Positions 1 to 64,000 of a stretch of DNA of 64,000 nt are shown piece after piece. Made by a program: the position numbers and the translations under genes. This DNA comes from an uncultured Coriobacteriaceae bacterium (GTDB taxonomy: Bacteria; Actinomycetota; Coriobacteriia; Coriobacteriales; Coriobacteriaceae), in assembly GCA_944319885.1 (NCBI GenBank), contig CALUFC010000005.1:1-64000 (forward strand). Direction: 5' to 3'. The notes beneath the pieces were generated by a model. It did not search any database. It was not told the DNA's origin and saw nothing but the letters and a program-made list of their open reading frames with translations. Within the stretch, counting starts at the first letter, position 1; every line of letters starts with the position of its first letter.

Positions 1-1
1 C

Positions 2-502
2 GAGAACCCCGCCTTCAAGAGCGAGGACGCGATCCTGGAGCTCGGCACCGGCGAGGCGCTGGTCTCGTTCCTGAACGACGACGGCCAGCCGGAGATCGTG
101 GAGCGCGCTAAGATCCTGCCGCCCCAGTGCCTCATGGCCGCCGCGCCCGAGGCCGACCTCAAGGCTGCGCTCGACGCGCAGGCCGACCTCATGAAGAAGT
201 ACGGCGAGGCCGAGGACCGCGAGAGCGCTTTCGAGCAGCTCACTGAGCAGGCCGAGAAAGACGAAGAAGCCGAGAAGCTTGCCGCTGAGCGCGCCCAGCT
301 CGAACAGGAGAAGGCAGAGCTGGAAAGGGAGCGCGAGAAGGAGGTCGAGCGCGCCGCCAAGAAGGCCGAGCGCGAGCGCGAGAAGCAGCAGGCGCAGGTC
401 ATGAAGGGCGTCGGCAAGTTTGCTGGGCAGATCTTTGGCACCTTCGACCGTGAGGCAACGCGCCAGATCACCCGCAACCTCTTCGGAGGCCGTCGCCGCT
501 AG
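2..502 (+). CDS. HerA-like (DUF853) helicase, C-terminal part only
   Basis: The reading frame is open from the first complete codon of the window and ends with TAG at 500-502, so only the last 166 residues are present. The remaining N-terminal stretch (GTGEALVSFL, then a segment about processed input and output) matches the C-terminal region of DUF853 HerA-like ATPases. It is followed by a long charged Glu/Lys/Arg coiled coil (roughly residues 75-130 of the visible part) and the ending FGGRRR typical of that family. The Walker motifs lie upstream of the window and cannot be checked. The family is presumed to be a hexameric DNA translocase/helicase; its cellular role is not established. Confidence 0.75.
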   Translation, partial: ENPAFKSEDAILELGTGEALVSFLNDDGQPEIVERAKILPPQCLMAAAPEADLKAALDAQADLMKKYGEAEDRESAFEQLTEQAEKDEEAEKLAAERAQLEQEKAELEREREKEVERAAKKAEREREKQQAQVMKGVGKFAGQIFGTFDREATRQITRNLFGGRRR

Positions 503-1392
503 GCTCGGTCTTCTCGCACGGTCGTCCACTCACGGAGCAGAGCGCGGTAGCCGTTTGCGTAGCGGCTGCCGCGCTGCCATGTGAGGGCAAAGTCGTGCTC
601 TATGGCAAAGTTCGCCGGCGTGACGTCTGCAAGTGCGCCGTCCGCGAGCTCCGATTCCGCCGCGACTCGGTACATGAAGCTCACCCCCGCGCCGGCGGCG
701 ACGCACGCCTTGATCGCGGGAATGCTCGCGAGCTCGATGACGCCGGCGAAGTCGCCTATGGACAGCTCGCGTGCCGCAAGGTGGCGCTCTAGGATTTCTC
801 GGGTGCCTGACCCGGGCTCGCGGAGCACGAGCCTCCGGGCGAGAAGCTCAGTGACGCTCGCGGGGCGCTCCCCGTCGGCGGCGACCGCCACAAACGGTTC
901 CCGCGAAAGCACCTCGCTCTCGAAGACCTCCCGATCGAACGAGCCCTCCACGAGCGCAAGGTCGATCTCCCCGGCGTCGATGAGTCCCACAAGCTCAGCG
1001 GTGTTGCCCGTGCGCAGGTAGACGTGGTCGTCCGGGTGGCGCCTCAGGTGGTTGGCGAGCAGGCGCGGGGCGGTGTAGTCGGCAATCGTTCGCGTGCAGC
1101 CAAGGCGCAGGGGCGGGCGAGCGTTCTTCTCGTCCTGCAGGGCCGTCAGCTCTGCGCGCAGCCGGGTCTCGTCGTTCTCTGCCACGTCGAGCGCGCGGTA
1201 GAGCAGTTGCCCCGCCGACGTGGGCTCCACGCCGCGCCCGGTCTTGGAAAAGAGCGCGCAGCCGTAATGAGCCTCGAGCTGCCGGATGTGCTGCGACACC
1301 GCCGGCTGGCTGATATGGAGTTCCTCGGCAGCACGCGTGAAGGTGCCCGCGCGGCAGACGGCGAGGAACGTGTGAACACGGTAGTCGAGCAC
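499..1392 (-). CDS. LysR-family transcriptional regulator (YeiE/CysB type)
   Basis: The 297-aa protein starts at a GTG preceded by GGAG with 6-nt spacing. Residues 1-60 are a classic LysR winged helix-turn-helix (TFTRAAEELHISQPAVSQHIRQ); the rest is the periplasmic-binding-like effector domain. It is transcribed divergently from the YeiH-family transporter at 1506, the arrangement seen for yeiE/yeiH in many bacteria, so it probably controls that gene. Its stop overlaps the end of the convergent helicase gene by 4 nt. Effector unknown; sulfur- or sulfite-related ligands are plausible only by analogy to the YeiE/CysB branch. Confidence 0.85.
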   Translation of the reverse strand: MLDYRVHTFLAVCRAGTFTRAAEELHISQPAVSQHIRQLEAHYGCALFSKTGRGVEPTSAGQLLYRALDVAENDETRLRAELTALQDEKNARPPLRLGCTRTIADYTAPRLLANHLRRHPDDHVYLRTGNTAELVGLIDAGEIDLALVEGSFDREVFESEVLSREPFVAVAADGERPASVTELLARRLVLREPGSGTREILERHLAARELSIGDFAGVIELASIPAIKACVAAGAGVSFMYRVAAESELADGALADVTPANFAIEHDFALTWQRGSRYANGYRALLREWTTVREDRA

Positions 1393-1505
1393 GGCATCTC
1401 CAATATTAGAAATTCTTATGGTTCGATAAGCATCATGCCAGAAACAATTATAAGCGATGCCGATAGGCTTATACGCGGTGCCAATGCGATGTGGAAGGAT
1501 GCACG
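1393..1505. promoter_or_regulatory. Divergent LysR/YeiH control region with inverted repeats
   Basis: The AT-rich gap between the divergent starts contains an imperfect dyad ATTAGAAATTCTTAT at 1405-1419. This has the spacing of a LysR box (T-N11-A core). A second dyad, CTTAT-N6-ATAAG, lies at 1415-1430, and a wider one, ATAAGC-N11-GCTTAT, at 1450-1472. Their position between regulator and target fits autoregulation plus activation of the transporter. Assignment as LysR sites is inference. Confidence 0.5.
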
Positions 1506-2558
1506 GTGGAGCTTATCAAAGAGTTTGGAACGATGTGGCGCGGTGTCCTGTTCGCCCTGGTTATCGCGGTTCCGGCGTGGCTATTGGGCAAACAGTTCGA
1601 GGTGGTGGGAGGCCCGGTCTTCGCCATCCTCATCGGTATGGTGCTGGCGCTGGTGGTGCCGGCCGGCAAGAGTGCGCCGCTTCAAGCGGGCGTGAAATTT
1701 ACCTCGAAAAAGGTGCTTCAGTGGGCGGTCATCCTGTTGGGCTTCGGCCTTAATCTCGCCCAGATTGCGCATGTAGGCACCATGTCGTTGCCCATCATCA
1801 TCTCGACGATCACCACGTCGCTCGTCGTGTCGTTCGTGCTGTGCCGGGCGCTCAACATTCCCGGTAAGATCTCGACGCTCATCGGCGTGGGGTCGTCCAT
1901 CTGCGGCGGTTCGGCCATCGCGGCGACCGCGCCGGTGATCGATGCCGACGACGAGGAGATCGCTCAGGCCATCAGCGTGATCTTCCTGTTCAATGTGATC
2001 GCTGCGCTCGTGTTTCCCACGCTCGGCGGCGCGCTCGGGCTTACCAATGAGGGATTTGGCCTGTTTGCCGGCACCGCGGTGAACGACACCTCGTCGGTCA
2101 CGGCGGCGGCTGCGGCGTGGGACGGGATGCATGCCGGTGCGAACACGCTCGATGCAGCGACCATCGTTAAGCTCACGCGCACGCTGGCAATCATTCCCAT
2201 CACGCTGGCGCTTGCGTTTTGGCAGGTGCGCCTTGCCAAGAAGGCTGCAGCGGCAGGTGAAGGCTCGGGCGAGGCGGCAGGCTCCTTCGATCTCAGGCGC
2301 ATCTTCCCGTTCTTCATCATCTTCTTTGTGCTGGCGAGTGTTGTGACGACGGTGTTCGCGTTGCCGGTCGAGATCACCGCGCCTATCAAGGAGCTCTCGA
2401 AGTTCTTCATCATCATGGCGATGGCGGCGATTGGCTTCAACACCAACATCATCAAGCTCGTGCGCACGGGTGGCAAACCCATTCTCATGGGGCTGTGCTG
2501 CTGGGTGGCCATTGCGGGCGTAAGCCTGGCTATGCAGCATGTGCTGGGCATCTGGTAG
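1506..2558 (+). CDS. YeiH-family (UPF0324) integral membrane protein, putative sulfate/anion exporter
   Basis: About 350 aa with some ten hydrophobic segments. The family signature region [21 protein letters not shown] is present around residues 115-140, as is the FNTNIIKL segment near the C-terminus. I choose GTG at 1506 because AAGGA lies 6 nt upstream; a frame-compatible GTG at 1491 has no such site and ATG at 1533 is another option. PF03601 members have been proposed to export sulfate or sulfite-type anions, but substrates are poorly proven. The divergent LysR gene is its likely regulator. Confidence 0.85.
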
Positions 2559-2611
2559 CGTCGCGCGCTAGAATGGTGGACGGTAACAACGGGCGCGTGA
2601 AAGGGCAGAGC

Positions 2612-2974
2612 ATGAAGATCGCAATTCCCACGATGGGTGCGGGCGGTATGGACTGCGAACGGTCGGGCCACTTTGGCCACTGCGACTGCTTCACCGTGGT
2701 AACGGTTGAGGACGGCGCCATCACCGCAACCGAGATCATCGACAACCCGCCTCACGAGGAGGGCGGCTGCATGCGCCCGGTGGCGCTGCTTGCCGAGCAC
2801 GGCATCGATGCGATCGTGGCGGCGGGCATGGGCATGCGCCCCATGATGGGCTTTGCGCAGGCCGGCATCACGGTGTACTTCGAAAACGAGACGCCCGGCG
2901 TGGGCGATGTGGCCCAGATGGCCGCTGCGGGCACCTTGCCCGTTATGGGCGAGGAGCACGCCTGCCACCATTAG
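2612..2974 (+). CDS. NifX/NifB-associated (dinitrogenase Fe-Mo cofactor biosynthesis) family protein
   Basis: A 120-aa protein starting MKIAIPTMGAGGMD, preceded by AAGGGCAGAG. The fold and motifs (GHFGHCDCFTVV, then a C-terminal GDVAQMAAAG segment) fit the small NifX/NafY-like family PF02579. Members without nitrogenase are widespread in anaerobes and often sit near metal or redox genes. No nif genes are visible, so a role in metal-cofactor binding is the most that can be said. Histidine and cysteine are enriched (GHFGHCDC, EEHACHH), consistent with metal binding. It follows the YeiH gene closely and may be co-transcribed. Confidence 0.75.
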   Translation: MKIAIPTMGAGGMDCERSGHFGHCDCFTVVTVEDGAITATEIIDNPPHEEGGCMRPVALLAEHGIDAIVAAGMGMRPMMGFAQAGITVYFENETPGVGDVAQMAAAGTLPVMGEEHACHH

Positions 2975-3039
2975 GTGCGTGCACATCAGGGTTGGTGTGG
3001 CCGGTTCGCTGCGATAGCGGGCCGGCCGCATCTGTATGA

Positions 3040-4218
3040 CTACTGGGCTGAGCTCACGTAGCTCTCGTCGATGGTGATCTTTGCGATGGTGCGCGGATAA
3101 TGGTCGCGCACGATCTGCTCGATTTTGCGCTTGAGCTGGCTGTCGGGGATCTCGAGGTCGTGCGGGCGCACGCAGTCGAAGATCACGTTGGTGTGCGTGG
3201 GGCCGGGCACGGTGCGCAGGTCGTGAATCGAGAGCCGCGGATCGATGATCTTCACGGCTTGGTCGATCCAGTTGCGCATGTCGTTCACCTCGGGATCGTC
3301 GGTGACGATGGGGTCGTAATGCAGCGTGACGATCATGTGGTCTTCGGTTTTGAAGTCCTGCTCGATGTTGTCGATAAGATCATGGCTTTCCATGGGGTCG
3401 GCCTCGGCGGCCATCTCGACATGGGCGCTCGCGAACTGGCGGCCCGGGCCGTAGTCGTGCACCATGAGGTCGTGCGTGCCGAGCACGCCGGGGTAGCTCA
3501 TGATCTTGCTCCGAATATGCTCGACGAGCTCCGGCGAGGGGGCTTGCCCCAGCAGCGGGTTCACCGTGTCGCGCACAAGCCCCGCACCGCTCCAGAGGAT
3601 GAAGACGCCAACGGCAGCACCCACCCAGCCGTCAAGATCGAGGCCTGCCGTATGCGACAGTACGGCAGAGGCGAGAACCGCCGCGGTGGAGATGACGTCG
3701 TTGCGCGAGTCGACGGCGGTTGCGGCGAGGGTTTCGGAGTTGATCCGCGCGCCGATCGTGCGGTTGAATGCCGCCATCCACAGCTTCACGAGGATGGACA
3801 GGACAAGAATCGCCACGAGGACCGGGCTGAATTCGACCGGCGTAGGTGCAAGGATCTTTTCGATCGAGGATTTCACCAGTTCGATGCCGATGGCAACCAC
3901 CACAACCGCGACCACGAGGCCCGAGAGGTACTCAAAGCGGCCGTGACCGTAGGGATGCCCGAGATCGGCTGGCTTGCTGGCAAGCTTGAAGCCCAGCAGG
4001 CTGATGATGTTCGAGGAGGCATCGGAAAGGTTGTTCACGGCGTCGGCGACGATGGAGACCGATCCCGCAGCGAGGCCGATGAGCGCTTTGGCAACGCAGA
4101 GCGCGATGTTGCATACGATGCCCACGATGCCGGCGAACTGCCCGTAGGCGCTGCGCACGGCGGGGTCGCCCGTGTGCTCGGGGTTTGCTATGAAGTGCTG
4201 TACAAGCCATTCGGTCAT
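3040..4218 (-). CDS. Cation diffusion facilitator family transporter
   Basis: A 392-aa protein with the CDF layout: about six membrane segments in the first 220 residues, then a soluble cytoplasmic domain. DAVNNLSD (residues 59-66) and the loop HPYGHGRFEYLSG (88-100) are the classic TM2/TM3 signature; DSRNDVIST in TM5 supplies the second transport-site pair. The cytoplasmic part carries HLDMxxR-type dimerisation and metal-binding residues. It likely exports divalent metal (Zn, Mn, Fe or similar) by proton antiport; metal specificity cannot be read reliably. The C-terminal extension beyond the usual ~300 aa is larger than in minimal members. Confidence 0.9.
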   Translation of the reverse strand: MTEWLVQHFIANPEHTGDPAVRSAYGQFAGIVGIVCNIALCVAKALIGLAAGSVSIVADAVNNLSDASSNIISLLGFKLASKPADLGHPYGHGRFEYLSGLVVAVVVVAIGIELVKSSIEKILAPTPVEFSPVLVAILVLSILVKLWMAAFNRTIGARINSETLAATAVDSRNDVISTAAVLASAVLSHTAGLDLDGWVGAAVGVFILWSGAGLVRDTVNPLLGQAPSPELVEHIRSKIMSYPGVLGTHDLMVHDYGPGRQFASAHVEMAAEADPMESHDLIDNIEQDFKTEDHMIVTLHYDPIVTDDPEVNDMRNWIDQAVKIIDPRLSIHDLRTVPGPTHTNVIFDCVRPHDLEIPDSQLKRKIEQIVRDHYPRTIAKITIDESYVSSAQ

Positions 4219-4356
4219 GGGAACTTCCTATCATGATGGCGCGGCCGGCATGCGGCGTGCGCCGTGCGTGCGATGTGGTGCCGTCCACTCTAGCACGTTG
4301 TTGTGGTAGCGTGGTGCAACGTGCCTGGTTGGATATGGTGCTGGGGGAGGGGCCGT

Positions 4357-5292
4357 ATGTCCGACATGATGCCCGTTGTGCTGCAGATGATCGCGGTCTC
4401 GCTGCCCATCTTGCTTGGCTGGGGCCTGCATAAACTCGGCGTGCTCGACGACGCGCTCGATACCGGGCTTTCGCGTTTGGTGATGAACGTGGCCCTGCCG
4501 TGCTCGATTCTAGCATCGCTCGGCTCGGTTGCCGAGCAACCTGCAACCGAGGTTCTGCTGCTCATCATCGCCTCGTCGTTTGCGGCGTATTTCATCGCGA
4601 TTGCCGGCGCTGCGGCGCTTACAGCCGCCTTGCGCGTTCCCGGCGATGTTGCCGGATCGTATCGCTTTGCCATTGCATTCGGCAACTGCGGCTTTATTGG
4701 TCTGCCGGTGATTTCGGCTATCTGCGGGGAAGAAGCGCTGCTCTATGCCGCCATCGCGCTCATTCCCGCCAACATCATGCTGTTTAGCGGCGGCGCGCTT
4801 ATGTTTCCTGCGCGCGATGGCGCGCAGGGCAGCCGTTGGCGATCGGTTGCCGCCAGCCTCAAAAGCCCCACGCTCGCGGCGAGCGTCATCGTGCTCGCGC
4901 TTGCCCTCGCTGGCGTGACGAACCTCGGCGTGGTGGGGGAGTCGCTCGGCATCGTGGGGCAGATGACCACGCCGCTCGCGCTGCTCGTCACGGGGTCCTC
5001 CATCGCTCGCTACGATCCGCGTTCAATGCTCGACAACTGGCGCGCCTATGTGGCCGCGGCGGGCCGTCTCGTCATCGTGCCGCTCGCAAGTCTTGTCGTG
5101 GTGCGCCTGTTTCCGCTCGATCCTTATGTGGCACGCATCGTCGTGCTCGACTGCGCGATGCCGGTTGCCACGGTGGGCGCCCTGTTCTGCCTGCAGAGCG
5201 GCGTAGACGCAAAGCCCATGATGCAGATCACATTCCTCTCGGTGGTGGGGTCTGTGCTCTCCATTCCGTTCATGTCGTGGGTCATCGGGTGA
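4357..5292 (+). CDS. AEC-family permease (auxin efflux carrier type)
   Basis: The 311-aa protein starts MSDMMPVV with a strong GGGGGAGGGG ribosome site just upstream. It shows about ten hydrophobic helices, with the family's central FAIAFGNCGFIGLPV motif near residue 110. A second half repeats the pattern (LDCAMPVATVGALFCLQ). Bacterial AEC members such as MleP and MdcF export or import dicarboxylates and related organic acids; the substrate here is unknown. It reads away from the CDF gene, with about 140 bp between them for divergent promoters. Confidence 0.85.
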   Translation: MSDMMPVVLQMIAVSLPILLGWGLHKLGVLDDALDTGLSRLVMNVALPCSILASLGSVAEQPATEVLLLIIASSFAAYFIAIAGAAALTAALRVPGDVAGSYRFAIAFGNCGFIGLPVISAICGEEALLYAAIALIPANIMLFSGGALMFPARDGAQGSRWRSVAASLKSPTLAASVIVLALALAGVTNLGVVGESLGIVGQMTTPLALLVTGSSIARYDPRSMLDNWRAYVAAAGRLVIVPLASLVVVRLFPLDPYVARIVVLDCAMPVATVGALFCLQSGVDAKPMMQITFLSVVGSVLSIPFMSWVIG

Positions 5293-5316
5293 CGCGTGCC
5301 GCTTGGAGCGGCGTGC

Positions 5317-5601
5317 TTAGGGCAGCATGCGGTCGGGGTCGACGATCTTCTCCTCTACATACCAAAACTTGCCCGTCTTCCAGAGATACGTGGTGACGTT
5401 GCCAAACCGCAGGGTGTAGCGCAGCCCCTCTTCACCCGAGATGCTCCCTTTGGTGTGCCGCACATCGATGATCTCATCGACGGGATAGGAGATTTTCTCG
5501 CTCCAATCCACCGTGATGGGCAGGGCCACGCCGGCGGTATCGACCTTGAGCGTCACGCCCACATAGCGCTTTCTCCGCTGCACGCGCACCTCCCATCCCA
5601 T
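5317..5601 (-). CDS. Hypothetical small protein, possibly SOS-controlled
   Basis: A 94-aa (or 97-aa, if the ATG at 5608-5610 is used) protein of no family I recognise. It is rich in beta-prone alternation ([38 protein letters not shown]) and has no signal or membrane segment. I prefer the second ATG (5601) because AGGA lies 11 nt upstream; the first ATG sits inside a GAAC-N4-GTTC palindrome and has a ribosome site that is too close. It converges on the AEC gene. Codon use looks like that of its neighbours. Confidence 0.55.
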
Positions 5602-5602
5602 A

Positions 5603-5614
5603 GAACACATGTTC
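5603..5614. promoter_or_regulatory. SOS-box-like palindrome GAACACATGTTC
   Basis: A 12-bp sequence with the actinobacterial/Firmicute LexA core GAAC-N4-GTTC, immediately in front of the small gene ending at 5317. The same core occurs upstream of the Y-family polymerase gene (20950-20961). On the minus strand the centre is ATGT, fitting the RNRY pattern of the DinR/LexA consensus. LexA binding is inferred. Confidence 0.5.
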
Positions 5615-6022
5615 CTATTCTATGATGCACCTCGTGCGGACACCGGTCAATCGAACACCGTGTGGAGTTTGCGCCGAGCGGCTCTGCGCGAGCACAACAT
5701 CTTGGTCAAGTACTTCTTTTCAACCGTTTCTTACATGTTTTCCACCTGTAGTTGTGGAGGTTCCTACATAGCGCTTGAGGGGGTGTGCGCGCCACGCCGC
5801 AGGTAGGCGAGGTGCGGGCGCACATGGCGTTCGGACCGTGCTGGCACCGTGAAATGCGTGGCTAAAATGTTCAATTATGCTGACCTGCAGAAACACAATA
5901 TATAGTGTTGGCGGCAAAAAACTTCACAGTATGTGGTGCCGAGCCTAGCGTAAGATAGATATCCGATGCTAACCGGGCGAGGGGGACTCGCCCGCCATCA
6001 ATTGTGAGCCGAGAGGAACAGC
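5615..6022. other. Intergenic region upstream of nrdD
   Basis: About 400 bp without a convincing gene. Apart from the SOS-like palindrome at its left edge and the NrdR boxes at its right, it holds a small hairpin CCAC-N8-GTGG at about 5742-5757. I see no tRNA or riboswitch. Confidence 0.5.
5893..5939. promoter_or_regulatory. Tandem NrdR boxes
   Basis: ACACAATATATAGTGT at 5893-5908 is a near-perfect match to the palindromic NrdR box (consensus close to ACACWATATATWGTGT). A weaker copy, TCACAGTATGTGGTGC (about 11 of 16 matching), lies at 5924-5939. The starts are 31 bp apart, three helical turns, the usual spacing of paired NrdR boxes. They lie about 85-130 bp before nrdD, so the nrdDG operon is probably repressed by the ATP/dATP-sensing NrdR repressor. 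Confidence 0.85.
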
Positions 6023-8245
6023 ATGAAGATCATCAAGCGCAGCGGCGTCGAGGTAGCGTTCGATATCGCCAAGATCGAGAACGCCATCCGTGCAGCCAAC
6101 CAAGAGGTCCAGGAGGCGGATCGTCTCACAGAGCGCCAGGTGGTCTATGCTTCGCAAAACGTGGCCGATGCGTGCGAGAACGCCGGCCATACCGTCTCGG
6201 TTGAAGAGATTCAGGACCTCGTGGAGGACGAGCTCATGAAGCTCGACCGCTTCGAGGTGGCGCGCAAATATATCATCTACCGCTACGTGCAGGGCCTGAA
6301 GCGTCAGAAGAACACCACCGACGACAAGATCCTCTCGCTCATCGAGTGCAACAACGAAGAGGTCAAGCAGGAGAACTCCAACAAGAATCCCACCGTTAAC
6401 TCCGTGCAGCGCGATTACATGGCCGGTGAGGTCTCCAAGGATCTCACGCAGCGCGTGCTGCTGCCGGCAGAGGTGGTCGAGGCCCACAACGAGGGCATCA
6501 TCCACTTCCACGACTCCGATTACTTCGCGCAGCACATGCACAACTGCGATCTCGTGAACCTCGAGGACATGCTGCAGAACGGCACGGTGATCTCGGGCAC
6601 GCTCATCGAGCGCCCGCACAGCTTCTCCACCGCCTGCAACATCGCCACGCAGATCATCGCCCAGGTGGCTTCCTGCCAGTACGGCGGCCAATCCATCTCG
6701 CTCACGCATCTGGCCCCCTTCGTAGAGGTGAGCCGCCAGAAGATTCGTCGCCAGGTGGAGGCGGAGCTCAAGGAGCTGGGCTTCGAGGCGAGCGCCGAGA
6801 AGGTGTCGCATGTGGTCGAGGAGCGTTTGCGCGACGAGATTCGCCGCGGTGTGCAAACCATCCAGTACCAGGTGGTCACCCTCATGACCACGAACGGCCA
6901 GGCCCCGTTCGTGACCGTGTTCATGTATCTCGGCGAGGCTCGCTCCGAGGCCGAGAAGCGCGATCTGGCCATGATCATCGAGGAGACGCTCCGCCAGCGC
7001 TACGAGGGCGTGAAGAACGAGGACGGCGTGTGGATCACGCCTGCGTTCCCCAAGCTCATCTACGTGCTCGACGAGGATAACGTTTACGAGGGCAGCCCGT
7101 ACTTCTACCTCACGCAGCTTGCGGCCAAGTGCACCGCCAAGCGCATGGTGCCCGACTACATCTCGGCTAAGAAGATGCGCGAGCTCAAGCTTTCCCGTGG
7201 CGAGAAGCCCGGCGAGGGCGACGTCTACACCTGCATGGGCTGCCGCAGCTTCCTCACGCCTGATCGCTCGGGCAACGGCTACGACAACGTGGCCCGCGCC
7301 AAGAACTACGAGCCCGGCAAGCCGAAGTACTATGGTCGCTTCAACCAGGGCGTTGTGACCATCAACCTGCCTGATGTGGCGTTGTCATCCGGTCGTGACG
7401 AGGCTAAGTTCTGGGAGATCTTCGACGAGCGTCTCGAGCTTTGCCACAAGGCACTCCGTTGCCGTCATGAGCGCCTCAAGGGCACGCTTTCCGATGCTGC
7501 GCCGATTCTCTGGCAGTACGGCGCGCTGGCCCGTCTCGACAAGGGCGAGACGATCGACAAGCTGCTCTACGGCGGCTACTCCACCATCAGCCTTGGCTAT
7601 GCCGGCCTCTATGAGTGCGTGAAGTACATGACCGGCGCCAGCCATACCGATGAGAAGGGCACGCCGTTCGCGCTGGCCGTCATGCAGCATATGAACGACA
7701 AGTGCGCCGAGTGGAAGGCCGCCGAGGACATCGACTACTCCATTTACGGCACGCCGCTCGAGTCCACGACCTACAAGTTCGCGAAGTGCCTGCAGCGCCG
7801 CTTTGGCATCATCCCCGGCGTGACGGACAAGGGCTACATCACCAACAGCTACCATGTCCACGTGTCGGAGAAGATCGATGCCTTCGACAAGCTCAAGTTC
7901 GAGAGCGAGTTCCAGGCGCTTTCCCCGGGCGGTGCCATCTCCTATGTCGAGGTGCCCAACATGCAGGACAACCTCAAAGCCGTCATCCGCGTCATGCAGT
8001 ACATCTACGAGAACATCATGTACGCGGAGCTCAACACCAAGAGCGACTACTGCCAGGTGTGCGGCTACGACGGCGAGATCCAAATCGTGGAGGACGACGG
8101 CAAGCTCGTGTGGGAGTGCCCCAACTGCGGCAACCGCGACCAGGAGAAGATGAACGTGGCGCGTCGTACCTGCGGCTACATTGGCACCCAGTTCTGGAAC
8201 CAGGGCCGTACCGAGGAGATTCGCGACCGCGTGCTACACCTGTAA
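6023..8245 (+). CDS. nrdD: Anaerobic (class III) ribonucleoside-triphosphate reductase
   Basis: The 740-aa protein reduces ribonucleoside triphosphates to dNTPs under anoxia. Residues 1-95 form an ATP-cone (MKIIKRSGVEVAFDIAKIENAI). The catalytic barrel follows, and the C-terminus carries the four-cysteine zinc site (CQVCGY and CPNCGNRD) and the glycyl-radical loop RRTCGY with the radical Gly at 718. Length and motifs are complete. The start follows GAGGAACAGC. It is the first gene of nrdDG, with the activase beginning 1 nt after its stop, and has NrdR boxes upstream. Presence of a class III enzyme supports an anaerobic lifestyle. Confidence 0.97.
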   Translation: MKIIKRSGVEVAFDIAKIENAIRAANQEVQEADRLTERQVVYASQNVADACENAGHTVSVEEIQDLVEDELMKLDRFEVARKYIIYRYVQGLKRQKNTTDDKILSLIECNNEEVKQENSNKNPTVNSVQRDYMAGEVSKDLTQRVLLPAEVVEAHNEGIIHFHDSDYFAQHMHNCDLVNLEDMLQNGTVISGTLIERPHSFSTACNIATQIIAQVASCQYGGQSISLTHLAPFVEVSRQKIRRQVEAELKELGFEASAEKVSHVVEERLRDEIRRGVQTIQYQVVTLMTTNGQAPFVTVFMYLGEARSEAEKRDLAMIIEETLRQRYEGVKNEDGVWITPAFPKLIYVLDEDNVYEGSPYFYLTQLAAKCTAKRMVPDYISAKKMRELKLSRGEKPGEGDVYTCMGCRSFLTPDRSGNGYDNVARAKNYEPGKPKYYGRFNQGVVTINLPDVALSSGRDEAKFWEIFDERLELCHKALRCRHERLKGTLSDAAPILWQYGALARLDKGETIDKLLYGGYSTISLGYAGLYECVKYMTGASHTDEKGTPFALAVMQHMNDKCAEWKAAEDIDYSIYGTPLESTTYKFAKCLQRRFGIIPGVTDKGYITNSYHVHVSEKIDAFDKLKFESEFQALSPGGAISYVEVPNMQDNLKAVIRVMQYIYENIMYAELNTKSDYCQVCGYDGEIQIVEDDGKLVWECPNCGNRDQEKMNVARRTCGYIGTQFWNQGRTEEIRDRVLHL

Positions 8246-8246
8246 C

Positions 8247-8846
8247 ATGAACTACGCCGAGATCAAATACTCAGATATCGCCAACGGCGAGGGCGTGCGT
8301 ACGTCGCTCTTTGTCTCGGGTTGTCGCCGCGGCTGTCCGGGATGCTTCAACTCGGGCGCGTGGAGCTTCGCGGCGGGTGAGCCCTTCACGCCCGAGGTCG
8401 AGGACAAGATCATCGCGAGCTTGGACCATCCGTTTTGTGACGGTCTCACCATCTTGGGGGGCGAGCCCATGGAGCCCGAGAATCAGCTCGGGCTCGTGGG
8501 CTTTCTCGAGCGCGTGCGCGAGCGCTTCCCACGCGGCGACGCCGGCGCAGGTTCATCTGCTAAGACCATCTGGTGCTTCACGGGCGATACGCTCGATGAG
8601 CTCATGACGGGCGGACGCCACCATACCGAGGTGACCGACCGCCTGCTCGACTGCATCGACATTTTGGTCGACGGCCCCTGGAAGCAGGAGCTCTATGACA
8701 TAACGCTTCGCTTCCGTGGCTCTTCGAACCAGCGCATCATCGATCTCAACGCCACGCGCGCTGCTGCCGCCGAGCGCGGATGCGCGCTCGATGAAGCGGT
8801 CTGCCTCTGGCAGGATGAGCAGGTCTATAGCACGCACAGCATGTAG
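8247..8846 (+). CDS. nrdG: Anaerobic ribonucleotide reductase-activating radical SAM protein
   Basis: A 199-aa radical SAM activase that installs the glycyl radical on NrdD. The Fe-S cluster motif CRRGCPGC (CX3CX2C) lies around residues 28-35, followed by FNSGAW and the SAM-binding ILGGEPM segment. The ATG is separated from the nrdD stop by one base and so is translationally coupled. It lacks a strong ribosome site of its own. The protein is slightly longer than the E. coli enzyme, with a C-terminal extension after the DGPWKQEL segment. Confidence 0.95.
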   Translation: MNYAEIKYSDIANGEGVRTSLFVSGCRRGCPGCFNSGAWSFAAGEPFTPEVEDKIIASLDHPFCDGLTILGGEPMEPENQLGLVGFLERVRERFPRGDAGAGSSAKTIWCFTGDTLDELMTGGRHHTEVTDRLLDCIDILVDGPWKQELYDITLRFRGSSNQRIIDLNATRAAAAERGCALDEAVCLWQDEQVYSTHSM

Positions 8847-8906
8847 GGGTTGCCCGGACGGCGTATCGTACCGCGTGCGGTTTGATGCGGGCATGAGAAA
8901 GGGGGC

Positions 8907-9452
8907 ATGATGGCGCAGGACGCGAACGTTCCCCACAAGCAGGGATTGCATGCCATGCCGTGTGTCGAGGCGGTGTGGCGTCACCCGGTTTTTCAACGCG
9001 AATACACGCATCTGGTGGAGCTTGAGCGTGAACGCGTGTTTTGTCGTCATGATATCCGCCATCTTATGGATACAGCGCGCATCATGTGGGCGCGTAATCT
9101 CGAGCTGGAGCTCGGCATCGATCGCGAGGTTATCTATGCGGCGGCGCTGCTGCACGATATCGGCAAGGCTGCGCAGTACGAGGGAGCCGGCGAGCACGAG
9201 GTCGTGGGCGCGACAATCGCTGCGAAGATCCTTGACGATCTGCCGGCTGGGTGCGCCTTTGTGCCTGAAGAGCGGGAGATGATGCTGACGGCGATTCGCG
9301 GGCATCGTCGATTGCGCGAGGGGGCTGAACCTTTGGAGCGATTGTTGTTTCAGGCGGATAAAGCTTCGCGCGCTTGCTTTGCGTGTCCTGAGGACGTGCG
9401 CGCCCGCTGCAGCTGGTCCAATGCGAAAAAGAACCTGTCGATATACATGTGA
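8907..9452 (+). CDS. HD-domain protein (putative phosphohydrolase)
   Basis: The 181-aa protein carries an HD metal-dependent phosphohydrolase domain: the first His in CRHDIRH, HDIGKAAQYE at about residues 86-95, and GHRR further on. The C-terminus is a cysteine cluster (CFACPEDVRARCSW) followed by NAKKNLSIYM, found in a group of small actinobacterial and clostridial HD proteins. A substrate such as a nucleotide cannot be assigned. AAAGGGGGC precedes the tandem ATGs. It lies 60 nt after nrdG and may be read through from it. Confidence 0.8.
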   Translation: MMAQDANVPHKQGLHAMPCVEAVWRHPVFQREYTHLVELERERVFCRHDIRHLMDTARIMWARNLELELGIDREVIYAAALLHDIGKAAQYEGAGEHEVVGATIAAKILDDLPAGCAFVPEEREMMLTAIRGHRRLREGAEPLERLLFQADKASRACFACPEDVRARCSWSNAKKNLSIYM

Positions 9453-9786
9453 CACCGTTGCGAGGGCGCTGCGGGCGTAGTCACGATTCGTTTTTTCAGG
9501 CAGGCAATGGTTTGATGGGATGTTCTCGAGTAGACAGTTTCATGCGTGGATAAAACTGCAAGGTGGAGCGTCGCGCCATGATGGGGTTCCATGTCGCTAC
9601 TCGGAGGGTTGAGACTGAACCATTGCAGAGCTGCATTTTTACGCAGCGAGTCCGTGCGGCGGGGCTCCATGAGGCGCTGCGGTGTAGTTGGAACGCGACG
9701 CGAAGCATCCGGCTATCGTATGCAGTCGTTTGGGTATAGAACAAAAGTGCGAACGAAATGCATATGTGCAGAAATGAGGGTTAGCC
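9453..9786. other. Intergenic gap before folB
   Basis: 334 bp in which I find no convincing gene on either strand. A T6 run (about 9490-9495) follows the HD-domain gene, but the stem before it is weak, so I do not call a terminator. A TATAGA-like element near 9736 could be the -10 of the folB promoter. Confidence 0.4.
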
Positions 9787-10275
9787 ATGGATAAAAAGCA
9801 GTTACCAGAAGATACGACGCGCGGCGAGAAGACAACATTGGCACATCGCGATAAGGCGGGGTTGCCGGTGCCGCGTCGCGAGCTCGCCGTTATCGATGCC
9901 GCCTCGCTCGAGCATGCGGACAAGATCTTCATCGATCGGCTCGAGGTGTTCGCAAACCATGGGGTGTATCCTGCGGAGAACGAGCTCGGACAGAAGTTCA
10001 TGGTGAGCGCCGTGCTGTATGTCGATGTTCGTCAGGCGGGCCGCACGGACGATCTTTCGCAGTCGATTGACTATGGCGCGGTGTGCCATGAGATCGACGC
10101 CTTTATGCGCAAGCATACCTACAAGCTTATCGAGGCTGCGGCTGAGGGCGTGGCACAGCACATCCTTGCCAGCTACCCCACCATCATCGCTGTGCGCCTG
10201 AAACTTGAGAAGCCCTGGGCGCCCATCGGACTGCCGCTGAGCAATGTGGGCGTGGAGATGCTTCGCACCCGTTAG
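9787..10275 (+). CDS. folB: Dihydroneopterin aldolase
   Basis: Folate synthesis enzyme converting 7,8-dihydroneopterin to 6-hydroxymethyl-dihydropterin and glycolaldehyde. The core begins at about residue 43 (DKIFIDRLEVFANHGVYPAENELGQKF), with the catalytic region and IDYGAVCHEI, then LEKPWAPIGLP near the end. The usual length is ~120 aa; this protein has a ~42-residue charged N-terminal extension. No in-frame ATG/GTG closer to the core has a better ribosome site, and GAGGGTTAGCC precedes the ATG at 9787, so I keep it. No other fol genes are nearby. Confidence 0.9.
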   Translation: MDKKQLPEDTTRGEKTTLAHRDKAGLPVPRRELAVIDAASLEHADKIFIDRLEVFANHGVYPAENELGQKFMVSAVLYVDVRQAGRTDDLSQSIDYGAVCHEIDAFMRKHTYKLIEAAAEGVAQHILASYPTIIAVRLKLEKPWAPIGLPLSNVGVEMLRTR

Positions 10276-10970
10276 CGGGTGACGTGCCGCCCTTCATCGC
10301 GTGTCGTAGACGAACGTGCCACCTCGCGGGCGCTTCGTTTGAGCATGGCGGCGATGTCGCGGTTGCGCGGGCAGAAGCGGTCGAGCAGCTCATGGAACCG
10401 CGCGTTGTGGCTTGGTTCGATGAGATGGCAAAGCTCATGCGTTACGACGAACTCCAGGCATGCCGGTGGATAGGCGGCGAGCATGGTGTTCATGCGAATG
10501 GAGCGGCGCGCCGGCGTGCAGGAGCCCCAACGCGAGGTCATGCGGCGCAGCTGCCACGAGAGGGCGTGCACGCCCATGCGCCCCTCGACGCGCTCGACAA
10601 CGTCCGGCAGCCTGCGCGCGAGCTCGCGCCGATAGAGATCGTCGAGCGTGGTGTTGAGGGCGGAGGCGTCAATAAGTTCGCCCCAAAGCGGCACCGTGCC
10701 CGCGTGGGAGCCGGTGTCCTCTAGCCGCAGCTGCTTGCGCGCCCGCACTTGCTCAAGATGCGCAGCGATCCACGCAGCCCGCCGATCGAGGAAGGCCTGG
10801 GCGGCCCGCAGGCTTGTCGTCGCAGGTATGCTGAGGGAGACCGAGCCGTCTGCCTTCACGCGCAGATTGAGGTTCTTCACGCGCTTGCGCGTGACGACAA
10901 CGGGAATCGATGCACCGCTCGTTGTGACGGTGAGCACGTAAGATGTGCTGCGACGGGCTGTGCAAGGCAT
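10272..10970 (-). CDS. YgjP/DUF45-type metallopeptidase
   Basis: A 232-aa zinc metallopeptidase-like protein of the YgjP/WSS1-related family (PF01863). The zinc motif is VVTHELCHLIEPSHNARFHELL (HExxH variant HELCH with a downstream His), and the upstream RRMTSRWGSC segment is a family hallmark. Function in bacteria is uncertain: protein quality control or restriction-associated roles are discussed for relatives. The gene converges on folB with a 4-nt overlap. Its start follows AGGAGCGCAC. Confidence 0.85.
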   Translation of the reverse strand: MPCTARRSTSYVLTVTTSGASIPVVVTRKRVKNLNLRVKADGSVSLSIPATTSLRAAQAFLDRRAAWIAAHLEQVRARKQLRLEDTGSHAGTVPLWGELIDASALNTTLDDLYRRELARRLPDVVERVEGRMGVHALSWQLRRMTSRWGSCTPARRSIRMNTMLAAYPPACLEFVVTHELCHLIEPSHNARFHELLDRFCPRNRDIAAMLKRSAREVARSSTTRDEGRHVTR

Positions 10971-11123
10971 GTGCGCTCCTCTATACCGATGGCCGCGTCC
11001 AATTGTAAGGGATTGCCGTTTCTGTTCCTTACACAGTGCTGACTCAGGTATAGTAGGCGCAGCAACCAGCGGGGGTGAGCCGGGCGCCGATGCCCCGCCC
11101 CGCCGACATCAAGGAGAACCACC

Positions 11124-11555
11124 ATGCCCAACACCGGTAAGAAGGTCCGCGCACACTATCGCGGCACGCTCGATGACGGCACGCAGTTCGACAGCTCGTA
11201 TGATCGCGGCGAGCCTATCGAGTTCACCTGCGGCGCCCATCAGATGATCGCGGGCTTCGATGCCGCAGTCGTCGATATGGCGGTGGGCGAGAAGAAGACC
11301 GTGCACATTCCCGCGGCGGATGCGTACGGCGAGCGTCGCGACGATCTGGTGCTGCATTTCCCTGCAGCCCAGGTGCCTCATGTCGAGCAGATCAGCAAGG
11401 GCGACAAGCTCTTTCTCTCTGGCCCGGGCGGCCAGCCGGTCCCCGTTACCGTGCTCAACGTCGATGAAGAGGGCGTCCTGCTCGATGCGAACCATGAGCT
11501 CGCGGGCAAGGATCTCAACTTCGATATCGAGCTTGTCGAGGTACTCGACGACTAG
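11124..11555 (+). CDS. FKBP-type peptidyl-prolyl isomerase, SlyD-like
   Basis: A 143-aa FKBP-fold prolyl isomerase with an inserted flap. The FKBP core is KVRAHYRGTLDDGTQFDSSYDR. Its catalytic pocket is interrupted by the SlyD-type IF chaperone domain (roughly residues 65-120), and it returns with DANHELAGKDLNFDIELVE. It lacks the His-rich tail of E. coli SlyD, so nickel handling is not supported. It is a cytosolic folding helper. AAGGAGAACCACC precedes the start. Confidence 0.9.
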   Translation: MPNTGKKVRAHYRGTLDDGTQFDSSYDRGEPIEFTCGAHQMIAGFDAAVVDMAVGEKKTVHIPAADAYGERRDDLVLHFPAAQVPHVEQISKGDKLFLSGPGGQPVPVTVLNVDEEGVLLDANHELAGKDLNFDIELVEVLDD

Positions 11556-11938
11556 CGGCCTGCGCACTCAGGGCAGACGCCCTCGAAGAGCGTGTAGTGC
11601 GAGCACGCGCTGAACCCCGAATCCTGGGTCGCCTTCGTATCGAGTCCCTTGTCGTAGGGGAGCGAGAGGTCGGCGACCTTTCCACATGACGTGCAGATGA
11701 TGTGCGCGTGCTCGCTGCAGTTCCAGTCGAACCTGCTGCCGCCGGGCGTTTTGATGGCTCGGATGACCCCTTCCTCGGCGAGCAGATTGAGGTTGCGATA
11801 CACCGTACCGCGGCTGACATGCTCGTCGACCTTACGGATGGCGGTATAGATCTCATCGGCCGTAGGGTGCTCGCTGGTGGCGCGTACGGTATCAAGCACG
11901 AGTTGGCGCTGGCGGGTATTGCGGCGCTGTACAGCCAC
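11552..11938 (-). CDS. Fur-family transcriptional regulator, PerR-like
   Basis: A 128-aa Fur-family repressor. The N-terminal winged helix (NTRQRQLVLDTV, then HVSRGTVYRNLNLLAEEGVI) binds DNA. The C-terminal half has His-rich HAHIICTSCGK and CPEC, the two CXXC pairs of the structural zinc site seen in PerR and Zur. The regulatory-metal residues suggest PerR-like peroxide sensing, but Fur or Zur function cannot be excluded. The GTG start has AAGGAGG upstream. A dyad at 11960-11978 could be its own operator. It converges on the FKBP gene with a 4-nt overlap. Confidence 0.88.
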   Translation of the reverse strand: MAVQRRNTRQRQLVLDTVRATSEHPTADEIYTAIRKVDEHVSRGTVYRNLNLLAEEGVIRAIKTPGGSRFDWNCSEHAHIICTSCGKVADLSLPYDKGLDTKATQDSGFSACSHYTLFEGVCPECAGR

Positions 11939-11959
11939 GGGGCACCTCCTTGCAACAAT

Positions 11960-11978
11960 ATCAGTACGAATTACTAAT
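11960..11978. promoter_or_regulatory. Fur/PerR-type operator candidate
   Basis: A 19-bp dyad, ATTAGTA-ATTCG-TACTGAT on the minus strand (arms matching at 6 of 7 positions), lies 22 bp upstream of the Fur-family start codon. Its size and AT-rich symmetric arms are typical of Fur/PerR boxes, so autorepression is likely. Confidence 0.5.
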
Positions 11979-12009
11979 AGTGTAGCTTTGGAGATGCCGC
12001 GCGTGCAAC

Positions 12010-12429
12010 CTAGAAGCGCACCTCGAAGTCGTCTTCATCGAAAACCACCGAACAGTCCGCGCATTGCTCGAGCCAGACGCGGCAGCCCACGCGTCCATAG
12101 TTGGCGTGGAGCGTATCGAGATGCCGAATAATCTGCGCGGGCGTTCCTTGGAGCTCCATCGCCACCGTTCCGTCGGCGAGGTTCTTGACCCAGCCGGTTT
12201 CGTGGAGCTCGCGTGCGATACCCTGGTTGGTCCAGCGGAAACCAACGCCCTGCACCAGCCCGCTGAACGTTAGCGCAAGGCGCATGGTGGCCTGGGCGGC
12301 ATCGGTTGCAAGCATGTCTTGCAGGCGCTTGATGAGCTCATGCTCAAGCGGGCTGCGGAGACGCTCCTTTGCCTCCGGTGTCGAGGCCTTCTCTGCGTAA
12401 CGCGAGCAAATCCGATCGATGAAGCCCAT
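12010..12429 (-). CDS. Acylphosphatase
   Basis: The 139-aa protein ends in an acylphosphatase domain (residues ~49-139) with the catalytic GLVQGVGFRW loop (Arg binds phosphate) and the GWVKNLADGTVAMELQG segment with the catalytic Asn. The first ~48 residues are a helical extension not found in minimal ~90-aa acylphosphatases (DRICSRYAEKAS, LEHELIKRLQDML). It hydrolyses acyl phosphates such as carbamoyl or acetyl phosphate. AAAGGAGTGCGCC precedes the start. It follows the Gfo/Idh gene by 11 nt and is likely co-transcribed. Confidence 0.9.
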   Translation of the reverse strand: MGFIDRICSRYAEKASTPEAKERLRSPLEHELIKRLQDMLATDAAQATMRLALTFSGLVQGVGFRWTNQGIARELHETGWVKNLADGTVAMELQGTPAQIIRHLDTLHANYGRVGCRVWLEQCADCSVVFDEDDFEVRF

Positions 12430-12440
12430 GGCGCACTCCT

Positions 12441-13532
12441 TTACGCCGCGTCGAAGGGGAAGATGATGCCCGCTTGCCGGCGAATCTCGTCGGTGAGCTC
12501 GAGCGCGGCGAGCGTGGTTGCCGTGAGATCGCCGATCGTGCCAAAAGGTCCTGCCGGAGCTTGGGCGCAGGGCGTGCCGCCGCGCACCGCCTCGACGGCG
12601 TGCACGAAGTCGGCGAGCTCGTATTCCATGGTGTTGTTCGAGCGGGGCAGGTCGATGTCCTCGACGCTGCCGCCCAAATCGGTACGGGTTGCCTTGGCGT
12701 CGCCGCGGACGGCCTTGCCACGCCGCTTGATGGTCATGCGCGTGGGGATGGAGATCGAGTCGAGTTCGAGCGTTGCCTGCTCGCTTTCGATCTGCACCGG
12801 CAGGTCGTCGTTGGTGATCTTGGACCAGGCGAGCTCGATCACCTTGTCGGGATAGCGCGCGATGGCGGTGCCGGCTCCATCGATCGCACCGTCGGTGATG
12901 GCGCGGGTCTCTTCGTCGAGCAAAACGACGCCGCTCACCACGTCGTCGGGCGCGCCGAACAGCGCCACCATGGGCTCGACGACGTAGATGCCGATATCCA
13001 TGAGCGCACCGGAGGCCATGGCGCAGTCGAAGATATTGGTGCGGCGGCCGGCGAGCACCTCGTCGTAGCGTGAAGAGTATTTGCCAAACCGAATGCTCGC
13101 GCGGCGAACGCGCCCCAAGGTGCCGATGGCATCCCGCACCTGGCAGAACGCCGGGTCATGCAGCGGCCGCATGGCCTCCATCGCAACGACGCCGGCACGC
13201 GCGGCGGCGTCGAAGACCTGCTGCGCCGTCTTTTTGTTGGCGGCGAAGGGCTTCTCCACGAGCACGTGCTTGCCAGCAGCGATGAGTTCGAGCGCCTGTA
13301 CGGCATGCAGGCCGTTCGGGCTGCCGATGTACACCGCATCGACATCGCTCGATGCCGCGAGGTCTTCCAGGCGCGTGAACGACGTATCACCGCCATGGTC
13401 GCGGGTGAATGCTGCGGCGCGCTCGGCATTGCGCGAAAGCGTGCCCACGAAGCGCGCTTCGTTGCTTGCGTTGAGCACCTCGATGAGGTTGTCGGTGATG
13501 GGGCTCGTACCGATGGTGGCGATGCGCAGCAT
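12441..13532 (-). CDS. Gfo/Idh/MocA-family NAD(P)-dependent oxidoreductase
   Basis: A 363-aa oxidoreductase with an N-terminal Rossmann fold (RIATIGTSPITDNLIEVL). The EKPFAANKKTAQ motif (around residue 93) is the cofactor/substrate Lys signature of the family, and the C-terminal substrate domain follows. The GxGxxG motif is degenerate (GTSPIT), as in many members. The substrate is probably a sugar or inositol-type polyol but cannot be determined. The start follows AAGGGAAGCCTC. It is upstream of the acylphosphatase gene in the same direction. Confidence 0.85.
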   Translation of the reverse strand: MLRIATIGTSPITDNLIEVLNASNEARFVGTLSRNAERAAAFTRDHGGDTSFTRLEDLAASSDVDAVYIGSPNGLHAVQALELIAAGKHVLVEKPFAANKKTAQQVFDAAARAGVVAMEAMRPLHDPAFCQVRDAIGTLGRVRRASIRFGKYSSRYDEVLAGRRTNIFDCAMASGALMDIGIYVVEPMVALFGAPDDVVSGVVLLDEETRAITDGAIDGAGTAIARYPDKVIELAWSKITNDDLPVQIESEQATLELDSISIPTRMTIKRRGKAVRGDAKATRTDLGGSVEDIDLPRSNNTMEYELADFVHAVEAVRGGTPCAQAPAGPFGTIGDLTATTLAALELTDEIRRQAGIIFPFDAA

Positions 13533-13571
13533 GAGGCTTCCCTTTCCCTATGAGGGCGCCGACGTGCGTGG

Positions 13572-14060
13572 TCAATCGGCGTCGCCCTCGATGAATCCTG
13601 TGTCTGAGACCAGTCTACCCGAATCGGCCGCTGTCGTTGCAAGCTCGTCGCAGCGTTCGTTGAGTTCGTTGCCTGCATGCCCCTTCACCCAGATGAACGA
13701 GATGTCATGCGGCTTCGCAGCGCGGAGCAAGCGCTTCCATAGATCGATGTTTTTGACCGGCTTCTTGGCGGCGGTCTTCCACCCCCGCTTGATCCAGCCG
13801 TCGATCCAATGCTGGTTGAAGGCATTCACCATGTACTGGGAGTCGGAATGGAGCTCGACGGTGCAGGGACGGTTGAGCGCCTCGAGTGCGGCGATCGCCG
13901 CCATGAGCTCCATGCGGTTGTTGGTGGTGTGCTCGTATCCGGCGGAAAGCTCGCGGGTGAACGTTTCTCCCCGGCGATTGGTGTAGCTCAAGACGGCGCC
14001 GAAGCCCCCGTTGCCGGGGTTGCCGCGCGCCGAGCCGTCGGTGTAGATGGTTACCTTCAC
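13572..14060 (-). CDS. rnhA: Ribonuclease HI
   Basis: 162 aa, cleaving RNA in RNA-DNA hybrids. All catalytic acids are visible: [10 protein letters not shown] (first Asp), NNRMELMA (Glu), [10 protein letters not shown] (Asp) and the last Asp in ERCDELA, plus [12 protein letters not shown] carrying the mobile catalytic His. The start is a GTG with AGGGAGGACC upstream; longer open frames upstream are spurious. It is full length compared with the E. coli enzyme (155 aa). It precedes the Gfo/Idh gene in the same direction. Confidence 0.95.
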
Positions 14061-14220
14061 GGTCCTCCCTGTGCCGAATGGATGCATGCTGCATGCCATT
14101 GTAGCCTTTGCACACCGCTTACATGCGTTTTGCCAACGGTTCACGCGACCGGCGTATCGTGTGAACGTACAGCCGGGTGTGCCGAACGTTTCCGGCGCAC
14201 CGCATCGAGAAGGGGAGACT

Positions 14221-14337
14221 ATGGCCGATGTACTCAGCGTTGTCGCGCTCATTGCCGGCGGCGTCATTGCCTTCATGGCATCCGAGTTCGTGCGCATGCG
14301 CGAGCGCGCCGAGGAAGAGGTCCTGCTCAACGAGTAG
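14221..14337 (+). CDS. Small (38-aa) single-pass membrane protein
   Basis: ATG at 14221 is preceded by GAGAAGGGGAGACT, a good ribosome site. The 38-aa product has a hydrophobic N-terminal helix ([16 protein letters not shown]) followed by a charged tail ([10 protein letters not shown]), the look of a genuine small membrane protein. It sits in its own short slot between the divergent rnhA start and the aldo/keto reductase gene. No homologue is recognised. Confidence 0.55.
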
Positions 14338-14475
14338 CAACGGGGGGCCGGGGTACTACCTGGTACGCGTCCTGGCAGGTGGGCATCATCGGATCGCGCT
14401 GCGTAAAGCCCGCAGTGGCCAACACCCTTCGGTTGCGTTATCGTGCTGAGAAGCACCGCAACCACGAGGAGGGCT

Positions 14476-15669
14476 ATGCAGTACAGGACGGACCCGAAGT
14501 CGGGTAGGCGCATCTCTGCGCTCGGATTGGGCTGCATGCGCTTTCCGGGTGCCGCGCCCGGCCGCCCCGACATCCGCGCGGCGGAAACCATCGTGCGCCG
14601 TGCGCACGAGCGCGGCATCAACTATCTCGACACCGCCTATCTCTATCCTGGTAACGAGGCGTGCGTGGGCGCCGTGCTGAATCGGCTCGGCCTGCGCGAC
14701 GAGCTGCTGCTCGCCACTAAGCTTCCGCACGCTTCCTGTAAGCGCACGGCAGATTTCGACCGGTTCTTCTCAGAGCAACTGCGCCGGCTGCGTACGGACC
14801 GCATCGACTACTACCTCATGCATAACGTGACGAGCCCTGCGCAATGGGAGCGTCTATGCGCGCTGGGCATCGAGGAGTGGATCGATGCGAAGAAGGCGGC
14901 GGGGCAGATCGGTGAGATCGGCTTTTCCTATCATGGTAGCGCCGGCGATTTTCCCGTGCTGCTCGATGCGTACGACTGGGATTTCTGCCAGATTCAGTAC
15001 AACTACGCCAACGAGCGCTACCAAGCGGGCACCGCCGGTCTGAAGGAGGCGGCGCGTCGCGGCCTTGCGGTGTTCGTGATGGAGCCGCTGCTGGGCGGCC
15101 GACTCACCGGTAAGCTGCCCGACGAGGCGCAGCGTTTGCTTGCTGCCGAGGGTTCCGGCCATCTGGCAAGTCCGGCGGCATGGGGTCTTTCCTGGGTATG
15201 GGATCACCCCGAGGTCACGATGCTGCTTTCAGGCATGACATCGCCCGAGCAGATCGACGAGAACGCCGCGATAGCCGAGCGCGCGCTGCCGGGCGGCTTT
15301 ACCGATAAGCAGCATGCCTGCATCGCCCGGGTGCTCGAGGTGTTCGAACGTTCCAATCGCGTGCCCTGCACGGGATGCAACTACTGCATGCCGTGCCCTC
15401 AGGGCATCAACATCCCCGGATGCTTTGCGGCGTATAACGCCTCATTCGCTCATAGCTGGTTTACCGGTGTCGCGCAATACTTCACCGCATCGGCCATTCG
15501 AAGCGGGAATCCCAAGCTCGCCAGCAACTGCGTTCGCTGCGGTGCGTGCACGCGGCACTGCCCGCAGCATATCGATATTCCGGAGCGTCTTGTTGACGTT
15601 CGCCATCGTCTTACGCCCGGTCCCGTAGGCGCCGTGCTCGGGCTGCTCGGACGTTCGCAAGCAAACTAG
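14476..15669 (+). CDS. Aldo/keto reductase with C-terminal 4Fe-4S domain
   Basis: A 397-aa protein. Residues ~1-280 form an aldo/keto reductase TIM barrel ([24 protein letters not shown] with catalytic Asp/Tyr; KLPH Lys; YLMHN His). The C-terminal ~90 residues bind Fe-S clusters: [17 protein letters not shown] and [19 protein letters not shown]. This architecture is common in anaerobes and implies an electron-transfer partner in place of, or besides, NADPH. The substrate is unknown. GAGGAGGGCT precedes the ATG. The endonuclease IV gene starts 8 nt after its stop. Confidence 0.9.
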
Positions 15670-15677
15670 GAGATGCC

Positions 15678-16544
15678 ATGCTCACCATCGGTTGCCATGT
15701 ATCGATAGCAAAGGGGTACGCCGCAATGGGCAGAACGGCGTGTTCGATCGGGGCGAATACGTTTGCGTTCTTTACCCGCAATCCGCGCGGCGGCAACGCG
15801 CGCAGCCTCGATGAGAACGATATCGCTGCCCTGCGCTCGCTGCTTGCCGAGCATGGGTTTGGGCGGCTGGTTGCGCATGCTCCCTATACCTACAACCTCT
15901 GTTCGGCAAAGGAGGATGCACGCGCGTTCGCTATCGCCTCCATGCGCGAGGACCTCGAGCGCATGGAGTTCCTCCCCGGGCAGTACTACAACTTCCATCC
16001 GGGTTCGCATGTGGGGCAGGGTTCGGAGCGCGGTGTGGAGCTCATTGCCGCAGGGCTGTGCCAGGTGATGCATGAGGGCATGGCGACGCGCGTGCTGTTG
16101 GAGACGATGGCCGGCAAGGGTACCGAGATGGGCCGGAGCTTCGAGGAGCTTGCGAAGATCATCGCGCTCGTTGAGCAAAAGCGCCCCGAGCTCTCCGGTG
16201 CGCTTGGCGTTTGCTTGGATACCTGTCATGTAAGCGATGCCGGCTACGATATCATCCACGATCTCGATGGCGTGCTGGCGCATTTTGATGAGGTCATCGG
16301 GCTCGAACGGCTCTGCGCCGTGCATCTCAACGACTCCAAGAACCCATGTGGCGCGCACAAGGACCGCCACGCGTGCATTGGGGAGGGTTATCTGGGGAGT
16401 GCGGCGCTCGGAGGCGGCGAGGACGTGCTGCGCGCTATCGTGACGCACCCCGCGCTCAAAGATCTTCCCTTCATCCTGGAGACGCCCAACGAGCTCGATG
16501 GCTACGCGCGGGAAATCGCTTATCTGCGCGGCCTCGCCGAGTAG
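15678..16544 (+). CDS. nfo: Endonuclease IV (AP endonuclease)
   Basis: A 288-aa base-excision-repair enzyme cutting DNA 5' of abasic sites, with a trinuclear zinc centre. Family signatures are present: the N-terminal GCHVSIAKGY, then HAPYTYNL, NFHPGSHVG, LLETMAGKGTEMG, GVCLDTCHVSDAGYD, HLNDSKNPCGAHKDRHACIGEG and LETPNE. These supply the His, Glu and Asp ligands. It is full length. Coupling to the upstream aldo/keto reductase gene is by an 8-nt gap with AGGAG. Confidence 0.96.
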   Translation: MLTIGCHVSIAKGYAAMGRTACSIGANTFAFFTRNPRGGNARSLDENDIAALRSLLAEHGFGRLVAHAPYTYNLCSAKEDARAFAIASMREDLERMEFLPGQYYNFHPGSHVGQGSERGVELIAAGLCQVMHEGMATRVLLETMAGKGTEMGRSFEELAKIIALVEQKRPELSGALGVCLDTCHVSDAGYDIIHDLDGVLAHFDEVIGLERLCAVHLNDSKNPCGAHKDRHACIGEGYLGSAALGGGEDVLRAIVTHPALKDLPFILETPNELDGYAREIAYLRGLAE

Positions 16545-16606
16545 AGGAGCGGGGCACCGCCAGACACCCCGCGAGGCAAATCCGTCTCGCAGGCCTGCGG
16601 CTTCAC

Positions 16607-17866
16607 CTAGCCAATGAGACCGGCGGCCCGTTTAGCTGCAAGGATGCGCAGGACGCTCTCATCGATACGCTCCTCGGGGATCGTCCCGCCCTGCACGGCA
16701 ACGAGGATGCCGTCGTAGGCGTCGCGCAGACTCGCCGGCATGAGCAGGATGTCGCCACCTGCCTGAATGTAGCGCACCGCGGCGTCGGCGGGGTGGAAGT
16801 TCTGGGTGATGGCGCCCATGGAGAACGAATCCGTGGTGACGACGCCCTTGAAGCCGAGCTCGCCGCGCAGCACGTCGGTAATCATGGTGGGAGAGAGCGA
16901 TGCCGGAAGCCCGTCATTTGCGAAGTTGGGCGTCTCGATATGCCCCACCATCACCATGGGGCATCCCGCCTCGATGGCGGCGCGGAACGGCGCGAACTCG
17001 CACGACTCGATCTCCTCGCGCGAGCGCTCGGCGTAGACGGCGCCGGTGTGGGAATCGCCCGTCGTGTCGCCATGGCCGGGGAAGTGCTTCACACAGGGGA
17101 GGGTGCCGGTTTCGAGCATGGCCTCGACCTCCGCGGAAACCATAGATGCCACGAGCTCGGGATCGGAGCCAAACGAGCGCCGTCCGATGGCGGTGTTCTC
17201 GGGATTGGTGAGCACGTCGGCGTCGGGTGCGAAGTCGAGATTGAAACCGATCTCGTGCAGGTAGGTGCCGATAGCCTCTCCCACTTCGGCGGCACGCGCC
17301 GGGTCGCCCGTTGCGCCGATCTCGGCCATGTTGGGGAAGGTGGGTACATCGAAGAGCCCCGATTTCGCAACGCGCGCCACCAGTGTGCCGCCCTCCTCGT
17401 CAACCGAGAGAAACGGCGGAATACCGGCGCCTGCCTGCATGGCGAAATCGTGGGCTCCCGCGAGCAGGTCGCGCACCTGCTGGGCGCTCACGAGGTTCTT
17501 GGCGAAGTAGATGAGGCCGCCCACGGGGATTACCTCGAGTGCGCCGGCGGTGACATCGCCTGCAACGATGGCGGTGCGCACCCCGGTGAGCTCCTCGGGC
17601 GTGACGATGAAGAGCTGGGCGACCTTTTGCTCGAGCGTCATGGTGTCGAGCAGGCGCTCCTCGACGGTGCGCTCGTCTTGCTGACTCTCGGCGGCTTCGG
17701 CGCTTCCGGCGGGTTGCTGCTTCTTTGGCCTGTCGGTGAGAATGGGCCAGCTGGTACCGTCCTCACCCGAGGTGCTCAGAGCGTCGCAGCCGGTGAGGCC
17801 CGCGGCGGCGCAGCTCGCCGCCAGCGCGGTCAGCGCGCGGCGGGTGATGGGGGCGGTGTGTGCCAT
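16607..17866 (-). CDS. Glycoside hydrolase family 3 beta-N-acetylhexosaminidase (NagZ-like lipoprotein)
   Basis: A 419-aa secreted lipoprotein. The N-terminus has TRRALTAL, a hydrophobic stretch and the lipobox LTGC at about residues 24-27. The GH3 domain has KHFPGHGDTTGDSHTG (NagZ-type His/Asp dyad loop) and VVTTDSFSMGAI with the nucleophile Asp. It probably trims GlcNAc from peptidoglycan fragments outside the membrane. After the lipobox there is a short Ser/Gln-rich linker. AAGGAGTAACC precedes the ATG. It stands alone between two convergent or tandem genes. Confidence 0.9.
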   Translation of the reverse strand: MAHTAPITRRALTALAASCAAAGLTGCDALSTSGEDGTSWPILTDRPKKQQPAGSAEAAESQQDERTVEERLLDTMTLEQKVAQLFIVTPEELTGVRTAIVAGDVTAGALEVIPVGGLIYFAKNLVSAQQVRDLLAGAHDFAMQAGAGIPPFLSVDEEGGTLVARVAKSGLFDVPTFPNMAEIGATGDPARAAEVGEAIGTYLHEIGFNLDFAPDADVLTNPENTAIGRRSFGSDPELVASMVSAEVEAMLETGTLPCVKHFPGHGDTTGDSHTGAVYAERSREEIESCEFAPFRAAIEAGCPMVMVGHIETPNFANDGLPASLSPTMITDVLRGELGFKGVVTTDSFSMGAITQNFHPADAAVRYIQAGGDILLMPASLRDAYDGILVAVQGGTIPEERIDESVLRILAAKRAAGLIG

Positions 17867-17956
17867 GGTTACTCCTTGCTCGTAGGTACTATCCAGACGC
17901 TCTCACATCCCCGGGTTCCGGGCAAGGTCATCAACGGTTGGCTGTAGGCGCATGCG

Positions 17957-19198
17957 CTAGAGGGCACTCTCGTAGATCGCGCGGGCATCGTCCAGCGTGA
18001 GTTCCATGAAGCTCCCAAACCGCTCGCCGCGCGTTTCTTTAAGGCCGGGCAGCAGCTTGTCGATATCGCCTGCCTCGATACCGAGCTCGCCCAAGGTGCG
18101 CGGCATGCCCAGTGAGACGAAGAAGTCCTGGAGCTCGTCGATCGTGGCTTCCACGGCGTCTTCGATGGCGCGCTCGGGCGTGATCTCCTCGTCGATATCC
18201 GAAAGATCGTCGATCTCGGGGTCTACCGGCTCGATACCAAAGACCTGGCGGCCAAACGTGAGGAAGCGCTCGGGATGCTCGCGCCAAACGTAGCGCATCC
18301 ATGCGGGGAAGATCACCGCAAGCCCGGCGCCGTGCGTGATGGAGGTGTTGAGCGCCGAGAGCTCGTGCTCCATGCCGTGGCACGTCCAGTCGCCATCGCG
18401 CTTGCCGGGGATGCCCAGGCCGCAGCCGGCAAGGCCGTTGTGGGCGAGGGTGCCGATCCACATGAGGTTCGCGCGGGCGTCGTAGTCGCAGGGATCCGCC
18501 ATGACGCGCGGTGCCACCTCGACGGCGGCGCGAATGAGGCCGAGGGCGATGTTATCGGTTACGGGGACCGCCGGCTCGCCCGAGAAGAAGCGCTCCATGA
18601 CATGGCTGATCATGTCGGTCACGCCGGCAGCCGTCTGGTAGGGCGGCAGCGTGAACGTGAGCTCGGGATCGAGAAACGCCATGACGGGACGGTTGAGGTC
18701 GGTGTTGATGCCGCATTTGAGCTGCTCGGCATCGCTGCTGATCACGCAGGAGTTCGATGCCTCCGACCCCGAGGCGGGAATGGTGAGCACGCACGCAACC
18801 GGCAGCCGGCGCGAAGGCACGGCGCGCTTGCGGAAGAAATCCCAGACGTCGCCCTCGTAGACCGCGCCGAGTGCGATGGCCTTCGCGCAATCGATCGCCG
18901 AGCCGCCGCCTACGGGCAGCACGACGTCGACCGCGCGCTCGCGTGCGATTTGCACACCGGTGCGCACAAGACCGATCTCGGGATTGGGGCGCACGCCGCC
19001 AAGCTCGACATAGGCAACCCCCGCCTCGTCGAGCGAGCGCTTCACGCGGTCGAGTGTACCCGTGCGCACGACCGATCCCTGGCCGTACACGATGAGCGCC
19101 TTGTGGTAGCCCGCGCGTGCAAGCTCCGCGCCCGTGCGATCGGCGGCTCCGCGCCCGAAGACGATGGCAGTTGGTGATTGGAAGGTGAAATCGTTCAT
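17957..19198 (-). CDS. Iron-containing alcohol dehydrogenase (butanol dehydrogenase/YqhD type)
   Basis: A 413-aa group III alcohol dehydrogenase. The NAD(P) region has VYGQGSVVRTGT and VLPVGGGSAIDCAKAIALG. The iron ligands fall in TDMISHVMERFF and HGMEHELSALNTSITHGAGLAVIFPAWMRY (Asp and three His). It reduces aldehydes to alcohols, typically with NADPH in this subgroup, and may act in redox balancing during fermentation. The start MNDFTFQSP has GGGAGCATCCAG upstream; the longer open frame upstream is not needed. It is transcribed alone, after the YolD gene. Confidence 0.92.
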   Translation of the reverse strand: MNDFTFQSPTAIVFGRGAADRTGAELARAGYHKALIVYGQGSVVRTGTLDRVKRSLDEAGVAYVELGGVRPNPEIGLVRTGVQIARERAVDVVLPVGGGSAIDCAKAIALGAVYEGDVWDFFRKRAVPSRRLPVACVLTIPASGSEASNSCVISSDAEQLKCGINTDLNRPVMAFLDPELTFTLPPYQTAAGVTDMISHVMERFFSGEPAVPVTDNIALGLIRAAVEVAPRVMADPCDYDARANLMWIGTLAHNGLAGCGLGIPGKRDGDWTCHGMEHELSALNTSITHGAGLAVIFPAWMRYVWREHPERFLTFGRQVFGIEPVDPEIDDLSDIDEEITPERAIEDAVEATIDELQDFFVSLGMPRTLGELGIEAGDIDKLLPGLKETRGERFGSFMELTLDDARAIYESAL

Positions 19199-19235
19199 CT
19201 GGATGCTCCCTGTGTCGTATGTGCTGCCGAATAGG

Positions 19236-19586
19236 CTAGCACGCCTGCTCGAGGATGGCGAGCTCGCGCACGTCATCGAGCGAAATGTTCGTTTTGACAA
19301 TCTGGATTGTGCGGTAGATGAGATCGATGCGCGCAACGCGGCCGGTTGTGGTGATGTAGGCGTCTTGATCGTAGTGCACCGCTCGCACGAGGTCGCCGCG
19401 CCGCACCTGCGCGACGACGCGGGATAGCGCGACGGCCTCCTCCTCGGTGAGCTCGTGGCGAGGCTCCACAACGCGTTCGCGCGTACGAATGAGTTCGTAG
19501 TAGCCGCGCAATGCTGCGAACGGCATGAACTGCGCAGCGCGATCGGCTCGGGGCCGGCCGCTTGCGGTGTATCCCGGCTCAGGCAT
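19236..19586 (-). CDS. YolD-like protein, partner of Y-family polymerase
   Basis: A 116-aa protein of the YolD-like family (PF08863), recognised by DRAAQFMPFAALRGYYELI and the following TEEEAVALSRVVAQVRRGDLVRAVHYDQD beta-rich core. In Bacillus, YolD proteins are encoded beside Y-family polymerases (UvrX, YqjW) and are predicted to be UmuD-like partners. Here the start codon overlaps the end of the polymerase gene by 8 nt with GGAGG upstream, so translation is coupled. It belongs to the SOS-box-controlled operon. Confidence 0.8.
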   Translation of the reverse strand: MPEPGYTASGRPRADRAAQFMPFAALRGYYELIRTRERVVEPRHELTEEEAVALSRVVAQVRRGDLVRAVHYDQDAYITTTGRVARIDLIYRTIQIVKTNISLDDVRELAILEQAC

Positions 19587-20934
19587 GATGGCCTCCCACT
19601 TGTTCGTTGCGCTCGCGCGCTGTCGCCTTGTCGAGCAGGCTCATCCCGCGGATGAGGGCGTTTTTGCCAAACTTGTCCTTCACCGCGAGGACGGCATGCG
19701 CGAGCTGTTGCTCACGGTGGTGGGCCGCCATGTCGGTGAAGAGGTCGTAGGTGGCGAACTCCTCCGGCAGGAGGTTGCCGAGGCCTATGTTGATGCGCCG
19801 AATGCTTCGCGCGGGATCGATGGTCTCATGCCACAGGCGTTCAAACTGTTCCAAGAGCTCACGATACGAGTTGGTGTGCACGGGTATCTTGCGTGAGCCG
19901 CCGCCGTGGGCAAACGAACCGCGCCGGCGCGTCCCGTGTTCGCCGATAAAGACGTCATGGGGCTCGACGCCGCGGACGCCGGAGCCCTCGGACCTCGCCA
20001 TCTCGCCCGCATAGCCCACATACAGCGAGATGTGGTTGGCAACCTGGCCCCGATCGACCAGTTCGAGGACGGACATGTCGACCATCTCCTTGAGCACGAG
20101 CAGCCCTTCCTCGTAGGTATAGTCCTGAGAGAGCACCTGCCCGTTGACATATGAGGTCTCGGCGGGGCGATAGGCCTGGATCTCGGCGATGGTCACGGGT
20201 TCGCGCCCAAAGGCGTGATCGATGAGATATTCGGCGTTCACGCCCAGCTCGCGGTAGAGAATCTCCTCGTCGAGCGCGGCCACGCCCATAAGGTCGTAGA
20301 CGCCGTACTTGGCCAACCGTGCCGCGATGCCCGGCCCGATTCCCCAGATATCGGTGATAGGGCGGTGCGGCCAGATCTGCGCGCGAAACGACTCCTCGTC
20401 GAGGATGCCGATATTGTCGCGCACGTGCTTGGCGGTGATGTCGAGCGCCACCTTGGCGAGAAAGAGGTTGGGGCCGATGCCCGCTGCAGCGCTGATGCCC
20501 GTGCGGCGATGGACCTCGTCGATGAGAAGGCGAGCGAACGCGCGGGCGGAGATGCCGTAGAGGCCGAGGTAGGGCGTCGCATCGATGAAGCACTCGTCGA
20601 TCGAATAGGGATGGATGTCCTCGGGGCTCACAAACTCGAGGTAGATGCTGTAGATATCGGCCGAGCGCTCCATATAGCGCTGCATGCGCGGGCGCGCCAT
20701 GATGTAATCGATGCCGGGGGGAATCTCGAACACGCGGCAGCGATTGCGCACGCCGAGCGCTTTCATGGCGGGCGAGATGGCCAGGCAGATGGTTTTCTCG
20801 GTGCGCGCGGGGTCCGCCACCACGAGATTCGTCTTGAAGGGATCGAGCCCGCGATCGCAGCATTCGACCGAGGCATAGAAGGTCTTGAGATCGATGCAGA
20901 GATAGGTTCGCTCTTGCCCGCCACGCTCGGCCAC
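19579..20934 (-). CDS. Y-family translesion DNA polymerase (UvrX/UmuC type)
   Basis: A 451-aa error-prone polymerase. Palm motifs are CIDLKTFYASVEC (first catalytic Asp) and PYSIDECFIDAT (catalytic Asp-Glu). The helix-hairpin-helix region DIWGIGPGIAARLAKYGVYDL and the little-finger domain follow. The GTG at 20934 is chosen because AGGAAAGGAGGGG lies directly upstream; an upstream open frame would read through the SOS box. It is the first gene of a two-gene operon with YolD, as in Bacillus uvrX-yolD. An SOS box 15 bp upstream predicts LexA control. Confidence 0.93.
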   Translation of the reverse strand: MAERGGQERTYLCIDLKTFYASVECCDRGLDPFKTNLVVADPARTEKTICLAISPAMKALGVRNRCRVFEIPPGIDYIMARPRMQRYMERSADIYSIYLEFVSPEDIHPYSIDECFIDATPYLGLYGISARAFARLLIDEVHRRTGISAAAGIGPNLFLAKVALDITAKHVRDNIGILDEESFRAQIWPHRPITDIWGIGPGIAARLAKYGVYDLMGVAALDEEILYRELGVNAEYLIDHAFGREPVTIAEIQAYRPAETSYVNGQVLSQDYTYEEGLLVLKEMVDMSVLELVDRGQVANHISLYVGYAGEMARSEGSGVRGVEPHDVFIGEHGTRRRGSFAHGGGSRKIPVHTNSYRELLEQFERLWHETIDPARSIRRINIGLGNLLPEEFATYDLFTDMAAHHREQQLAHAVLAVKDKFGKNALIRGMSLLDKATARERNEQVGGHHA

Positions 20935-20948
20935 GACCCCTCCTTTCC

Positions 20949-20962
20949 TGAACATATGTTCG
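20949..20962. promoter_or_regulatory. SOS (LexA) box upstream of the Y-family polymerase
   Basis: TGAACATATGTTCG contains a perfect GAAC-ATAT-GTTC palindrome. On the coding strand CGAACATATGTTCA fits the DinR/LexA consensus CGAAC-RNRY-GTTYG at all but the last base. It lies just before the ribosome site of the polymerase gene, where LexA would block transcription. Confidence 0.85.
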
Positions 20963-21110
20963 ATAATAATCACGGCGAGGCGTTTCGTCAACGAGTCTGT
21001 CGGATGGCCGTCGCGCTGCGTGGCGGGTGCGCTAAAATGAAAGCATCCGTCAGTCGGGCGCGTGCCCGTGGTCGCGGCGGGGCGGGAGCCTGTGCCGCAG
21101 AGGAGGAGCT

Positions 21111-22802
21111 ATGTCTGTTTCCGCACCTATCGACGCTGTGAAGACCCCTGCGTGGGCGGCACTTCAGGAGCATTACGACAAGCTGCAGAAGGAGGGGATC
21201 GATCTTAAGGGCTGGTTCGCCGCCGACCCTGACCGCGTCTCGAAGCTCTCTTTCGACGCCGCAGGCCTCCACTTCGATCTCTCGAAGAACCTCATCACCG
21301 ACGAGACGGTGAAGCTGCTGGCCGATCTTGGCCGCGCGGTGAAGCTCGAGGAGCGCCGCGAGGCCATGTATGCCGGCGAGCACATCAACACCACCGAGGA
21401 CCGCGCGGTGCTGCATACGGCGCTACGCCGCCCCAAGGACCAGATCGGCTCGATCATCGTCGACGGCCAGGATGCCGTGGCAGACGTGCACGAGACGCTC
21501 GAGCGCATGTACACGTTCGCCGAGAAGGTGCGCTCGGGTGCGTGGACCGGCGTCACGGGTAAGAAGATCGAGCATCTGGTGTCCATCGGCATCGGCGGCT
21601 CCGATCTGGGCCCGGTCATGGTGTACGAGGCGCTCAAGCCCTATGCCAACGCCGGCATCGACTGCCGCTACATCTCCAACATCGATCCGAACGACGCGGG
21701 CGAGAAGCTCGCCGGCCTCGACCCCGAGACCACGCTCGTGATCATCGTCTCCAAGACGTTCACCACGCTCGAGACCCTCACCAACGGCCGCGAGGTGCGC
21801 GCTTGGATGCTCGACGCCCTGAAGGAGGCCGGCGCCATCGACGGCTCTGCTGCGTCGCAGGCCGAGGCAATCGCCAAGCACTTCGTTGCCGTCTCCACCA
21901 ATCTCGAGCTCGTGGCCGAGTTCGGCATCGATCCCGAGAACGCATTCGGCTTCTGGAGCTGGGTGGGCGGTCGCTATTCCGTCGATTCCGCCGTAGGTCT
22001 CTCGCTCATCATCGTGTTTGGGCCCGAGATCTTCGCCGAGTTCCTCGCCGGCTTCCATGCCATGGATGACTACTTCCAGAAGACGCCGCTCGAGGAGAAC
22101 GTCGTGGCGCTTATGGGTCTCATGAACGTGTGGTACGTGAACTTCTTCGGCGCCGCAAGCCACGCCGTGCTGCCCTATACCCAGTACCTGCATCGCTTCC
22201 CGGCTTACCTCCAGCAGCTCACCATGGAGTCCAACGGCAAAAGCGTCCGCTGGGACGGCACGCCGGTTACCTCCGCCACCGGCGAGATCTTCTGGGGCGA
22301 GCCCGGCACCAACGGCCAGCATGCCTTCTACCAGCTCATCCATCAGGGTACGCAGCTGATCCCGGCCGACTTCATCGCGTTTGCCAACACCGCGCATCCC
22401 TTCAAGGACGGCGATCAGGACGTGCACGAGCTCTTCCTGGGCAACTTCCTCGCCCAGACCAAGGCGCTCGCGTTTGGTAAGACCGCCGACGAGGTGCGCG
22501 CCGAGGGCACGCCCGAGCAGATTGTGCCCGCCCGCGTGTTCACCGGCAACCGTCCCACCACGTCGATCTTCGGCGATACGCTCGATGCCCACGCGCTCGG
22601 TGCGCTCATTGCGCTCTACGAGCACATCACCTTCGTCGAGGGCACGGTATGGGGGCTCGACTCCTACGACCAGTGGGGTGTTGAGCTGGGCAAGCAGCTC
22701 GCCAAGCAGATCACGCCCGCGTTCCATGACGACGAGGCGCTGGAGACGCAGGACGCTTCCACCAAGGCGCTCATCGCGTACTACCGCGCACACCGCAAGT
22801 AG
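21111..22802 (+). CDS. pgi: Glucose-6-phosphate isomerase
   Basis: A 563-aa glycolytic enzyme interconverting glucose-6-phosphate and fructose-6-phosphate. The SIS-fold phosphosugar sites are visible ([32 protein letters not shown]). Both PGI signature regions are present: [20 protein letters not shown] and [17 protein letters not shown] near the end, plus [11 protein letters not shown]. The usual length is ~550 aa. GAGGAGGAGCT precedes the ATG. It is followed by a strong terminator, so it is monocistronic. Confidence 0.97.
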
Positions 22803-22830
22803 TAGGGGATAGCGCTTCATTTGGTAGATT

Positions 22831-22866
22831 GAGGGAGCCGGGCATGCCTCGGCTCCCTCCTTTTAC
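22831..22866 (+). terminator. Rho-independent terminator of pgi
   Basis: A 10-bp perfect stem GAGGGAGCCG / CGGCTCCCTC (22831-22840 and 22850-22859) with a 9-nt loop, followed by CTTTTA. It lies about 30 bp after the pgi stop. Confidence 0.85.
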
Positions 22867-22918
22867 CTAATCAACCATGCCGTTCGGCGCCCGTGGTCGG
22901 TATTCCGAACCATTCACT

Positions 22919-22965
22919 AATACGTTCTATAATATGCTATAACGTATTGCAATATAGAATGTATT
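22919..22965. promoter_or_regulatory. Promoter and repeated GntR operator-like sites before the first GntR gene
   Basis: A TATAAT (-10 like) at 22928-22933 is surrounded by three related half-sites: AATACGTTCTAT (22919-22930), TATAACGTATT (22938-22948) and ATAGAATGTATT (22954-22965). The first two are oriented as an inverted pair. The motif recurs before the EIIA gene and before the second SIS gene. A repressor of the HutC/GntR type encoded next door is the natural candidate. Confidence 0.6.
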
Positions 22966-22979
22966 CTGCCGAGGTAGCC

Positions 22980-23765
22980 ATGCTTAACCCTACAAGTGCC
23001 ACGCCGCTCTACGTACAGGTTGCCGATGATCTGCGGCGGCGCATCGAGATAGGGGAGTTCTCTTCAACGGGCATGCTGCCGAGCGAAAGCACGTTTTGCG
23101 ACGATTACGGGGTGAGCCGCGCTACAGTGCGCAAGGCGATTCAGACCCTCGCCGATGACGACGTGCTCGATACGCGCCATGGGAAGGGGACGTTTGTCCA
23201 TCAGCCCAAGGTCACCTCGAGTCTGAGTGCATTCAAGGGTTTCACGTTCTTCTGTCATGAGAACAACATCGAAACATCCTCGCGGGTCCTTGTGCTCGAG
23301 GAGGTCGAGCCTCCCGCCTCGGTGCGCAGGCACCTGCGGTTGGCGGCGGGCGAGCTCACCGTGTATTTGGAACGCGTGCGCACCATCGATCGTGTGCCCG
23401 CCATGATCGAGCACATCTACCTGCCGTCGCGTGGTTTTTCGTTCTTGCTCGGTATCGACATGAACAACGCCTCGCTCTATCAGACGATCGAGCGAGAGAC
23501 AGGCCTTCGGCTTGAGGATAACTGCTTCCCCTCCATCGTCTTGGAGGCTGGTCTCGCGACCGAGGGGGAGAAGGAGCTTCTTAGTATCGAGGGTGAAGCT
23601 GCGATGTTCATCCTGAGCGAGACCGTGTATATGAGCACAGGTAAACCGGTCCACTTTACCAAGCAGGTTATGCTGGGCGATTACTTCAAGTATTTCTTCT
23701 CGACAAAGGCGAACCAACTAGGGATCAACTGGAGCAGCCTCGGCATCGCCGAAGGCCGCATGTAA
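22980..23765 (+). CDS. GntR/HutC-family transcriptional regulator (UTRA domain), copy 1
   Basis: A 261-aa regulator. The N-terminal winged helix (PLYVQVADDLRRRIEIGEF, LPSESTFCDDYGVSRATVRKAI, RHGKGTFV) is GntR type. Residues ~95-250 are a UTRA effector domain (PASVRRHL, YLERVRTIDRVPAMIEHIYLP). ATG 22980 is used because GAGGTAGCC precedes it. Such regulators often sense phosphosugars or Amadori compounds next to catabolic operons, here the PTS/SIS cluster beginning at 24703. The UTRA domain differs clearly from that of the next gene, so the two regulators may respond to different ligands or different intermediates. Confidence 0.9.
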   Translation: MLNPTSATPLYVQVADDLRRRIEIGEFSSTGMLPSESTFCDDYGVSRATVRKAIQTLADDDVLDTRHGKGTFVHQPKVTSSLSAFKGFTFFCHENNIETSSRVLVLEEVEPPASVRRHLRLAAGELTVYLERVRTIDRVPAMIEHIYLPSRGFSFLLGIDMNNASLYQTIERETGLRLEDNCFPSIVLEAGLATEGEKELLSIEGEAAMFILSETVYMSTGKPVHFTKQVMLGDYFKYFFSTKANQLGINWSSLGIAEGRM

Positions 23766-23771
23766 TGGGAT

Positions 23772-24485
23772 GTGATGGCCATGGTTCAGGCATCGAGCGC
23801 TGTGCCCCTCTATAAGCAGATCGTGAAGAGCTTGGTCGACGAGATCGAGCGGGGCGTGTATCGCGAGGGGGACAAGCTCCCTACCGAAGCCGAGCTTATG
23901 GATCAATTCGGTGTGAGCAGGATTACGGTCCGCTCGGCTATCAAGGAACTCGAGGAGGCGGGCACCGTCGAGCGAACACGTGGAAAAGGAACCTTTGTCA
24001 CCATGAGGCGCGAGGCGTATGCTGCGGACGACCGCGGCAGCTTCTCACGTTCCTGCTTGCTTGCGGGCAAGCGCCCCTCAACGCAGCTGCTCGAGACCAC
24101 ATGGACCTATCCGACCCTGCGTGATATGCGCTTTCTCGATGTGCAAGAAGACGAGACTATCTTTCAATCGCGGCGGCTGCGGTTGGTCGATGGCGTGCCC
24201 ACCGTGTTGGAGACCAACAGCTATGCTCCTGCGCTCTCCTTTCTCGAACGCGAGGATCTTTCCGGCTCGCTCTTCACGATTCTAGCCAAACATCATGTGG
24301 TGCTGGGGGATAACGTGCGCACGCTGCAGGTCTGCTATGCAACCGATTACGAGGCAGATTGCCTTCATGTGGAGCCGAGGTCCGCGCTCCTGCTTTTCGT
24401 GGACAAGCGCCGCGACGATACGGGGGCTCCGTTGTTTGTGTCCCGCCAGGTGTATTGTACGGAGCGGCTGAAGTTCTACCTCTGA
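23772..24485 (+). CDS. GntR/HutC-family transcriptional regulator (UTRA domain), copy 2
   Basis: A 237-aa regulator starting 7 nt after the first GntR gene. The start could be GTG 23772, ATG 23775 or ATG 23781; ribosome-site evidence does not separate them. The HTH is PLYKQIVKSLVDEIERGVY, LPTEAELMDQFGVSRITVRSAIKEL, RTRGKGTFV; the UTRA domain follows. It resembles FrlR-type repressors of fructoselysine genes in arrangement, but that is inference. A GC-rich hairpin follows the stop, so the two regulators form their own transcript ahead of the catabolic operon. Confidence 0.9.
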   Translation: MMAMVQASSAVPLYKQIVKSLVDEIERGVYREGDKLPTEAELMDQFGVSRITVRSAIKELEEAGTVERTRGKGTFVTMRREAYAADDRGSFSRSCLLAGKRPSTQLLETTWTYPTLRDMRFLDVQEDETIFQSRRLRLVDGVPTVLETNSYAPALSFLEREDLSGSLFTILAKHHVVLGDNVRTLQVCYATDYEADCLHVEPRSALLLFVDKRRDDTGAPLFVSRQVYCTERLKFYL

Positions 24486-24521
24486 TCCTCTGCTCATAGC
24501 GTGAGCAGCGCTGACTGCGTG

Positions 24522-24550
24522 CGGGCACCCGGTTTATAGTTGGGTGCCCG
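24522..24550 (+). terminator. Hairpin after the GntR pair, probable terminator
   Basis: A perfect 9-bp stem CGGGCACCC / GGGTGCCCG (24522-24530, 24542-24550) with an 11-nt loop, 37 bp after the regulator stop. The T-tract is weak (TCACCGTTT), so termination efficiency is uncertain. Confidence 0.5.
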
Positions 24551-24642
24551 TCACCGTTTACGGCGAGATTTCAACCACTCAACAGAAGATGCGTCGAAAG
24601 CCGTTGACAAGAGGCTCCGTGTCTAAGTACGGTACATAACAA

Positions 24643-24660
24643 TACAATATATAACGTACT
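24643..24660. promoter_or_regulatory. Promoter/operator region of the PTS operon
   Basis: TACAAT at 24643-24648 (possible -10) is followed at once by TATAACGTACT (about 24649-24659), the motif also present before the first GntR gene and the second SIS gene. This places a candidate repressor site over the promoter of the EIIA-to-kinase operon. A good TTGACA at 24604-24609 is too far upstream to be the matching -35. Confidence 0.5.
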
Positions 24661-24702
24661 AAAAACAGTGACTGTTTACGAGCGCGGTGAGGTGTTGAAG
24701 GG

Positions 24703-25119
24703 ATGAGAAGGCTGTTATTGGCAAGCCATGGTCCGCTTGCACGAGCTATGAAGAGCACGCTCGAGTTGTTCACGGGGCCAGAAGACCGGGTGAGCACGCT
24801 GTGCGCCTATGTGGACGACGACTCGAGGGATGTGGAGGCCCTCATCGATTGCTGGTATGACGACCGTGTCGAGGGCGACGAGTGGATCGTGGTAACCGAC
24901 ATCTTTGGCGGATCGATCAACAACGCGTTCATGCAACGCCTGGGCGATAGCTCGATCAGGCTTATTGCCGGCATGTCGCTGCCGCTTGCAATCGAGCTGG
25001 TGGCGCAGCTCGATGCCATCGACGATGCAGGCCTTTCCAGTCTTGTGGCTCGTGTTGGAGCGGAAGGTACGCGCCTGTGCTCCATGCCGGTGGATTGCAA
25101 CGACGACGAGGATTTCTAG
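24703..25119 (+). CDS. PTS mannose-family EIIA component
   Basis: A 138-aa EIIA domain (PF03610). The phosphorylated His is in LLASHGPLARAM (residue 10), and the DIFGGSINNAF segment follows around residue 65. It takes phosphate from HPr and passes it to EIIB. It is the first gene of an operon encoding separate IIA, IIB, IIC and IID proteins, then sugar-phosphate catabolic enzymes. GAAGGG precedes the ATG. The next gene starts 14 nt after its stop. Confidence 0.92.
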   Translation: MRRLLLASHGPLARAMKSTLELFTGPEDRVSTLCAYVDDDSRDVEALIDCWYDDRVEGDEWIVVTDIFGGSINNAFMQRLGDSSIRLIAGMSLPLAIELVAQLDAIDDAGLSSLVARVGAEGTRLCSMPVDCNDDEDF

Positions 25120-25133
25120 AGAAAGGACCAACC

Positions 25134-25595
25134 ATGATCAAGCTGCTACGAGTCGACCATCGCCTTCTCCACGGTCAGGTTGCCATGACCTGGACGCAGG
25201 CACTCGACACCAACTGCATTCTCATTGCGAACGATGCAGTTGTGAACGACAGCGTACGCAAGACGACCTTGAAGCTTGCGCGTCCGGCGGGGACGAAGCT
25301 CGTCATCAAGTCGATCGACGATTCTATCAAGGCGCTCGCCAGCGGTGTGACGGATAAATACCGCCTCTTCATCGTGGTTGAGAGCATCGAGGATGCCTAT
25401 CGCCTTGCAACGGGCTACCAGGGCATCACCCAGATCAATATCGGCGGCACGAAACCGCGTGAAGGCGCGGATGTTCGCCTCTCCTCGACGGTCTTTGCGA
25501 CCGAACGTGACGTCGAGCTCTTGCATGAGCTCCGAGATGCCGGAATCGAGGTGGAAATCAGGCAGGTCCCGCGGGACGAGAAGATTTTGATTTAG
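25134..25595 (+). CDS. PTS mannose-family EIIB component
   Basis: A 153-aa EIIB (PF03830). The phospho-His is in LLRVDHRLLHGQVAMTW (His 15, in the RLLHGQV signature), which also provides the phosphate-binding loop. The C-terminal half (GITQINIGGTKPREGADVRLSSTVFAT) is typical. It phosphorylates the sugar during transport by IIC/IID. AAAGGACCAACC precedes the ATG. It belongs to the EIIA-IID operon. Confidence 0.93.
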   Translation: MIKLLRVDHRLLHGQVAMTWTQALDTNCILIANDAVVNDSVRKTTLKLARPAGTKLVIKSIDDSIKALASGVTDKYRLFIVVESIEDAYRLATGYQGITQINIGGTKPREGADVRLSSTVFATERDVELLHELRDAGIEVEIRQVPRDEKILI

Positions 25596-25624
25596 TTGCA
25601 CTGTTGTAAGAAGGGGGATCTCTC

Positions 25625-26410
25625 ATGTTGATTCAAGCGATCCTTGTCGGCCTCGTCGCCATGTGCGTGACGTTCGAATGGGCGCTGGGCACCTGCCTGG
25701 CTTCGCGTCCCATCGTCACCGGCGTGCTCATCGGCTTGGTGATGGGCGACCTGGAGACCGGCATCATCGTGGGCGCCACGCTCGAGATGGTGTTCATCGG
25801 TTCGGTTACCATTGGCGCTGCGGTGCCGCCAGATGTGATCACGGGCGGCATTCTGGGCACGGCGTTCGCTATCTCCACCGGCCAGGGTGCCGAGGTTGCG
25901 CTCACGCTCGCGTTCCCGATCGCGTCGCTCTACCTCATCGTCGATAACGCGATGACACTCGTCGTCATGCCGTTCTTCGTCCACAAGGCCGATGCCTATG
26001 TTGCCCAGGGCAATCTCGAGGGCATGGAGCGCATGCACCTGCTCGGCGGCTTCGTCGTCAAGTCTCTGCCGCGTTTCGTTGTGTGCTCGCTCGCGTTCTA
26101 TCTGGGCACGCCGGTTATGAACGCGGTGCTCGAGGCGATTCCCGAGTTTGTGAGCAACGGTCTCGTGGTTGCCGGCGGCTTCATCCCCGCGCTCGGCATC
26201 TCGCTGCTCGCCTCCATGATCATCAACAAGCAGACGGCGGTCTTCTTCGTGCTCGGCTTCGCGCTCTGCGCGTATCTCGGCATCCCCATGCTCGGCATCG
26301 CCGTTATCGGTGCGTGCCTCGCCGTCATCCTGGTAGTCGTTCAGCCCGGCATCGTTGCGCAGACGCCGCAGCTTACATCGGAAGGGAGCTTTGACGATGA
26401 CGACTTCTAA
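25625..26410 (+). CDS. PTS mannose/fructose/sorbose-family EIIC component
   Basis: A 261-aa integral membrane permease subunit (PF03609) with about eight hydrophobic segments. TRPIV-like loop SRPIVTGVLIGLVMGDLETG and GATLEMVFIGSVTIGAAVPPD are family hallmarks. It forms the sugar channel with EIID. AGAAGGGGGATCTCTC precedes the ATG. Its 3' end overlaps the EIID start by 14 nt, so the two membrane subunits are translationally coupled. Confidence 0.93.
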   Translation: MLIQAILVGLVAMCVTFEWALGTCLASRPIVTGVLIGLVMGDLETGIIVGATLEMVFIGSVTIGAAVPPDVITGGILGTAFAISTGQGAEVALTLAFPIASLYLIVDNAMTLVVMPFFVHKADAYVAQGNLEGMERMHLLGGFVVKSLPRFVVCSLAFYLGTPVMNAVLEAIPEFVSNGLVVAGGFIPALGISLLASMIINKQTAVFFVLGFALCAYLGIPMLGIAVIGACLAVILVVVQPGIVAQTPQLTSEGSFDDDDF

Positions 26411-27227
26411 TGCCTCCGGTGCGCACAGCATCACCAAGCAGGACTTGAACAAGGTGTTCCTGCGCTCCCTCACCATGGAGTACTCCTGGAACTACGAGCG
26501 CCAGCAGCACATGGGCTACTGCTTCTCCATGCTTCCCATCATTCGTAGGGTGTACGACAAGAAGGAAGATCAGATTGCGGCGACGCAGCGCCACATGGAG
26601 TTCTTCAACACCACGCCGTACATCTCGACGCTTATCTTGGGCATCTCGGCGGCTATGGAGGAGAGCAACTCCAAGGATGCCGATTTCGACGCGTCTTCCA
26701 TCAACAGCGTGAAGGCGGCGCTCATGAGCCCGCTCGCCGGCATTGGCGACTCGCTCTTCTGGGGTACGCTCCGCGTGATCGCCACCGGTCTCGGTGTCTC
26801 GCTTGCCATGGAGGGCAGCATCTTGGGTCCGCTGCTCTTCCTCATCGTCTTCAACGTGCCGCACTATATCATCCGCTGGTTCTGCCTGAAGTGGGGCTAT
26901 GGCTTCGGCACGAGCTTCCTGAGCAAGATCGAGGAGTCCGGGCTCATGCCCAAGCTCACGATGGGCGCCGCCGTACTCGGTCTCATGGTCATCGGTGCCA
27001 TGGTGCCCAATCTGGTGTCGGTGAGCGTGGCAGGTTCGCTGGGAACCGGCGACAGCGCCCAGACCATCCAGAGCATCATCGACGGGATCATGCCGAGCCT
27101 GTTGCCGCTGCTCGTCACCTTGGGTGTCTTCGAGCTCGTGCAGCATAAGGTCAGAATCGCTTGGATCCTCATCATCCTCATGGCGGTCGGCATCGTTGGT
27201 TCGTTCTTCGGCATCTTCGCAGTGTAG
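26397..27227 (+). CDS. PTS mannose/fructose/sorbose-family EIID component
   Basis: A 276-aa EIID (PF03613). The N-terminal amphipathic part has YSWNYERQQHMGYCFSMLP and the family motif EFFNTTPYISTLILGISAAMEE; a central IGDSLFWGTLR loop and C-terminal membrane helices follow. It completes the mannose-family transporter. The ATG at 26397, preceded by GGAAGGGAGC, lies inside the end of the EIIC gene. The operon continues with the SIS-domain gene 23 nt later. Confidence 0.93.
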   Translation: MTTSNASGAHSITKQDLNKVFLRSLTMEYSWNYERQQHMGYCFSMLPIIRRVYDKKEDQIAATQRHMEFFNTTPYISTLILGISAAMEESNSKDADFDASSINSVKAALMSPLAGIGDSLFWGTLRVIATGLGVSLAMEGSILGPLLFLIVFNVPHYIIRWFCLKWGYGFGTSFLSKIEESGLMPKLTMGAAVLGLMVIGAMVPNLVSVSVAGSLGTGDSAQTIQSIIDGIMPSLLPLLVTLGVFELVQHKVRIAWILIILMAVGIVGSFFGIFAV

Positions 27228-27250
27228 CGAGTATAGAAAGAGGAATAGCT

Positions 27251-28249
27251 ATGGTTACATTCGACGAGCAGGCCATTCTCGACAACGGCGCCTATATCTA
27301 CGCACAGCGCGCCGAGATCGAGCGCATCGCCGATGCGGTCTGCGAGCAGGGCTTCGATTCCATCTACTTCACGTCGTCGGGCGGTTCGCTCGCCATGATG
27401 CAGCCTTTCGATTACATGATTTCGGTGATGTCGGACATCCCGGTGCAGTCGCAGATCTCCGCCGACCTGCTCACCGCGGGCAACCGTCGCATCGGCAAGG
27501 GCACGCTTGCGTTCATGGCATCGAAATCGGGTGACACGAAAGAGACGGTCGCCGCGGCGCGCAAGGTGAAAGAGGCCGGTTGCACCATTATCTCCACGCT
27601 GGGGAAGGACGGCTCTCCGCTCGGTGATCTTTCCGATTACGGTGTCGTGTACAAGAGCGGTCGCCCTATGGAGCTCGTGCTGTACCTGCTGATTGGCAAG
27701 ATCTTGAAGAACAAGGGCTTCTTCGATGATTACGATCGTTTTGCCGACGAGCTCGTGAACCTACCCGCGGCGCTCGTCTCGGTGGGGAAGGCCGCCGACG
27801 AGATGGCGCGCGCCTATGCACTCAAGCATCAGAACGATCCGTATCAGATCTGGATCGGCTCGGGCAATCTGTGGGGACCCACCTACTCGTTCGCCATGTG
27901 CGTACTCGAGGAGTCGCAGTGGCTGCGCACCAAGTCGGTGAGCTCACCTGAGTTCTTCCATGGTACGATCGAGCTCGTCGAGCCCGGTGTGTGCGTGGCA
28001 CTTACCATGACCGAGGCGGAAACGCGTCCGCTCGACGAGCGCGTCAAGCGGTTCTGCACGCAGTACGCCGACGATTTCACCGTGTTCGACACGAAGGATT
28101 ACGAGCTTCCCGGTATCAGTGATGAATTCCGTTGGATGCTCTCACCTGTTGTCATCAACGCCGTCCTCTCGCGCGTGAGCAAGAACTTCGAGCAGATTCG
28201 CAACCACTCGCTCGACATTCGCCGCTACTACCGCACAGTCGAGTACTAA
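27251..28249 (+). CDS. SIS-domain sugar-phosphate deglycase/isomerase (FrlB/GfrE-like), copy 1
   Basis: A 332-aa protein with two SIS folds. SSGGSLAMMQPFDY and ASKSGDTKETVAAARKVKEAGC are phosphosugar-binding loops; the C-terminal HGTIELVEPG and RRYYRTVEY match the fructoselysine-6-phosphate deglycase group (FrlB, GfrE, GfrF). Such enzymes split fructosamine-6-phosphates to glucose-6-phosphate and free amine or amino acid. Being directly behind a mannose-family PTS parallels the Salmonella gfr operon for glucoselysine. Exact substrate is inferred from context. AGAGGAATAGCT precedes the ATG. Confidence 0.8.
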   Translation: MVTFDEQAILDNGAYIYAQRAEIERIADAVCEQGFDSIYFTSSGGSLAMMQPFDYMISVMSDIPVQSQISADLLTAGNRRIGKGTLAFMASKSGDTKETVAAARKVKEAGCTIISTLGKDGSPLGDLSDYGVVYKSGRPMELVLYLLIGKILKNKGFFDDYDRFADELVNLPAALVSVGKAADEMARAYALKHQNDPYQIWIGSGNLWGPTYSFAMCVLEESQWLRTKSVSSPEFFHGTIELVEPGVCVALTMTEAETRPLDERVKRFCTQYADDFTVFDTKDYELPGISDEFRWMLSPVVINAVLSRVSKNFEQIRNHSLDIRRYYRTVEY

Positions 28250-28279
28250 TCATCGCGTGACGAGATGGGAGATACGGAG

Positions 28280-29143
28280 ATGAAGGTCGCGGGAATTGGT
28301 GACAACGTCATCGATCGCTATCTCAACAAGGGCGTCATGTACCCCGGCGGGAATGCCGTCAACGTTGCGGCTCATGCTGCTAGGCTGGGGGCAGAGGCCG
28401 CGTATCTTGGTGTCCTGGGCGACGACTTGGGCGGTGCGATCATCTCGGACGCACTCACCGCGCTGCATGTCGACCTATCGCACGCGCCCGTGCGTGCGGG
28501 CGCCACTACCAAGACCTGCGACATGAACGTCTTTGATGGCGAGCGTCAGGAGGTTGGCTACGATATCGGCTCGGCATGGGCGCACAAGGACGCCATCACG
28601 CAGGAAGACATCGCCTACCTGCGGGATTTCGATGCGGTGTTTACCAGCGTGAATGCGAAGCTGCAGGACGACGTCCACATGCTGCGCGATTGCTCCGGTG
28701 CTGTGGTGTACGACTTCTCAGTCAAGGAGAAGTACCGCACGCCTGCGTATTTCGATCTGGTATGCCCTACGACAACGCTTGGCTTGTTTTCTTGCTCCGG
28801 TGTTGTCGATGCCGATGTGCGCGCGCTGCTCCAGCGTGCTCATGATGCGGGGTGCCAGTATGCGCTTGCTACACGCGGTATGGCTGGCCCCATGCTCTTT
28901 GATGGTGTGTCGTGGTATACGGGAACCGTCAAGCATGTGGATGCGCTCGACACCATGGGAGCGGGAGATTCCTATATCACCGCCTTCGTGGTGAAGTGCC
29001 TCGATCTGGGATGGTCGAGGGATCGCGCACTCGATGCAGAGACCATTTCCACCGCCATGGCGTTCGCGGCAGATTATTCTGCTCAAAATTGCATGCGTGC
29101 CGGTGGGTTTGGCTTCGAACACCCGTTGCAGGACCTTCGATAA
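28280..29143 (+). CDS. PfkB-family sugar kinase, FrlD-like
   Basis: A 287-aa ribokinase-family kinase. The N-terminal GIGDNVIDRYLNKGVMYPGGNAVNVAAHAARLG is a close fit to FrlD (fructoselysine 6-kinase), and DTMGAGDSYITAF near residue 225 is the PfkB anion-hole and catalytic Asp motif. I choose ATG 28280 (GGAG 8 nt upstream) over ATG 28265. As the PTS already phosphorylates its substrate, a kinase here suggests a second entry route or dephosphorylated substrate. It is the last gene before a terminator. Confidence 0.82.
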   Translation: MKVAGIGDNVIDRYLNKGVMYPGGNAVNVAAHAARLGAEAAYLGVLGDDLGGAIISDALTALHVDLSHAPVRAGATTKTCDMNVFDGERQEVGYDIGSAWAHKDAITQEDIAYLRDFDAVFTSVNAKLQDDVHMLRDCSGAVVYDFSVKEKYRTPAYFDLVCPTTTLGLFSCSGVVDADVRALLQRAHDAGCQYALATRGMAGPMLFDGVSWYTGTVKHVDALDTMGAGDSYITAFVVKCLDLGWSRDRALDAETISTAMAFAADYSAQNCMRAGGFGFEHPLQDLR

Positions 29144-29147
29144 GCAT

Positions 29148-29183
29148 AGGGCCTGCCTCAAAACTCGGCAGGCCCTGTATTTT
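29148..29183 (+). terminator. Rho-independent terminator of the PTS operon
   Basis: A perfect 10-bp stem AGGGCCTGCC / GGCAGGCCCT (29148-29157, 29167-29176), 9-nt loop, then GTATTTT. It begins 5 bp after the kinase stop and separates the operon from the second SIS gene. Confidence 0.85.
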
Positions 29184-29187
29184 GGTC

Positions 29188-29212
29188 TATAATGTACTAA
29201 TACGTAATGTTA
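29188..29212. promoter_or_regulatory. Promoter and GntR operator-like site of the second SIS gene
   Basis: TATAAT at 29188-29193 is followed 4 bp later by TAATACGTAATG, aligning with TATAAT-N4-TATAACGTATTG before the first GntR gene. The arrangement suggests that one repressor covers both promoters, so this gene belongs to the same regulon although it is transcribed separately. Confidence 0.6.
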
Positions 29213-29260
29213 CAATAACGAAAACGCCGAGATGCATCGGCATGATGGAAAGGATGAACC

Positions 29261-30295
29261 ATGTTCAACTTTGATGAGCCCCGCTACGAGAAGGTTGTCA
29301 GCGACGCGCTCGCGCTTCGTCCCCAGATCGAGGCGGCGGTCGATGAGGTGTGTCGCGACGGTTACTCCAACATCTTCTTCATTGGCTGCGGTGGCACGTG
29401 GGCGCACACCCTGCCGATGAAGTACTGGGTCGACACGACGACCGCCGACATCGATGTGCATTGCGAGATCGCGGCCGAGTTCCTCGCATGTCCGCCCAAG
29501 ACGTTTAACAAGGATTCCGTCTGCGTGTTCTCCACCCGTACCGGCACCACGCCCGAGATCATCGAGGCAGCCAAGTTCTGCCAGGAGCACGGCGCCCGCA
29601 CGCTCATGTATGTCTCCAACGACAACACCCCGGCGACCGAGTATGCGAACTACAAGTTCTTCAGCTTCGCTGAGGACGATGTACTCTGCGAGGCCATCTA
29701 CACCTACCAGATCACGCTGGTCGCCCGCTTCCTCAAGAACGCCGGCGCATTCCCCGCGTACGACACCTTCATGGAGGAGTTCGGTCAGATCGCGCCATAT
29801 CTGCTCAAGGCGAAGGAGGCCCAGGACGATCGCTGCGCCAAGATGGCCGAGGACTTCAAGGACATCGATTATCACATGGTGATCGGCTCGGGCATGCTGT
29901 GGGGCGAGGCGTACGACTACGCCATGTGCATCCTCGAGGAGATGCAGTGGCTCAAGACCAAGTCCATCCATGCGGCCGAGTTCTTCCACGGCACCATCGA
30001 GCTGTGCGAGGAGGGCACGAGCCTCATCATGCTTTACGGCGAGGATGATACCCGCAAGCTCATGGATCGCGTCGACAACTTCACGCACATGCTCGCTGAT
30101 GAGAAGGATGTTCACGTGCGCGTGAACAAGTTCGATACCGCGGAGGTCGAGCTGCCCTTCAGCGACCCAGAGTTCCGCAAGATTGTCTCTCCGATGGTCA
30201 TCTACACCATCACCGAGCGTCTGAGCTGTCACCTCGAGGCCGTGCGCAACCATCCGCTCACGGTTCGCCGCTACTATCACCAGATGAACTACTAA
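29261..30295 (+). CDS. SIS-domain sugar-phosphate deglycase/isomerase (FrlB/GfrF-like), copy 2
   Basis: 344 aa, related to the SIS protein at 27251 but clearly diverged. Phosphosugar loops are FIGCGGTWAHTLPMKYW and STRTGTTPEIIEAAKF; the C-terminal EFFHGTIELCEEG and RRYYHQMNY match the deglycase group. In Salmonella gfr, two deglycases act on the phosphates of fructoselysine and glucoselysine, so two paralogues here may split two related substrates. It has its own promoter with the shared operator motif. AAAGGATGAACC precedes the ATG. Confidence 0.8.
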   Translation: MFNFDEPRYEKVVSDALALRPQIEAAVDEVCRDGYSNIFFIGCGGTWAHTLPMKYWVDTTTADIDVHCEIAAEFLACPPKTFNKDSVCVFSTRTGTTPEIIEAAKFCQEHGARTLMYVSNDNTPATEYANYKFFSFAEDDVLCEAIYTYQITLVARFLKNAGAFPAYDTFMEEFGQIAPYLLKAKEAQDDRCAKMAEDFKDIDYHMVIGSGMLWGEAYDYAMCILEEMQWLKTKSIHAAEFFHGTIELCEEGTSLIMLYGEDDTRKLMDRVDNFTHMLADEKDVHVRVNKFDTAEVELPFSDPEFRKIVSPMVIYTITERLSCHLEAVRNHPLTVRRYYHQMNY

Positions 30296-30322
30296 GACAA
30301 CCTCCCTCTTTCCCTTGCCCTG

Positions 30323-30354
30323 GCGGGTGCGGCTGTTCGGGCGGCCGCACCCGC
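30323..30354 (+). terminator. Strong hairpin between second SIS gene and HAD gene
   Basis: A perfect 11-bp GC stem GCGGGTGCGGC / GCCGCACCCGC (30323-30333, 30344-30354) with a 10-nt loop. The tail TCCGTTCG is not a clear T-run, so it may be a weak terminator or a processing structure. Confidence 0.5.
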
Positions 30355-30389
30355 TCCGTTCGCAGGGATCGCGTATGCAAGGAGATCGC

Positions 30390-31226
30390 ATGCCCATCAA
30401 GGCCATCGCGCTCGATATCGACGGAACGCTTACGAACGACGAAAAAGTTGTGACACCGCGCACGCGCGAGGTCTTGCTTGCGGCGCAACGCATGGGCATC
30501 ACGCTTATATTGGCGTCGGGAAGGCCCATCCAAGGGCTTCGCCGCCTTGCGCGCGAGCTCGAGCTCGATCGCTATCACGGTCTGCTCGTCGCTTACAACG
30601 GCGCGGAGGTTCGCGATGCCGCATCGGGCGAGCTGCTGTTCACCAAGGCGATCTCGGTGGGGCTGTCGCATGCCGTGCTCGAGCATATGAAAAGTTTCGA
30701 CGTGATTCCGATGCTGGTCGATGGAGATCGGCTCGTCGTCGAGGATGCCTACCGGTGCACGATTGAACATCGCGGGCTGCCGAAGAATATCATCAAGTAC
30801 GAGCGGGATGCGTGTGATTTGCGCGTGTACGAGGTGCGTTCGCTGCGGAAGTGGTGCACCACGCCGCAGAGCAAAATCTTGACAGCGGGTACCGATACCT
30901 ATCTGCAAGAATACAGCCAGCTCATGGCCTTGCCGTTCAAGTCGACGCTGAGCTGCATGTTCACGGCGGACTTTTACTTCGAGTTTACGGCGCGCGGCGT
31001 CGATAAGGGCGCGGCGCTTCGCGGCGCGCTGCCGAGGCGCGGCATCGAGCCGTCGGAGTTGGTGGCGTTCGGCGACGGCGAGAACGATATTTCCATGCTC
31101 ACGTTCGCCGGCACAGGCGTTGCCATGGGCAACGCACGGCAAGATGTCATCGATGCTGCCGATTTGGTGACAGCTTCGAACAACGACGACGGCATCGCGC
31201 TGGCCCTCGAGCGCCTGCTCTCTTGA
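30390..31226 (+). CDS. HAD-superfamily (Cof-type) sugar phosphatase
   Basis: A 278-aa Cof/YbiV-type HAD hydrolase. Motif I is ALDIDGTLTND (nucleophile Asp 9), motif II ILASGRP, and motif IV FGDGENDISML; the large cap in between is type C2. Such enzymes dephosphorylate sugar phosphates or related metabolites, often as detoxifiers. The start is fixed by AAGGAG 5 nt upstream. It lies downstream of the catabolic island; a functional link is possible but not shown. Confidence 0.9.
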   Translation: MPIKAIALDIDGTLTNDEKVVTPRTREVLLAAQRMGITLILASGRPIQGLRRLARELELDRYHGLLVAYNGAEVRDAASGELLFTKAISVGLSHAVLEHMKSFDVIPMLVDGDRLVVEDAYRCTIEHRGLPKNIIKYERDACDLRVYEVRSLRKWCTTPQSKILTAGTDTYLQEYSQLMALPFKSTLSCMFTADFYFEFTARGVDKGAALRGALPRRGIEPSELVAFGDGENDISMLTFAGTGVAMGNARQDVIDAADLVTASNNDDGIALALERLLS

Positions 31227-31343
31227 TGGCGGTCATGAATCTTTTCAATTTGCTGTTGTTCGTATGATCGTACTTACGTAAGCTAGAGCGGGCATCGGCG
31301 TTGCGGTATGGCCGGTGCAGGTTCTCGTTGAGGAGGAAGTCCC

Positions 31344-32036
31344 ATGGCTCAGCCGTTTCCCTTTCAGGCCGTCATCTCGGATATGGACGGCGTGATCGTC
31401 GATACCGAGATGCAGTATTGGAGAGAGCTGCGAGCATTTGCCGCGGACAAGCATCTCAACGTAACCGTGGAGGAGCTCAACGCGCAGGTGGGCATGTCGC
31501 ATCGCGACTTCCAGCACATGCTCAAGCGCTGGCTTGACGAAGCGGGCTATCCTGTTGATTCCTACGATGATGCCGAGGCTGTCTTTAACGAATGGGTTCA
31601 GGATAAGCCGCGCAATTTTGCCGACCTGCTCAATCCGGGTGCGCGCGAGACCATCGATGCACTCAAGAATCGCGGCGTGCGCGTGGCGCTCGCATCGTCC
31701 TCGCCGATGAATAACATCATGGAAGTGCTCGGGGCGTGCGGGCTCGAGAACGAGTTCGAGGTTATCGTTTCAGGCGAGCAGTTCCATCAGAGTAAGCCCA
31801 ATCCCGAAATCTACCTGCACACGCTTGACGTGCTCGGCCTTCCTGCGAGCGCGTGCTGCTGCATCGAGGACTCCGTCCCGGGCATCACGGCGGGCAAGCG
31901 CGCCGGGCTCACCGTGATTGCCAAGCGTGAGGAGCGTTTCGGGTTCTCGCAGGCTGCGGCTGATGTGATTGTCGACACGCTGCCCGACATCCTCACCGTC
32001 GGCGACAAATTGGGGGCAGGTCGCATCTTGTCATAA
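31344..32036 (+). CDS. HAD hydrolase, beta-phosphoglucomutase/phosphatase type
   Basis: A 230-aa HAD subfamily IA protein. Motif I is VISDMDGVIVDTEMQYW, motif II ALASSSPMNNIMEVL, the Lys is in SKPNPEIYL, and motif IV CCIEDSVPGITAGKRAGL. These match beta-phosphoglucomutase-like enzymes and sugar phosphatases; the second Asp of motif I is present, so either activity is possible. The helical cap follows motif I. GAGGAGGAAGTCCC precedes the ATG. Convergent with tatD, with a 6-nt overlap at the 3' ends. Confidence 0.88.
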   Translation: MAQPFPFQAVISDMDGVIVDTEMQYWRELRAFAADKHLNVTVEELNAQVGMSHRDFQHMLKRWLDEAGYPVDSYDDAEAVFNEWVQDKPRNFADLLNPGARETIDALKNRGVRVALASSSPMNNIMEVLGACGLENEFEVIVSGEQFHQSKPNPEIYLHTLDVLGLPASACCCIEDSVPGITAGKRAGLTVIAKREERFGFSQAAADVIVDTLPDILTVGDKLGAGRILS

Positions 32037-32873
32037 CGACGAGGGCGCGTTTGTTGTCATGATGCTCGCGTGACGCGATTCGACGTGCCCCTCGTGCATC
32101 AGAAGCTCGAAAGCATGTTCCGATGTAGCTTCGATTACGCGCTGCACGGGAATGCCTTTAATGTGCGCGATGCCCTCGGCTGCCGTTATGAGCGAGCGCT
32201 CGAGCGCCTCGGTGCTATACGGCGCATCGAGACCGGGCGGGGCATCCGTTTCGAGCAGCAGACGGTCCAGCGGGAGCTGGCGGGCATACTCGCGACCGCG
32301 CCTCGTGGTAAGCATGTGCTCGTTGATAGAGAAGCGGCATCCATGTTGCCGTGCCCGTGCGAGCTCGTCTGATGTGCCGCTAAACCAATGGAAGATGCAG
32401 ATCGTGTTGGCCCCAGCGTCCAAGATGCCGTTGGCTTTTAGGACATCGAGCACTGCTGTGGCCGACTGAACAGCATGGAGGGAGATGACGCGGCGGGGGA
32501 GCGGGTTCGCTGCGATGGCGGCGATGATCTGCTCAAAGGCGGCAACCTGGCGTTCCTCGGTGTTGGCGCCGCGCCGCCCGAAGTCGATCCCCACCTCGCC
32601 CACGAAGGCCGAGCGAGCGGCGAGCTCGGCGGCAAGCGCAATATCGGCATCACCGCACGTGCCATCCGCAAGCCACCAAGGGTGCAGGCCAACGCCTATG
32701 CGCACGTTCGGCGCGTCGCCGAGCAGCTTCGCGGCCTTGAGGGCATCTGCAGGCGTAACCGTGGTATCGAAGATGGCGATATCACGCGCCGCAGCGTCTT
32801 GCGTGACCTCAAGCGCGTTTGCCATGCGGTCAAGGTGGCAGTGCATGTCGATGAGACGATAGGGGTGCGCCAT
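32031..32873 (-). CDS. TatD-family metal-dependent hydrolase
   Basis: About 280 aa, a TIM-barrel deoxyribonuclease-like hydrolase. Metal ligands are IDMHCHLDRM, the Glu in VGEVGIDFGRR, and ETDAPPG near the end. I take ATG 32873, which begins 5 nt after the stop of the ThiF gene with GGGTGA upstream, so translation is likely coupled; a GTG at 32900 would overlap the ThiF gene. Family members have been assigned DNase and D-aminoacyl-tRNA deacylase activities; the function here is not determined. Confidence 0.87.
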   Translation of the reverse strand: MAHPYRLIDMHCHLDRMANALEVTQDAAARDIAIFDTTVTPADALKAAKLLGDAPNVRIGVGLHPWWLADGTCGDADIALAAELAARSAFVGEVGIDFGRRGANTEERQVAAFEQIIAAIAANPLPRRVISLHAVQSATAVLDVLKANGILDAGANTICIFHWFSGTSDELARARQHGCRFSINEHMLTTRRGREYARQLPLDRLLLETDAPPGLDAPYSTEALERSLITAAEGIAHIKGIPVQRVIEATSEHAFELLMHEGHVESRHASIMTTNAPSSL

Positions 32874-32878
32874 AGCTA

Positions 32879-33685
32879 TCACCCGGTTGTTGTTTCGCAC
32901 GGATTCTGTTCGGGGCCCCAGCTGCGCTCAACAAGCCGGCGGATAACATGGCCTGCAATCATCTGGCCCATGATGGGCGGCAGATAGGAGACGGTGCCGA
33001 GCGTCGGGCGCTGCGATGGGGCGCCGTCGACAGGCCTTAGCCTGTTTCCAATGTGCCGCGGCGGCTCCGTCGAGGAGAGCACCTCGAGTTTGCGGATGCC
33101 GCGCTTGCGGCATTCCTTGCGCATGACGCGGGCGAGCGCATCGTGCGACGTCTCCGCAATGTCGCAGATGCGCAGCTGCGAGGGATCGATTTTGCCCGCC
33201 CCGCCCATGCTCGAGATGAGTGGTACGCCGGCACGCTCAGCCCACGCGGCGATGGCGAGCTTCGTCGAGACGGTATCGATGGCGTCGACGATGTAGTCGA
33301 TGCGCCCGCCCGTCGCGCTTGCAATCTCATCGAGCAGGTTCTCGGCGTCATCGGGGAGCGCGAACCGGTCGTATGGCGTAACGTGCGCGGCGGGATTGAT
33401 GGCGAGGATCATCTCGCGCATGACCTCGACCTTGCGGCGCCCTACGGTTGTGGTGAAGGCGATCGCCTGGCGGTTGATGTTGCTCGGCGCCACTTCGTCG
33501 CCATCGACGATGACAAGCGTTCCCACGCCGCCGCGCGTAAGCGACTCGATGCAGTTCGAGCCTACGCCTCCGCAACCGAAGACCACGACCGACGAGGCGC
33601 GCAAGCGCGCTACGCCGGCTTCTCCCCATACAAGCTCGAGGCGCGATGTGGGCGATTCAGCTGTTGTGGAATGTGTGCTCGGCAT
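32879..33685 (-). CDS. ThiF/E1-like protein, probable tRNA t6A dehydratase (TcdA type)
   Basis: A 268-aa E1-like adenylating enzyme. ATP-binding GCGGVGSNCIESLTRGGVGTLVIVDGDEVAPSNINRQ is intact, as is the DAIDTVSTKLA loop. The organisation without the second sulfur-transfer domain fits TcdA (CsdL), which makes cyclic t6A in ANN-decoding tRNAs. The close linkage to tatD may reflect a tRNA/translation quality role, but this is inference. The start is ATG at 33685. Confidence 0.85.
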   Translation of the reverse strand: MPSTHSTTAESPTSRLELVWGEAGVARLRASSVVVFGCGGVGSNCIESLTRGGVGTLVIVDGDEVAPSNINRQAIAFTTTVGRRKVEVMREMILAINPAAHVTPYDRFALPDDAENLLDEIASATGGRIDYIVDAIDTVSTKLAIAAWAERAGVPLISSMGGAGKIDPSQLRICDIAETSHDALARVMRKECRKRGIRKLEVLSSTEPPRHIGNRLRPVDGAPSQRPTLGTVSYLPPIMGQMIAGHVIRRLVERSWGPEQNPCETTTG

Positions 33686-33749
33686 AGGGCCCTCTCACTG
33701 GAAACCGTAATGGTATCTTGCATTGTAATCGAGGTGGCGGCGGGCGTAT

Positions 33750-34127
33750 TCAAGAGCTAGGCGCTGCGGTAGCGTTTCGCGCGGCAAGGTAGATCAGGCC
33801 GCCGAGCACGTACATGCAGGCATCGATGATGTCCCCCGTGCTGTGCGGAAACGCGAGGGGTGCGAGAACCTCCCAGCTCACGCAGCAAATCGCCGAAAGG
33901 CACAGCGAGGTGGGAAGTGAAACAATGAGTTCGCGCTTGGCGACGATCCGCGCAAGGACATTCACATACGCGGGAAAGATGATACCGCCGCAAAGATCGC
34001 CCAGATGGTAATGGGCAAAGGCATAGGGAAGAAACGCGTCAAAGGAGAAAAGCCAGCGATTGACGGCATAGACGCCGATCGCCAGAAGAACGACAAGCCC
34101 ATCGAGGCGTAGGCGCATGCGGCGCAT
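33750..34127 (-). CDS. Small VanZ-like integral membrane protein, hypothetical
   Basis: A 125-aa protein with four hydrophobic segments (about residues 9-27, 44-60, 70-92 and 104-118). The HSTGDIIDACMYVLGGLIY end resembles VanZ and related membrane proteins, but I do not recognise a clear family. The ATG at 34127 has no ribosome site; it lies 1 nt after the stop of the 30-aa ORF at 34129-34221, suggesting that translation depends on that upstream ORF. Longer frames upstream are unlikely. Confidence 0.6.
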   Translation of the reverse strand: MRRMRLRLDGLVVLLAIGVYAVNRWLFSFDAFLPYAFAHYHLGDLCGGIIFPAYVNVLARIVAKRELIVSLPTSLCLSAICCVSWEVLAPLAFPHSTGDIIDACMYVLGGLIYLAARNATAAPSS

Positions 34128-34128
34128 A

Positions 34129-34221
34129 CTAGAAGCAGAAGGAGAACATGATAAGCCCGAGCGCCACGCCGCACGCGATGATGAGGATTTGTGCACAACC
34201 GCCATTGCATGTGGGAACCAT
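34129..34221 (-). CDS. Very small (30-aa) cysteine-containing membrane peptide
   Basis: ATG at 34221 has GGAAG 8 nt upstream. The peptide begins MVPTCNGGCAQ and continues with a hydrophobic helix (ILIIACGVALGLIM) to FSFCF. It ends 1 nt before the start of the 125-aa membrane protein gene, on the same strand. The good ribosome site, the helix and the tight spacing together argue for a real gene. No homologue is recognised. Confidence 0.45.
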   Translation of the reverse strand: MVPTCNGGCAQILIIACGVALGLIMFSFCF

Positions 34222-34505
34222 ATACAACACTTCCGTTCTTCGTGCTGGAGACTCATTCAATCATTGTATCTGACCGGGTAAGCCAACGAGCGTACTGTCT
34301 GTCGATTCGCCATCGACAAAGATTGCCTCAATATCTGATCACCAAGGAGAGGGTTCTTGAGCGGTCGCTTTCAGGGCCACGTGCTTTGTGTGGGTCCTTT
34401 CGAGGAGTGCGTCTTCGCGGCCTTTTCGTTGTGCTGTGCGCGTGAATCCATATAGACTAGAGCGGAGTCAACGGCGCTTTTGCGCCCCTGCATAAGGAGT
34501 TATTC
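34222..34505 (+). promoter_or_regulatory. ettA leader region with candidate short ORF
   Basis: This non-coding gap holds a possible leader ORF at 34357-34455: a TTG start behind AAGGAGAGGG, 32 codons, stop TAG. A small hairpin GGCGC-TTTT-GCGCC (34473-34486) lies between its stop and the ettA ribosome site (AAGGAG at about 34494). ABC-F genes are often controlled by translated leaders, so attenuation is conceivable. The ORF could equally be chance. Confidence 0.3.
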
Positions 34506-36185
34506 ATGGCAGAGTTCATCTACCAGATGTATCAGGCTCGTAAGGCGCACGGCGACAAGGTCATCTTGGACGACGTGACCCTGAGCTTTTATCCCGGTGC
34601 CAAGATTGGCGTCGTGGGCCCCAACGGCATGGGCAAGTCGACCCTGCTTAAGGTCATGGCGGGCAAGGAGGAGGTCTCCAACGGAGATGCACGCCTCACG
34701 CCGGGCTACACGGTGGGGCTGCTCGAGCAGGAACCGCCGCTCGATGACGAGAAGACCGTGATCGAGAATGTGCGCATGGCCTTCGGCGACCTCATCGCCA
34801 AGATCGACCGCTTCAACAAGATTGGCGAGGAGATGGCCGCGCCCGATGCGGACTTCGACGCCCTCATGGCCGAGATGGGTCAGCTTCAGGATGAGATCGA
34901 CGCGGCCGACGGCTGGGATATCGACTCCAAGCTCGGCCAGGCGATGGATGCGCTGCAGCTGCCCGATTCCGATACACCGGTCAAGGTGCTCTCCGGCGGC
35001 GAGCGTCGCCGCGTGGCGCTCTGCAAGCTGCTGCTCGAGGCGCCGGATCTGCTGCTCCTCGATGAGCCCACCAATCATCTCGATGCGGAGTCGGTGCTGT
35101 GGCTCGAGCACTTCCTCAAGAACTACCCCGGCGCGGTGCTTGCCGTTACGCACGATCGCTACTTCCTCGACAACGTCGCCGAGTGGATCTGCGAGGTCGA
35201 CCGCGGCCACCTCTATCCCTACAAGGGCAACTACTCCACCTATCTCGAGACCAAGGCCGCGCGCATTGCCGCGCAGGGCCAGCGCGATGCCAAGCTTGCC
35301 AAGCGCATGGCATCCGAGATCGAGTGGGTGCGCTCCAGCCCCAAGGCGCGCCAAGCCAAGAATAAGGCGCGTCTGGCGCGCTATGAGGAGATGGAGGCAG
35401 AGGCCCGCGCGAGCCAGAAGCTCGACTGGACCGATATCCGCATTCCCGTGGGCCCGCGTCTGGGCGCCAAGGTGCTCGAAGCCGAACACCTGCACAAGGA
35501 GTTCGACGGGCGCGTGCTCATCGATGATCTTTCGTTCAGCCTGCCGCGCAACGGTATCGTGGGTGTGATCGGCCCCAACGGCGTGGGCAAGACGACGCTG
35601 TTCAAGATGATTATGGGAATGGAGCAGCCCACCTCGGGTAGCATCACGCTGGGCGAGACCGTGAAGCTCTCCTATGTCGATCAGGGGCGCGAGGGCATCG
35701 ATCCCAACAAGACGCTGTGGGAGGTTGTTTCGGGCGGCACGGATAAGATGCTCGTAGGCGAGACCGAGGTGCCGAGCCGTGCCTACGTAGCGAGCTTTGG
35801 TTTCAAGGGTTCTGACCAGCAAAAGCGTGCGGGCGTGCTCTCGGGCGGCGAGCGCAACCGCCTGAACCTCGCGCTCACGCTCAAGCAGGGCGGTAATCTG
35901 CTGCTCCTCGACGAGCCCACGAACGACCTCGACGTCGAGACGCTCTCTTCGCTCGAGGCGGCGCTGCTCGAGTTCCCGGGCTGCTCCGTGGTGATCAGCC
36001 ACGACCGCATGTTCCTCGATCGCGTAGCCACACATATCCTCGCATGGGAGGGCACCGACGAGAACCCCGGTAGCTGGTATTGGTTCGAGGGTAACTTCGA
36101 GGCCTATCAGGAGAACCGTGTGGCGCGTCTGGGCGAGGATGCCGCCAAGCCGCATCGCATTCACCGCAAGCTCACGCGCGATTAG
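34506..36185 (+). CDS. ettA: Energy-dependent translational throttle protein EttA (ABC-F)
   Basis: A 559-aa ABC-F ATPase that binds the ribosomal E site and gates translation according to ATP/ADP. It starts MAEFIYQMYQARKAHGDK, characteristic of EttA. Two ABC cassettes are seen: GPNGMGKSTLLK / LSGGERRRVALC / LLLDEPTNHLDAES, and GPNGVGKTTLFKM / LSGGERNRLNLA / LLLDEPTNDLD. The linker and arm follow the first. There are no membrane segments. AAGGAGTTATTC precedes the ATG. Length and N-terminus favour EttA over antibiotic-protection ABC-F proteins. Confidence 0.95.
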   Translation: MAEFIYQMYQARKAHGDKVILDDVTLSFYPGAKIGVVGPNGMGKSTLLKVMAGKEEVSNGDARLTPGYTVGLLEQEPPLDDEKTVIENVRMAFGDLIAKIDRFNKIGEEMAAPDADFDALMAEMGQLQDEIDAADGWDIDSKLGQAMDALQLPDSDTPVKVLSGGERRRVALCKLLLEAPDLLLLDEPTNHLDAESVLWLEHFLKNYPGAVLAVTHDRYFLDNVAEWICEVDRGHLYPYKGNYSTYLETKAARIAAQGQRDAKLAKRMASEIEWVRSSPKARQAKNKARLARYEEMEAEARASQKLDWTDIRIPVGPRLGAKVLEAEHLHKEFDGRVLIDDLSFSLPRNGIVGVIGPNGVGKTTLFKMIMGMEQPTSGSITLGETVKLSYVDQGREGIDPNKTLWEVVSGGTDKMLVGETEVPSRAYVASFGFKGSDQQKRAGVLSGGERNRLNLALTLKQGGNLLLLDEPTNDLDVETLSSLEAALLEFPGCSVVISHDRMFLDRVATHILAWEGTDENPGSWYWFEGNFEAYQENRVARLGEDAAKPHRIHRKLTRD

Positions 36186-36197
36186 GTGCCGCTACCA

Positions 36198-36325
36198 AAA
36201 TGCGGAGCACTTTTTTCGTGGTTTGAAAAGTAGAGCTCTTCCAGCTGCGCTGTTCTGACCTGCGCAAATGCGTCAAGAAGATAGGCGGTCTACTTGGAAG
36301 ACCGCCCAAAAAGTGCTCCGCATTT
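36198..36325. repeat. Inverted repeat with internal hairpin between convergent genes
   Basis: An 18-bp perfect inverted repeat: AAATGCGGAGCACTTTTT at 36198-36215 and its complement at 36308-36325, with 92 bp between. Inside lies a perfect 8-bp hairpin GGCGGTCT-N7-AGACCGCC (36284-36306). It occupies the whole gap between ettA and the gene ending at 36336. It may be a bidirectional terminator or a small mobile/palindromic repeat. Confidence 0.7.
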
Positions 36326-36335
36326 ACATTGGAGG

Positions 36336-37442
36336 CTAGTTCGCCGGGTAGTTTACCGCGCAAATCGCCCATGAGGCGCCTGGATGGTTACTGGGACGGC
36401 GCTTCATATGAACGATCGCCTCATGTCGCTCGCCGTTGCGTGTGAATCGCAGGGGAAACGCGGCGCGCGTGCGCCCCGCCTCGAGCGTCCCCTGTTCGCC
36501 GGCGATGTAATAGTACTCATTTGCGATGCCTAAGACATCTGCGCCGAGCGGTAGGAGCTGCGCGAGCTCACTGAGCACATCGCCGGGGCAGAAGACATCG
36601 CGGGAGAGATCAAGTGGATACCCATCGAGCTCGGACGGCGAGAACGGACGTGGGAAAGCGGGGGTATGGCTCTCATTTTGGGTTGGATTCTCACATTCGG
36701 CGACGCTTGGCATCGGCTCTTTCGGGCTCTCGTTGTTTTGCTCGCTTGGATCGTGTGCCCCGGACGGATCGTAGGTCACGGTGAGCGAGATAGTGGGCTC
36801 TGACACGGGTGTCATAGCAGGGTTGGAATCCAGGTCGTGCGCTTCGTCCGCTTGTTCGGCGGGCTCGATGGCCGATTGCGTCTCTGCTTCGGGCCCTTGC
36901 TCCGGCCTGGGCTCGGCGCCTCGTTCAGGCGCGTTCTCAACATCGGATTCCGATGCGGTATTAATGTCCCCCTCGGACACGGACCCCGGCTCTGGCGTGG
37001 ATTCCGCTTGGGGCGTCGAATCCGGATCAGGCATCGGTGTGGGTTTGGTTTGGGACTCCGGCTCCGGCGGTTTGACGCACGTTGGCCGGACCGGTTTCAC
37101 ATCCTTGCCCGATTTCTTGCGTTTCCATGATTTCGCACCGGTGCCAGTACCAGCTTTGCCAGCGGGTTTTGCCGCAGCGTCCCAATCGGGTTGGCTCAAG
37201 ATGGTGGCATAGACGCGCCCACCCTTGAAGACGGTCAACGTTACGAAGTCACCAAGTGCCTCAAGCAGCTCGCGCGTATTCGAGAACCCCATGAGCTCCG
37301 CCGAGAGCCCATCTGTCGCAAGCGCCTCTTCCACATGGGGGAGAAACGTCTGCTTGCCGCAACCAAGCTCCTTCTTCAAAAGCTGGTAAAGATAGATATG
37401 GTTGCCCCGCGAAAGCTGCGAGGTGGAACATGTTGATGCCAT
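36336..37442 (-). CDS. Hypothetical protein with LOTUS/OST-HTH-like N-terminal domain
   Basis: 368 aa in three parts. Residues ~13-85 (IYLYQLLKKELGCGKQTFL, GFSNTRELLEALGDF, FKGGRVYATI) resemble the OST-HTH/LOTUS winged helix, an RNA-binding domain; this is my reading by pattern, not a search result. Residues ~88-265 are a low-complexity Pro/Glu/Ser/Thr linker, after a basic patch SWKRKKSGKDVK. Residues ~265-368 are a globular domain of unknown type (FCPGDVLSELAQLLPLGADVLGIANEYYYIAGEQ). Cytoplasmic. AGAAGGAAGCATC precedes the ATG. Function unknown. Confidence 0.6.
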   Translation of the reverse strand: MASTCSTSQLSRGNHIYLYQLLKKELGCGKQTFLPHVEEALATDGLSAELMGFSNTRELLEALGDFVTLTVFKGGRVYATILSQPDWDAAAKPAGKAGTGTGAKSWKRKKSGKDVKPVRPTCVKPPEPESQTKPTPMPDPDSTPQAESTPEPGSVSEGDINTASESDVENAPERGAEPRPEQGPEAETQSAIEPAEQADEAHDLDSNPAMTPVSEPTISLTVTYDPSGAHDPSEQNNESPKEPMPSVAECENPTQNESHTPAFPRPFSPSELDGYPLDLSRDVFCPGDVLSELAQLLPLGADVLGIANEYYYIAGEQGTLEAGRTRAAFPLRFTRNGERHEAIVHMKRRPSNHPGASWAICAVNYPAN

Positions 37443-37535
37443 GATGCTTCCTTCTGTCTCGTCTGGTAAAGCATCATAGCACGCCGCATATGATGCGGTC
37501 GCGCGGCCGGGGTCGACGCGCGGGGCGCTGAGGCG

Positions 37536-38528
37536 TTACGCTGCGGATGAGGATGCGTTGCCGGTGGTCGAAGGGGCGGAGCTGGTGCTGTTCGATGCCG
37601 TACCGTTCGAGGAGCTTCCCGTCGAGCCATCGGAAGGCTGCTGATCTTCCCCTGTGGTGTCATCCCCTGTTGCATTGTCTGCCGAGCTGACGGAATCTCC
37701 TTCGTCGCCGCTCGTCGTGTCGTTGCTCGCGGGCTGGTCGGTTGCGGTGCTCGCAGGCGGATTTGCCTGCGCGTTCTGCTCGGGTGCACGTGCCGTGGTA
37801 TCCGCAGAGTCGGCCGCTGCTGCAGAGGAGGTGCTTTCATGCCCTTTTGTGGCGGTATCCCGCTCGTTTCCGGGGGTATCGTCGACAGGGGCGGTGAAGA
37901 TGATGGGCTCGGTCTTTTCGCCCAGCCCTTCGCCTGCGGTGAGTGCGAAGATCGCGGTGGCGCTGAGCACCACGGCAACGATGGCGATACCAATCGAGAA
38001 CGCTATCACTTTATATTGCGCGCGATGGCGCTCTGCGGCGGCTTTCGCTTGCAGCGAAGCGGGTGCAACGCGTGCGCCGCGTCGGTATCCATCGGTGGCG
38101 CGTTCTACGCCTTCGCGTGGCATCGCATCGCCGAGACTGTCGCGCACAGGCGCCGCGCCGGCTTCGTGCGGGGATTGCCGCAGGCTGCTCGCCACGTCGC
38201 CCAGCGCATCCTTGCCGTTTTTAAGTTTCTGCGCACTTGCGGTGAGGAACTTGCGATAGAGCTGCGATGACACGACGGTGACCACCGAGCTCACCGCGGC
38301 GCCGATTACCGAGCCGCCGATGCCGATCTTCGAGGCGAGGACCATCGACGTCGCCGCTGCAGCGGCGCCCGCGATGATCTGCGCGAGGGAGATGCCGTCG
38401 AAGAGCCCCTCTTTCTCGATGGTCATAAGCTGGGTTTGGCCGATTGCTTTTTGCCTGTTGCTCGTGGTGTTCTGCGTGCCTCTTGTATAGATACGGGTTC
38501 GCTGTTGGTCGGTATATTGAGATGCCAT
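37536..38528 (-). CDS. Hypothetical membrane protein with long Ser/Thr/Asn-rich tail
   Basis: 330 aa. Residues ~45-92 hold a Gly/Ala-rich hydrophobic region (AQIIAGAAAAATSMVLASKIGIGGSVIGAAVSSVV), possibly a helical hairpin. A second hydrophobic helix (VIAFSIGIAIVAVVLSATAIFALTAG) spans ~173-198. The final ~125 residues are rich in Ser, Thr, Asn, Asp and Ala, resembling an extracytoplasmic stalk. The N-terminal part has a charged, partly coiled region. No enzymatic motif is seen. CGGAGGACTGAC precedes the ATG. Function unknown. Confidence 0.6.
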   Translation of the reverse strand: MASQYTDQQRTRIYTRGTQNTTSNRQKAIGQTQLMTIEKEGLFDGISLAQIIAGAAAAATSMVLASKIGIGGSVIGAAVSSVVTVVSSQLYRKFLTASAQKLKNGKDALGDVASSLRQSPHEAGAAPVRDSLGDAMPREGVERATDGYRRGARVAPASLQAKAAAERHRAQYKVIAFSIGIAIVAVVLSATAIFALTAGEGLGEKTEPIIFTAPVDDTPGNERDTATKGHESTSSAAAADSADTTARAPEQNAQANPPASTATDQPASNDTTSGDEGDSVSSADNATGDDTTGEDQQPSDGSTGSSSNGTASNSTSSAPSTTGNASSSAA

Positions 38529-38704
38529 GTCAGTCCTCCGTCATGGCTCAAGAAGGTTTCGTTCAGCCCGCGCCGCGCGGGCTGCGGGCATTGTAAACCT
38601 ACGGTACCCACCGAGCGAGGCGCCGCCGTGCTCATGCGCAAGACAACAAAAACAATGAACACATGAAGATGCCGTGGTGCTCGGGCGCCCTATGTCGCGG
38701 AGGC

Positions 38705-39745
38705 TCAGCTGCGCCCTGAAGGCGATACGGGCTCCCAGGTGCGATCGCGATAGATCTTGCGCGCATCACGCATGCCGCGCACCAGCGCCGGGATGCCCGT
38801 TTTGAAGGTGCGGTCGACGGCGATGAGCCTGATGAGCTCCTTGGCAAAGGTAGCGGCCGTTCCTAAACCAAACAGGAGGCGGTGGTAATCGCCAAAGAGC
38901 TTCATGTAACGCGCGGTGAATCCGCGGTTGCGCATGATGTAGTAGCGATTGAAGTCGCTCGTTGAGTTGAGCTGCCGCTTGCCGGCGATGTCCCAGTTCG
39001 AGACGGCGCGGGCGCGTTTGAGGATGACGTCTGCCACCACGGCGGCATCGAAATGCTTGCTGGCAACGTAGCCGTACGCGGCGTCATCGCCATAGATGAA
39101 GTAACGCGCGTCGGGCAGACCGATCTTTTCGACTACGCGACGCGAGAACAGGCCGCCCTCGAAGCACAGCTGGTTCATGGGCTTGTAGCCGCGCTCGTCG
39201 AAATCCCATTTGGCAACGGGATTGGGGATGCCCAGCGTGGTGATGAACTGGTACTGCCAATAGAAGGGGCCGCCGTCGAAGTCGAGGCGGGAACCCTGGA
39301 TCACGTCGAAGCGGTTCGTCCAGCGGGCGAGCTTTTCGATGGCGTCGGGCAGGACGGTGACGTCATCGTCCATGAGCCAGAACCACTCCGCGCCCAGTGC
39401 GAACGCGCGCGCGGTTCCTGCCGAGAAGCCGCCGGCACCGCCGATGTTCTCAGTTTGCGGCGCGTAGACAACGCGATGGGTCGAGCCCTCGGCATCTGCT
39501 TCGGTTGCTCCCCAGAGCCCGAGCGCTTGCTCGTCGAACACGCGCACGAGCTGCTCGGTGGCGGGGGAGTTCTCGTTATCGACGATGATGATGCGCCAGG
39601 GCGCGCAGGTGAGGGCGGCGAATGAGGCAAAGAGATCCTGCAGCATCTCGCGACGCTTGTAGGTCACCACCACGATGGCGAGGTGGTCGATGCCGTTGTT
39701 GCAAGAGGCGTGTGGTGCCCCGGATCCTATCTTGGATTCGCTCAC
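38705..39745 (-). CDS. Family 2 glycosyltransferase (galactofuranosyltransferase GlfT2-like)
   Basis: About 346 aa. GT2 fold: LAIVVVTYKRREMLQDLF, IIIVDNENS, then NIGGAGGFSAGTARAFALGAEWFWLMDDDVTVLPDA with the DDD metal site, and a YGDDAAYGYVASK acceptor/catalytic segment. The GAGGF and DDD pattern fits the GlfT2/rhamnosyl-type group. I favour GTG 39745 (AGAAGGG upstream) and note TATAAT on the same strand at 39806-39801, fitting a promoter before it; ATG 39802 is possible. It probably builds cell-wall or surface glycan. Divergent from the next glycosyltransferase gene. Confidence 0.85.
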   Translation of the reverse strand: MSESKIGSGAPHASCNNGIDHLAIVVVTYKRREMLQDLFASFAALTCAPWRIIIVDNENSPATEQLVRVFDEQALGLWGATEADAEGSTHRVVYAPQTENIGGAGGFSAGTARAFALGAEWFWLMDDDVTVLPDAIEKLARWTNRFDVIQGSRLDFDGGPFYWQYQFITTLGIPNPVAKWDFDERGYKPMNQLCFEGGLFSRRVVEKIGLPDARYFIYGDDAAYGYVASKHFDAAVVADVILKRARAVSNWDIAGKRQLNSTSDFNRYYIMRNRGFTARYMKLFGDYHRLLFGLGTAATFAKELIRLIAVDRTFKTGIPALVRGMRDARKIYRDRTWEPVSPSGRS

Positions 39746-39800
39746 GTTTGCGAAGCCCTTCTGCGGTACGTCTCGTTTCTGCGCGTCGATGCGCAGAAAC

Positions 39801-39806
39801 ATTATA
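39801..39806 (-). promoter_or_regulatory. Perfect -10 element (TATAAT) for the glycosyltransferase gene
   Basis: TATAAT on the minus strand, about 56 bp before the preferred GTG start of the glycosyltransferase gene. A -35 is not clear. Confidence 0.4.
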
Positions 39807-39945
39807 GGCGAGGAGCGACGTGTGGAGAAAAGGCCCGTGCGGCTTACGGTAAATCCTCGAAAACGGCGCGGCGCGCGTCCGCGGAACAAGAAGGGGCCTC
39901 CGCGCGGTATGATGAAACATACTACGATTCAACGAGGAGGTCTGC

Positions 39946-41061
39946 GTGAACGAGCTGGAGGCGAATGCTGCTGTACGCCCAAAGGTGTCGCTTCTTATGC
40001 CCATCATGAATGTCGAGCGGTACCTGCGTGAAAGCTTAGGGTCTGCATGCGGGCAGAGCCTGCAGGATATCGAGATCATCTGCATCGACGACGGGTCGAC
40101 CGATTCCTCATTGCACATCATGGAGGAGTTTGCCGCCCGCGATGCACGCATCCGCATCATCGCAAAGGCAAACTCCGGCTACGGCGATTCCATGAACCGA
40201 GGACTCGCTGCGGCTCGCGGTGAGTACGTGGGCATACTTGAGCCCGACGACATCATGTATCCGGAAGCGCTCGAGAAACTGGTTGCGGCGGCAGATGCAG
40301 GGCAGGCCGATATCGCCAAGGGAAACTTCGAGCTGTATTGGTCTCAGCCCGAGGAGCGGACGGAGTTTTTCGAGATCGCGACAAGGCAAATGTGTGGCGC
40401 GCCCTCGTGCCCGCGTGACGACGAGTTCATCTTTTACCAGAAGCCCTCGATTTGGTCGGCGGTATATCGCCGCGCGTTCCTGGACGACTGCGCCATTCGC
40501 TTTCTGCCAACGCCGGGGGCATCGTTCCAAGACTGCTCGTTCTCCTTCAAGGCGTTTGCTGCAGCGGACCGCGTTGTCTACATCCATGATGTCGTGCTGC
40601 GGTATCGGCAGGATAACGAGGGTTCTTCGGTGAACGCGAAAAACAAGGTCTTTTGCACCTGCGATGAATATGCCGAGATTGAGCGGTGGCTGCTGAACGA
40701 GTTTGCGCGTGAGCACGGAGATGCTGCGGCGCGTCACTTGCTGCGCGTGGCGCATATCGCCAAGTACGATTCGTACATGTGGAGCTATGTCCGCCTAGCG
40801 CCCGAGTTTCGCGTGCCGTTTCTCGAGCGTATGGCACGGGAGTTTTCCCGGGCAATCGAGCGGGGCGAGGTTGCGCTCGATGACCTCAAGCCGTGGAAGC
40901 GGGCGAACCTTGCCTCCATCATGCGCGATCCGGCTGCATGGGCGAGCGCGAACGCATCGTATGCGAATGCCGGCGCGGTGGGCCGCATGATGCACTACCT
41001 CAAGCTGGGCGGGCCCGGACTGCTTTTGGCCTATGCGGGAAGCAGGTTGCGCCATGAGTAA
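39946..41061 (+). CDS. Family 2 glycosyltransferase
   Basis: 371 aa. The N-terminal GT-A fold has VSLLMPIMNVERYLRESLGSACGQSLQDIEIICIDDGSTDSS and SGYGDSMNRGLAAARGEYVGILEPDDIMYPEAL with the metal-binding DD. The ~200-residue C-terminal region is helical with no membrane segment. The GTG start follows AACGAGGAGG. It overlaps the next glycosyltransferase gene (ATGAGTAA), so the two are translationally coupled and probably act on one glycan. Sugar specificity unknown. Confidence 0.9.
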   Translation: MNELEANAAVRPKVSLLMPIMNVERYLRESLGSACGQSLQDIEIICIDDGSTDSSLHIMEEFAARDARIRIIAKANSGYGDSMNRGLAAARGEYVGILEPDDIMYPEALEKLVAAADAGQADIAKGNFELYWSQPEERTEFFEIATRQMCGAPSCPRDDEFIFYQKPSIWSAVYRRAFLDDCAIRFLPTPGASFQDCSFSFKAFAAADRVVYIHDVVLRYRQDNEGSSVNAKNKVFCTCDEYAEIERWLLNEFAREHGDAAARHLLRVAHIAKYDSYMWSYVRLAPEFRVPFLERMAREFSRAIERGEVALDDLKPWKRANLASIMRDPAAWASANASYANAGAVGRMMHYLKLGGPGLLLAYAGSRLRHE

Positions 41062-42109
41062 CGATTCCCCGTGCTTCTCGGTCATCGTTCCGGTGTATAA
41101 CACCGAGCGCTCGCTTTCCGCTTGTCTTGACTCTGCCCTCGCACAGACCGTCCGCGATATCGAGGTCATCTGCGTCAACGATGGGTCGCCCGATGGATCG
41201 GCGCGCGTTTTGAGCGCCTATGCTGCGCGCGATGAACGCGTTCGCGTGATCACGCAGGAAAACGCCGGGCTCTCCGCGGCGCGCAATACGGGGATTCATG
41301 CTGCGCGTGGGGAATATCTCGCGTTCCTCGATTCCGACGATACGATCGAGCCCACGTTGTGCGAGCGGGTGCGTGCGGCTTTTGACACGGCACCAGACGT
41401 CGATGTCGTGACGTTCGGTGCGGTGTGCGAGCCCGAAGATCGCGCCTCGGCTCGCATCAAGCGCCTGCTGAGCCCAGCGGATGCAACCTATGCCGGATTC
41501 GATGCAGCGCTGCTCTTTTCAGCAAATGCGCAGCCGTACGCATGGAGGACGGTGCTCACCAGGGCGTTTTGCGAACGCGAGCACATCCGGTTCGATGAGT
41601 CGCTGCGATTTGCCGAGGATGTGCCGTTTCATTTTACGGTGTACCCGCTCGCGCGCACGACGGTGCTGCTGTCTGACAAGCTCTACCACTACCGTATGGT
41701 CGAGGGGTCGCTCACGCATGTGTATAACGCAAGCGCGTCGCGCGAGCGCAAGCTTGCCCAGCATCTCGATGTGCTCGAATCCATATTCTCGTCATGGCGC
41801 GAGCACGGTATCGATTCGCTCTGTCCAGCGGAGATGATCACCTGGTGCCTCGACTTTACGCTATTCGACATCATGGGCGTGCCCGAGGAGGTTGGGACGA
41901 CGGCAGCTCGCCGGCTGGCAACGCTGCTGGCCGACGCCTACGGCGACGCATGGTGCGCCATGCCCGGAAAGGCCGCGGTGAGGCGGGCCGCGCATGCCGT
42001 AGCCCATGCCGAGCACGGCGTTCGTATGAGCAAGATCGACCTGATGCGCTTTTTCGTGGCGACGCGTGGGCTCGTGCAGTGCGTTGAGCGTGCGTTGCGG
42101 CGTGGATAG
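41054..42109 (+). CDS. Family 2 glycosyltransferase
   Basis: A 351-aa GT2 enzyme: CFSVIVPVYNTERSLSACLDSALAQTVRDIEVICVNDGSPDGS and NAGLSAARNTGIHAARGEYLAFLDSDDTIEP. The DSD triad for metal/nucleotide sugar is intact. The C-terminal part is helical (LYHYRMVEGSLTHVYN is a common GT2 feature). ATG 41054 overlaps the preceding stop. nadE follows after 21 nt, so the glycosyltransferases and nadE may share a transcript. Confidence 0.9.
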   Translation: MSNDSPCFSVIVPVYNTERSLSACLDSALAQTVRDIEVICVNDGSPDGSARVLSAYAARDERVRVITQENAGLSAARNTGIHAARGEYLAFLDSDDTIEPTLCERVRAAFDTAPDVDVVTFGAVCEPEDRASARIKRLLSPADATYAGFDAALLFSANAQPYAWRTVLTRAFCEREHIRFDESLRFAEDVPFHFTVYPLARTTVLLSDKLYHYRMVEGSLTHVYNASASRERKLAQHLDVLESIFSSWREHGIDSLCPAEMITWCLDFTLFDIMGVPEEVGTTAARRLATLLADAYGDAWCAMPGKAAVRRAAHAVAHAEHGVRMSKIDLMRFFVATRGLVQCVERALRRG

Positions 42110-42130
42110 GTGCGGGGAAGGAATGAGGAT

Positions 42131-44185
42131 ATGAGCGATTGCATGGACGTGATGCTCATGGCATCCGAAGACTTGCGCGGTGACGGTTTTCTTCGCGTGG
42201 CTGCGGCAACGCCACATATTCGCGTAGCGGATGTGGCTGCGAACACCGAGGCGGTCCTTGCGTGTGTGAGGCGCGCCGCCGCGCGCGGCGTGCGTGCGCT
42301 TGCGCTACCGGAGCTCTGCCTGACCGGATACACCTGCGCCGACCTCTTTTTCGACCGCACGCTGCTGCGTGCCTGCGAACACGCGCTCGAGTACCTGCTC
42401 GACGAGACGCGCGATCTGGGGTTGCTGTTCACGGTGGGTCTTCCGGTTGCTCGCGAGGGTGCTCTGTACAACTGCGCCGCGGTGTGCTGCCGCGGTGCGC
42501 TGCTGGGGCTTGTTGCGAAGGCGAACCTGCCCAACTACGGCGAATTCTATGAGCGCCGGTGGTTCACGCCGGCTCCCGGTCCCTCGGATGCGCTGATGGT
42601 CGATATCGCAGGGCAGACGGCTCCGCTTTCCTCGCACATGCTGTTCCGGTGCGTTGATGAAGGAGCCGAGGATCTTGCCGTCGGCGTGGAGATCTGCGAG
42701 GACCTGTGGGTTGCCGATCCGCCGAGCGTGCGCATGGCGCGGGCTGGCGCCACGGTGATGCTCAACTGCTCCGCCTCGGACGAGATCATCGGCAAGCAGG
42801 CATACCGACACGGCCTGGTGAGCAGCCAGAGCGCGCGGCTGTACTGTGCGTATGCGTACGCGGACGCTGGTGAGGGCGAGTCTACGACCGATCTGGTATT
42901 TGCCGGCGAGAACCTCATTGCCGAGAATGGCTCGCTGCTCGCGCGCACCGATCTCTTTACCTGCGACATGGCAGTGGCCGACGTCGATATCGACCGCTTG
43001 CTCGCCGAGCGCCGCCGCTCGACCACGTGGGTGCAGCCCGTGCCCGATGAGCGCGGTGTGCTTGATGTCGAGTTCTCGTTCACCGATTTCGACGTCGAGG
43101 TCTTCTTCGATGACGATGGGATCGATGCCTTCGAGGATGAGCTTGCCGAGGAGCCTGTCATGCGCAGCGCGCTCGAGATCGACCGCGTGTTCCCGCGCAC
43201 GCCGTTTGTCCCCGTCGACGCCGGCGATCTTGCCGAGCGCTGCGAGGAGATCTTCAACCTGCAGGCATCGGGCTTGGCAACGCGTCTCGCCCATACGGGG
43301 ACGAGGCGCGCGGTCATCGGCCTGTCCGGCGGACTCGATTCTACGCTCGCGCTCTTGGTGACCGTGCGCGCCTTCGACGCGCTTTGCTATGACCGCGTAG
43401 ACATCACCGCGGTTTCGATGCCGGGGTTCGGCACCACGGCGCGCACCAAGTCCAACGCGGAGAGCCTGGCGGAACAGCTGGGCGTCTCGTTCCGCGAGAT
43501 TTCCATCCATGCTGCGGTCGAGCAGCATTTCCGCGATATCGACCACGATCCGGCCGTGACCGATGTGACCTACGAGAACAGCCAGGCGCGCGAGCGCACC
43601 CAGATCCTCATGGACCTTGCCAACAGCCAGGGTGGGTTCGTCATCGGTACCGGCGATCTCTCCGAGCTCGCCCTGGGATGGGCAACCTACAACGGCGACC
43701 ATATGAGCATGTACGCCGTGAATGCGAGCGTACCCAAGACGCTCGTGCGTCATCTGGTGCGCTACGCGGCAACGCTCTTTGGCGGCGATATCGAGCGCGT
43801 GCTGCTCGACGTGCTGGATACGCCTGTCTCGCCGGAGCTGCTGCCGCCCACGGGCGACGGTCAGATTGCGCAGAAGACCGAGGACCTTGTGGGGCCGTAC
43901 GAGCTGCACGACTACTTCCTCTATCATCTGCTGCGTTTTGGCTTTGCGCCGAGCAAGATCTTCCGTATGGCGCTCCGCTCGTTCGAGGGCGCCTTCGACC
44001 GCGAGACCATACTCGCTTGGCTACGCGTGTTCTACCGGCGGTTCTTCGCCCAACAGTTCAAGCGCAGCTGTCTGCCCGATGGTCCCAAGGTTGGTTCGGT
44101 AACGCTCTCTCCGCGGGGCGACTGGCGCATGCCGAGCGATGCGGCAGCCGCGCTGTGGCTCTCAGAAATCGATACGCTGTCTTAA
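42131..44185 (+). CDS. nadE: Glutamine-dependent NAD+ synthetase
   Basis: 684 aa. The N-terminal half is a nitrilase-type glutaminase with the Glu-Lys-Cys triad in [36 protein letters not shown] and GVEICEDLW. The C-terminal half is the ATP-dependent amidating domain with the PP-loop [14 protein letters not shown] and [16 protein letters not shown]. It converts nicotinic acid adenine dinucleotide to NAD+ using glutamine. ATG 42131 is preferred (AAGGA upstream); a GTG at 42110 is in frame. Length is normal for the long form of NadE. Confidence 0.95.
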
Positions 44186-44200
44186 AGGAGTTGACCTGCC

Positions 44201-45364
44201 ATGCAGTTCTCGAAACGACTCGATCAGTTTGGCGAGGAGGTCTTCGCCTCGCTCAACCAGAAGCGCCTGGCGCTCGAGGCCGAGGGGCGCACGATTTACA
44301 ACCTCTCGGTGGGCACGCCCGATTTCCATCCGTATGCGCACGTGGTCGACGCGCTGGTAGACGCTGCGCACGATCCTGATAATTGGAAGTACAGCTTGGG
44401 TGATCTGCCCGAGCTCAAGCAGGCGGTCTGCGAATATTACGAGCGCCGGTTTGGAGTGGCCGGCATCACGCCCGACATGGTGACCTCCTGCACGGGCACG
44501 CAGGAGGGCATGGGACAGCTCGCGCTCGCGCTGCTCGACCCGGGCGACATCGCGCTCGTGCCCGATCCGTGCTATCCCGTGTTCGCGGGCGGCGTGAAGA
44601 TCGCGGGAGGGGAGTGTGCGTACTATCCGCTCTCAGCGGAGCACGACTTTTTGCCCCATGTGGCGGACATCGACCCCGCGCTCGCCGATTGCGCAAAGTA
44701 CATGGTGGTGTCGCTGCCGGCAAATCCCGTGGGCAGCGTGGGGACGCCCGAGGTCTACGACGAGATCATCGCCTTCGCGCGCGAGCACGATTTGCTCATC
44801 ATCCACGACAACGCCTATTCCGACATCGTCTACGACGGCCCGCGCGGCGGGAGCTTCCTTGCGCGCCCCGGCGCGCTCGACGTGGGCGTGGAGTTCTTCT
44901 CGCTTTCCAAGTCGTTCAACGTCACGGGCGCCCGCGTGAGCTTTTTAGTGGGCCGCGCCGATGTGGTCGCTGCGTTCGCAAAGCTCCGCGGCCAGACCGA
45001 TTTCGGCATGTTCTATCCCATCCAGCGTGCGGCTATCGCCGCCCTCACCGGTCCGCTCGATGAGGTTGAGCATCAGCGCCATCTCTATCAGGAACGGCGC
45101 GATGCCCTCTGCGACGGGCTCGAGCGGATTGGCTGGGAGCGTCCCAACGCGCACGGCACCATGTTCGTGTGGGCGAAGCTCCCCGGGGACAGAACCGATT
45201 CCATGGCGTTTTGCGAGGAGCTCATGGAGCGCGCCGGTGTGGTGGTGACGCCCGGCGCGAGCTTCGGGCCGCATGGCGAGGGCTTTGTGCGCATGGCGCT
45301 CGTGCTGCCGCCGGAGGGCCTGGAAGCGGCGGTCGCGGCTATCGAGGCGGCGGGTATCCGCTGA
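44201..45364 (+). CDS. PLP-dependent class I/II aminotransferase (DapL/PatA-like)
   Basis: 387 aa, fold type I. Motifs: SVGTPDFHPYAHV near the N-terminus, SLPANPVGSVG, HDNAYSDIVYDG (Asp and Tyr to PLP) and SLSKSFNVTGARVSFLVG with the Schiff-base Lys. It resembles LL-diaminopimelate aminotransferases and N-acetyl-diaminopimelate aminotransferases. This window has dapH, dapA, dapB, lysA and a likely deacetylase, so it is a candidate for the missing aminotransferase of the acetyl branch. That is inference. AAAGGAGTTGACCTGCC precedes the ATG. Confidence 0.85.
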   Translation: MQFSKRLDQFGEEVFASLNQKRLALEAEGRTIYNLSVGTPDFHPYAHVVDALVDAAHDPDNWKYSLGDLPELKQAVCEYYERRFGVAGITPDMVTSCTGTQEGMGQLALALLDPGDIALVPDPCYPVFAGGVKIAGGECAYYPLSAEHDFLPHVADIDPALADCAKYMVVSLPANPVGSVGTPEVYDEIIAFAREHDLLIIHDNAYSDIVYDGPRGGSFLARPGALDVGVEFFSLSKSFNVTGARVSFLVGRADVVAAFAKLRGQTDFGMFYPIQRAAIAALTGPLDEVEHQRHLYQERRDALCDGLERIGWERPNAHGTMFVWAKLPGDRTDSMAFCEELMERAGVVVTPGASFGPHGEGFVRMALVLPPEGLEAAVAAIEAAGIR

Positions 45365-46704
45365 TGGCGGAGGCGGCGGAGCGCTCGGGCGCAGCGGGTA
45401 ACTTTGTCATCTATGCAAAGACACAGCTCGAACCGCTACACGCGCGGCCGCTGTGCGCCGTCGACAGCCTCGTGCTCTCGTGGCTCGCATACTTCAAGCT
45501 GAACGATCAAAGCCCCGTTTATCAGGGATTTTGCTCGTGGGACGGCCTGCCGGTGAGAGAGCTGCTGCGCGCGGAGGATTTCGATGCCATGTTCGGCGAG
45601 AGCTGGGATTCGCAAGGCAGCCGCGAGCTGCTGTTCGCGGTCTGTTCGAGCCCCCGCTTTCGCGACATGCGCGTGTGCGGCTATCGTACGAGCTTTTCCG
45701 AGGAGGCCGAGGAGCAGTTCGCCGCTGTGACGTTTCAGCTGTCCGACGGTTCCGTCTACGCGGCGTTTCGCGGTACCGATTCCACGCTGGTGGGCTGGAA
45801 GGAAGACTTCAACATGGCCTTTCAGAGTCCGGTGCCCGCGCAGGTTTCGGCGGCGGAATACCTCGAAGAGGTGGCGCATGCATTGCCCGGAGCGCTCTAT
45901 GCCGGTGGCCACTCCAAGGGCGGCAACCTGGCCGTGTACGCGGCGATCATGTGTCCGCATGCGCTGCAAGATCGCATCGTGCGCGTCTTCTCGCATGATG
46001 GCCCGGGATTTAACGAGCAGTTTCTGCGCGGTAAGGGATTCGCGCGCATGCGCGGCCGCATCGACAAGACGCTGCCGCGCTCGTCGATGTTCGGCATGAT
46101 CTTCGAAGATCAGGAAGACTACGCCATCGTGGACAGCACGAGCTTTGCGCTGCTGCAGCACAATCCCTTCTCCTGGGTGGTCGACGGCACCGATTTCAAG
46201 CGCGTGGAACGCATCTCTGCCGGCGCGCGCTATCTCGACAAGACGCTCTCGGATTGGATGGCGCGGATTCCGCCCGAAGAGCGCGGCAGGGTGATCGACG
46301 CCGTCTTCGATGTCATCGGCGCCACGGATGCGACCTATTTTGCCGAGATTCGCGATAGCTGGCAGGAGAGCCTGCCAAAGATGCGCGCCGCGGCAGGCGA
46401 GGTGCCGGCCGAAACGAGAGATCTGTTCAAGCGCTTGATCAAGGCGCTGGTGCGCACGGCAACGATTGGCCAGGTTGCCGATACGGCCGGTCGCGCCGCC
46501 GATGCTGCTGGCAGGCTGGTGGAATCGGCCACGCAAGCGGCAGGCAAGATGGCATCGCGTCTTCAAGGCGGCTCCTCGCCGCAAGCTGTGTCAGAGGACG
46601 GTGGCGATGCGGAGTCCGATTGCGGCGGGCTTGTGGATATCGATGCGTTCGATAGGCTCAGCAAGCTCATCGCCGAGCTGCGGGAACGCTATCCGTCTGC
46701 GTAA
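45364..46704 (+). CDS. DUF2974 (Mbeg1-like) alpha/beta-hydrolase
   Basis: A 446-aa protein of the DUF2974 family. GGHSKGGNLAVYAA (around residue 183) is the lipase nucleophile elbow with the catalytic Ser; SHDGPGFNEQF follows, and DSTSFALLQHNPFSW is a family feature. The ~100 C-terminal residues are Ala-rich and helical, ending in a charged helix. It probably acts on lipid or ester substrates. The ATG shares one base with the aminotransferase stop (TGATG), so translation is coupled. Confidence 0.8.
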   Translation: MAEAAERSGAAGNFVIYAKTQLEPLHARPLCAVDSLVLSWLAYFKLNDQSPVYQGFCSWDGLPVRELLRAEDFDAMFGESWDSQGSRELLFAVCSSPRFRDMRVCGYRTSFSEEAEEQFAAVTFQLSDGSVYAAFRGTDSTLVGWKEDFNMAFQSPVPAQVSAAEYLEEVAHALPGALYAGGHSKGGNLAVYAAIMCPHALQDRIVRVFSHDGPGFNEQFLRGKGFARMRGRIDKTLPRSSMFGMIFEDQEDYAIVDSTSFALLQHNPFSWVVDGTDFKRVERISAGARYLDKTLSDWMARIPPEERGRVIDAVFDVIGATDATYFAEIRDSWQESLPKMRAAAGEVPAETRDLFKRLIKALVRTATIGQVADTAGRAADAAGRLVESATQAAGKMASRLQGGSSPQAVSEDGGDAESDCGGLVDIDAFDRLSKLIAELRERYPSA

Positions 46705-46835
46705 CGTTTTGCCATCGCCGCGGCGCTGTGCCACGTCGTCGTATTTCCGAACTGACGTAGCGCTCGGCTTCGTGTGCGCGATGCCGCACTGTTTGACGAC
46801 GACGCCTTACTGCCGATCATGTGCGGCCTTGCGCA
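46705..46835. other. Intergenic segment before the repeat array
   Basis: Non-coding DNA between the DUF2974 stop and the first array repeat. It contains no clear terminator or gene. Confidence 0.4.
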
Positions 46836-47208
46836 ATGGTCACGATTGAGGACATATGGGCGCGTACGCCCTAGCATCACCCAGCCGATGGTCATGAATG
46901 GGGACTTATGGGTTCTCGGGGCGTAGCATGGTGTGCCCGATGGTCATCATCATAGACCTATGGGTTGCGTGAGCGTGGGCGATGGCGTAGCAGAGTCATT
47001 TTTGCAAGCCTGATGAGGTGTTTCGCCATACAATATGGCGATTTGAGCGTCGTTGCTCATGTTCCCAACATGTTTTCCACCCATATGTCCTCGTTCGTGA
47101 CCAGCAAAGCGGTTGGGCTATGCCGAGAACACCCATAGCCCACCGATCGTGACCACGGATACGGTGTTGCTACGGGGCACTCACTCATATCCCAAAGCAA
47201 ATGATCAT
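46836..47208. repeat. Symmetric array of six 25-bp motifs phased at 52 bp
   Basis: Three copies read on the plus strand at 46836-46860, 46888-46912 and 46940-46964. Three read on the minus strand at 47104-47080, 47156-47132 and 47208-47184. Start-to-start spacing is exactly 52 bp within each half. Conserved positions are TGGTCA (2-7), A10, G16 and TATGGG (20-25) in the first five copies; the sixth (47184-47208) is the most diverged, matching copy 1 at 13 of 25. The 27-bp spacers are partly conserved too, with TAGC at spacer positions 12-15 in four units. 52 bp equals five helical turns. It lies upstream of the NdpA-type gene. Confidence 0.85.
47024..47040. repeat. Palindrome near the centre of the array
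   Basis: Perfect hairpin CGCCAT-ACAAT-ATGGCG in the gap between the direct and inverted halves, about 10 bp from the array's axis of symmetry (47022). A second dyad CATGTT-CCC-AACATG lies at 47058-47072. Confidence 0.6.
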
Positions 47209-47416
47209 GTCGTTGTTTGCTGCCGGCATTATGCCCCGATGGGCATCCGTGCGCGTTATCTGTCGGCGGGCGTGTGCTATCCTGTTACGCGTTTTGAAGC
47301 GAGCATGAAATGGCGCCGTTGAGGCGACTTTTGCCGAGCATGGTGCCCGGTCTCTCATGGTGGCATGCGCGCGTAACGGGTATACATATCATTCTTGCGG
47401 GTAGTGAGGGTGTTCT
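47209..47416. other. Region between array and ndpA-like gene
   Basis: About 200 bp with a 6-bp hairpin ATGCCC-N4-GGGCAT (about 47231-47246) and a TATACA element near 47381 that could be the -10 of the downstream gene. No gene is supported. Confidence 0.35.
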
Positions 47417-48421
47417 ATGCAAATCAACCATGCTGTCTTGCACGTTCTGGACTTCGATTCCGCGGTCAATGTGTTTTCCGAGCGCGAGCTCGACCTCGAT
47501 ACCCGCGCCGCGCGGTCGTTTGTGTCGAGGCATCTTCTGCGCGCTCGCTCGGCGGCCGACAATCGTCTCGGTTCATTTGCCGAGCAGAGCGCGTTTGCGG
47601 GCGAGATCAAGCGGTACTTGTTTGGCGAGCGGGAGTTCCTGGATCTTTCGCTTGATATCGCTGAGTTTTTGAGTGGCGAACTTTCGCGTGCGGAAAAGCT
47701 CGAGTCGACCGATGTGCTCATTGCCGATTTCGATGATGAGGACGATGTGCGCTGGTTTGCCATCTTGCTGCTGGGTAGCCGCCAGGCGTTCATGCATGAG
47801 GTTGAGAGCGCTTCGGGTTCAACGAGCTGCGGTATCGCGCGCCACTACGCCATTTTGCCGAATCCCTCGCAAAAGGTCGCGTCGTATGCGCTCGTTCGAG
47901 CGAGTTCGCTTGAGGTGCTCTACCGCGATAAGGAGCGCGTTATCGCCGGCGAGCGCCGGCAGGTTATCCCCGAGGGGCTGCTGCAGTGCACCGAGGGCGT
48001 TTCGAGCAAGGAGGTCATCGAGCAGGTGTCGCGCGTGGTGACCGAGGTTGCCGAGGAGCATGGCGCGAACACGGCCGTAGCGCTCGCCGCAGCGAAGGCG
48101 GCCATGGTCGAGGCGATTGAAGAGGACGAAGAGCTTCCGCCGTGGGACATCGTGGACGAGGCCTTCGAGGACGAGCCGCAGCTGCGCGATGCCGTGAAGC
48201 AGGCGCTGCGCGATGAGCAGGTGCCCGAGCGGGTGCATGTCGAGCGCGCCCAGGGCCGCCGCGCCGCGGTGCGCAACGTGAAGATTCGCACCGACACCGG
48301 CATCGAGATCACGCTTCCCGCCGAGCTGGCACACAACTCGGAATACGTGTCGTTCGTCAACGAGCCGAACGGCCTCATATCAATCGAGCTCAAGCAAATC
48401 GGCAGCATCGAGAACAGGTAA
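47417..48421 (+). CDS. Nucleoid-associated protein, NdpA (37-kDa) family
   Basis: A 334-aa protein with the NdpA/YejK fold (PF04245), recognised from the N-terminal ERELDLDTRAARSFVSRHL, the central FAEQSAFAGEIKRYLFGE, the CGIARHYAILPNPSQKVASYALVRASSLEVLYRDKERVI region and C-terminal ITLPAELAHNSEYVSFVNEPNG. In E. coli, YejK associates with the nucleoid and topoisomerases. GAGGGTGTTCT precedes the ATG. The gene is flanked by unusual non-coding DNA on both sides (array before, hairpins after), so it may bind or be regulated by them; this is inference. Confidence 0.8.
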   Translation: MQINHAVLHVLDFDSAVNVFSERELDLDTRAARSFVSRHLLRARSAADNRLGSFAEQSAFAGEIKRYLFGEREFLDLSLDIAEFLSGELSRAEKLESTDVLIADFDDEDDVRWFAILLLGSRQAFMHEVESASGSTSCGIARHYAILPNPSQKVASYALVRASSLEVLYRDKERVIAGERRQVIPEGLLQCTEGVSSKEVIEQVSRVVTEVAEEHGANTAVALAAAKAAMVEAIEEDEELPPWDIVDEAFEDEPQLRDAVKQALRDEQVPERVHVERAQGRRAAVRNVKIRTDTGIEITLPAELAHNSEYVSFVNEPNGLISIELKQIGSIENR

Positions 48422-48430
48422 ATTCATTTG

Positions 48431-48511
48431 GACCCCACAGGGTAGTGCCCTGCGAACGTCCTCGCCGTGGAGCGGCTGCGGATGGTTCGCAGGGCACTAC
48501 CCTGTGGGGCC
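48431..48511. repeat. Large hairpin element 1 (conserved centre, long arms)
   Basis: Arms 48431-48457 and 48485-48511 are complementary at 26 of 27 positions. The 27-nt centre (48458-48484) begins GTCCTCGCCG and continues AGCGGCTGCGGAT after three bases; it can form a 5-bp tip stem (one G-T pair). Each arm contains its own CAGGG-N5-CCCTG dyad. Lies between convergent stops of ndpA-like and dapH genes. Confidence 0.8.
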
Positions 48512-48640
48512 TAGGTATCCTTTCGTTCTCGATGCAGCTGATCTACTTGAAGGTCTCGGCACAGAGCAAGGGGACAGGTGGTCCTTACCTTGAGGCACGT
48601 TCGAGGGCCCCTGCGCCATGGAGGGTTGTCGAGTACGAAT
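48512..48640. other. Segment between the two hairpin elements
   Basis: 129 bp without a gene. It holds a short dyad GGAC-AGGTG-GTCC near 48571-48583. Confidence 0.35.
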
Positions 48641-48719
48641 GCCCTTCCGGATGCCTCCGGCAAACAATCCGCAGCCGCTTTGCGGCGAGGACGTTTGACG
48701 GAGGCATCCGGAAGGGCAA
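48641..48719. repeat. Large hairpin element 2 (same centre, different arms, opposite orientation)
   Basis: Arms 48641-48666 and 48694-48719 are complementary at 25 of 26 positions. The 27-nt centre (48667-48693), read on the minus strand, is the same as element 1 at 23 of 27 positions, differing mainly in the tip loop. The arm sequences are unrelated to those of element 1, but each arm again has an internal dyad (CGGA-TGCC-TCCG). Confidence 0.8.
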
Positions 48720-48740
48720 ACTGTGTGTAGGCATGCAACC

Positions 48741-49457
48741 CTACAGCTGGCGCAGAGCGTCCTCGAGGCCGGTTTTGCTGTCGGTCTGCTCGTCGCGCTG
48801 CTTGATAACGCGGGCCGGCACGCCGGCAACCACGGCGTTGACTGGGACATCCTCGACCACCACCGCTCCCGCAGCCACGACGGCATGTTCGCCGACATGC
48901 ACACCCTCGAGCACAACGGCGTTGGCGCCAATCATCACGTCGTCGTCGATGCGCACCGGTGTGGCGCTTGCCGGCTCGATGACGCCGGCGAGTACGGTTC
49001 CGGCACCGATGTGGCAGCGCTTGCCCACCGTGGCGCGTCCGCCCAGCACGGCGCCCATGTCGATCATCGTGCCCTCGCCGATGACCGCGCCGATGTTGAT
49101 GATCGCGCCCATCATGATGACCGCGTTGTCGCCGATCTCCACCTGATCGCGGATGATGGCACCGGGCTCGATGCGGGCGTTGATGTGCTTCAGATCGAGC
49201 AAGGGCACAGCGGTGTTGCGGCAATCGTTCTCCACCACAACGTCGGCAATCGCCAGCGCATTGCGCTGGAGCACCGGCTCGATATCCTCCCAGGTGCCGA
49301 AGAGGATGCGCCCGTCGGGCGTTCCGAATACCTTCACGTGATCGGTGTTGTTGGCATGGTAGTCGATATGGCTGCCCGGCTGCTCGCGGACATACACCTT
49401 GACCGGCGTCTTTTTGGGTGCGGTGGCAATATAGTTGATGATTTCCTGAGCGTTCAT
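48741..49457 (-). CDS. dapH: Tetrahydrodipicolinate N-acetyltransferase
   Basis: A 238-aa left-handed beta-helix acyltransferase; hexapeptide repeats run through residues ~90-215 ([26 protein letters not shown] and following). The N-terminal [23 protein letters not shown] is characteristic of the DapH/YkuQ family. It acetylates L-2,3,4,5-tetrahydrodipicolinate, defining the acetyl branch of lysine/DAP synthesis. GGGAGGAACACCT precedes ATG 49457. The other dap genes lie 6-11 kb away. Confidence 0.93.
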
Positions 49458-49619
49458 AGGTGTTCCTCCCGGTGCGTCGCTACGGTAGGTCAAGCGGTCA
49501 TTCGATTATCCCGTGTGTGAGCGCGTGCGAGCAAGGCGAAAGTGCAAACGTTTCCCAACGATTGCAGGAAACCTCGGCTATGCGCCGTGCCCGCACGCGC
49601 ACGGCGGGGTGTCGCTGCG

Positions 49620-50744
49620 TTAGATAAGGAGCTCGCGCGCGCTGCTCAGGCACGGCATGCCAACCGCGCGGGCTTTCGCCGTAAGCCGGTCTGCCGCCCG
49701 GGCGCCGAGCATCGTTGCCTGATCGAGGCAGATGAGCGTACCGCACTGCTTGAGCAGCGCTTCGGCGCGGGCGCAGGCGTCGTCAACGTGTTCATAGGAA
49801 TCGAGTGCGATGACTGTTTGGGCGAGGCTCTGTGCAAGTGCGGTATCGATATCGGTCGCGTGCGGTGCGACGACGGCGAAGGGCACGCCGGCTCGCTGCA
49901 GGGAGCGGAAGGTGTCGGCAGCGTTGTTCCCTCCAGCGAGGACGAGCGCCGCCGGCGCTCCCGGTGTCCGCGCGAGTTCGATGGTACCGAATGCGGGCGA
50001 GAAGCTCGTACCGTCTATGTTGTACAGCGCCGCCATGGCGTCGCTGGTGAACACCTCGCATGGAGCACCTTGCCGCATGATTGAGCCATCGCGCACGGAC
50101 ACGATCCAATCGGACGCGCGCAGCGCCAGCGCGATATCGTGCAGCGAGGCGAGCACGGCGAGGCCGCGCTCGCGGGCGAGCCGACGCAGCAGCTCAAGCA
50201 TGGCGATCTGCGAACGGATATCGAGATACGAGGTGGGTTCGTCAAGCAGGAGCAATGCTGGCTCCTGGCACAGCGCCCGGGCGATGAGGGCGCGTTGGCG
50301 CTGGCCGTCGCTCATGTGGGCGAAATCCCGTGCGCGCAAGCGCCAGACATCGGTTGCCTCCATGGTTTCGCGCACGATTTCCTTGTCGCGCGCGCCGAGC
50401 GTGCCGAGGCGTCCCGTATACGGGTAGCGGCCCGATGACACCACGTCGTAGCAGGTGAGAAGCTCGGTATGCGGCAACCGGGTGAAGAGCGCTGCCCGCA
50501 CTCGCGCTTGCTCGGCTTCGCTCATGGTGCGGATATCGCGCCCGAGGATCTGTACGGTGCCCGCAAGCGGCGCGAGCTGACCGGCGATGGTTCTCAGCAG
50601 CGTGGTCTTGCCCGCGCCGTTCGGACCGATCAACGTGACCATGTGACCAGGCTGCACGCTGAAGGAGATGTCGCTCAGCAGCGGGCGCTCGCTGTGGCCT
50701 GCGGCGAGCTGCGAGACGGAGAGGACGGGGGCAGATGCCTTCAT
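49620..50744 (-). CDS. ABC transporter ATP-binding protein (FecE/BtuD type) with C-terminal extension
   Basis: 374 aa. Residues ~1-250 are a cobalamin/Fe3+-siderophore type ATPase: Walker A GPNGAGKTTLLR, signature MSDGQRQRALIARAL, Walker B LLLDEPTSYLD. The last ~120 residues (LVLAGGNNAADTFRSLQRAGVPFAVV and on to CLSSARELLI) form an extra alpha/beta domain absent from standard FecE. The start overlaps the permease stop by 4 nt. Last gene of an importer operon (binding protein, permease, ATPase). Confidence 0.9.
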   Translation of the reverse strand: MKASAPVLSVSQLAAGHSERPLLSDISFSVQPGHMVTLIGPNGAGKTTLLRTIAGQLAPLAGTVQILGRDIRTMSEAEQARVRAALFTRLPHTELLTCYDVVSSGRYPYTGRLGTLGARDKEIVRETMEATDVWRLRARDFAHMSDGQRQRALIARALCQEPALLLLDEPTSYLDIRSQIAMLELLRRLARERGLAVLASLHDIALALRASDWIVSVRDGSIMRQGAPCEVFTSDAMAALYNIDGTSFSPAFGTIELARTPGAPAALVLAGGNNAADTFRSLQRAGVPFAVVAPHATDIDTALAQSLAQTVIALDSYEHVDDACARAEALLKQCGTLICLDQATMLGARAADRLTAKARAVGMPCLSSARELLI

Positions 50745-51751
50745 GACCTCACCCGCCGTTTGAGGAGCAGCATGATCACGATGGGAGCGCCGAAGACCGC
50801 GGTGACCGCGCTTACCGAGAGCTCTACGGGCGAGAACAGCGTGCGGGCGATAAGGTCGCACCCACAGCAGAACACGGCACCCGTGAGCAGGCAGGCGGGT
50901 GTGACCACGAGCGGTCTCGACGAGCCGACGCCGCGCTTTGCCAGGTGCGGGGCGGCGATTCCCACGAATGAGACGGGGCCGGCAAAGGCGGTGACGCAGG
51001 CGGCGAGCAGACTCGAGGCGGCAACGATGGCGAGTCGAAGCCGCCGAACATCCACGCCTACGCTCGACGCGTAGCCCTCACCGAGCTGATAGGCGCCGAG
51101 GGGCTTGGAGAGCGCGAAAACCAAGACGGACACCATGGCGACGAGTGTTGCGGACAGCGCGACGTCTGGCCATGCCGAGCCCGAGAAGCTCCCCTGCGTC
51201 CAGCTCTGAAGGTTCGCGATGCTTTGGTCGTCGGCGAACGCGATAAGGAAGTTCGTGATCGCGGAGCAGATATAGCCAACCATGACGCCTGCGATGATGA
51301 GGGTACTCTGGTGCTTGACGCGCCGCGCGATCATGAGCACCAGCGCCATGGTGGCAAGCGAGCCGGCCATGGCCGCGCCGACCGACATCCATGGCGTCAT
51401 GATCTGGTTTGCCCCCAACAGCACGATCATAACGAGGGCGACCGTGCAACGAGCGCCCGATGAGATGCCGAGTACGAAGGGGTCGGCGATGGGGTTGGCG
51501 AAGAAGGTTTGCAGTAAAAAGCCGGAGAGCGAAAGCGCGCCTCCCAGAATCGTTGCCAGAAGCGCCCGAGGTAGGCGAATCTGCCAGATAATCTGGCTCG
51601 CGGTGCTCTCCGAGGGCCCGGCGACGAGCAGCGAGGCAACGTCTGCGATGCCGATTGACGTGCTCCCCACCGCGAGGCTCGCGGCAAAGAGCGCGGCAAG
51701 CGCCGTGAGGAGCACAAGGTAGCAGCCGGCGGCCCGCGTGAAGCGTCCCAT
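50741..51751 (-). CDS. FecCD-family ABC transporter permease
   Basis: A 336-aa permease with about ten hydrophobic segments. Hallmarks are RLPRALLATILGGALSLSGFLLQTFFANPIADPFVLGISSGA and FAGPVSFVGIAAPHLAKR. It imports iron chelates, haem or corrinoids. It starts 2 nt after the binding-protein stop. Only one permease gene is present, so it would form a homodimer as BtuC does. Confidence 0.93.
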   Translation of the reverse strand: MGRFTRAAGCYLVLLTALAALFAASLAVGSTSIGIADVASLLVAGPSESTASQIIWQIRLPRALLATILGGALSLSGFLLQTFFANPIADPFVLGISSGARCTVALVMIVLLGANQIMTPWMSVGAAMAGSLATMALVLMIARRVKHQSTLIIAGVMVGYICSAITNFLIAFADDQSIANLQSWTQGSFSGSAWPDVALSATLVAMVSVLVFALSKPLGAYQLGEGYASSVGVDVRRLRLAIVAASSLLAACVTAFAGPVSFVGIAAPHLAKRGVGSSRPLVVTPACLLTGAVFCCGCDLIARTLFSPVELSVSAVTAVFGAPIVIMLLLKRRVRS

Positions 51752-51753
51752 AT

Positions 51754-52962
51754 CTATTCAAGCCGCCAGATAAAGCGGCCGTTATCCTGCGTACCCTCGA
51801 GCGTGGCGTGGAGCTCGTCGATGATGTCGGGGGTGCTTGTCATCTGCTGGTACATGTTGCTGTCGCAGATGTAGACCTCGCCGGTTTGCACGGCCTTGAA
51901 GTCGGCGAGCAAGGGGTTCTTGGCAACAAGGTCGTCGAGGGTCGTGGCACGTTCGTCCATTGTGGCGTTGTAGATGATCACGTCGGCGTCTTTCGCCTCG
52001 GCATAGAAGCGCTCCATCTCAACCGTGAAATATGTGGTGCGCGAGCTTCCGCTCTCATCTTCCGGATCGAAGGCGATGCATGCGCCGCCAGCGAGCTCGA
52101 TCATCTGGTGGAAGTAATCGCCCGCGCGCCGCACAACCGCCGCACCGTTTTCATCGATGTAGAACACCGCGACGGTTTTCCCGGTGCTTTGCTGTTCGGC
52201 ACTTGCCTCGACGCGCTGCACAGCTTCCTCAAAGTAGGCGTCTGCCAGTTCCTCCCGTCCAAAGATGACGCCCATGAGGCGGATCCACTCAAGCCTGCCC
52301 AACACGGTGTCCTCGGTGCTCGATTGCTCAACGAGCACCGTGACGCCCAGCTCCTTGAGCTTGGCGATGGCATCGGGATAGCGGTTGACCATCGTGTTCT
52401 CGATGGCAAGCGTACAGCCCTCGCTGGCGATGAGCTCGTAGTCGGGCGTACGGTACCGTCCGCCATAGGCAACCTCGCCCGCCTCGAGCGCGGCGGCGAG
52501 CTGCTCGTTGGGGCAGTCGTCGGCGGTGACGGAGGCAACGGTTACGGCATCGAGCGCATCGAGTTCGTCGAGCAGGCAGATCATACCGGTCGAGACGAGA
52601 TAGAGGTTGTCCACCGGTTGCTGGATGGGTGCGATGTCGCTCGCAAGGCCGTCCGGCACCGTTGCGCCCTCGGGCACGACGAGGAACCGATCGCCCGAGG
52701 CGAGGCAGATGAGGCGGTAGCCGCCTGCATATTCGTCAATCGTGAACGCCGTTGCGTACGATAGATCGATCTGGCCGACATGCTCGAGGTCGCAGTCAAG
52801 ATCGAGGTTGCGAAACGTCGCGGCAGATTCCGTTGCGGCACTCCCGGTGGACGAGCTGCCTGCTGGCGAGCTGCCCGTGGAGGGTGTCGCCGCCTCGCTG
52901 CAGCCGGTGACACCAAGACAAAGCGTGACGCAGAGCATAACGGCGCATACGAGGCGCTGCAT
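51754..52962 (-). CDS. ABC transporter substrate-binding lipoprotein (FecB/BtuF type)
   Basis: 402 aa with a signal peptide ending in lipobox GVTGC (cysteine about residue 21) and a Ser/Thr/Ala-rich linker. The mature domain has the two-lobe class III binding fold connected by a helix; it captures iron-chelate, haem or corrinoid. GAATGGAGTATCC precedes ATG 52962. The start lies 42 nt after the stop of the sulfite-reductase fusion gene, suggesting co-transcription. Ligand unknown; I saw no B12 riboswitch. Confidence 0.88.
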   Translation of the reverse strand: MQRLVCAVMLCVTLCLGVTGCSEAATPSTGSSPAGSSSTGSAATESAATFRNLDLDCDLEHVGQIDLSYATAFTIDEYAGGYRLICLASGDRFLVVPEGATVPDGLASDIAPIQQPVDNLYLVSTGMICLLDELDALDAVTVASVTADDCPNEQLAAALEAGEVAYGGRYRTPDYELIASEGCTLAIENTMVNRYPDAIAKLKELGVTVLVEQSSTEDTVLGRLEWIRLMGVIFGREELADAYFEEAVQRVEASAEQQSTGKTVAVFYIDENGAAVVRRAGDYFHQMIELAGGACIAFDPEDESGSSRTTYFTVEMERFYAEAKDADVIIYNATMDERATTLDDLVAKNPLLADFKAVQTGEVYICDSNMYQQMTSTPDIIDELHATLEGTQDNGRFIWRLE

Positions 52963-53004
52963 GGATACTCCATTCTCTCGAGTGATCGGGCGCATGGTCG
53001 CGTG

Positions 53005-55584
53005 TTAGCAGGTGGCTCCTCCGGTGACCTGCTTGGCGAGGATCGCCTCCTTATCGATGGGGGCGCTGAGGAGCTTGCCCTGCACGTAATCGAAACCGAG
53101 GCGCGTTACGGTGTCGGCGAAGCGCTCGCCCGAGATGCCCTCATCGCGGAAGAAGAGGATCGCCCGTTCGACAACGTCCATAACCTCGTCCTCGTTGGTG
53201 AAGATCTTATCGAGCGCTCGGCCGTGTGCGGTCTTCTTGCCCCAGCGCCCGCCGATGTAGACCTTGTAGCCAACCTGGGCCTCGCCCACAGCATCGAAGG
53301 GGCAGGTGCCGATGCAGCGGCCGCAGTGGTTGCAGAGGGTCTCATCGATGGTGATCTTGCCGTCTGGTCCAATCTGGGCGTCGCCCATGGGGCACGCCTT
53401 CACCACCTGGCATACCTTGCACGCACGGCACTTCTCAAGATCGATCTGCGGTACGAGCTGGCCGACGATGCCCAGGTCGTTGAGGTCGGGCTTGACGCAC
53501 ATGTTGGGGCAGCCGCCCACCGCGATCTTGAACTTATGCGGCAGCTCCACGCCGTGGTAGCCCACATAGAAGCGCTCATGCAGCTTCTCGGAGAGATCGA
53601 ACGTGTCGATGAGGCCGTACTGGCACGTGGTGCCCTTGCAGCTCACCACCGGGCGCACTTTGGAGCCCGTGCCGCCGGCGTCCAGACCGTGATCTTGCAG
53701 GAAGGCGATGCATGCCTCGATCTGTTCGTACCGCACGCCCTGGATCTCGAGGGTGAGGCGCGTAGTCATCGTGACCTCGCCGGAGCCAAAGCGCTCGGCA
53801 GCCTCCGCCACAGCGCGCTGCTCGTCCACCGTGATCTTGCCGTTGCGCGTGATCACGCGGATGTTGAAGACGTCGTCATAGCGCTTATCCTGGAGGCACC
53901 CCAGGCCCTTGAGGCGCTTGATCTCGGCGGCGGGGAGCTTTGCCCCGGCCGGGCGCGGCACGCGGACCTCGTTGAAGGTCACGCCGCCCTCGAGCACGCG
54001 CGTGGCCGTGTAGCCAGCAGCCTTGAGGCGGTTTTGCGTGAAGTAGCCGCGCTTGCCCTTGGCGCATACCAGCAGGAGCTTCTCGCCCTTGGCGTGGCCG
54101 GGCAGGCCCTCCGGCCCGATCTTAGTAAGATCCACCCACTCGGCGCCGGGGATGGTGGGCGTAGGCAGGACATCGATGACGTGGTAGTCTTTGGCAGCGC
54201 CGGCAGCGTACTCGGCCGGTGTGAAGCTCTCGAGCTCGCCCGCGAGCTTGTTCTCGAGGATGTAGCCGGTCGTAACCAACGGATGGATGGCGGTCGAGAA
54301 GGGCGGCGCGTAAGAGAGGTCCATGAGGTCGAGGTCTTCCACGGCGAGTTTCTGGTAGAGTGCCGTCACCATGACGTCCACGACCTTATCCACCGCACCT
54401 GCGCCGAGCACCTGCACGCCGAGCAGCCGGTGCGTCGCGCGGTCTGCGATGAGCTTCACAAAGAAACTCGAGGAGCCGGGGTAGTAGTGAGCCTTGTCGT
54501 CCACCACCGAGACCACGCTCACCGGGTCAAAGCCCGCCTCGCGCGCCGCGGCCTCGGTGAGACCGGTTCGCCCGCCGTTCAAGGTGGGCAGCAGGCGCAC
54601 CACGCCGGTGCCGAGCGCGCCGGGGTAGGGGGTCGGCGTGCCCGTGAGCGTGCGCGCGATCGCGCGGCCGCAGATGTTGGCTGTGGAGCCCATGGCGCTC
54701 CAGAACGGTGCGCCCGTGATGAAGTTCGCGACCTCGGCGCAGTCGCCAGTGGCATAGACGTCCGCCAGGTTGGTGGCGCCGAACTCGTCCACGAGTACGC
54801 AGCCCTTGAGCAGCTCCACGCCGGAGCCCTCGAGCCATGCGGTGTTGGGCCGGATGCCAATGGAGAGGATCACGAGGTCCGCAGGCAGGGTCCCGGAGGC
54901 GGTCTCCACGCCCTCGACCTTCTCGCTGCCAACCAGGCTCTTGAGGGCGCAGGACGTCATGACGCGCATCCCCGCCGCCTTGAGCTGCCGTTGCGCGAAG
55001 CCCGCCATCTCAGCGTCAAAGACGTTGGGCAGGATCTGCGGCATCGCGTCGATCACGGTGACGGAGAGACCACGCGCGAGCAGGTTCTCGGCAATCTCCA
55101 GACCGATGAAGCCGGCACCCACGACCACGGCGCGGCGCGCCCCGGCGTTCGCATAGGCGCGGATGGCCTCGGCGTCATCCGGCGTGCGCACGGTAAAGAC
55201 GCCGGGCAGATCCGCGCCGGGCAGCCCGGCGGGCACAAACGGCGAGGCGCCCGTGGCGATGACCAGCTTGTCGTAGCGCTCGGCATGCTCCGAGCCGTCT
55301 TGCTCGCGCACCGTGACCTCATGGGCGGCCGCGTCAAGCGCCACGGCCTCCACGCCGCAGCGCACCTCCACGCCGGTGAGGCCCGTGTATGCCTCTGGCG
55401 TGTTCACGATGAGATCGCCGCGCGTGGGAATGTCGCCGCCCACGTAGTAGGGTAGTCCGCAGCCGGCGTAGCTGATGTCCTGGCCCTTGGTGATGACCTT
55501 GACCTCGGCCGATCGGTCGCAGCGCTTGAGCTTGGCGGCTGTTTTGGTGCCGGCAGCGACGCCACCCACGATGAGATACCTCAT
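53005..55584 (-). CDS. Fusion: CoA-disulfide/persulfide reductase-like flavoprotein, rhodanese and sulfite-reductase domain
   Basis: 859 aa in three parts. Residues ~1-445: FAD/NAD(P) disulfide reductase (YLIVGGVAAGTKTAAKL; active Cys in ISYAGCGLPYYVG; ATGDCAEV). Residues ~455-545: rhodanese-like, with CAKGKRGYFTQNRL as the active loop. Residues ~555-859: sulfite/nitrite reductase-type domain, with siroheme/4Fe-4S cysteines in SCKGTTCQYGLIDT and GGCPNMC, then two ferredoxin 4Fe-4S motifs (CRACKVCQVVKACP and CNHCGRCIGTCP). ATG 55584 has AAGGAGG 7 nt upstream. Reduction of sulfite, polysulfide or persulfide is plausible. It leads the ABC importer operon. Confidence 0.88.
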   Translation of the reverse strand: MRYLIVGGVAAGTKTAAKLKRCDRSAEVKVITKGQDISYAGCGLPYYVGGDIPTRGDLIVNTPEAYTGLTGVEVRCGVEAVALDAAAHEVTVREQDGSEHAERYDKLVIATGASPFVPAGLPGADLPGVFTVRTPDDAEAIRAYANAGARRAVVVGAGFIGLEIAENLLARGLSVTVIDAMPQILPNVFDAEMAGFAQRQLKAAGMRVMTSCALKSLVGSEKVEGVETASGTLPADLVILSIGIRPNTAWLEGSGVELLKGCVLVDEFGATNLADVYATGDCAEVANFITGAPFWSAMGSTANICGRAIARTLTGTPTPYPGALGTGVVRLLPTLNGGRTGLTEAAAREAGFDPVSVVSVVDDKAHYYPGSSSFFVKLIADRATHRLLGVQVLGAGAVDKVVDVMVTALYQKLAVEDLDLMDLSYAPPFSTAIHPLVTTGYILENKLAGELESFTPAEYAAGAAKDYHVIDVLPTPTIPGAEWVDLTKIGPEGLPGHAKGEKLLLVCAKGKRGYFTQNRLKAAGYTATRVLEGGVTFNEVRVPRPAGAKLPAAEIKRLKGLGCLQDKRYDDVFNIRVITRNGKITVDEQRAVAEAAERFGSGEVTMTTRLTLEIQGVRYEQIEACIAFLQDHGLDAGGTGSKVRPVVSCKGTTCQYGLIDTFDLSEKLHERFYVGYHGVELPHKFKIAVGGCPNMCVKPDLNDLGIVGQLVPQIDLEKCRACKVCQVVKACPMGDAQIGPDGKITIDETLCNHCGRCIGTCPFDAVGEAQVGYKVYIGGRWGKKTAHGRALDKIFTNEDEVMDVVERAILFFRDEGISGERFADTVTRLGFDYVQGKLLSAPIDKEAILAKQVTGGATC

Positions 55585-55701
55585 GTCCACCCCTCCTTGG
55601 TCTCGCCTTTGGGCGAGGTTGCAGTCGATATTTCTATAGTACGACCGTTTGCCGGACGGGGCGGGGATGAGTTGCCGGATGGCGGCGCAAGCGGCGGCTT
55701 G

Positions 55702-56460
55702 CTATGCGTGCGGGGTGCCGAACATGATTTCATCGAAGGTGTAGAAGCCCGCGGGCCGCCCGACGAGTCGCTGGACGGCAGCAAGCGCGCCGTTCACGAA
55801 GATCTCGCGGTTCTCGGCGCGATGGGTGAGCGAAACCTCTTCGCTGGGACCGAAGAACGAGACGGTGTGCGTGCCCGCCACGGTGCCGCCGCGCAGGGAG
55901 TGCATCCCGATCTCTGAGGCGTCGCGTGCACCGCACATGCCCTGACGCCCGAAGACCGTGCGCCAGGGGGTGCCTGCGGGCTCTTTGGCGCCGGTTACGG
56001 CATCGAGCAGCATGTTCGCCGTGCCGCTGGGGGCGTCCGCTTTCTTGTTGTGGTGCGCCTCGCAGATCTCGACATCGAAGCCTGGCAGCTCGCGGGCGGC
56101 AAGGGCAACGAGGTGCCGGAGCGCGGCGACGCCGATCGAGTAGTTGCCCGAATGCAGCACCGGCGCGCACTCGCTCAGCGAGCGGAGGGCATGCATCTGT
56201 TCGGGCGTGTAACCCGTGGTGCCCGATACGAGCGCCGCACCCGTGCGCCGAACATATGCGGCGACGGCGTCGAGGGTGGCGGCGTTCGAGAAATCGACGA
56301 TGGCGTCTGCCGCCGGTGCCGCTGCAAGCTGGTCGAGCTCGAAGCCCACCTGCGCGGCGATATCGAACAGCGGCGTCCCATCTGCGTCGCGGGCCGCCTC
56401 GGCATGCTCGCGAATGAGCGTCCCCATGCGGCCGTTTCCCATGATGACGAGGCTAATCAA
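55702..56460 (-). CDS. dapB: 4-hydroxy-tetrahydrodipicolinate reductase
   Basis: A 252-aa lysine/DAP enzyme. NAD(P)-binding VIMGNGRMGTLIREH; catalytic EICEAHHNKKADAPSGTA (His and Lys of the DapB signature). It begins with a TTG at 56460, unusual but supported by GGGAG upstream and an 8-nt overlap with dapA. The reductase makes tetrahydrodipicolinate, the substrate of DapH. Last gene of lysA-dapA-dapB. Confidence 0.95.
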   Translation of the reverse strand: MISLVIMGNGRMGTLIREHAEAARDADGTPLFDIAAQVGFELDQLAAAPAADAIVDFSNAATLDAVAAYVRRTGAALVSGTTGYTPEQMHALRSLSECAPVLHSGNYSIGVAALRHLVALAARELPGFDVEICEAHHNKKADAPSGTANMLLDAVTGAKEPAGTPWRTVFGRQGMCGARDASEIGMHSLRGGTVAGTHTVSFFGPSEEVSLTHRAENREIFVNGALAAVQRLVGRPAGFYTFDEIMFGTPHA

Positions 56461-57343
56461 GGATACCAGCTCCCTTCATGGCCTCGATGAGGCGGGCGCG
56501 CGTGTTCTCCGCCATGGGGCAAAGCGGCAGGCGATAGGTTGCCTCGATGAGCCCCATCTGGGCGATGGCCTCCTTCACCGGGATGGGATTCACCTCGGAG
56601 AAGAGGGCGTGGATGAGCGGGATGCCCGCGATCTGTATCTCGCGGGCGCGCTCGATGTCGCCGTCGAGGAAGGAGCGGCACATCTCATGGACAAGCGCCG
56701 GCTGCACATCCGCCCATACCGAGATGGTGCCCGATGCGCCGAGCGCCATGAGCGGCAGCGTGAGCGCATCCTCGCCGGAGTACATGCGAAAATCGTCGCT
56801 CAGCAGGTGCGCGATGCTGGCTGCGAACGAGACGTTGCCGCTGGCCTCCTTGATGCCCATGATGTTGGGATGCTGGGAGAGGCGCTCGACGTTATGCACC
56901 GAGATCGAGCAACCGCACCGCCCGGGAATGTTATAGAGAATGCACGGGATGTCGACGGCGTCGGCCACGACCTTGAAATGCTGGTAGATGCCCTCTTCGC
57001 TTGACTTGTTGTAATAGGGGGTGATGGTGAGTAGGCCGTCGACGCCGATCTTTTGGTATGCAAGGCTCTTTTCGAGCATGGTCTCGGTGCAGTTGGAGCC
57101 CGAGCCCGCGATGACCGGCACGCGCCCCGCTGCGCGTTCGACTACGCACCGCGCAACCTCGTTGTCCTCTTCGTGCGTCATGGTCGAGCTCTCGCCGGTG
57201 GTGCCCAGCGCAAGGATGGCGTCGGTTCCCGCCTCGATCTGGAAATCGACCAGACGCTCAAGCGCTTCGAAATCCACCTTGCCCTGGCGGTCGAACGGCG
57301 TCACAAGCGCGACGACAGACCCTTCGAGCTTCCTAATATCCAT
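56453..57343 (-). CDS. dapA: 4-hydroxy-tetrahydrodipicolinate synthase
   Basis: A 296-aa aldolase condensing aspartate semialdehyde and pyruvate. VTPFDRQGKVDFEALE, the LGTTGESSTMTHEE loop, ITPYYNKSSEEG (catalytic Tyr), and GIKEASGN with the Schiff-base Lys near residue 162 are intact. AAAGGACGGCGGCA precedes the ATG. It overlaps dapB by 8 nt and follows lysA by 14 nt, forming one operon. Confidence 0.96.
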   Translation of the reverse strand: MDIRKLEGSVVALVTPFDRQGKVDFEALERLVDFQIEAGTDAILALGTTGESSTMTHEEDNEVARCVVERAAGRVPVIAGSGSNCTETMLEKSLAYQKIGVDGLLTITPYYNKSSEEGIYQHFKVVADAVDIPCILYNIPGRCGCSISVHNVERLSQHPNIMGIKEASGNVSFAASIAHLLSDDFRMYSGEDALTLPLMALGASGTISVWADVQPALVHEMCRSFLDGDIERAREIQIAGIPLIHALFSEVNPIPVKEAIAQMGLIEATYRLPLCPMAENTRARLIEAMKGAGILD

Positions 57344-57357
57344 TGCCGCCGTCCTTT

Positions 57358-58683
57358 CTACTTGATGCGGTATCCGGCTGCCTCCCGCGCGCGAGCCATA
57401 GCTTGCAGCTCACGCCCAACAGGCGTCATGTCGAGGGTTGCAAAATAGTCACAGGGGTTCTCGGTGCGCCTGATGAGCTCGCAGGAACCGTCTCCATGCA
57501 GGAGAACCTCCGCAGAGCGCATGCGCCCGTTGTAGTTGTATCCCATGGCATAGCCGTGCGCGCCGGTATCGTGGATAACCATAAGGTCGCCCAGCTCGAT
57601 GTCGGGCAGCATGCGGTCGACCGCAAATTTGTCGTTGTTCTCGCAGAGATTGCCGGTGATGTCGTAGGTATGCGTCGCCGGCGCGGCGGACTTGTCTGGT
57701 CCGTCCTGCTGCCCCATGACCGTGATGTGGTGGTAGGCTCCGTACATCGCCGGACGGATGAGGTCCACGGCGCTCGCGTCGACGCCGATGTAATCCTTGT
57801 AGATGCGCTTCTCGTGCAGGGCACGGGTGACAAGGCAGCCGTACGGTCCCAGCATGAACCTGCCCATCTCGGTATAGATGGCAACATCATCCATGCCGGC
57901 GGGTACGAGCACCTCGTCGAAGGCGCGCTGGACATCGGCGCCGATGGCGCGGATATCGCAGGGCTCGTCGTCCGGACGGTAGGGAATGCCCACGCCGCCG
58001 GAGAGGTTGATGAAGGCGATATGCGCCCCGGTTTCGCGCGCGAGGCGTACCGCGAGCTCGAAGAGGATGCGGGCGAGGGCAGGATAGTAGTCGTTGCCGC
58101 GCGTGTTGCTGGCAAGGAAGGCATGGATGCCAAACTGCTCTGCCCCGCGCTCGCGCAACATGCGGAACGCCTCGAAGAGCTGCGTCTCGGTCATACCGTA
58201 TTTCGAGTCGCCGGGATTATCCATGATGCCGTTGGCGAGCTTGAAGAGCCCGCCGGGATTGAACCGGCATGAGACGGTGCGCGGGATGGGTCCCGCGACC
58301 TGCTCGAAAAAGGGGATGTGCGAGATATCGTCGAAGTTCACGATGGCCCCAAGCTCACGTGCCATGCGGAAATCGAGCGCGGGCGTGTCGTTCGAGGAGA
58401 ACATGATGTCCTCGCCGCGCATGCCGAGCGCGTCGGCGATCATGAGCTCGGTGGCGCTGGAGCAGTCGCAGCCAAAGCCGTACTCGCGCAGGATGGAGAT
58501 GAGGGCGGGGTTGGGGTTCGCCTTGACGGCAAAGAACTCCTTGAACCCGGGATTCCACGAGAAGGCATCGCGCACCGCCTCCGCGTTTGCGCGGATGCCG
58601 GCTTCATCGTAGAGGTGGAAGGGGGTGGGGAACTCGTTGGCAATGGCGACGAGCTGATCTTTCGTAACAAATGGGCGCTTCAT
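57358..58683 (-). CDS. lysA: Diaminopimelate decarboxylase
   Basis: 441 aa, fold type III PLP enzyme converting meso-DAP to lysine. The PLP Lys is in FAVKANPNPALISIL (~residue 53); the ISLSGGVGIPYRP-like segment is NLSGGVGIPYRPDDE, and the C-terminal half has the product-binding GAHGYAMGYNYNGRMR. First gene of lysA-dapA-dapB; AAGGAGCTTGC precedes the ATG. Slightly longer than average (~420 aa), and more like the short-branch enzymes of anaerobes. Confidence 0.93.
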   Translation of the reverse strand: MKRPFVTKDQLVAIANEFPTPFHLYDEAGIRANAEAVRDAFSWNPGFKEFFAVKANPNPALISILREYGFGCDCSSATELMIADALGMRGEDIMFSSNDTPALDFRMARELGAIVNFDDISHIPFFEQVAGPIPRTVSCRFNPGGLFKLANGIMDNPGDSKYGMTETQLFEAFRMLRERGAEQFGIHAFLASNTRGNDYYPALARILFELAVRLARETGAHIAFINLSGGVGIPYRPDDEPCDIRAIGADVQRAFDEVLVPAGMDDVAIYTEMGRFMLGPYGCLVTRALHEKRIYKDYIGVDASAVDLIRPAMYGAYHHITVMGQQDGPDKSAAPATHTYDITGNLCENNDKFAVDRMLPDIELGDLMVIHDTGAHGYAMGYNYNGRMRSAEVLLHGDGSCELIRRTENPCDYFATLDMTPVGRELQAMARAREAAGYRIK

Positions 58684-59054
58684 GCAAGCTCCTTGGGTGA
58701 TAGCGCTCCTGCAGGGACACCGCAGACAGTCACGCGGGTGTTTCCCGCGCGCCCACCCGGCGAGCGCGCCCGCTCAACCGAGTTCGGCGGAATCGCCTCC
58801 GCACGGGGTCCTTGCCTGCCGGCTCGCCCATGCATTTTCTCATCCGCGCCTCTATCGTGAAGGCAACTGTACCATATGCTGGAGCGGCGAGCTGCCGCGC
58901 CGGGCGTTGTGTCGGGCATGTTACAGGACCCGACGGGCCGGTAATCGCGGCAGCAAACGCTCGCGTTGTGTCCGAGCGCGGCTATACTGGCAAGAACTGC
59001 TCTGCTTATCGCATGAGCTTGCTGCGGCTGCAGCGCCGAACTATGGGAGGTGCC
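58684..59054. other. Divergent control region between lysA and deacetylase
   Basis: 371 bp with no supported gene. TATACT at about 58982-58987 could be the -10 of the deacetylase gene. I looked for a lysine riboswitch or T-box and did not recognise either. Confidence 0.4.
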
Positions 59055-60218
59055 ATGGAAGACCGTCAAGATGGTGCGGGCGAGGCAACGCATGAACTCG
59101 ACATGCTCATGCGGTATCGACGCGACCTGCATCGCATTCCCGAGCTCGACGATGAACTGCCCCAGACCACAGCCTACGTGAAGCGCGTGCTCGAAGGCTT
59201 TGCGTGCACGGTGTTCGAACCCTGCGCGAGCGCGGTGTGCGCGTATTTTGACATGGGGAGATCGCGTACGGTCGCGATTCGTGCCGATATGGATGCGCTG
59301 CCGGTTACCGAGGCAACGGGACGTCCGTTTGCAAGTATGTGTTCTGGCAGGATGCACGCCTGCGGACACGATGGCCACATGGCGATGGCGCTTGTCGCCG
59401 CCGCATGGGTCGATCGCGTGCGATCGGGTGATGCAGAGGGCGTGAGCGCCGCAGATCTCGTGCGCAACGTGCTGTTTGTCTTTCAGCCTGCAGAGGAGAC
59501 CACCGGCGGCGCGCAGCGTGTGTGTGCAAGCGGGGTGTTCGAGCGGCTGCGTGTCGACCGCATCTTCGGGTTTCACCTTTGGCCCGACCTTCCTCAGGGC
59601 GCGATCGCGTCTCGGCCGGGTGCGCTGCTGGCGCGCTCAAGCGAGACGACGGTTACGTTCCACGGCGTATCCGCCCATATCGCGAAATGGCGTGAGGGAC
59701 GGGATGCGTTGGGCGCAGCGGCGCGTTTCGTGGTGGGCGCGAAGTGGCTTGCGCGGCGGCTGGAGCAGGACGAGCCGTGCACTGTGCGGTTTGGCCATCT
59801 GGTTGCGGGAAGCGTGCGCAACGCAGTGGCGGCATCGGCATGCGTCGAGGGGAGTCTCCGAGTTTTCTCGGATGCCATGTTCGATCGAGCGACGCAAGAG
59901 ATCCGCGCGCTCGCAACGACGGCGGCCTCTGAGGAGGGCTGTACATGCGATGTGACGTTTTCCGAAGGGTATCCGCCGGTTATCAACGACGCCCGCCTCT
60001 TCGAGCAGGCGGCGAGTACCCTGCCGGAGCTCGGGCTCGTGGAAGAGCCCCTGCTCATCGCGGAGGATTTCTCGTTTTACCAGCGCTGCCTCCCCGGTGT
60101 CTTCTTTCTGCTCGGTACGGGGACGGGCATCCCGCTCCATGCCGACACGTTCGACTTCGACGAGCGCGTGCTGCTGTGCGGGCTCGATGCATATAAGCGC
60201 CTGCTGCTCATGGCGTAA
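59055..60218 (+). CDS. M20-family amidohydrolase, probable N-acetyl-diaminopimelate deacetylase
   Basis: A 387-aa zinc/manganese M20D peptidase-like enzyme. Metal-binding motifs are RADMDALPV, HACGHDGHMAMAL and FQPAEETTGGAQ; the dimerisation lid follows and EDFSFY near the end supplies the last ligand. Members include hippurate and IAA-amino-acid hydrolases and N-acetyl-DAP deacetylase. As dapH is present, the deacetylase of the acetyl-DAP route is the natural reading. GGGAGGTGCC precedes ATG 59055. Divergent from lysA. Confidence 0.85.
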   Translation: MEDRQDGAGEATHELDMLMRYRRDLHRIPELDDELPQTTAYVKRVLEGFACTVFEPCASAVCAYFDMGRSRTVAIRADMDALPVTEATGRPFASMCSGRMHACGHDGHMAMALVAAAWVDRVRSGDAEGVSAADLVRNVLFVFQPAEETTGGAQRVCASGVFERLRVDRIFGFHLWPDLPQGAIASRPGALLARSSETTVTFHGVSAHIAKWREGRDALGAAARFVVGAKWLARRLEQDEPCTVRFGHLVAGSVRNAVAASACVEGSLRVFSDAMFDRATQEIRALATTAASEEGCTCDVTFSEGYPPVINDARLFEQAASTLPELGLVEEPLLIAEDFSFYQRCLPGVFFLLGTGTGIPLHADTFDFDERVLLCGLDAYKRLLLMA

Positions 60219-60284
60219 GCGGGGCTGTGTGCGGGCCGGCGTAGGCCGAGCGCGCGTAATAGCGGTAGCTCCTCGCTCTACGAA

Positions 60285-60310
60285 ATACGGCGCCCCGAGG
60301 GGCGCCGTAT
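60285..60310. terminator. Bidirectional hairpin between deacetylase and cold-shock gene
   Basis: Perfect 12-bp stem ATACGGCGCCCC / GGGGCGCCGTAT with a GA loop, between convergent genes. No T-tract on either side, so factor-independent termination is not certain. Confidence 0.65.
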
Positions 60311-60353
60311 GGGCAACGAGCATGTTATGCGTGGCGCGTCTGCGCCTGCAACA

Positions 60354-60557
60354 CTAGAGCTTGTGGACGTTCGAAGCCTGAAGCTTGCCGTTCTGGCCCT
60401 GGGTGATCTCGAACTCGACGGCCTGACCCTCATCAAGGGTCTTGTAGCCGTCCATCTGGATCTCGGAGAAGTGGACGAACAGGTCGTCGCCGTCCTCGCG
60501 GGAGATGAAGCCGTAACCCTTGTCGGGGTTGAACCACTTAACAGTTCCTTGAGACAT
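60354..60557 (-). CDS. Cold-shock protein (CspA family)
   Basis: 67 aa with both RNP motifs: [18 protein letters not shown] and DLFVHFSEI. The five-stranded OB fold binds single-stranded RNA and DNA; family members act as RNA chaperones in cold or in growth. AAAGGCACGTT precedes the ATG. A palindrome in the leader (60574-60588) may matter for regulation. Confidence 0.96.
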
Positions 60558-60573
60558 AACGTGCCTTTCTATC

Positions 60574-60588
60574 TTGCCAAGATGGCAA
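60574..60588. promoter_or_regulatory. Palindrome in the cold-shock gene leader
   Basis: TTGCCA-AGA-TGGCAA, 17 bp upstream of the csp start codon and next to the Shine-Dalgarno site. It could be an operator or an RNA hairpin. Confidence 0.45.
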
Positions 60589-60752
60589 CTGGTGCGCTCG
60601 CGCGCGTTGACGATGCGGCAATACCGCGAGGGATATGGTACCCCATGTCTCAGGCGATTAACACAAAAGGTTTTCGCTCGTCCGAACGCGCTGCACGGCG
60701 CAGAGGATTCCACATGGTAAAGGCGGGTCGAAGCGATGGGGACGAGTCCGAG

Positions 60753-61139
60753 CTACACGGTGATTTCAATCTGGTTGCCCTCGGGTCCCAGGATGCAGCT
60801 CTCGTAGTAGCCGTCACCGGTGGTGCGCGGGCCGCTCAGGACCTCGTAGCCGTCTGCGCGCAGCCGCTCGGTGAGCTCGTCGACGCGCTCGGGGCTTCCC
60901 ACGGAAAACGCCACATGGATGAAGCCGGTGCGTGCGGGCGTTTTCTCGGGATCCTCCATATGCTCCCTGTTCATGATCTCAAGGCGCGCTCCATCGCGAA
61001 ACGAGAGGAAGTAGGAGCGAAACCCCGTGGTGGGATTGTGGTAGAGCTCCCCGGGGCATGTGGCGTCAAAGTAGCGCTCGAAGAACGCTTTGGTGCCCTC
61101 GAGGTCGTTTACGTACAGCGCGAGGTGCTCGATGCGCAT
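60753..61139 (-). CDS. VOC-family (glyoxalase/dioxygenase-like) protein
   Basis: A 128-aa single-domain vicinal-oxygen-chelate protein: RIEHLALYVNDLEGTKAFFERYFDA at the N-terminus and FIHVAFSVGSPERVDELTERLRADGYEVL, then GPEGNQIEITV. Metal ligands (His 4, Glu near 56, His in FIHVAF, Glu in IEI) are in place. Such proteins include lactoylglutathione lyase relatives and others; the substrate is unknown. GAAAGGACACCGCC precedes the ATG. Confidence 0.85.
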   Translation of the reverse strand: MRIEHLALYVNDLEGTKAFFERYFDATCPGELYHNPTTGFRSYFLSFRDGARLEIMNREHMEDPEKTPARTGFIHVAFSVGSPERVDELTERLRADGYEVLSGPRTTGDGYYESCILGPEGNQIEITV

Positions 61140-61356
61140 GGCGGTGTCCTTTCGTTCGCAGCGTCTCGCTGGCGTCGCGGCCGATGCCATCTCAGCGCCA
61201 TGATATCCCGTTGGGCGAATCGGGCAAAGCCCGAAGGCATTGAAGCTCCTCCAGAAAGACACAGACCTTAGCTGCGAGCTAATGAAATGCCGGGCCGCTT
61301 CCCAGACAATGGGGCTGCCCCGCGGCGGGGCGGTTTTCGAGGAGAAGGAGAAAGCA

Positions 61357-62097
61357 ATGGCTGATACGGAACAGAGCATCCCGCGCTCTGCGGCATCGAT
61401 CACGGCGTTGGTGCTCGGCATCATCGCGCTCGTCATGTCGTGGATGCCCATCATCAACAATTTCGCGTTCATCTTCGGCGCGCTCGGCCTTATCTTCGGC
61501 ATCGTGGGGCTGATTGGAGTCATGCGCGGCAAGAAGGCGGGCAAGGGTATCGCCATCGCCGCGCTCATCGTCAACGTGCTCTCGCTTGCAATCGTGCTCG
61601 GCACCCAGAGCATGTACAGTGCCGCGATCGATGACGCGGTCAACGGCCCGGCGGCGACGAGCGCCGCGCCGAGCGAGCAGGATGACAGCGCCGACGAGCC
61701 GTCAGGGGAGGAGCCTCAGGGCGAAGCGCGCTACACCGACCTTGCTGTCGGCACGAGCGTGGAGCTGGAAAACGGACTGGCCGTAACGGTGGATTCGGTT
61801 GAAACCGGACTTGCCAATTATGATGGATCCGTTGTCGTGGGCGTGCATGTGACCTACACGAACAATGGAGACGATACCGCGAACTACAACCCGTATGACT
61901 GGAAGGGCGAGGACGCCCAGGGCGCCCAGGAGTACACGACGTTCTACAGCGAGGGGGCGGATGAGCTGAGCTCTGGCACGCTCGCTGCAGGCGGTTCGGT
62001 GTCGGGGAACGTCTATTTCGAGGACGGCACCGTAAAGGCGCTGTACTTTGCTTCGATGGTGGCAGACGAGCCGACGGCAAGCTGGACGCTTTCCTAG
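61357..62097 (+). CDS. DUF4190/DUF4352-type membrane-anchored protein
   Basis: 246 aa. The first ~95 residues have two hydrophobic segments with ITALVLGIIALVMSW and GALGLIFGIVGLIGVMRGKKAGKGIAIAALIVNVL, a DUF4190-like membrane part. A Glu/Asp/Ser-rich linker leads to a C-terminal extracytoplasmic immunoglobulin-like domain with GLAVTVDSVETG and YTNNGDDTANYNPYDW, of DUF4352/telokin-like type. Exported, membrane-anchored, function unknown. AAGGAGAAAGCA precedes the ATG. Confidence 0.75.
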   Translation: MADTEQSIPRSAASITALVLGIIALVMSWMPIINNFAFIFGALGLIFGIVGLIGVMRGKKAGKGIAIAALIVNVLSLAIVLGTQSMYSAAIDDAVNGPAATSAAPSEQDDSADEPSGEEPQGEARYTDLAVGTSVELENGLAVTVDSVETGLANYDGSVVVGVHVTYTNNGDDTANYNPYDWKGEDAQGAQEYTTFYSEGADELSSGTLAAGGSVSGNVYFEDGTVKALYFASMVADEPTASWTLS

Positions 62098-62262
62098 GAG
62101 CATCTTGTGCCGAGGAGGCGGCAAGGCTTCGGACACCCCCATAGCGAGGATCGAGAACGCGACCGGGTGCGAGAGACGCGCGCCCGGTCGCGCGTGCGCA
62201 GACGGCGTCGATGGGATACAGTGAAAACGGGAGATGAAGGCGGGTCTTCGGGGGTGCATCAG

Positions 62263-62742
62263 ATGACAGCGTGGAAGATGGATGCAGACGCGGGCGCAGG
62301 TGATACCGACGTGCGCAATCCCGCCGAGCCCCTCACCGACGAGCTTCTCGACGAGCTGCTCTCATCGCCAAGTCCGGCGGCATTTACCGCCGCGCATGGC
62401 ATCACCCATCGCGCACTCGCGCCGTATCTCAACGAGCTGCTCGCGGCAAAGGGACTCAAGCGCTCCGAAGTGGTCCGTGCCGCCGGCATCAACGAGACGT
62501 TCGGCTACCAGATCTTCAAGGGGCAGCGCAACCCTTCGCGCGACAAGGTGCTGCAGCTCGCCTTCGCCATGCGATGCGATCTCATTGAGACGAATCGCCT
62601 GCTCCAAGCGTCTGGTGTGAACGAGCTGTATTGCAAGGACCGTCGCGATGCCATCATCTTGTTTTGCATCGACCGTGGTCGGTCGCTGCAGGAAACCGAC
62701 GAGGAGCTCTATCGCTTTGGGGAGGCGACGCTCGGCTCGTGA
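62263..62742 (+). CDS. HTH-domain protein coupled to a Ser/Thr kinase
   Basis: About 159 aa from ATG 62263 (other starts: GTG 62221 or ATG 62275; ribosome-site evidence is weak). Residues ~50-110 resemble an XRE-type helix-turn-helix (LLAAKGLKRSEVVRAAGINETFGYQIFKGQRNPSRDKVLQLAFAM), and the C-terminal part has NELYCKDRRDAIILFCIDRGRSLQETDEEL. The stop shares bases with the kinase start (TGATG). It is probably a regulatory partner of the kinase. Confidence 0.75.
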   Translation: MTAWKMDADAGAGDTDVRNPAEPLTDELLDELLSSPSPAAFTAAHGITHRALAPYLNELLAAKGLKRSEVVRAAGINETFGYQIFKGQRNPSRDKVLQLAFAMRCDLIETNRLLQASGVNELYCKDRRDAIILFCIDRGRSLQETDEELYRFGEATLGS

Positions 62743-64000
62743 TGTCCGGGCACTTTGATACCATGGGTGCCATGGACGTGCATGAAGATACAACCGATGA
62801 CCTCAAAGAGTACCTCGATGCGGTGGCGCGCTCGGATGGCTATGCGCCCGTTCGGAAACTCTCGGCGAGCGAGGGTGAGGTAACCGAACTTGTTCGCTTC
62901 AAGGGCGAGGGCGGTTGCTCGCTCGGTCCGTTTGTGCGCAAGGTGATCGATGTCGAGCACGCCACGGGCTCGGTCTATGAAGATCTCTACCGCGCTCAGC
63001 GTGCCGGGCGGCGCTTCGTGCACATCCCACGTGTTCTTGAGTGCTTCAAGACCGGGCGCAGCCTGGTTGTTGTGAGCGAATATATCGAGGGCGATACGCT
63101 CGATGCGCTTGTTGCGCGGCGCCTGTCCTATGCTGCGCCGGACCATATCGATCGCGCCGGATATGACGTGGCTCGCGAGGTCTTTCCCCAGATATGCGAC
63201 GCCGTGATCGAGCTGCACGAGTCATTTGACCCTCCGGTGATCCATCGCGATCTCAAGCCGCAGAACGTTGTGATTGCGCATGCGGGCGTCTTTCTCATCG
63301 ACTTCGGGATCGCGCGCCGGTATCGCGCTGATGCGGCGCGCGATACGGTTCGCCTCGGCACGCGCGCTTACGCCCCTCCCGAGCAGTACGGCTTTGGGCA
63401 GACGGGTGTTGCGAGCGATGTGTTCGCGCTCGGCGGCATGCTCGCCTTCTGCCTGACAGGCGCCGAGCCCGCAGAGGGAGCGGGGAGTTTGACGCTGCCC
63501 CCGTACCTCGATGCGCGCCTTGCGACGGTGGTGCGCACGGCCATGGCGTTCGACCCCGATGCCCGTTTCTCCTCGGTTCGCGAACTCAAGCAGGCGTTTC
63601 TCGACGCCGCCGGGGTCACGCCGGGCGAGGATGATGAGGGTTCGGCGCTTCCCAGGACGCCGGATGCCCCAGGAGCGACCGATCTGCCCCCTGCACCCGC
63701 TCCGCCGCCTCGGCGTGCTCGCACCGATCGGGGCGCGCTCGTGCAAAACGTTGCGATCGGTTTAGTTGCGCTGCTGTTCTTGGCTGCATGCGCGCAGGAT
63801 ATCGCCTCGCCCGGGGAGGCTCTTACGGGCAAGCCGCCCTGGTACATCGTGGCGCTCGATGCCGGCATCGTTTTGCCGACCATCTGGGGATGCTTGTACT
63901 GCGCGCTCGATAAGCGCATCCTGTACCGGCATGTCCCGCGCTTGGCCGGCAGGACCTGGCGAAGCGACCTCATCGCGCTTGGCAGCTACCTCGCCATCGC
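62742..64000 (+). CDS. Membrane Ser/Thr protein kinase, cut by the window end
   Basis: The frame runs off the window with no stop; ~419 residues are visible. The kinase core has the catalytic loop VIHRDLKPQNVV (His 168, Asp 170), the DFG motif LIDFGIAR (187-189), and APPEQYG with an activation segment. The ATP Lys is probably in FVRKVID (~67). After ~300 there is a Pro-rich linker, then hydrophobic helices at ~333-350 and ~368-388. The protein is thus membrane bound with a large cytosolic kinase domain. The start ATG 62742 overlaps the stop of the HTH gene; M8 or M11 are alternatives. Confidence 0.9.
   Translation, partial: MSGHFDTMGAMDVHEDTTDDLKEYLDAVARSDGYAPVRKLSASEGEVTELVRFKGEGGCSLGPFVRKVIDVEHATGSVYEDLYRAQRAGRRFVHIPRVLECFKTGRSLVVVSEYIEGDTLDALVARRLSYAAPDHIDRAGYDVAREVFPQICDAVIELHESFDPPVIHRDLKPQNVVIAHAGVFLIDFGIARRYRADAARDTVRLGTRAYAPPEQYGFGQTGVASDVFALGGMLAFCLTGAEPAEGAGSLTLPPYLDARLATVVRTAMAFDPDARFSSVRELKQAFLDAAGVTPGEDDEGSALPRTPDAPGATDLPPAPAPPPRRARTDRGALVQNVAIGLVALLFLAACAQDIASPGEALTGKPPWYIVALDAGIVLPTIWGCLYCALDKRILYRHVPRLAGRTWRSDLIALGSYLAI

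What the first reader, a model, noticed from the sequence alone, without database searches (positions are those of the whole stretch)
46836..47208. Six-copy, 52-bp phased, mirror-symmetric motif array
Three direct and three inverted copies of a 25-bp motif (TGGTCA...TATGGG) are each exactly 52 bp apart, five helical turns, so all copies of a half face one side of the DNA. 52 is not a multiple of 3, so this is not a coding repeat; spacers are also part-conserved (TAGC at a fixed place). Such phasing suggests a binding array for a multimeric or nucleoid-structuring protein, or a long folded RNA. I know no described element like it.
Basis: seen in the sequence. Interest (0 to 1): 0.9.

Follow-up and report, generated by a model that had tools for sequence, protein, structure and literature searches.

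The report
Phased repeat arrays paired with nuclease
The six-copy repeat is one of seven such arrays scattered between genes of this gut bacterium, and arrays of this kind go together with an undescribed DNA-cutting-enzyme-like protein in related bacteria, always with the two facing halves set a whole number of DNA turns apart, which points to a previously unknown kind of protein-DNA partnership.

Summary
The array is real and not chance (0.11 matches expected, 5 found; none of 100 shuffles as many). It is not an ndpA feature: ndpA is in all nine genus genomes, the array in two. The same element (3-4 forward plus 3-4 inverted 24-bp copies, 52-bp period) lies at 7 intergenic loci in this genome and 11 in a related species. 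A second genus keeps the geometry with a changed motif. In all four array-bearing genomes one array adjoins a gene for a ~330-aa protein, whose >50%-identical form occurs only in those four of 67 family genomes. Its model is an AbiEi-antitoxin-like domain plus a Vsr/I-Bth0305I-like nuclease domain. Across Coriobacteriales, 26 of 33 relatives of this gene are flanked by convergent repeat pairs with their own motif (controls 0/29, 4/660); two more motifs are dispersed in their genomes. Forward-reverse distances lock to 10.55 bp, the DNA helical repeat, and the phase learned from the window's system predicts four other sets. Most likely the arrays are cognate sites where this protein assembles a looped complex, in a repeat-enzyme pairing that works like REPIN-RAYT but with unrelated parts. 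Cognate-site reading about 0.85; the biological role is inferred.

The parts
46837..46860 (+). forward copy 1, TGGTCACGATTGAGGACATATGGG
46889..46912 (+). forward copy 2, 52 bp on
46941..46964 (+). forward copy 3, 52 bp on
47080..47103 (-). inverted copy 4; outer distance to forward copy 3 is 163 bp, in the common helical phase
47132..47155 (-). inverted copy 5, 52 bp on
47184..47207 (-). inverted copy 6, degenerate in this genome, better kept in the related species G005
46870..46876 (+). CGTAGCA-type box (CCTAGCA) at unit position 34-40 of copy 1
   Evidence: consensus
46922..46928 (+). CGTAGCA box of copy 2
   Evidence: consensus
47168..47174 (-). CGTAGCA box of copy 6
   Evidence: consensus
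47023..47041 (.). small palindrome TCGCCATACAATATGGCGA in the central gap, conserved in G005; role unclear (terminator-like hairpins lie in the centre of several long-gap arrays)
47417..48421 (+). downstream neighbour: ndpA-like gene (PF04245); not functionally tied to the array
45169..46704 (+). upstream neighbour: Mbeg1-like (PF11187) gene; the listed ORF start is probably too far upstream

Best explanation
The array is a non-coding, dispersed chromosomal element made of cognate recognition sites for an undescribed two-domain protein (AbiEi-antitoxin-like N-terminal domain, Vsr/I-Bth0305I-like PD-(D/E)XK nuclease C-terminal domain) encoded beside another array of the same genome (G000:C4:25444-26442). 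Proposed working: monomers bind the asymmetric 24-bp sites, on one DNA face within each half (52 bp = 5 turns), and contact one another across the two convergent halves, so the DNA between is looped or bent; the halves therefore tolerate only whole-turn spacing changes. The complex at the gene's own array represses its promoter, as AbiEi does at its inverted repeats. At the other loci the array is a REPIN-like dispersed repeat that spread, and is maintained, with the help of the nuclease. Shown: the arrays, their dispersal, phasing, constraint, co-occurrence with the gene, one empty site. Inferred: binding, looping, autoregulation, nuclease-driven spread.
For: (1) Seven arrays in G000, eleven in G005, seven of them at orthologous places. 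(2) A second genus (G064, G065) keeps 52 bp and 3+3/4 copies with motif TGGTCAA..CTGGG. (3) The >50%-identical protein is found in exactly the four array-bearing genomes of 67, each time next to an array. (4) 26 of 33 gene loci carry convergent TGG[TAC]C pairs against 0/29 control windows and 4/660 shuffles. (5) Two further motifs, taken from the flanks of family members, are dispersed as convergent pairs in their genomes. (6) Forward-reverse distance: 23 distinct classes fit a period of 10.55 bp with R 0.92, none of 200,000 random sets as high; the phase fitted on the window's system predicts four independent sets, P 2e-5 to 0.004. (7) Between G000 and G005, core positions are 98% identical, the middle 81%, spacers 70%. 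(8) Fold: N-terminal domain best to AbiEi (6y8q, Z 8.6), C-terminal to I-Bth0305I (Z 9.4) and Vsr (Z 7.2); D235, E246 and H253 invariant in the family. (9) AbiEi and Rv2827c bind 23-bp inverted repeats 3 or 13 bp apart and autorepress (PMC7319586). (10) Presence/absence: the G005 array between metC-like and yigZ-like genes is missing in G000, 73 bp in place of 493 bp.
Against: No binding or cutting was tested. The window's own motif rests on two clades only. G007 carries dispersed GCAGAATAATAAA pairs while its only close homologue is flanked by a different motif. Seven of 33 gene loci showed no TGG pair by the script's rule. Outside close relatives, protein and motif identity correlate weakly (rho 0.21, Mantel 62 of 5000). 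Structure matches at Z 8.6 and 9.4 are modest, and Foldseek alone gave no E below 0.001. Most positions are conserved between species, so movement is slow at best; no target-site duplication was found.
Confidence: 0.6

Rival explanations
1. Purely regulatory or architectural sites: the protein is a DNA-bending or bridging factor (nuclease domain silent or incidental) that regulates its own gene and organises or insulates intergenic regions elsewhere; arrays do not spread by its action.
For: Strict helical phasing and an AbiEi-like domain fit cooperative binding or looping; pairs sit upstream of the gene at most loci; array positions are largely conserved between species.
Against: The catalytic-type residues D235 and E246 are invariant. 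Of 25 loci with clear neighbours none is a divergent promoter region (12 ++, 7 --, 6 +-, 0 -+), unlike a regulon of operators. An empty site exists in G000.
Confidence: 0.25
2. Classical mobile element: each array is a MITE-like remnant or a pair of transposon ends (as in Tn7-like elements with several transposase sites per end), with a true transposase elsewhere.
For: Several inverted sites per end, dispersed, non-coding, presence/absence difference.
Against: No conserved ends and no duplicated target could be recognised; the central gap is not conserved between loci, and its length varies by whole helical turns; only a nuclease-like gene is known to track the arrays.
Confidence: 0.08
3. Protection or titration system: the arrays hold the nuclease in an inactive assembly and mark the host chromosome, so that the enzyme attacks DNA lacking arrays (defence-like or addiction-like).
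For: AbiEi-like domain from a toxin-antitoxin family plus a nuclease domain; tight coupling of sites and gene.
Against: No PADLOC or PHROG match; no defence or AbiEii-like toxin gene among the neighbours examined.
Confidence: 0.05
4. NdpA or another nucleoid protein binds the array, or the array is a long structured RNA.
For: One array lies upstream of ndpA in G000 and G005.
Against: ndpA is in all nine genus genomes at the same place with no array in seven of them; six other arrays in G000 are not at ndpA; copies are not nested complements.
Confidence: 0.02

Closest known systems
REPIN-RAYT (REP doublets and REP-associated tyrosine transposases)
   Same: Intergenic, dispersed, inverted repeat doublets; a single-copy gene for a DNA-processing enzyme flanked by the same repeats; clade-specific repeat sequence; largely vertical persistence (PMC3116915).
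   Different: The partner is an AbiEi/Vsr-like protein, not an HUH Y1 transposase; the units are asymmetric 24-bp sites, not palindromes; the distance between facing units is quantised in helical turns; in two genera the pair is expanded to 3-5 copies per half at 52 bp.
AbiE type IV toxin-antitoxin operators (AbiEi, Rv2827c)
   Same: About 23-bp inverted recognition sites whose spacing differs by one helical turn between systems, bound by monomers with bending and autorepression in AbiEi (PMC7319586); structural match of the N-terminal domain.
   Different: Sites are dispersed over the chromosome, far apart (48-257 bp outer distance) and arrayed; no AbiEii neighbour seen; [quoted passage not shown]
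Vsr / DUF559 / MTES_1575 PD-(D/E)XK nucleases and the homing endonuclease I-Bth0305I
   Same: C-terminal fold and conserved acidic, lysine and histidine residues.
   Different: Below Pfam cut-offs for most members; no known member is linked to dispersed phased site arrays in the papers found.

Membership tests
REPIN-RAYT | inverted doublets dispersed in intergenic space | tested here: met
REPIN-RAYT | repeats flank the gene of the partner enzyme, with type-specific sequence | tested here: met
REPIN-RAYT | partner is an HUH Y1 (IS200-like) transposase | tested here: not met
   partner has an AbiEi-like domain plus a Vsr-like nuclease domain; no transposase family hit
REPIN-RAYT | unit is an imperfect palindrome | tested here: not met
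   24-bp motif asymmetric, TGGTCA..TATGGG
AbiE type IV toxin-antitoxin | AbiEi antitoxin domain | tested here: met
   model residues 1-190 against 6y8q 67-195, Z 8.6, 124 aligned, well above the next unrelated row
[quoted passage not shown]
   the match starts at model residue 1 and covers only the AbiEi C-terminal domain
AbiE type IV toxin-antitoxin | adjacent AbiEii nucleotidyltransferase toxin | tested here: not met
   neighbours examined in G000, G064 and G065 are tyrS, ABC_trans_CmpB, DUF6020, YebC, TrkA
PD-(D/E)XK, Vsr-like nuclease | fold and catalytic-type residues | tested here: met
   I-Bth0305I Z 9.4, Vsr Z 7.2; D235, E246, H253 invariant, K248 mostly K, sometimes Q; 17 of 19 members touch PF18741, best 6.9e-7
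PD-(D/E)XK, Vsr-like nuclease | cuts or nicks DNA | not testable with these tools
   needs a biochemical assay
NdpA-associated array | tracks ndpA | tested here: not met
MITE or insertion sequence | conserved termini with target-site duplication | tested here: inconclusive
   one empty site found, but flanks too diverged to call exact ends

The most novel reading that the evidence does not exclude
An undescribed class of bacterial repeat-enzyme systems: dispersed convergent sites, helically phased and in some species expanded to regular arrays, co-diverging with a family of AbiEi-Vsr nuclease-like proteins across Coriobacteriales, in which a looped nucleoprotein synapse controls a homing-type nuclease.
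Probability: 0.55. Interest if true: 0.92.

Novelty: categorically new. Interest (0 to 1): 0.86.

Why it matters
Dispersed repeats with a dedicated enzyme were known mainly as REPIN-RAYT. A second, unrelated solution, with sites whose helical phase is visible in genome sequence alone, gives a direct test of how such sequence populations persist, gives a function to a class of unnamed nuclease-like genes that is widespread in gut Coriobacteria, and offers natural, clade-specific long recognition sites with known geometry.

Tried and rejected
Rfam: only a lysine riboswitch, nothing at the array. Tandem Repeats Finder misses the array. A viral contig hit (L091) is a recent duplication in unrelated DNA, not an array. 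No match of the protein in phages, only a weak Collinsella record in plasmids. NdpA link rejected. Long RNA rejected. A search for the missing G005 array (C2:13103) by assumed synteny in G000:C1 found nothing. Central hairpins: strong in several long-gap arrays, absent in short-gap ones, so not a constant part. Foldseek alone gave no significant match for either model; the VIA-align second look did. Literature: no paper found on such arrays, on Collinsella intergenic repeats, or on DUF559 with inverted repeats; the library is open-access only, so this does not prove novelty.

Full report
Observation. The six copies are present as described: three forward (46837, 46889, 46941) and three inverted (47080, 47132, 47184), each 52 bp apart. 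The pattern TGGTCA-N12-TATGGG with at most one mismatch is found 5 times in 64 kb, all here, against 0.11 expected, and no shuffle of 100 reaches 5. Copy 6 is degenerate in this genome. The fixed TAGC in the spacers is confirmed: the consensus CGTAGCA lies at unit positions 34-40.

It is dispersed. A search of the genome with two motif units 52 bp apart finds seven arrays in this genome and eleven in another species of the genus (G005; the same contigs are in the public record as an uncultured Coriobacteriaceae MAG), none in seven other genomes of the genus, and none with the pattern read backwards. Every copy in these arrays follows its neighbour in the same half at exactly 52 bp, with one extra out-of-register copy at one locus. 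Seven arrays sit at orthologous places in the two species: beside engB, manA, tyrS, ndpA, valS/clpX, the rplX region and a CPBP gene near rpsL. Comparing orthologous copies, the core of the motif is 98% identical, its middle 81%, the spacers 70%, so the motif is under constraint.

Not an ndpA feature. The Mbeg1-like/ndpA gene order is kept in all nine genus genomes, but seven have a short intergenic region (about 160-230 bp) without any array, against about 700 bp here. One array found only in G005 corresponds to an empty place in G000 (73 bp between the flanks in place of 493 bp).

A second genus. Allowing mismatches, two of three genomes of another genus of the family show the same geometry with a changed motif (TGGTCAA...CTGGG): about 14 loci in G065 and 11-12 in G064, with 52-bp spacing (occasionally 51, 53 or 63) and mostly 76-77 bp between facing copies. 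Of 397 Coriobacteriales genomes only these four carry TGGTCA-N14-TGGG arrays.

The partner gene. In each of these four genomes one array adjoins a gene for a protein of about 330 aa (in G065 the gene lies between two arrays). A search of 67 family genomes finds the >50%-identical form only in these four genomes (E 1e-226, 9e-195, 5e-110, 6e-108; the next is 8e-76 at 43%). The gene sits at different places in the two genera (tyrS in one, DUF6020 neighbours in the other), so arrays and gene go together rather than sharing one ancestral locus.

The family and its own repeats. More distant members (34-47% identity) in other genomes are flanked by inverted pairs beginning TGG[TAC]C, with a different motif in each clade. 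By a fixed rule, 26 of 33 gene loci have such a pair, against 0 of 29 control windows from the same genus and 4 of 660 shuffles. Two of these motifs were searched for in whole genomes: TGGTCAAAATACCCNGATTGTGCG is dispersed as convergent pairs at 5-8 loci in each of G029, G041 and G052 and absent from G000, and TGGTCAAANANCCCNGCAGAATAATAAA likewise in G004, G006 and G007 and absent from eight other genomes. Protein and motif similarity fall together among close relatives, but only weakly beyond. At E below 1e-40 the protein family is in 233 of 397 genomes of the order.

Helical phase. Within G004, G006 and G007 the start-to-start distance of facing copies is close to 157, 168, 179 or 190: steps of one turn. 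Measured from outer edge to outer edge, 78 loci in five sets give 23 distinct classes that fit a period of 10.55 bp with R = 0.92; none of 200,000 random sets reaches this over any period from 9.5 to 11.55. As a held-out check, the phase fitted on the eleven loci of the window's system predicts the four other sets (P = 2e-5, 0.003, 0.004 and 1e-4 on distinct values). Tandem spacings are also near whole turns (52; 42 and 63 bp at two other loci). Since the intervening sequence is not conserved between loci, this is best read as contact between proteins bound at facing sites through looped or bent DNA. That step is inference.

The protein. The model is confident (pLDDT 86.6 for the whole protein, 90.8 for the N-terminal 192 residues). 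Residues 195-302 match the I-Bth0305I homing endonuclease catalytic domain (Z 9.4, 95 aligned, 2.4 A), an endonuclease-like gonococcal protein (Z 7.4) and Vsr (Z 7.2). The N-terminal domain matches the C-terminal domain of the AbiEi antitoxin (Z 8.6, 124 aligned) and of Rv2827c (Z 5.5), above unrelated rows. D235, E246, H253, D261 and R264 are invariant and K248 mostly lysine. Foldseek alone gave nothing significant, and a Z near 8 can be fortuitous; the match gains weight because AbiEi proteins are known to bind asymmetric 23-bp sites in inverted pairs, 3 bp apart in AbiEi and 13 bp apart in Rv2827c, and to autorepress, with bending in AbiEi (PMC7319586). Only weak Pfam matches (MTES_1575 REase, DUF559) are found; NCBIfam, PADLOC and PHROG give nothing useful.

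Placement. Among 25 loci with clear neighbours, 19 lie between co-directional and 6 between convergent genes, none between divergent genes. This argues against a set of promoter operators and resembles REP-type elements.

Mechanism and rivals. Shown: dispersal, constraint, helical phasing, linkage to the gene family, clade-specific motifs, an empty site. Inferred: the protein binds the sites; facing sites are joined; the gene's own array mediates autorepression; the nuclease domain drives slow spread. The closest analogue is REPIN-RAYT (PMC3116915), which it matches in organisation but not in enzyme or unit structure, so it is not a member. The main rival is a purely regulatory or architectural role. 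Points against the favoured view: orphan sites in G007, seven gene loci without a pair by the rule used, few independent clades for the window's motif, conserved positions, no target duplication.

Novelty. No description was found in the open-access library; subscription papers and preprints could not be searched. I rate it categorically new in its combination of parts, with the reservation that the individual domains are known.

Noticed in passing
window 58693-58862 (-): Lysine riboswitch (RF00168, 72 bits).
   Followed up: no
window 47023-47041: Palindrome TCGCCATACAATATGGCGA in the central gap, conserved in G005; several long-gap arrays hold strong terminator-like hairpins in their centre (L051, L055, L060, L061, L063), short-gap arrays do not.
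   Followed up: partly
G007 and L130: Dispersed GCAGAATAATAAA pairs although the only close homologue found there is flanked by a different motif: orphan sites, or a gene missing from an 89% complete assembly.
   Followed up: partly
L098 4990-7331: In G065 the nuclease gene lies between two arrays 1.6 kb apart that share long stretches of sequence, as if one had been copied from the other.
   Followed up: no
L189, L193, L194: G064, G065 and G042 carry a second family member with its own different flanking motif, so two site-protein systems may coexist in one genome.
   Followed up: partly
L051 5436-6446, L063 3836-4888, L111 12597-13583: The nuclease-like genes score low in a codon model of the host genes (50, 16, 16 against mostly over 100 for neighbours of that length), a hint of foreign origin.
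   Followed up: no
L054 and L062: In G000 and G005 an array lies directly after rplX in the ribosomal protein gene region.
   Followed up: no
L203 1035-1287: A family member in another family of the order (G308) also has convergent TGGTCAATTTTTCC..GAATGGGC copies, two of them in one half 50 bp apart.
   Followed up: no
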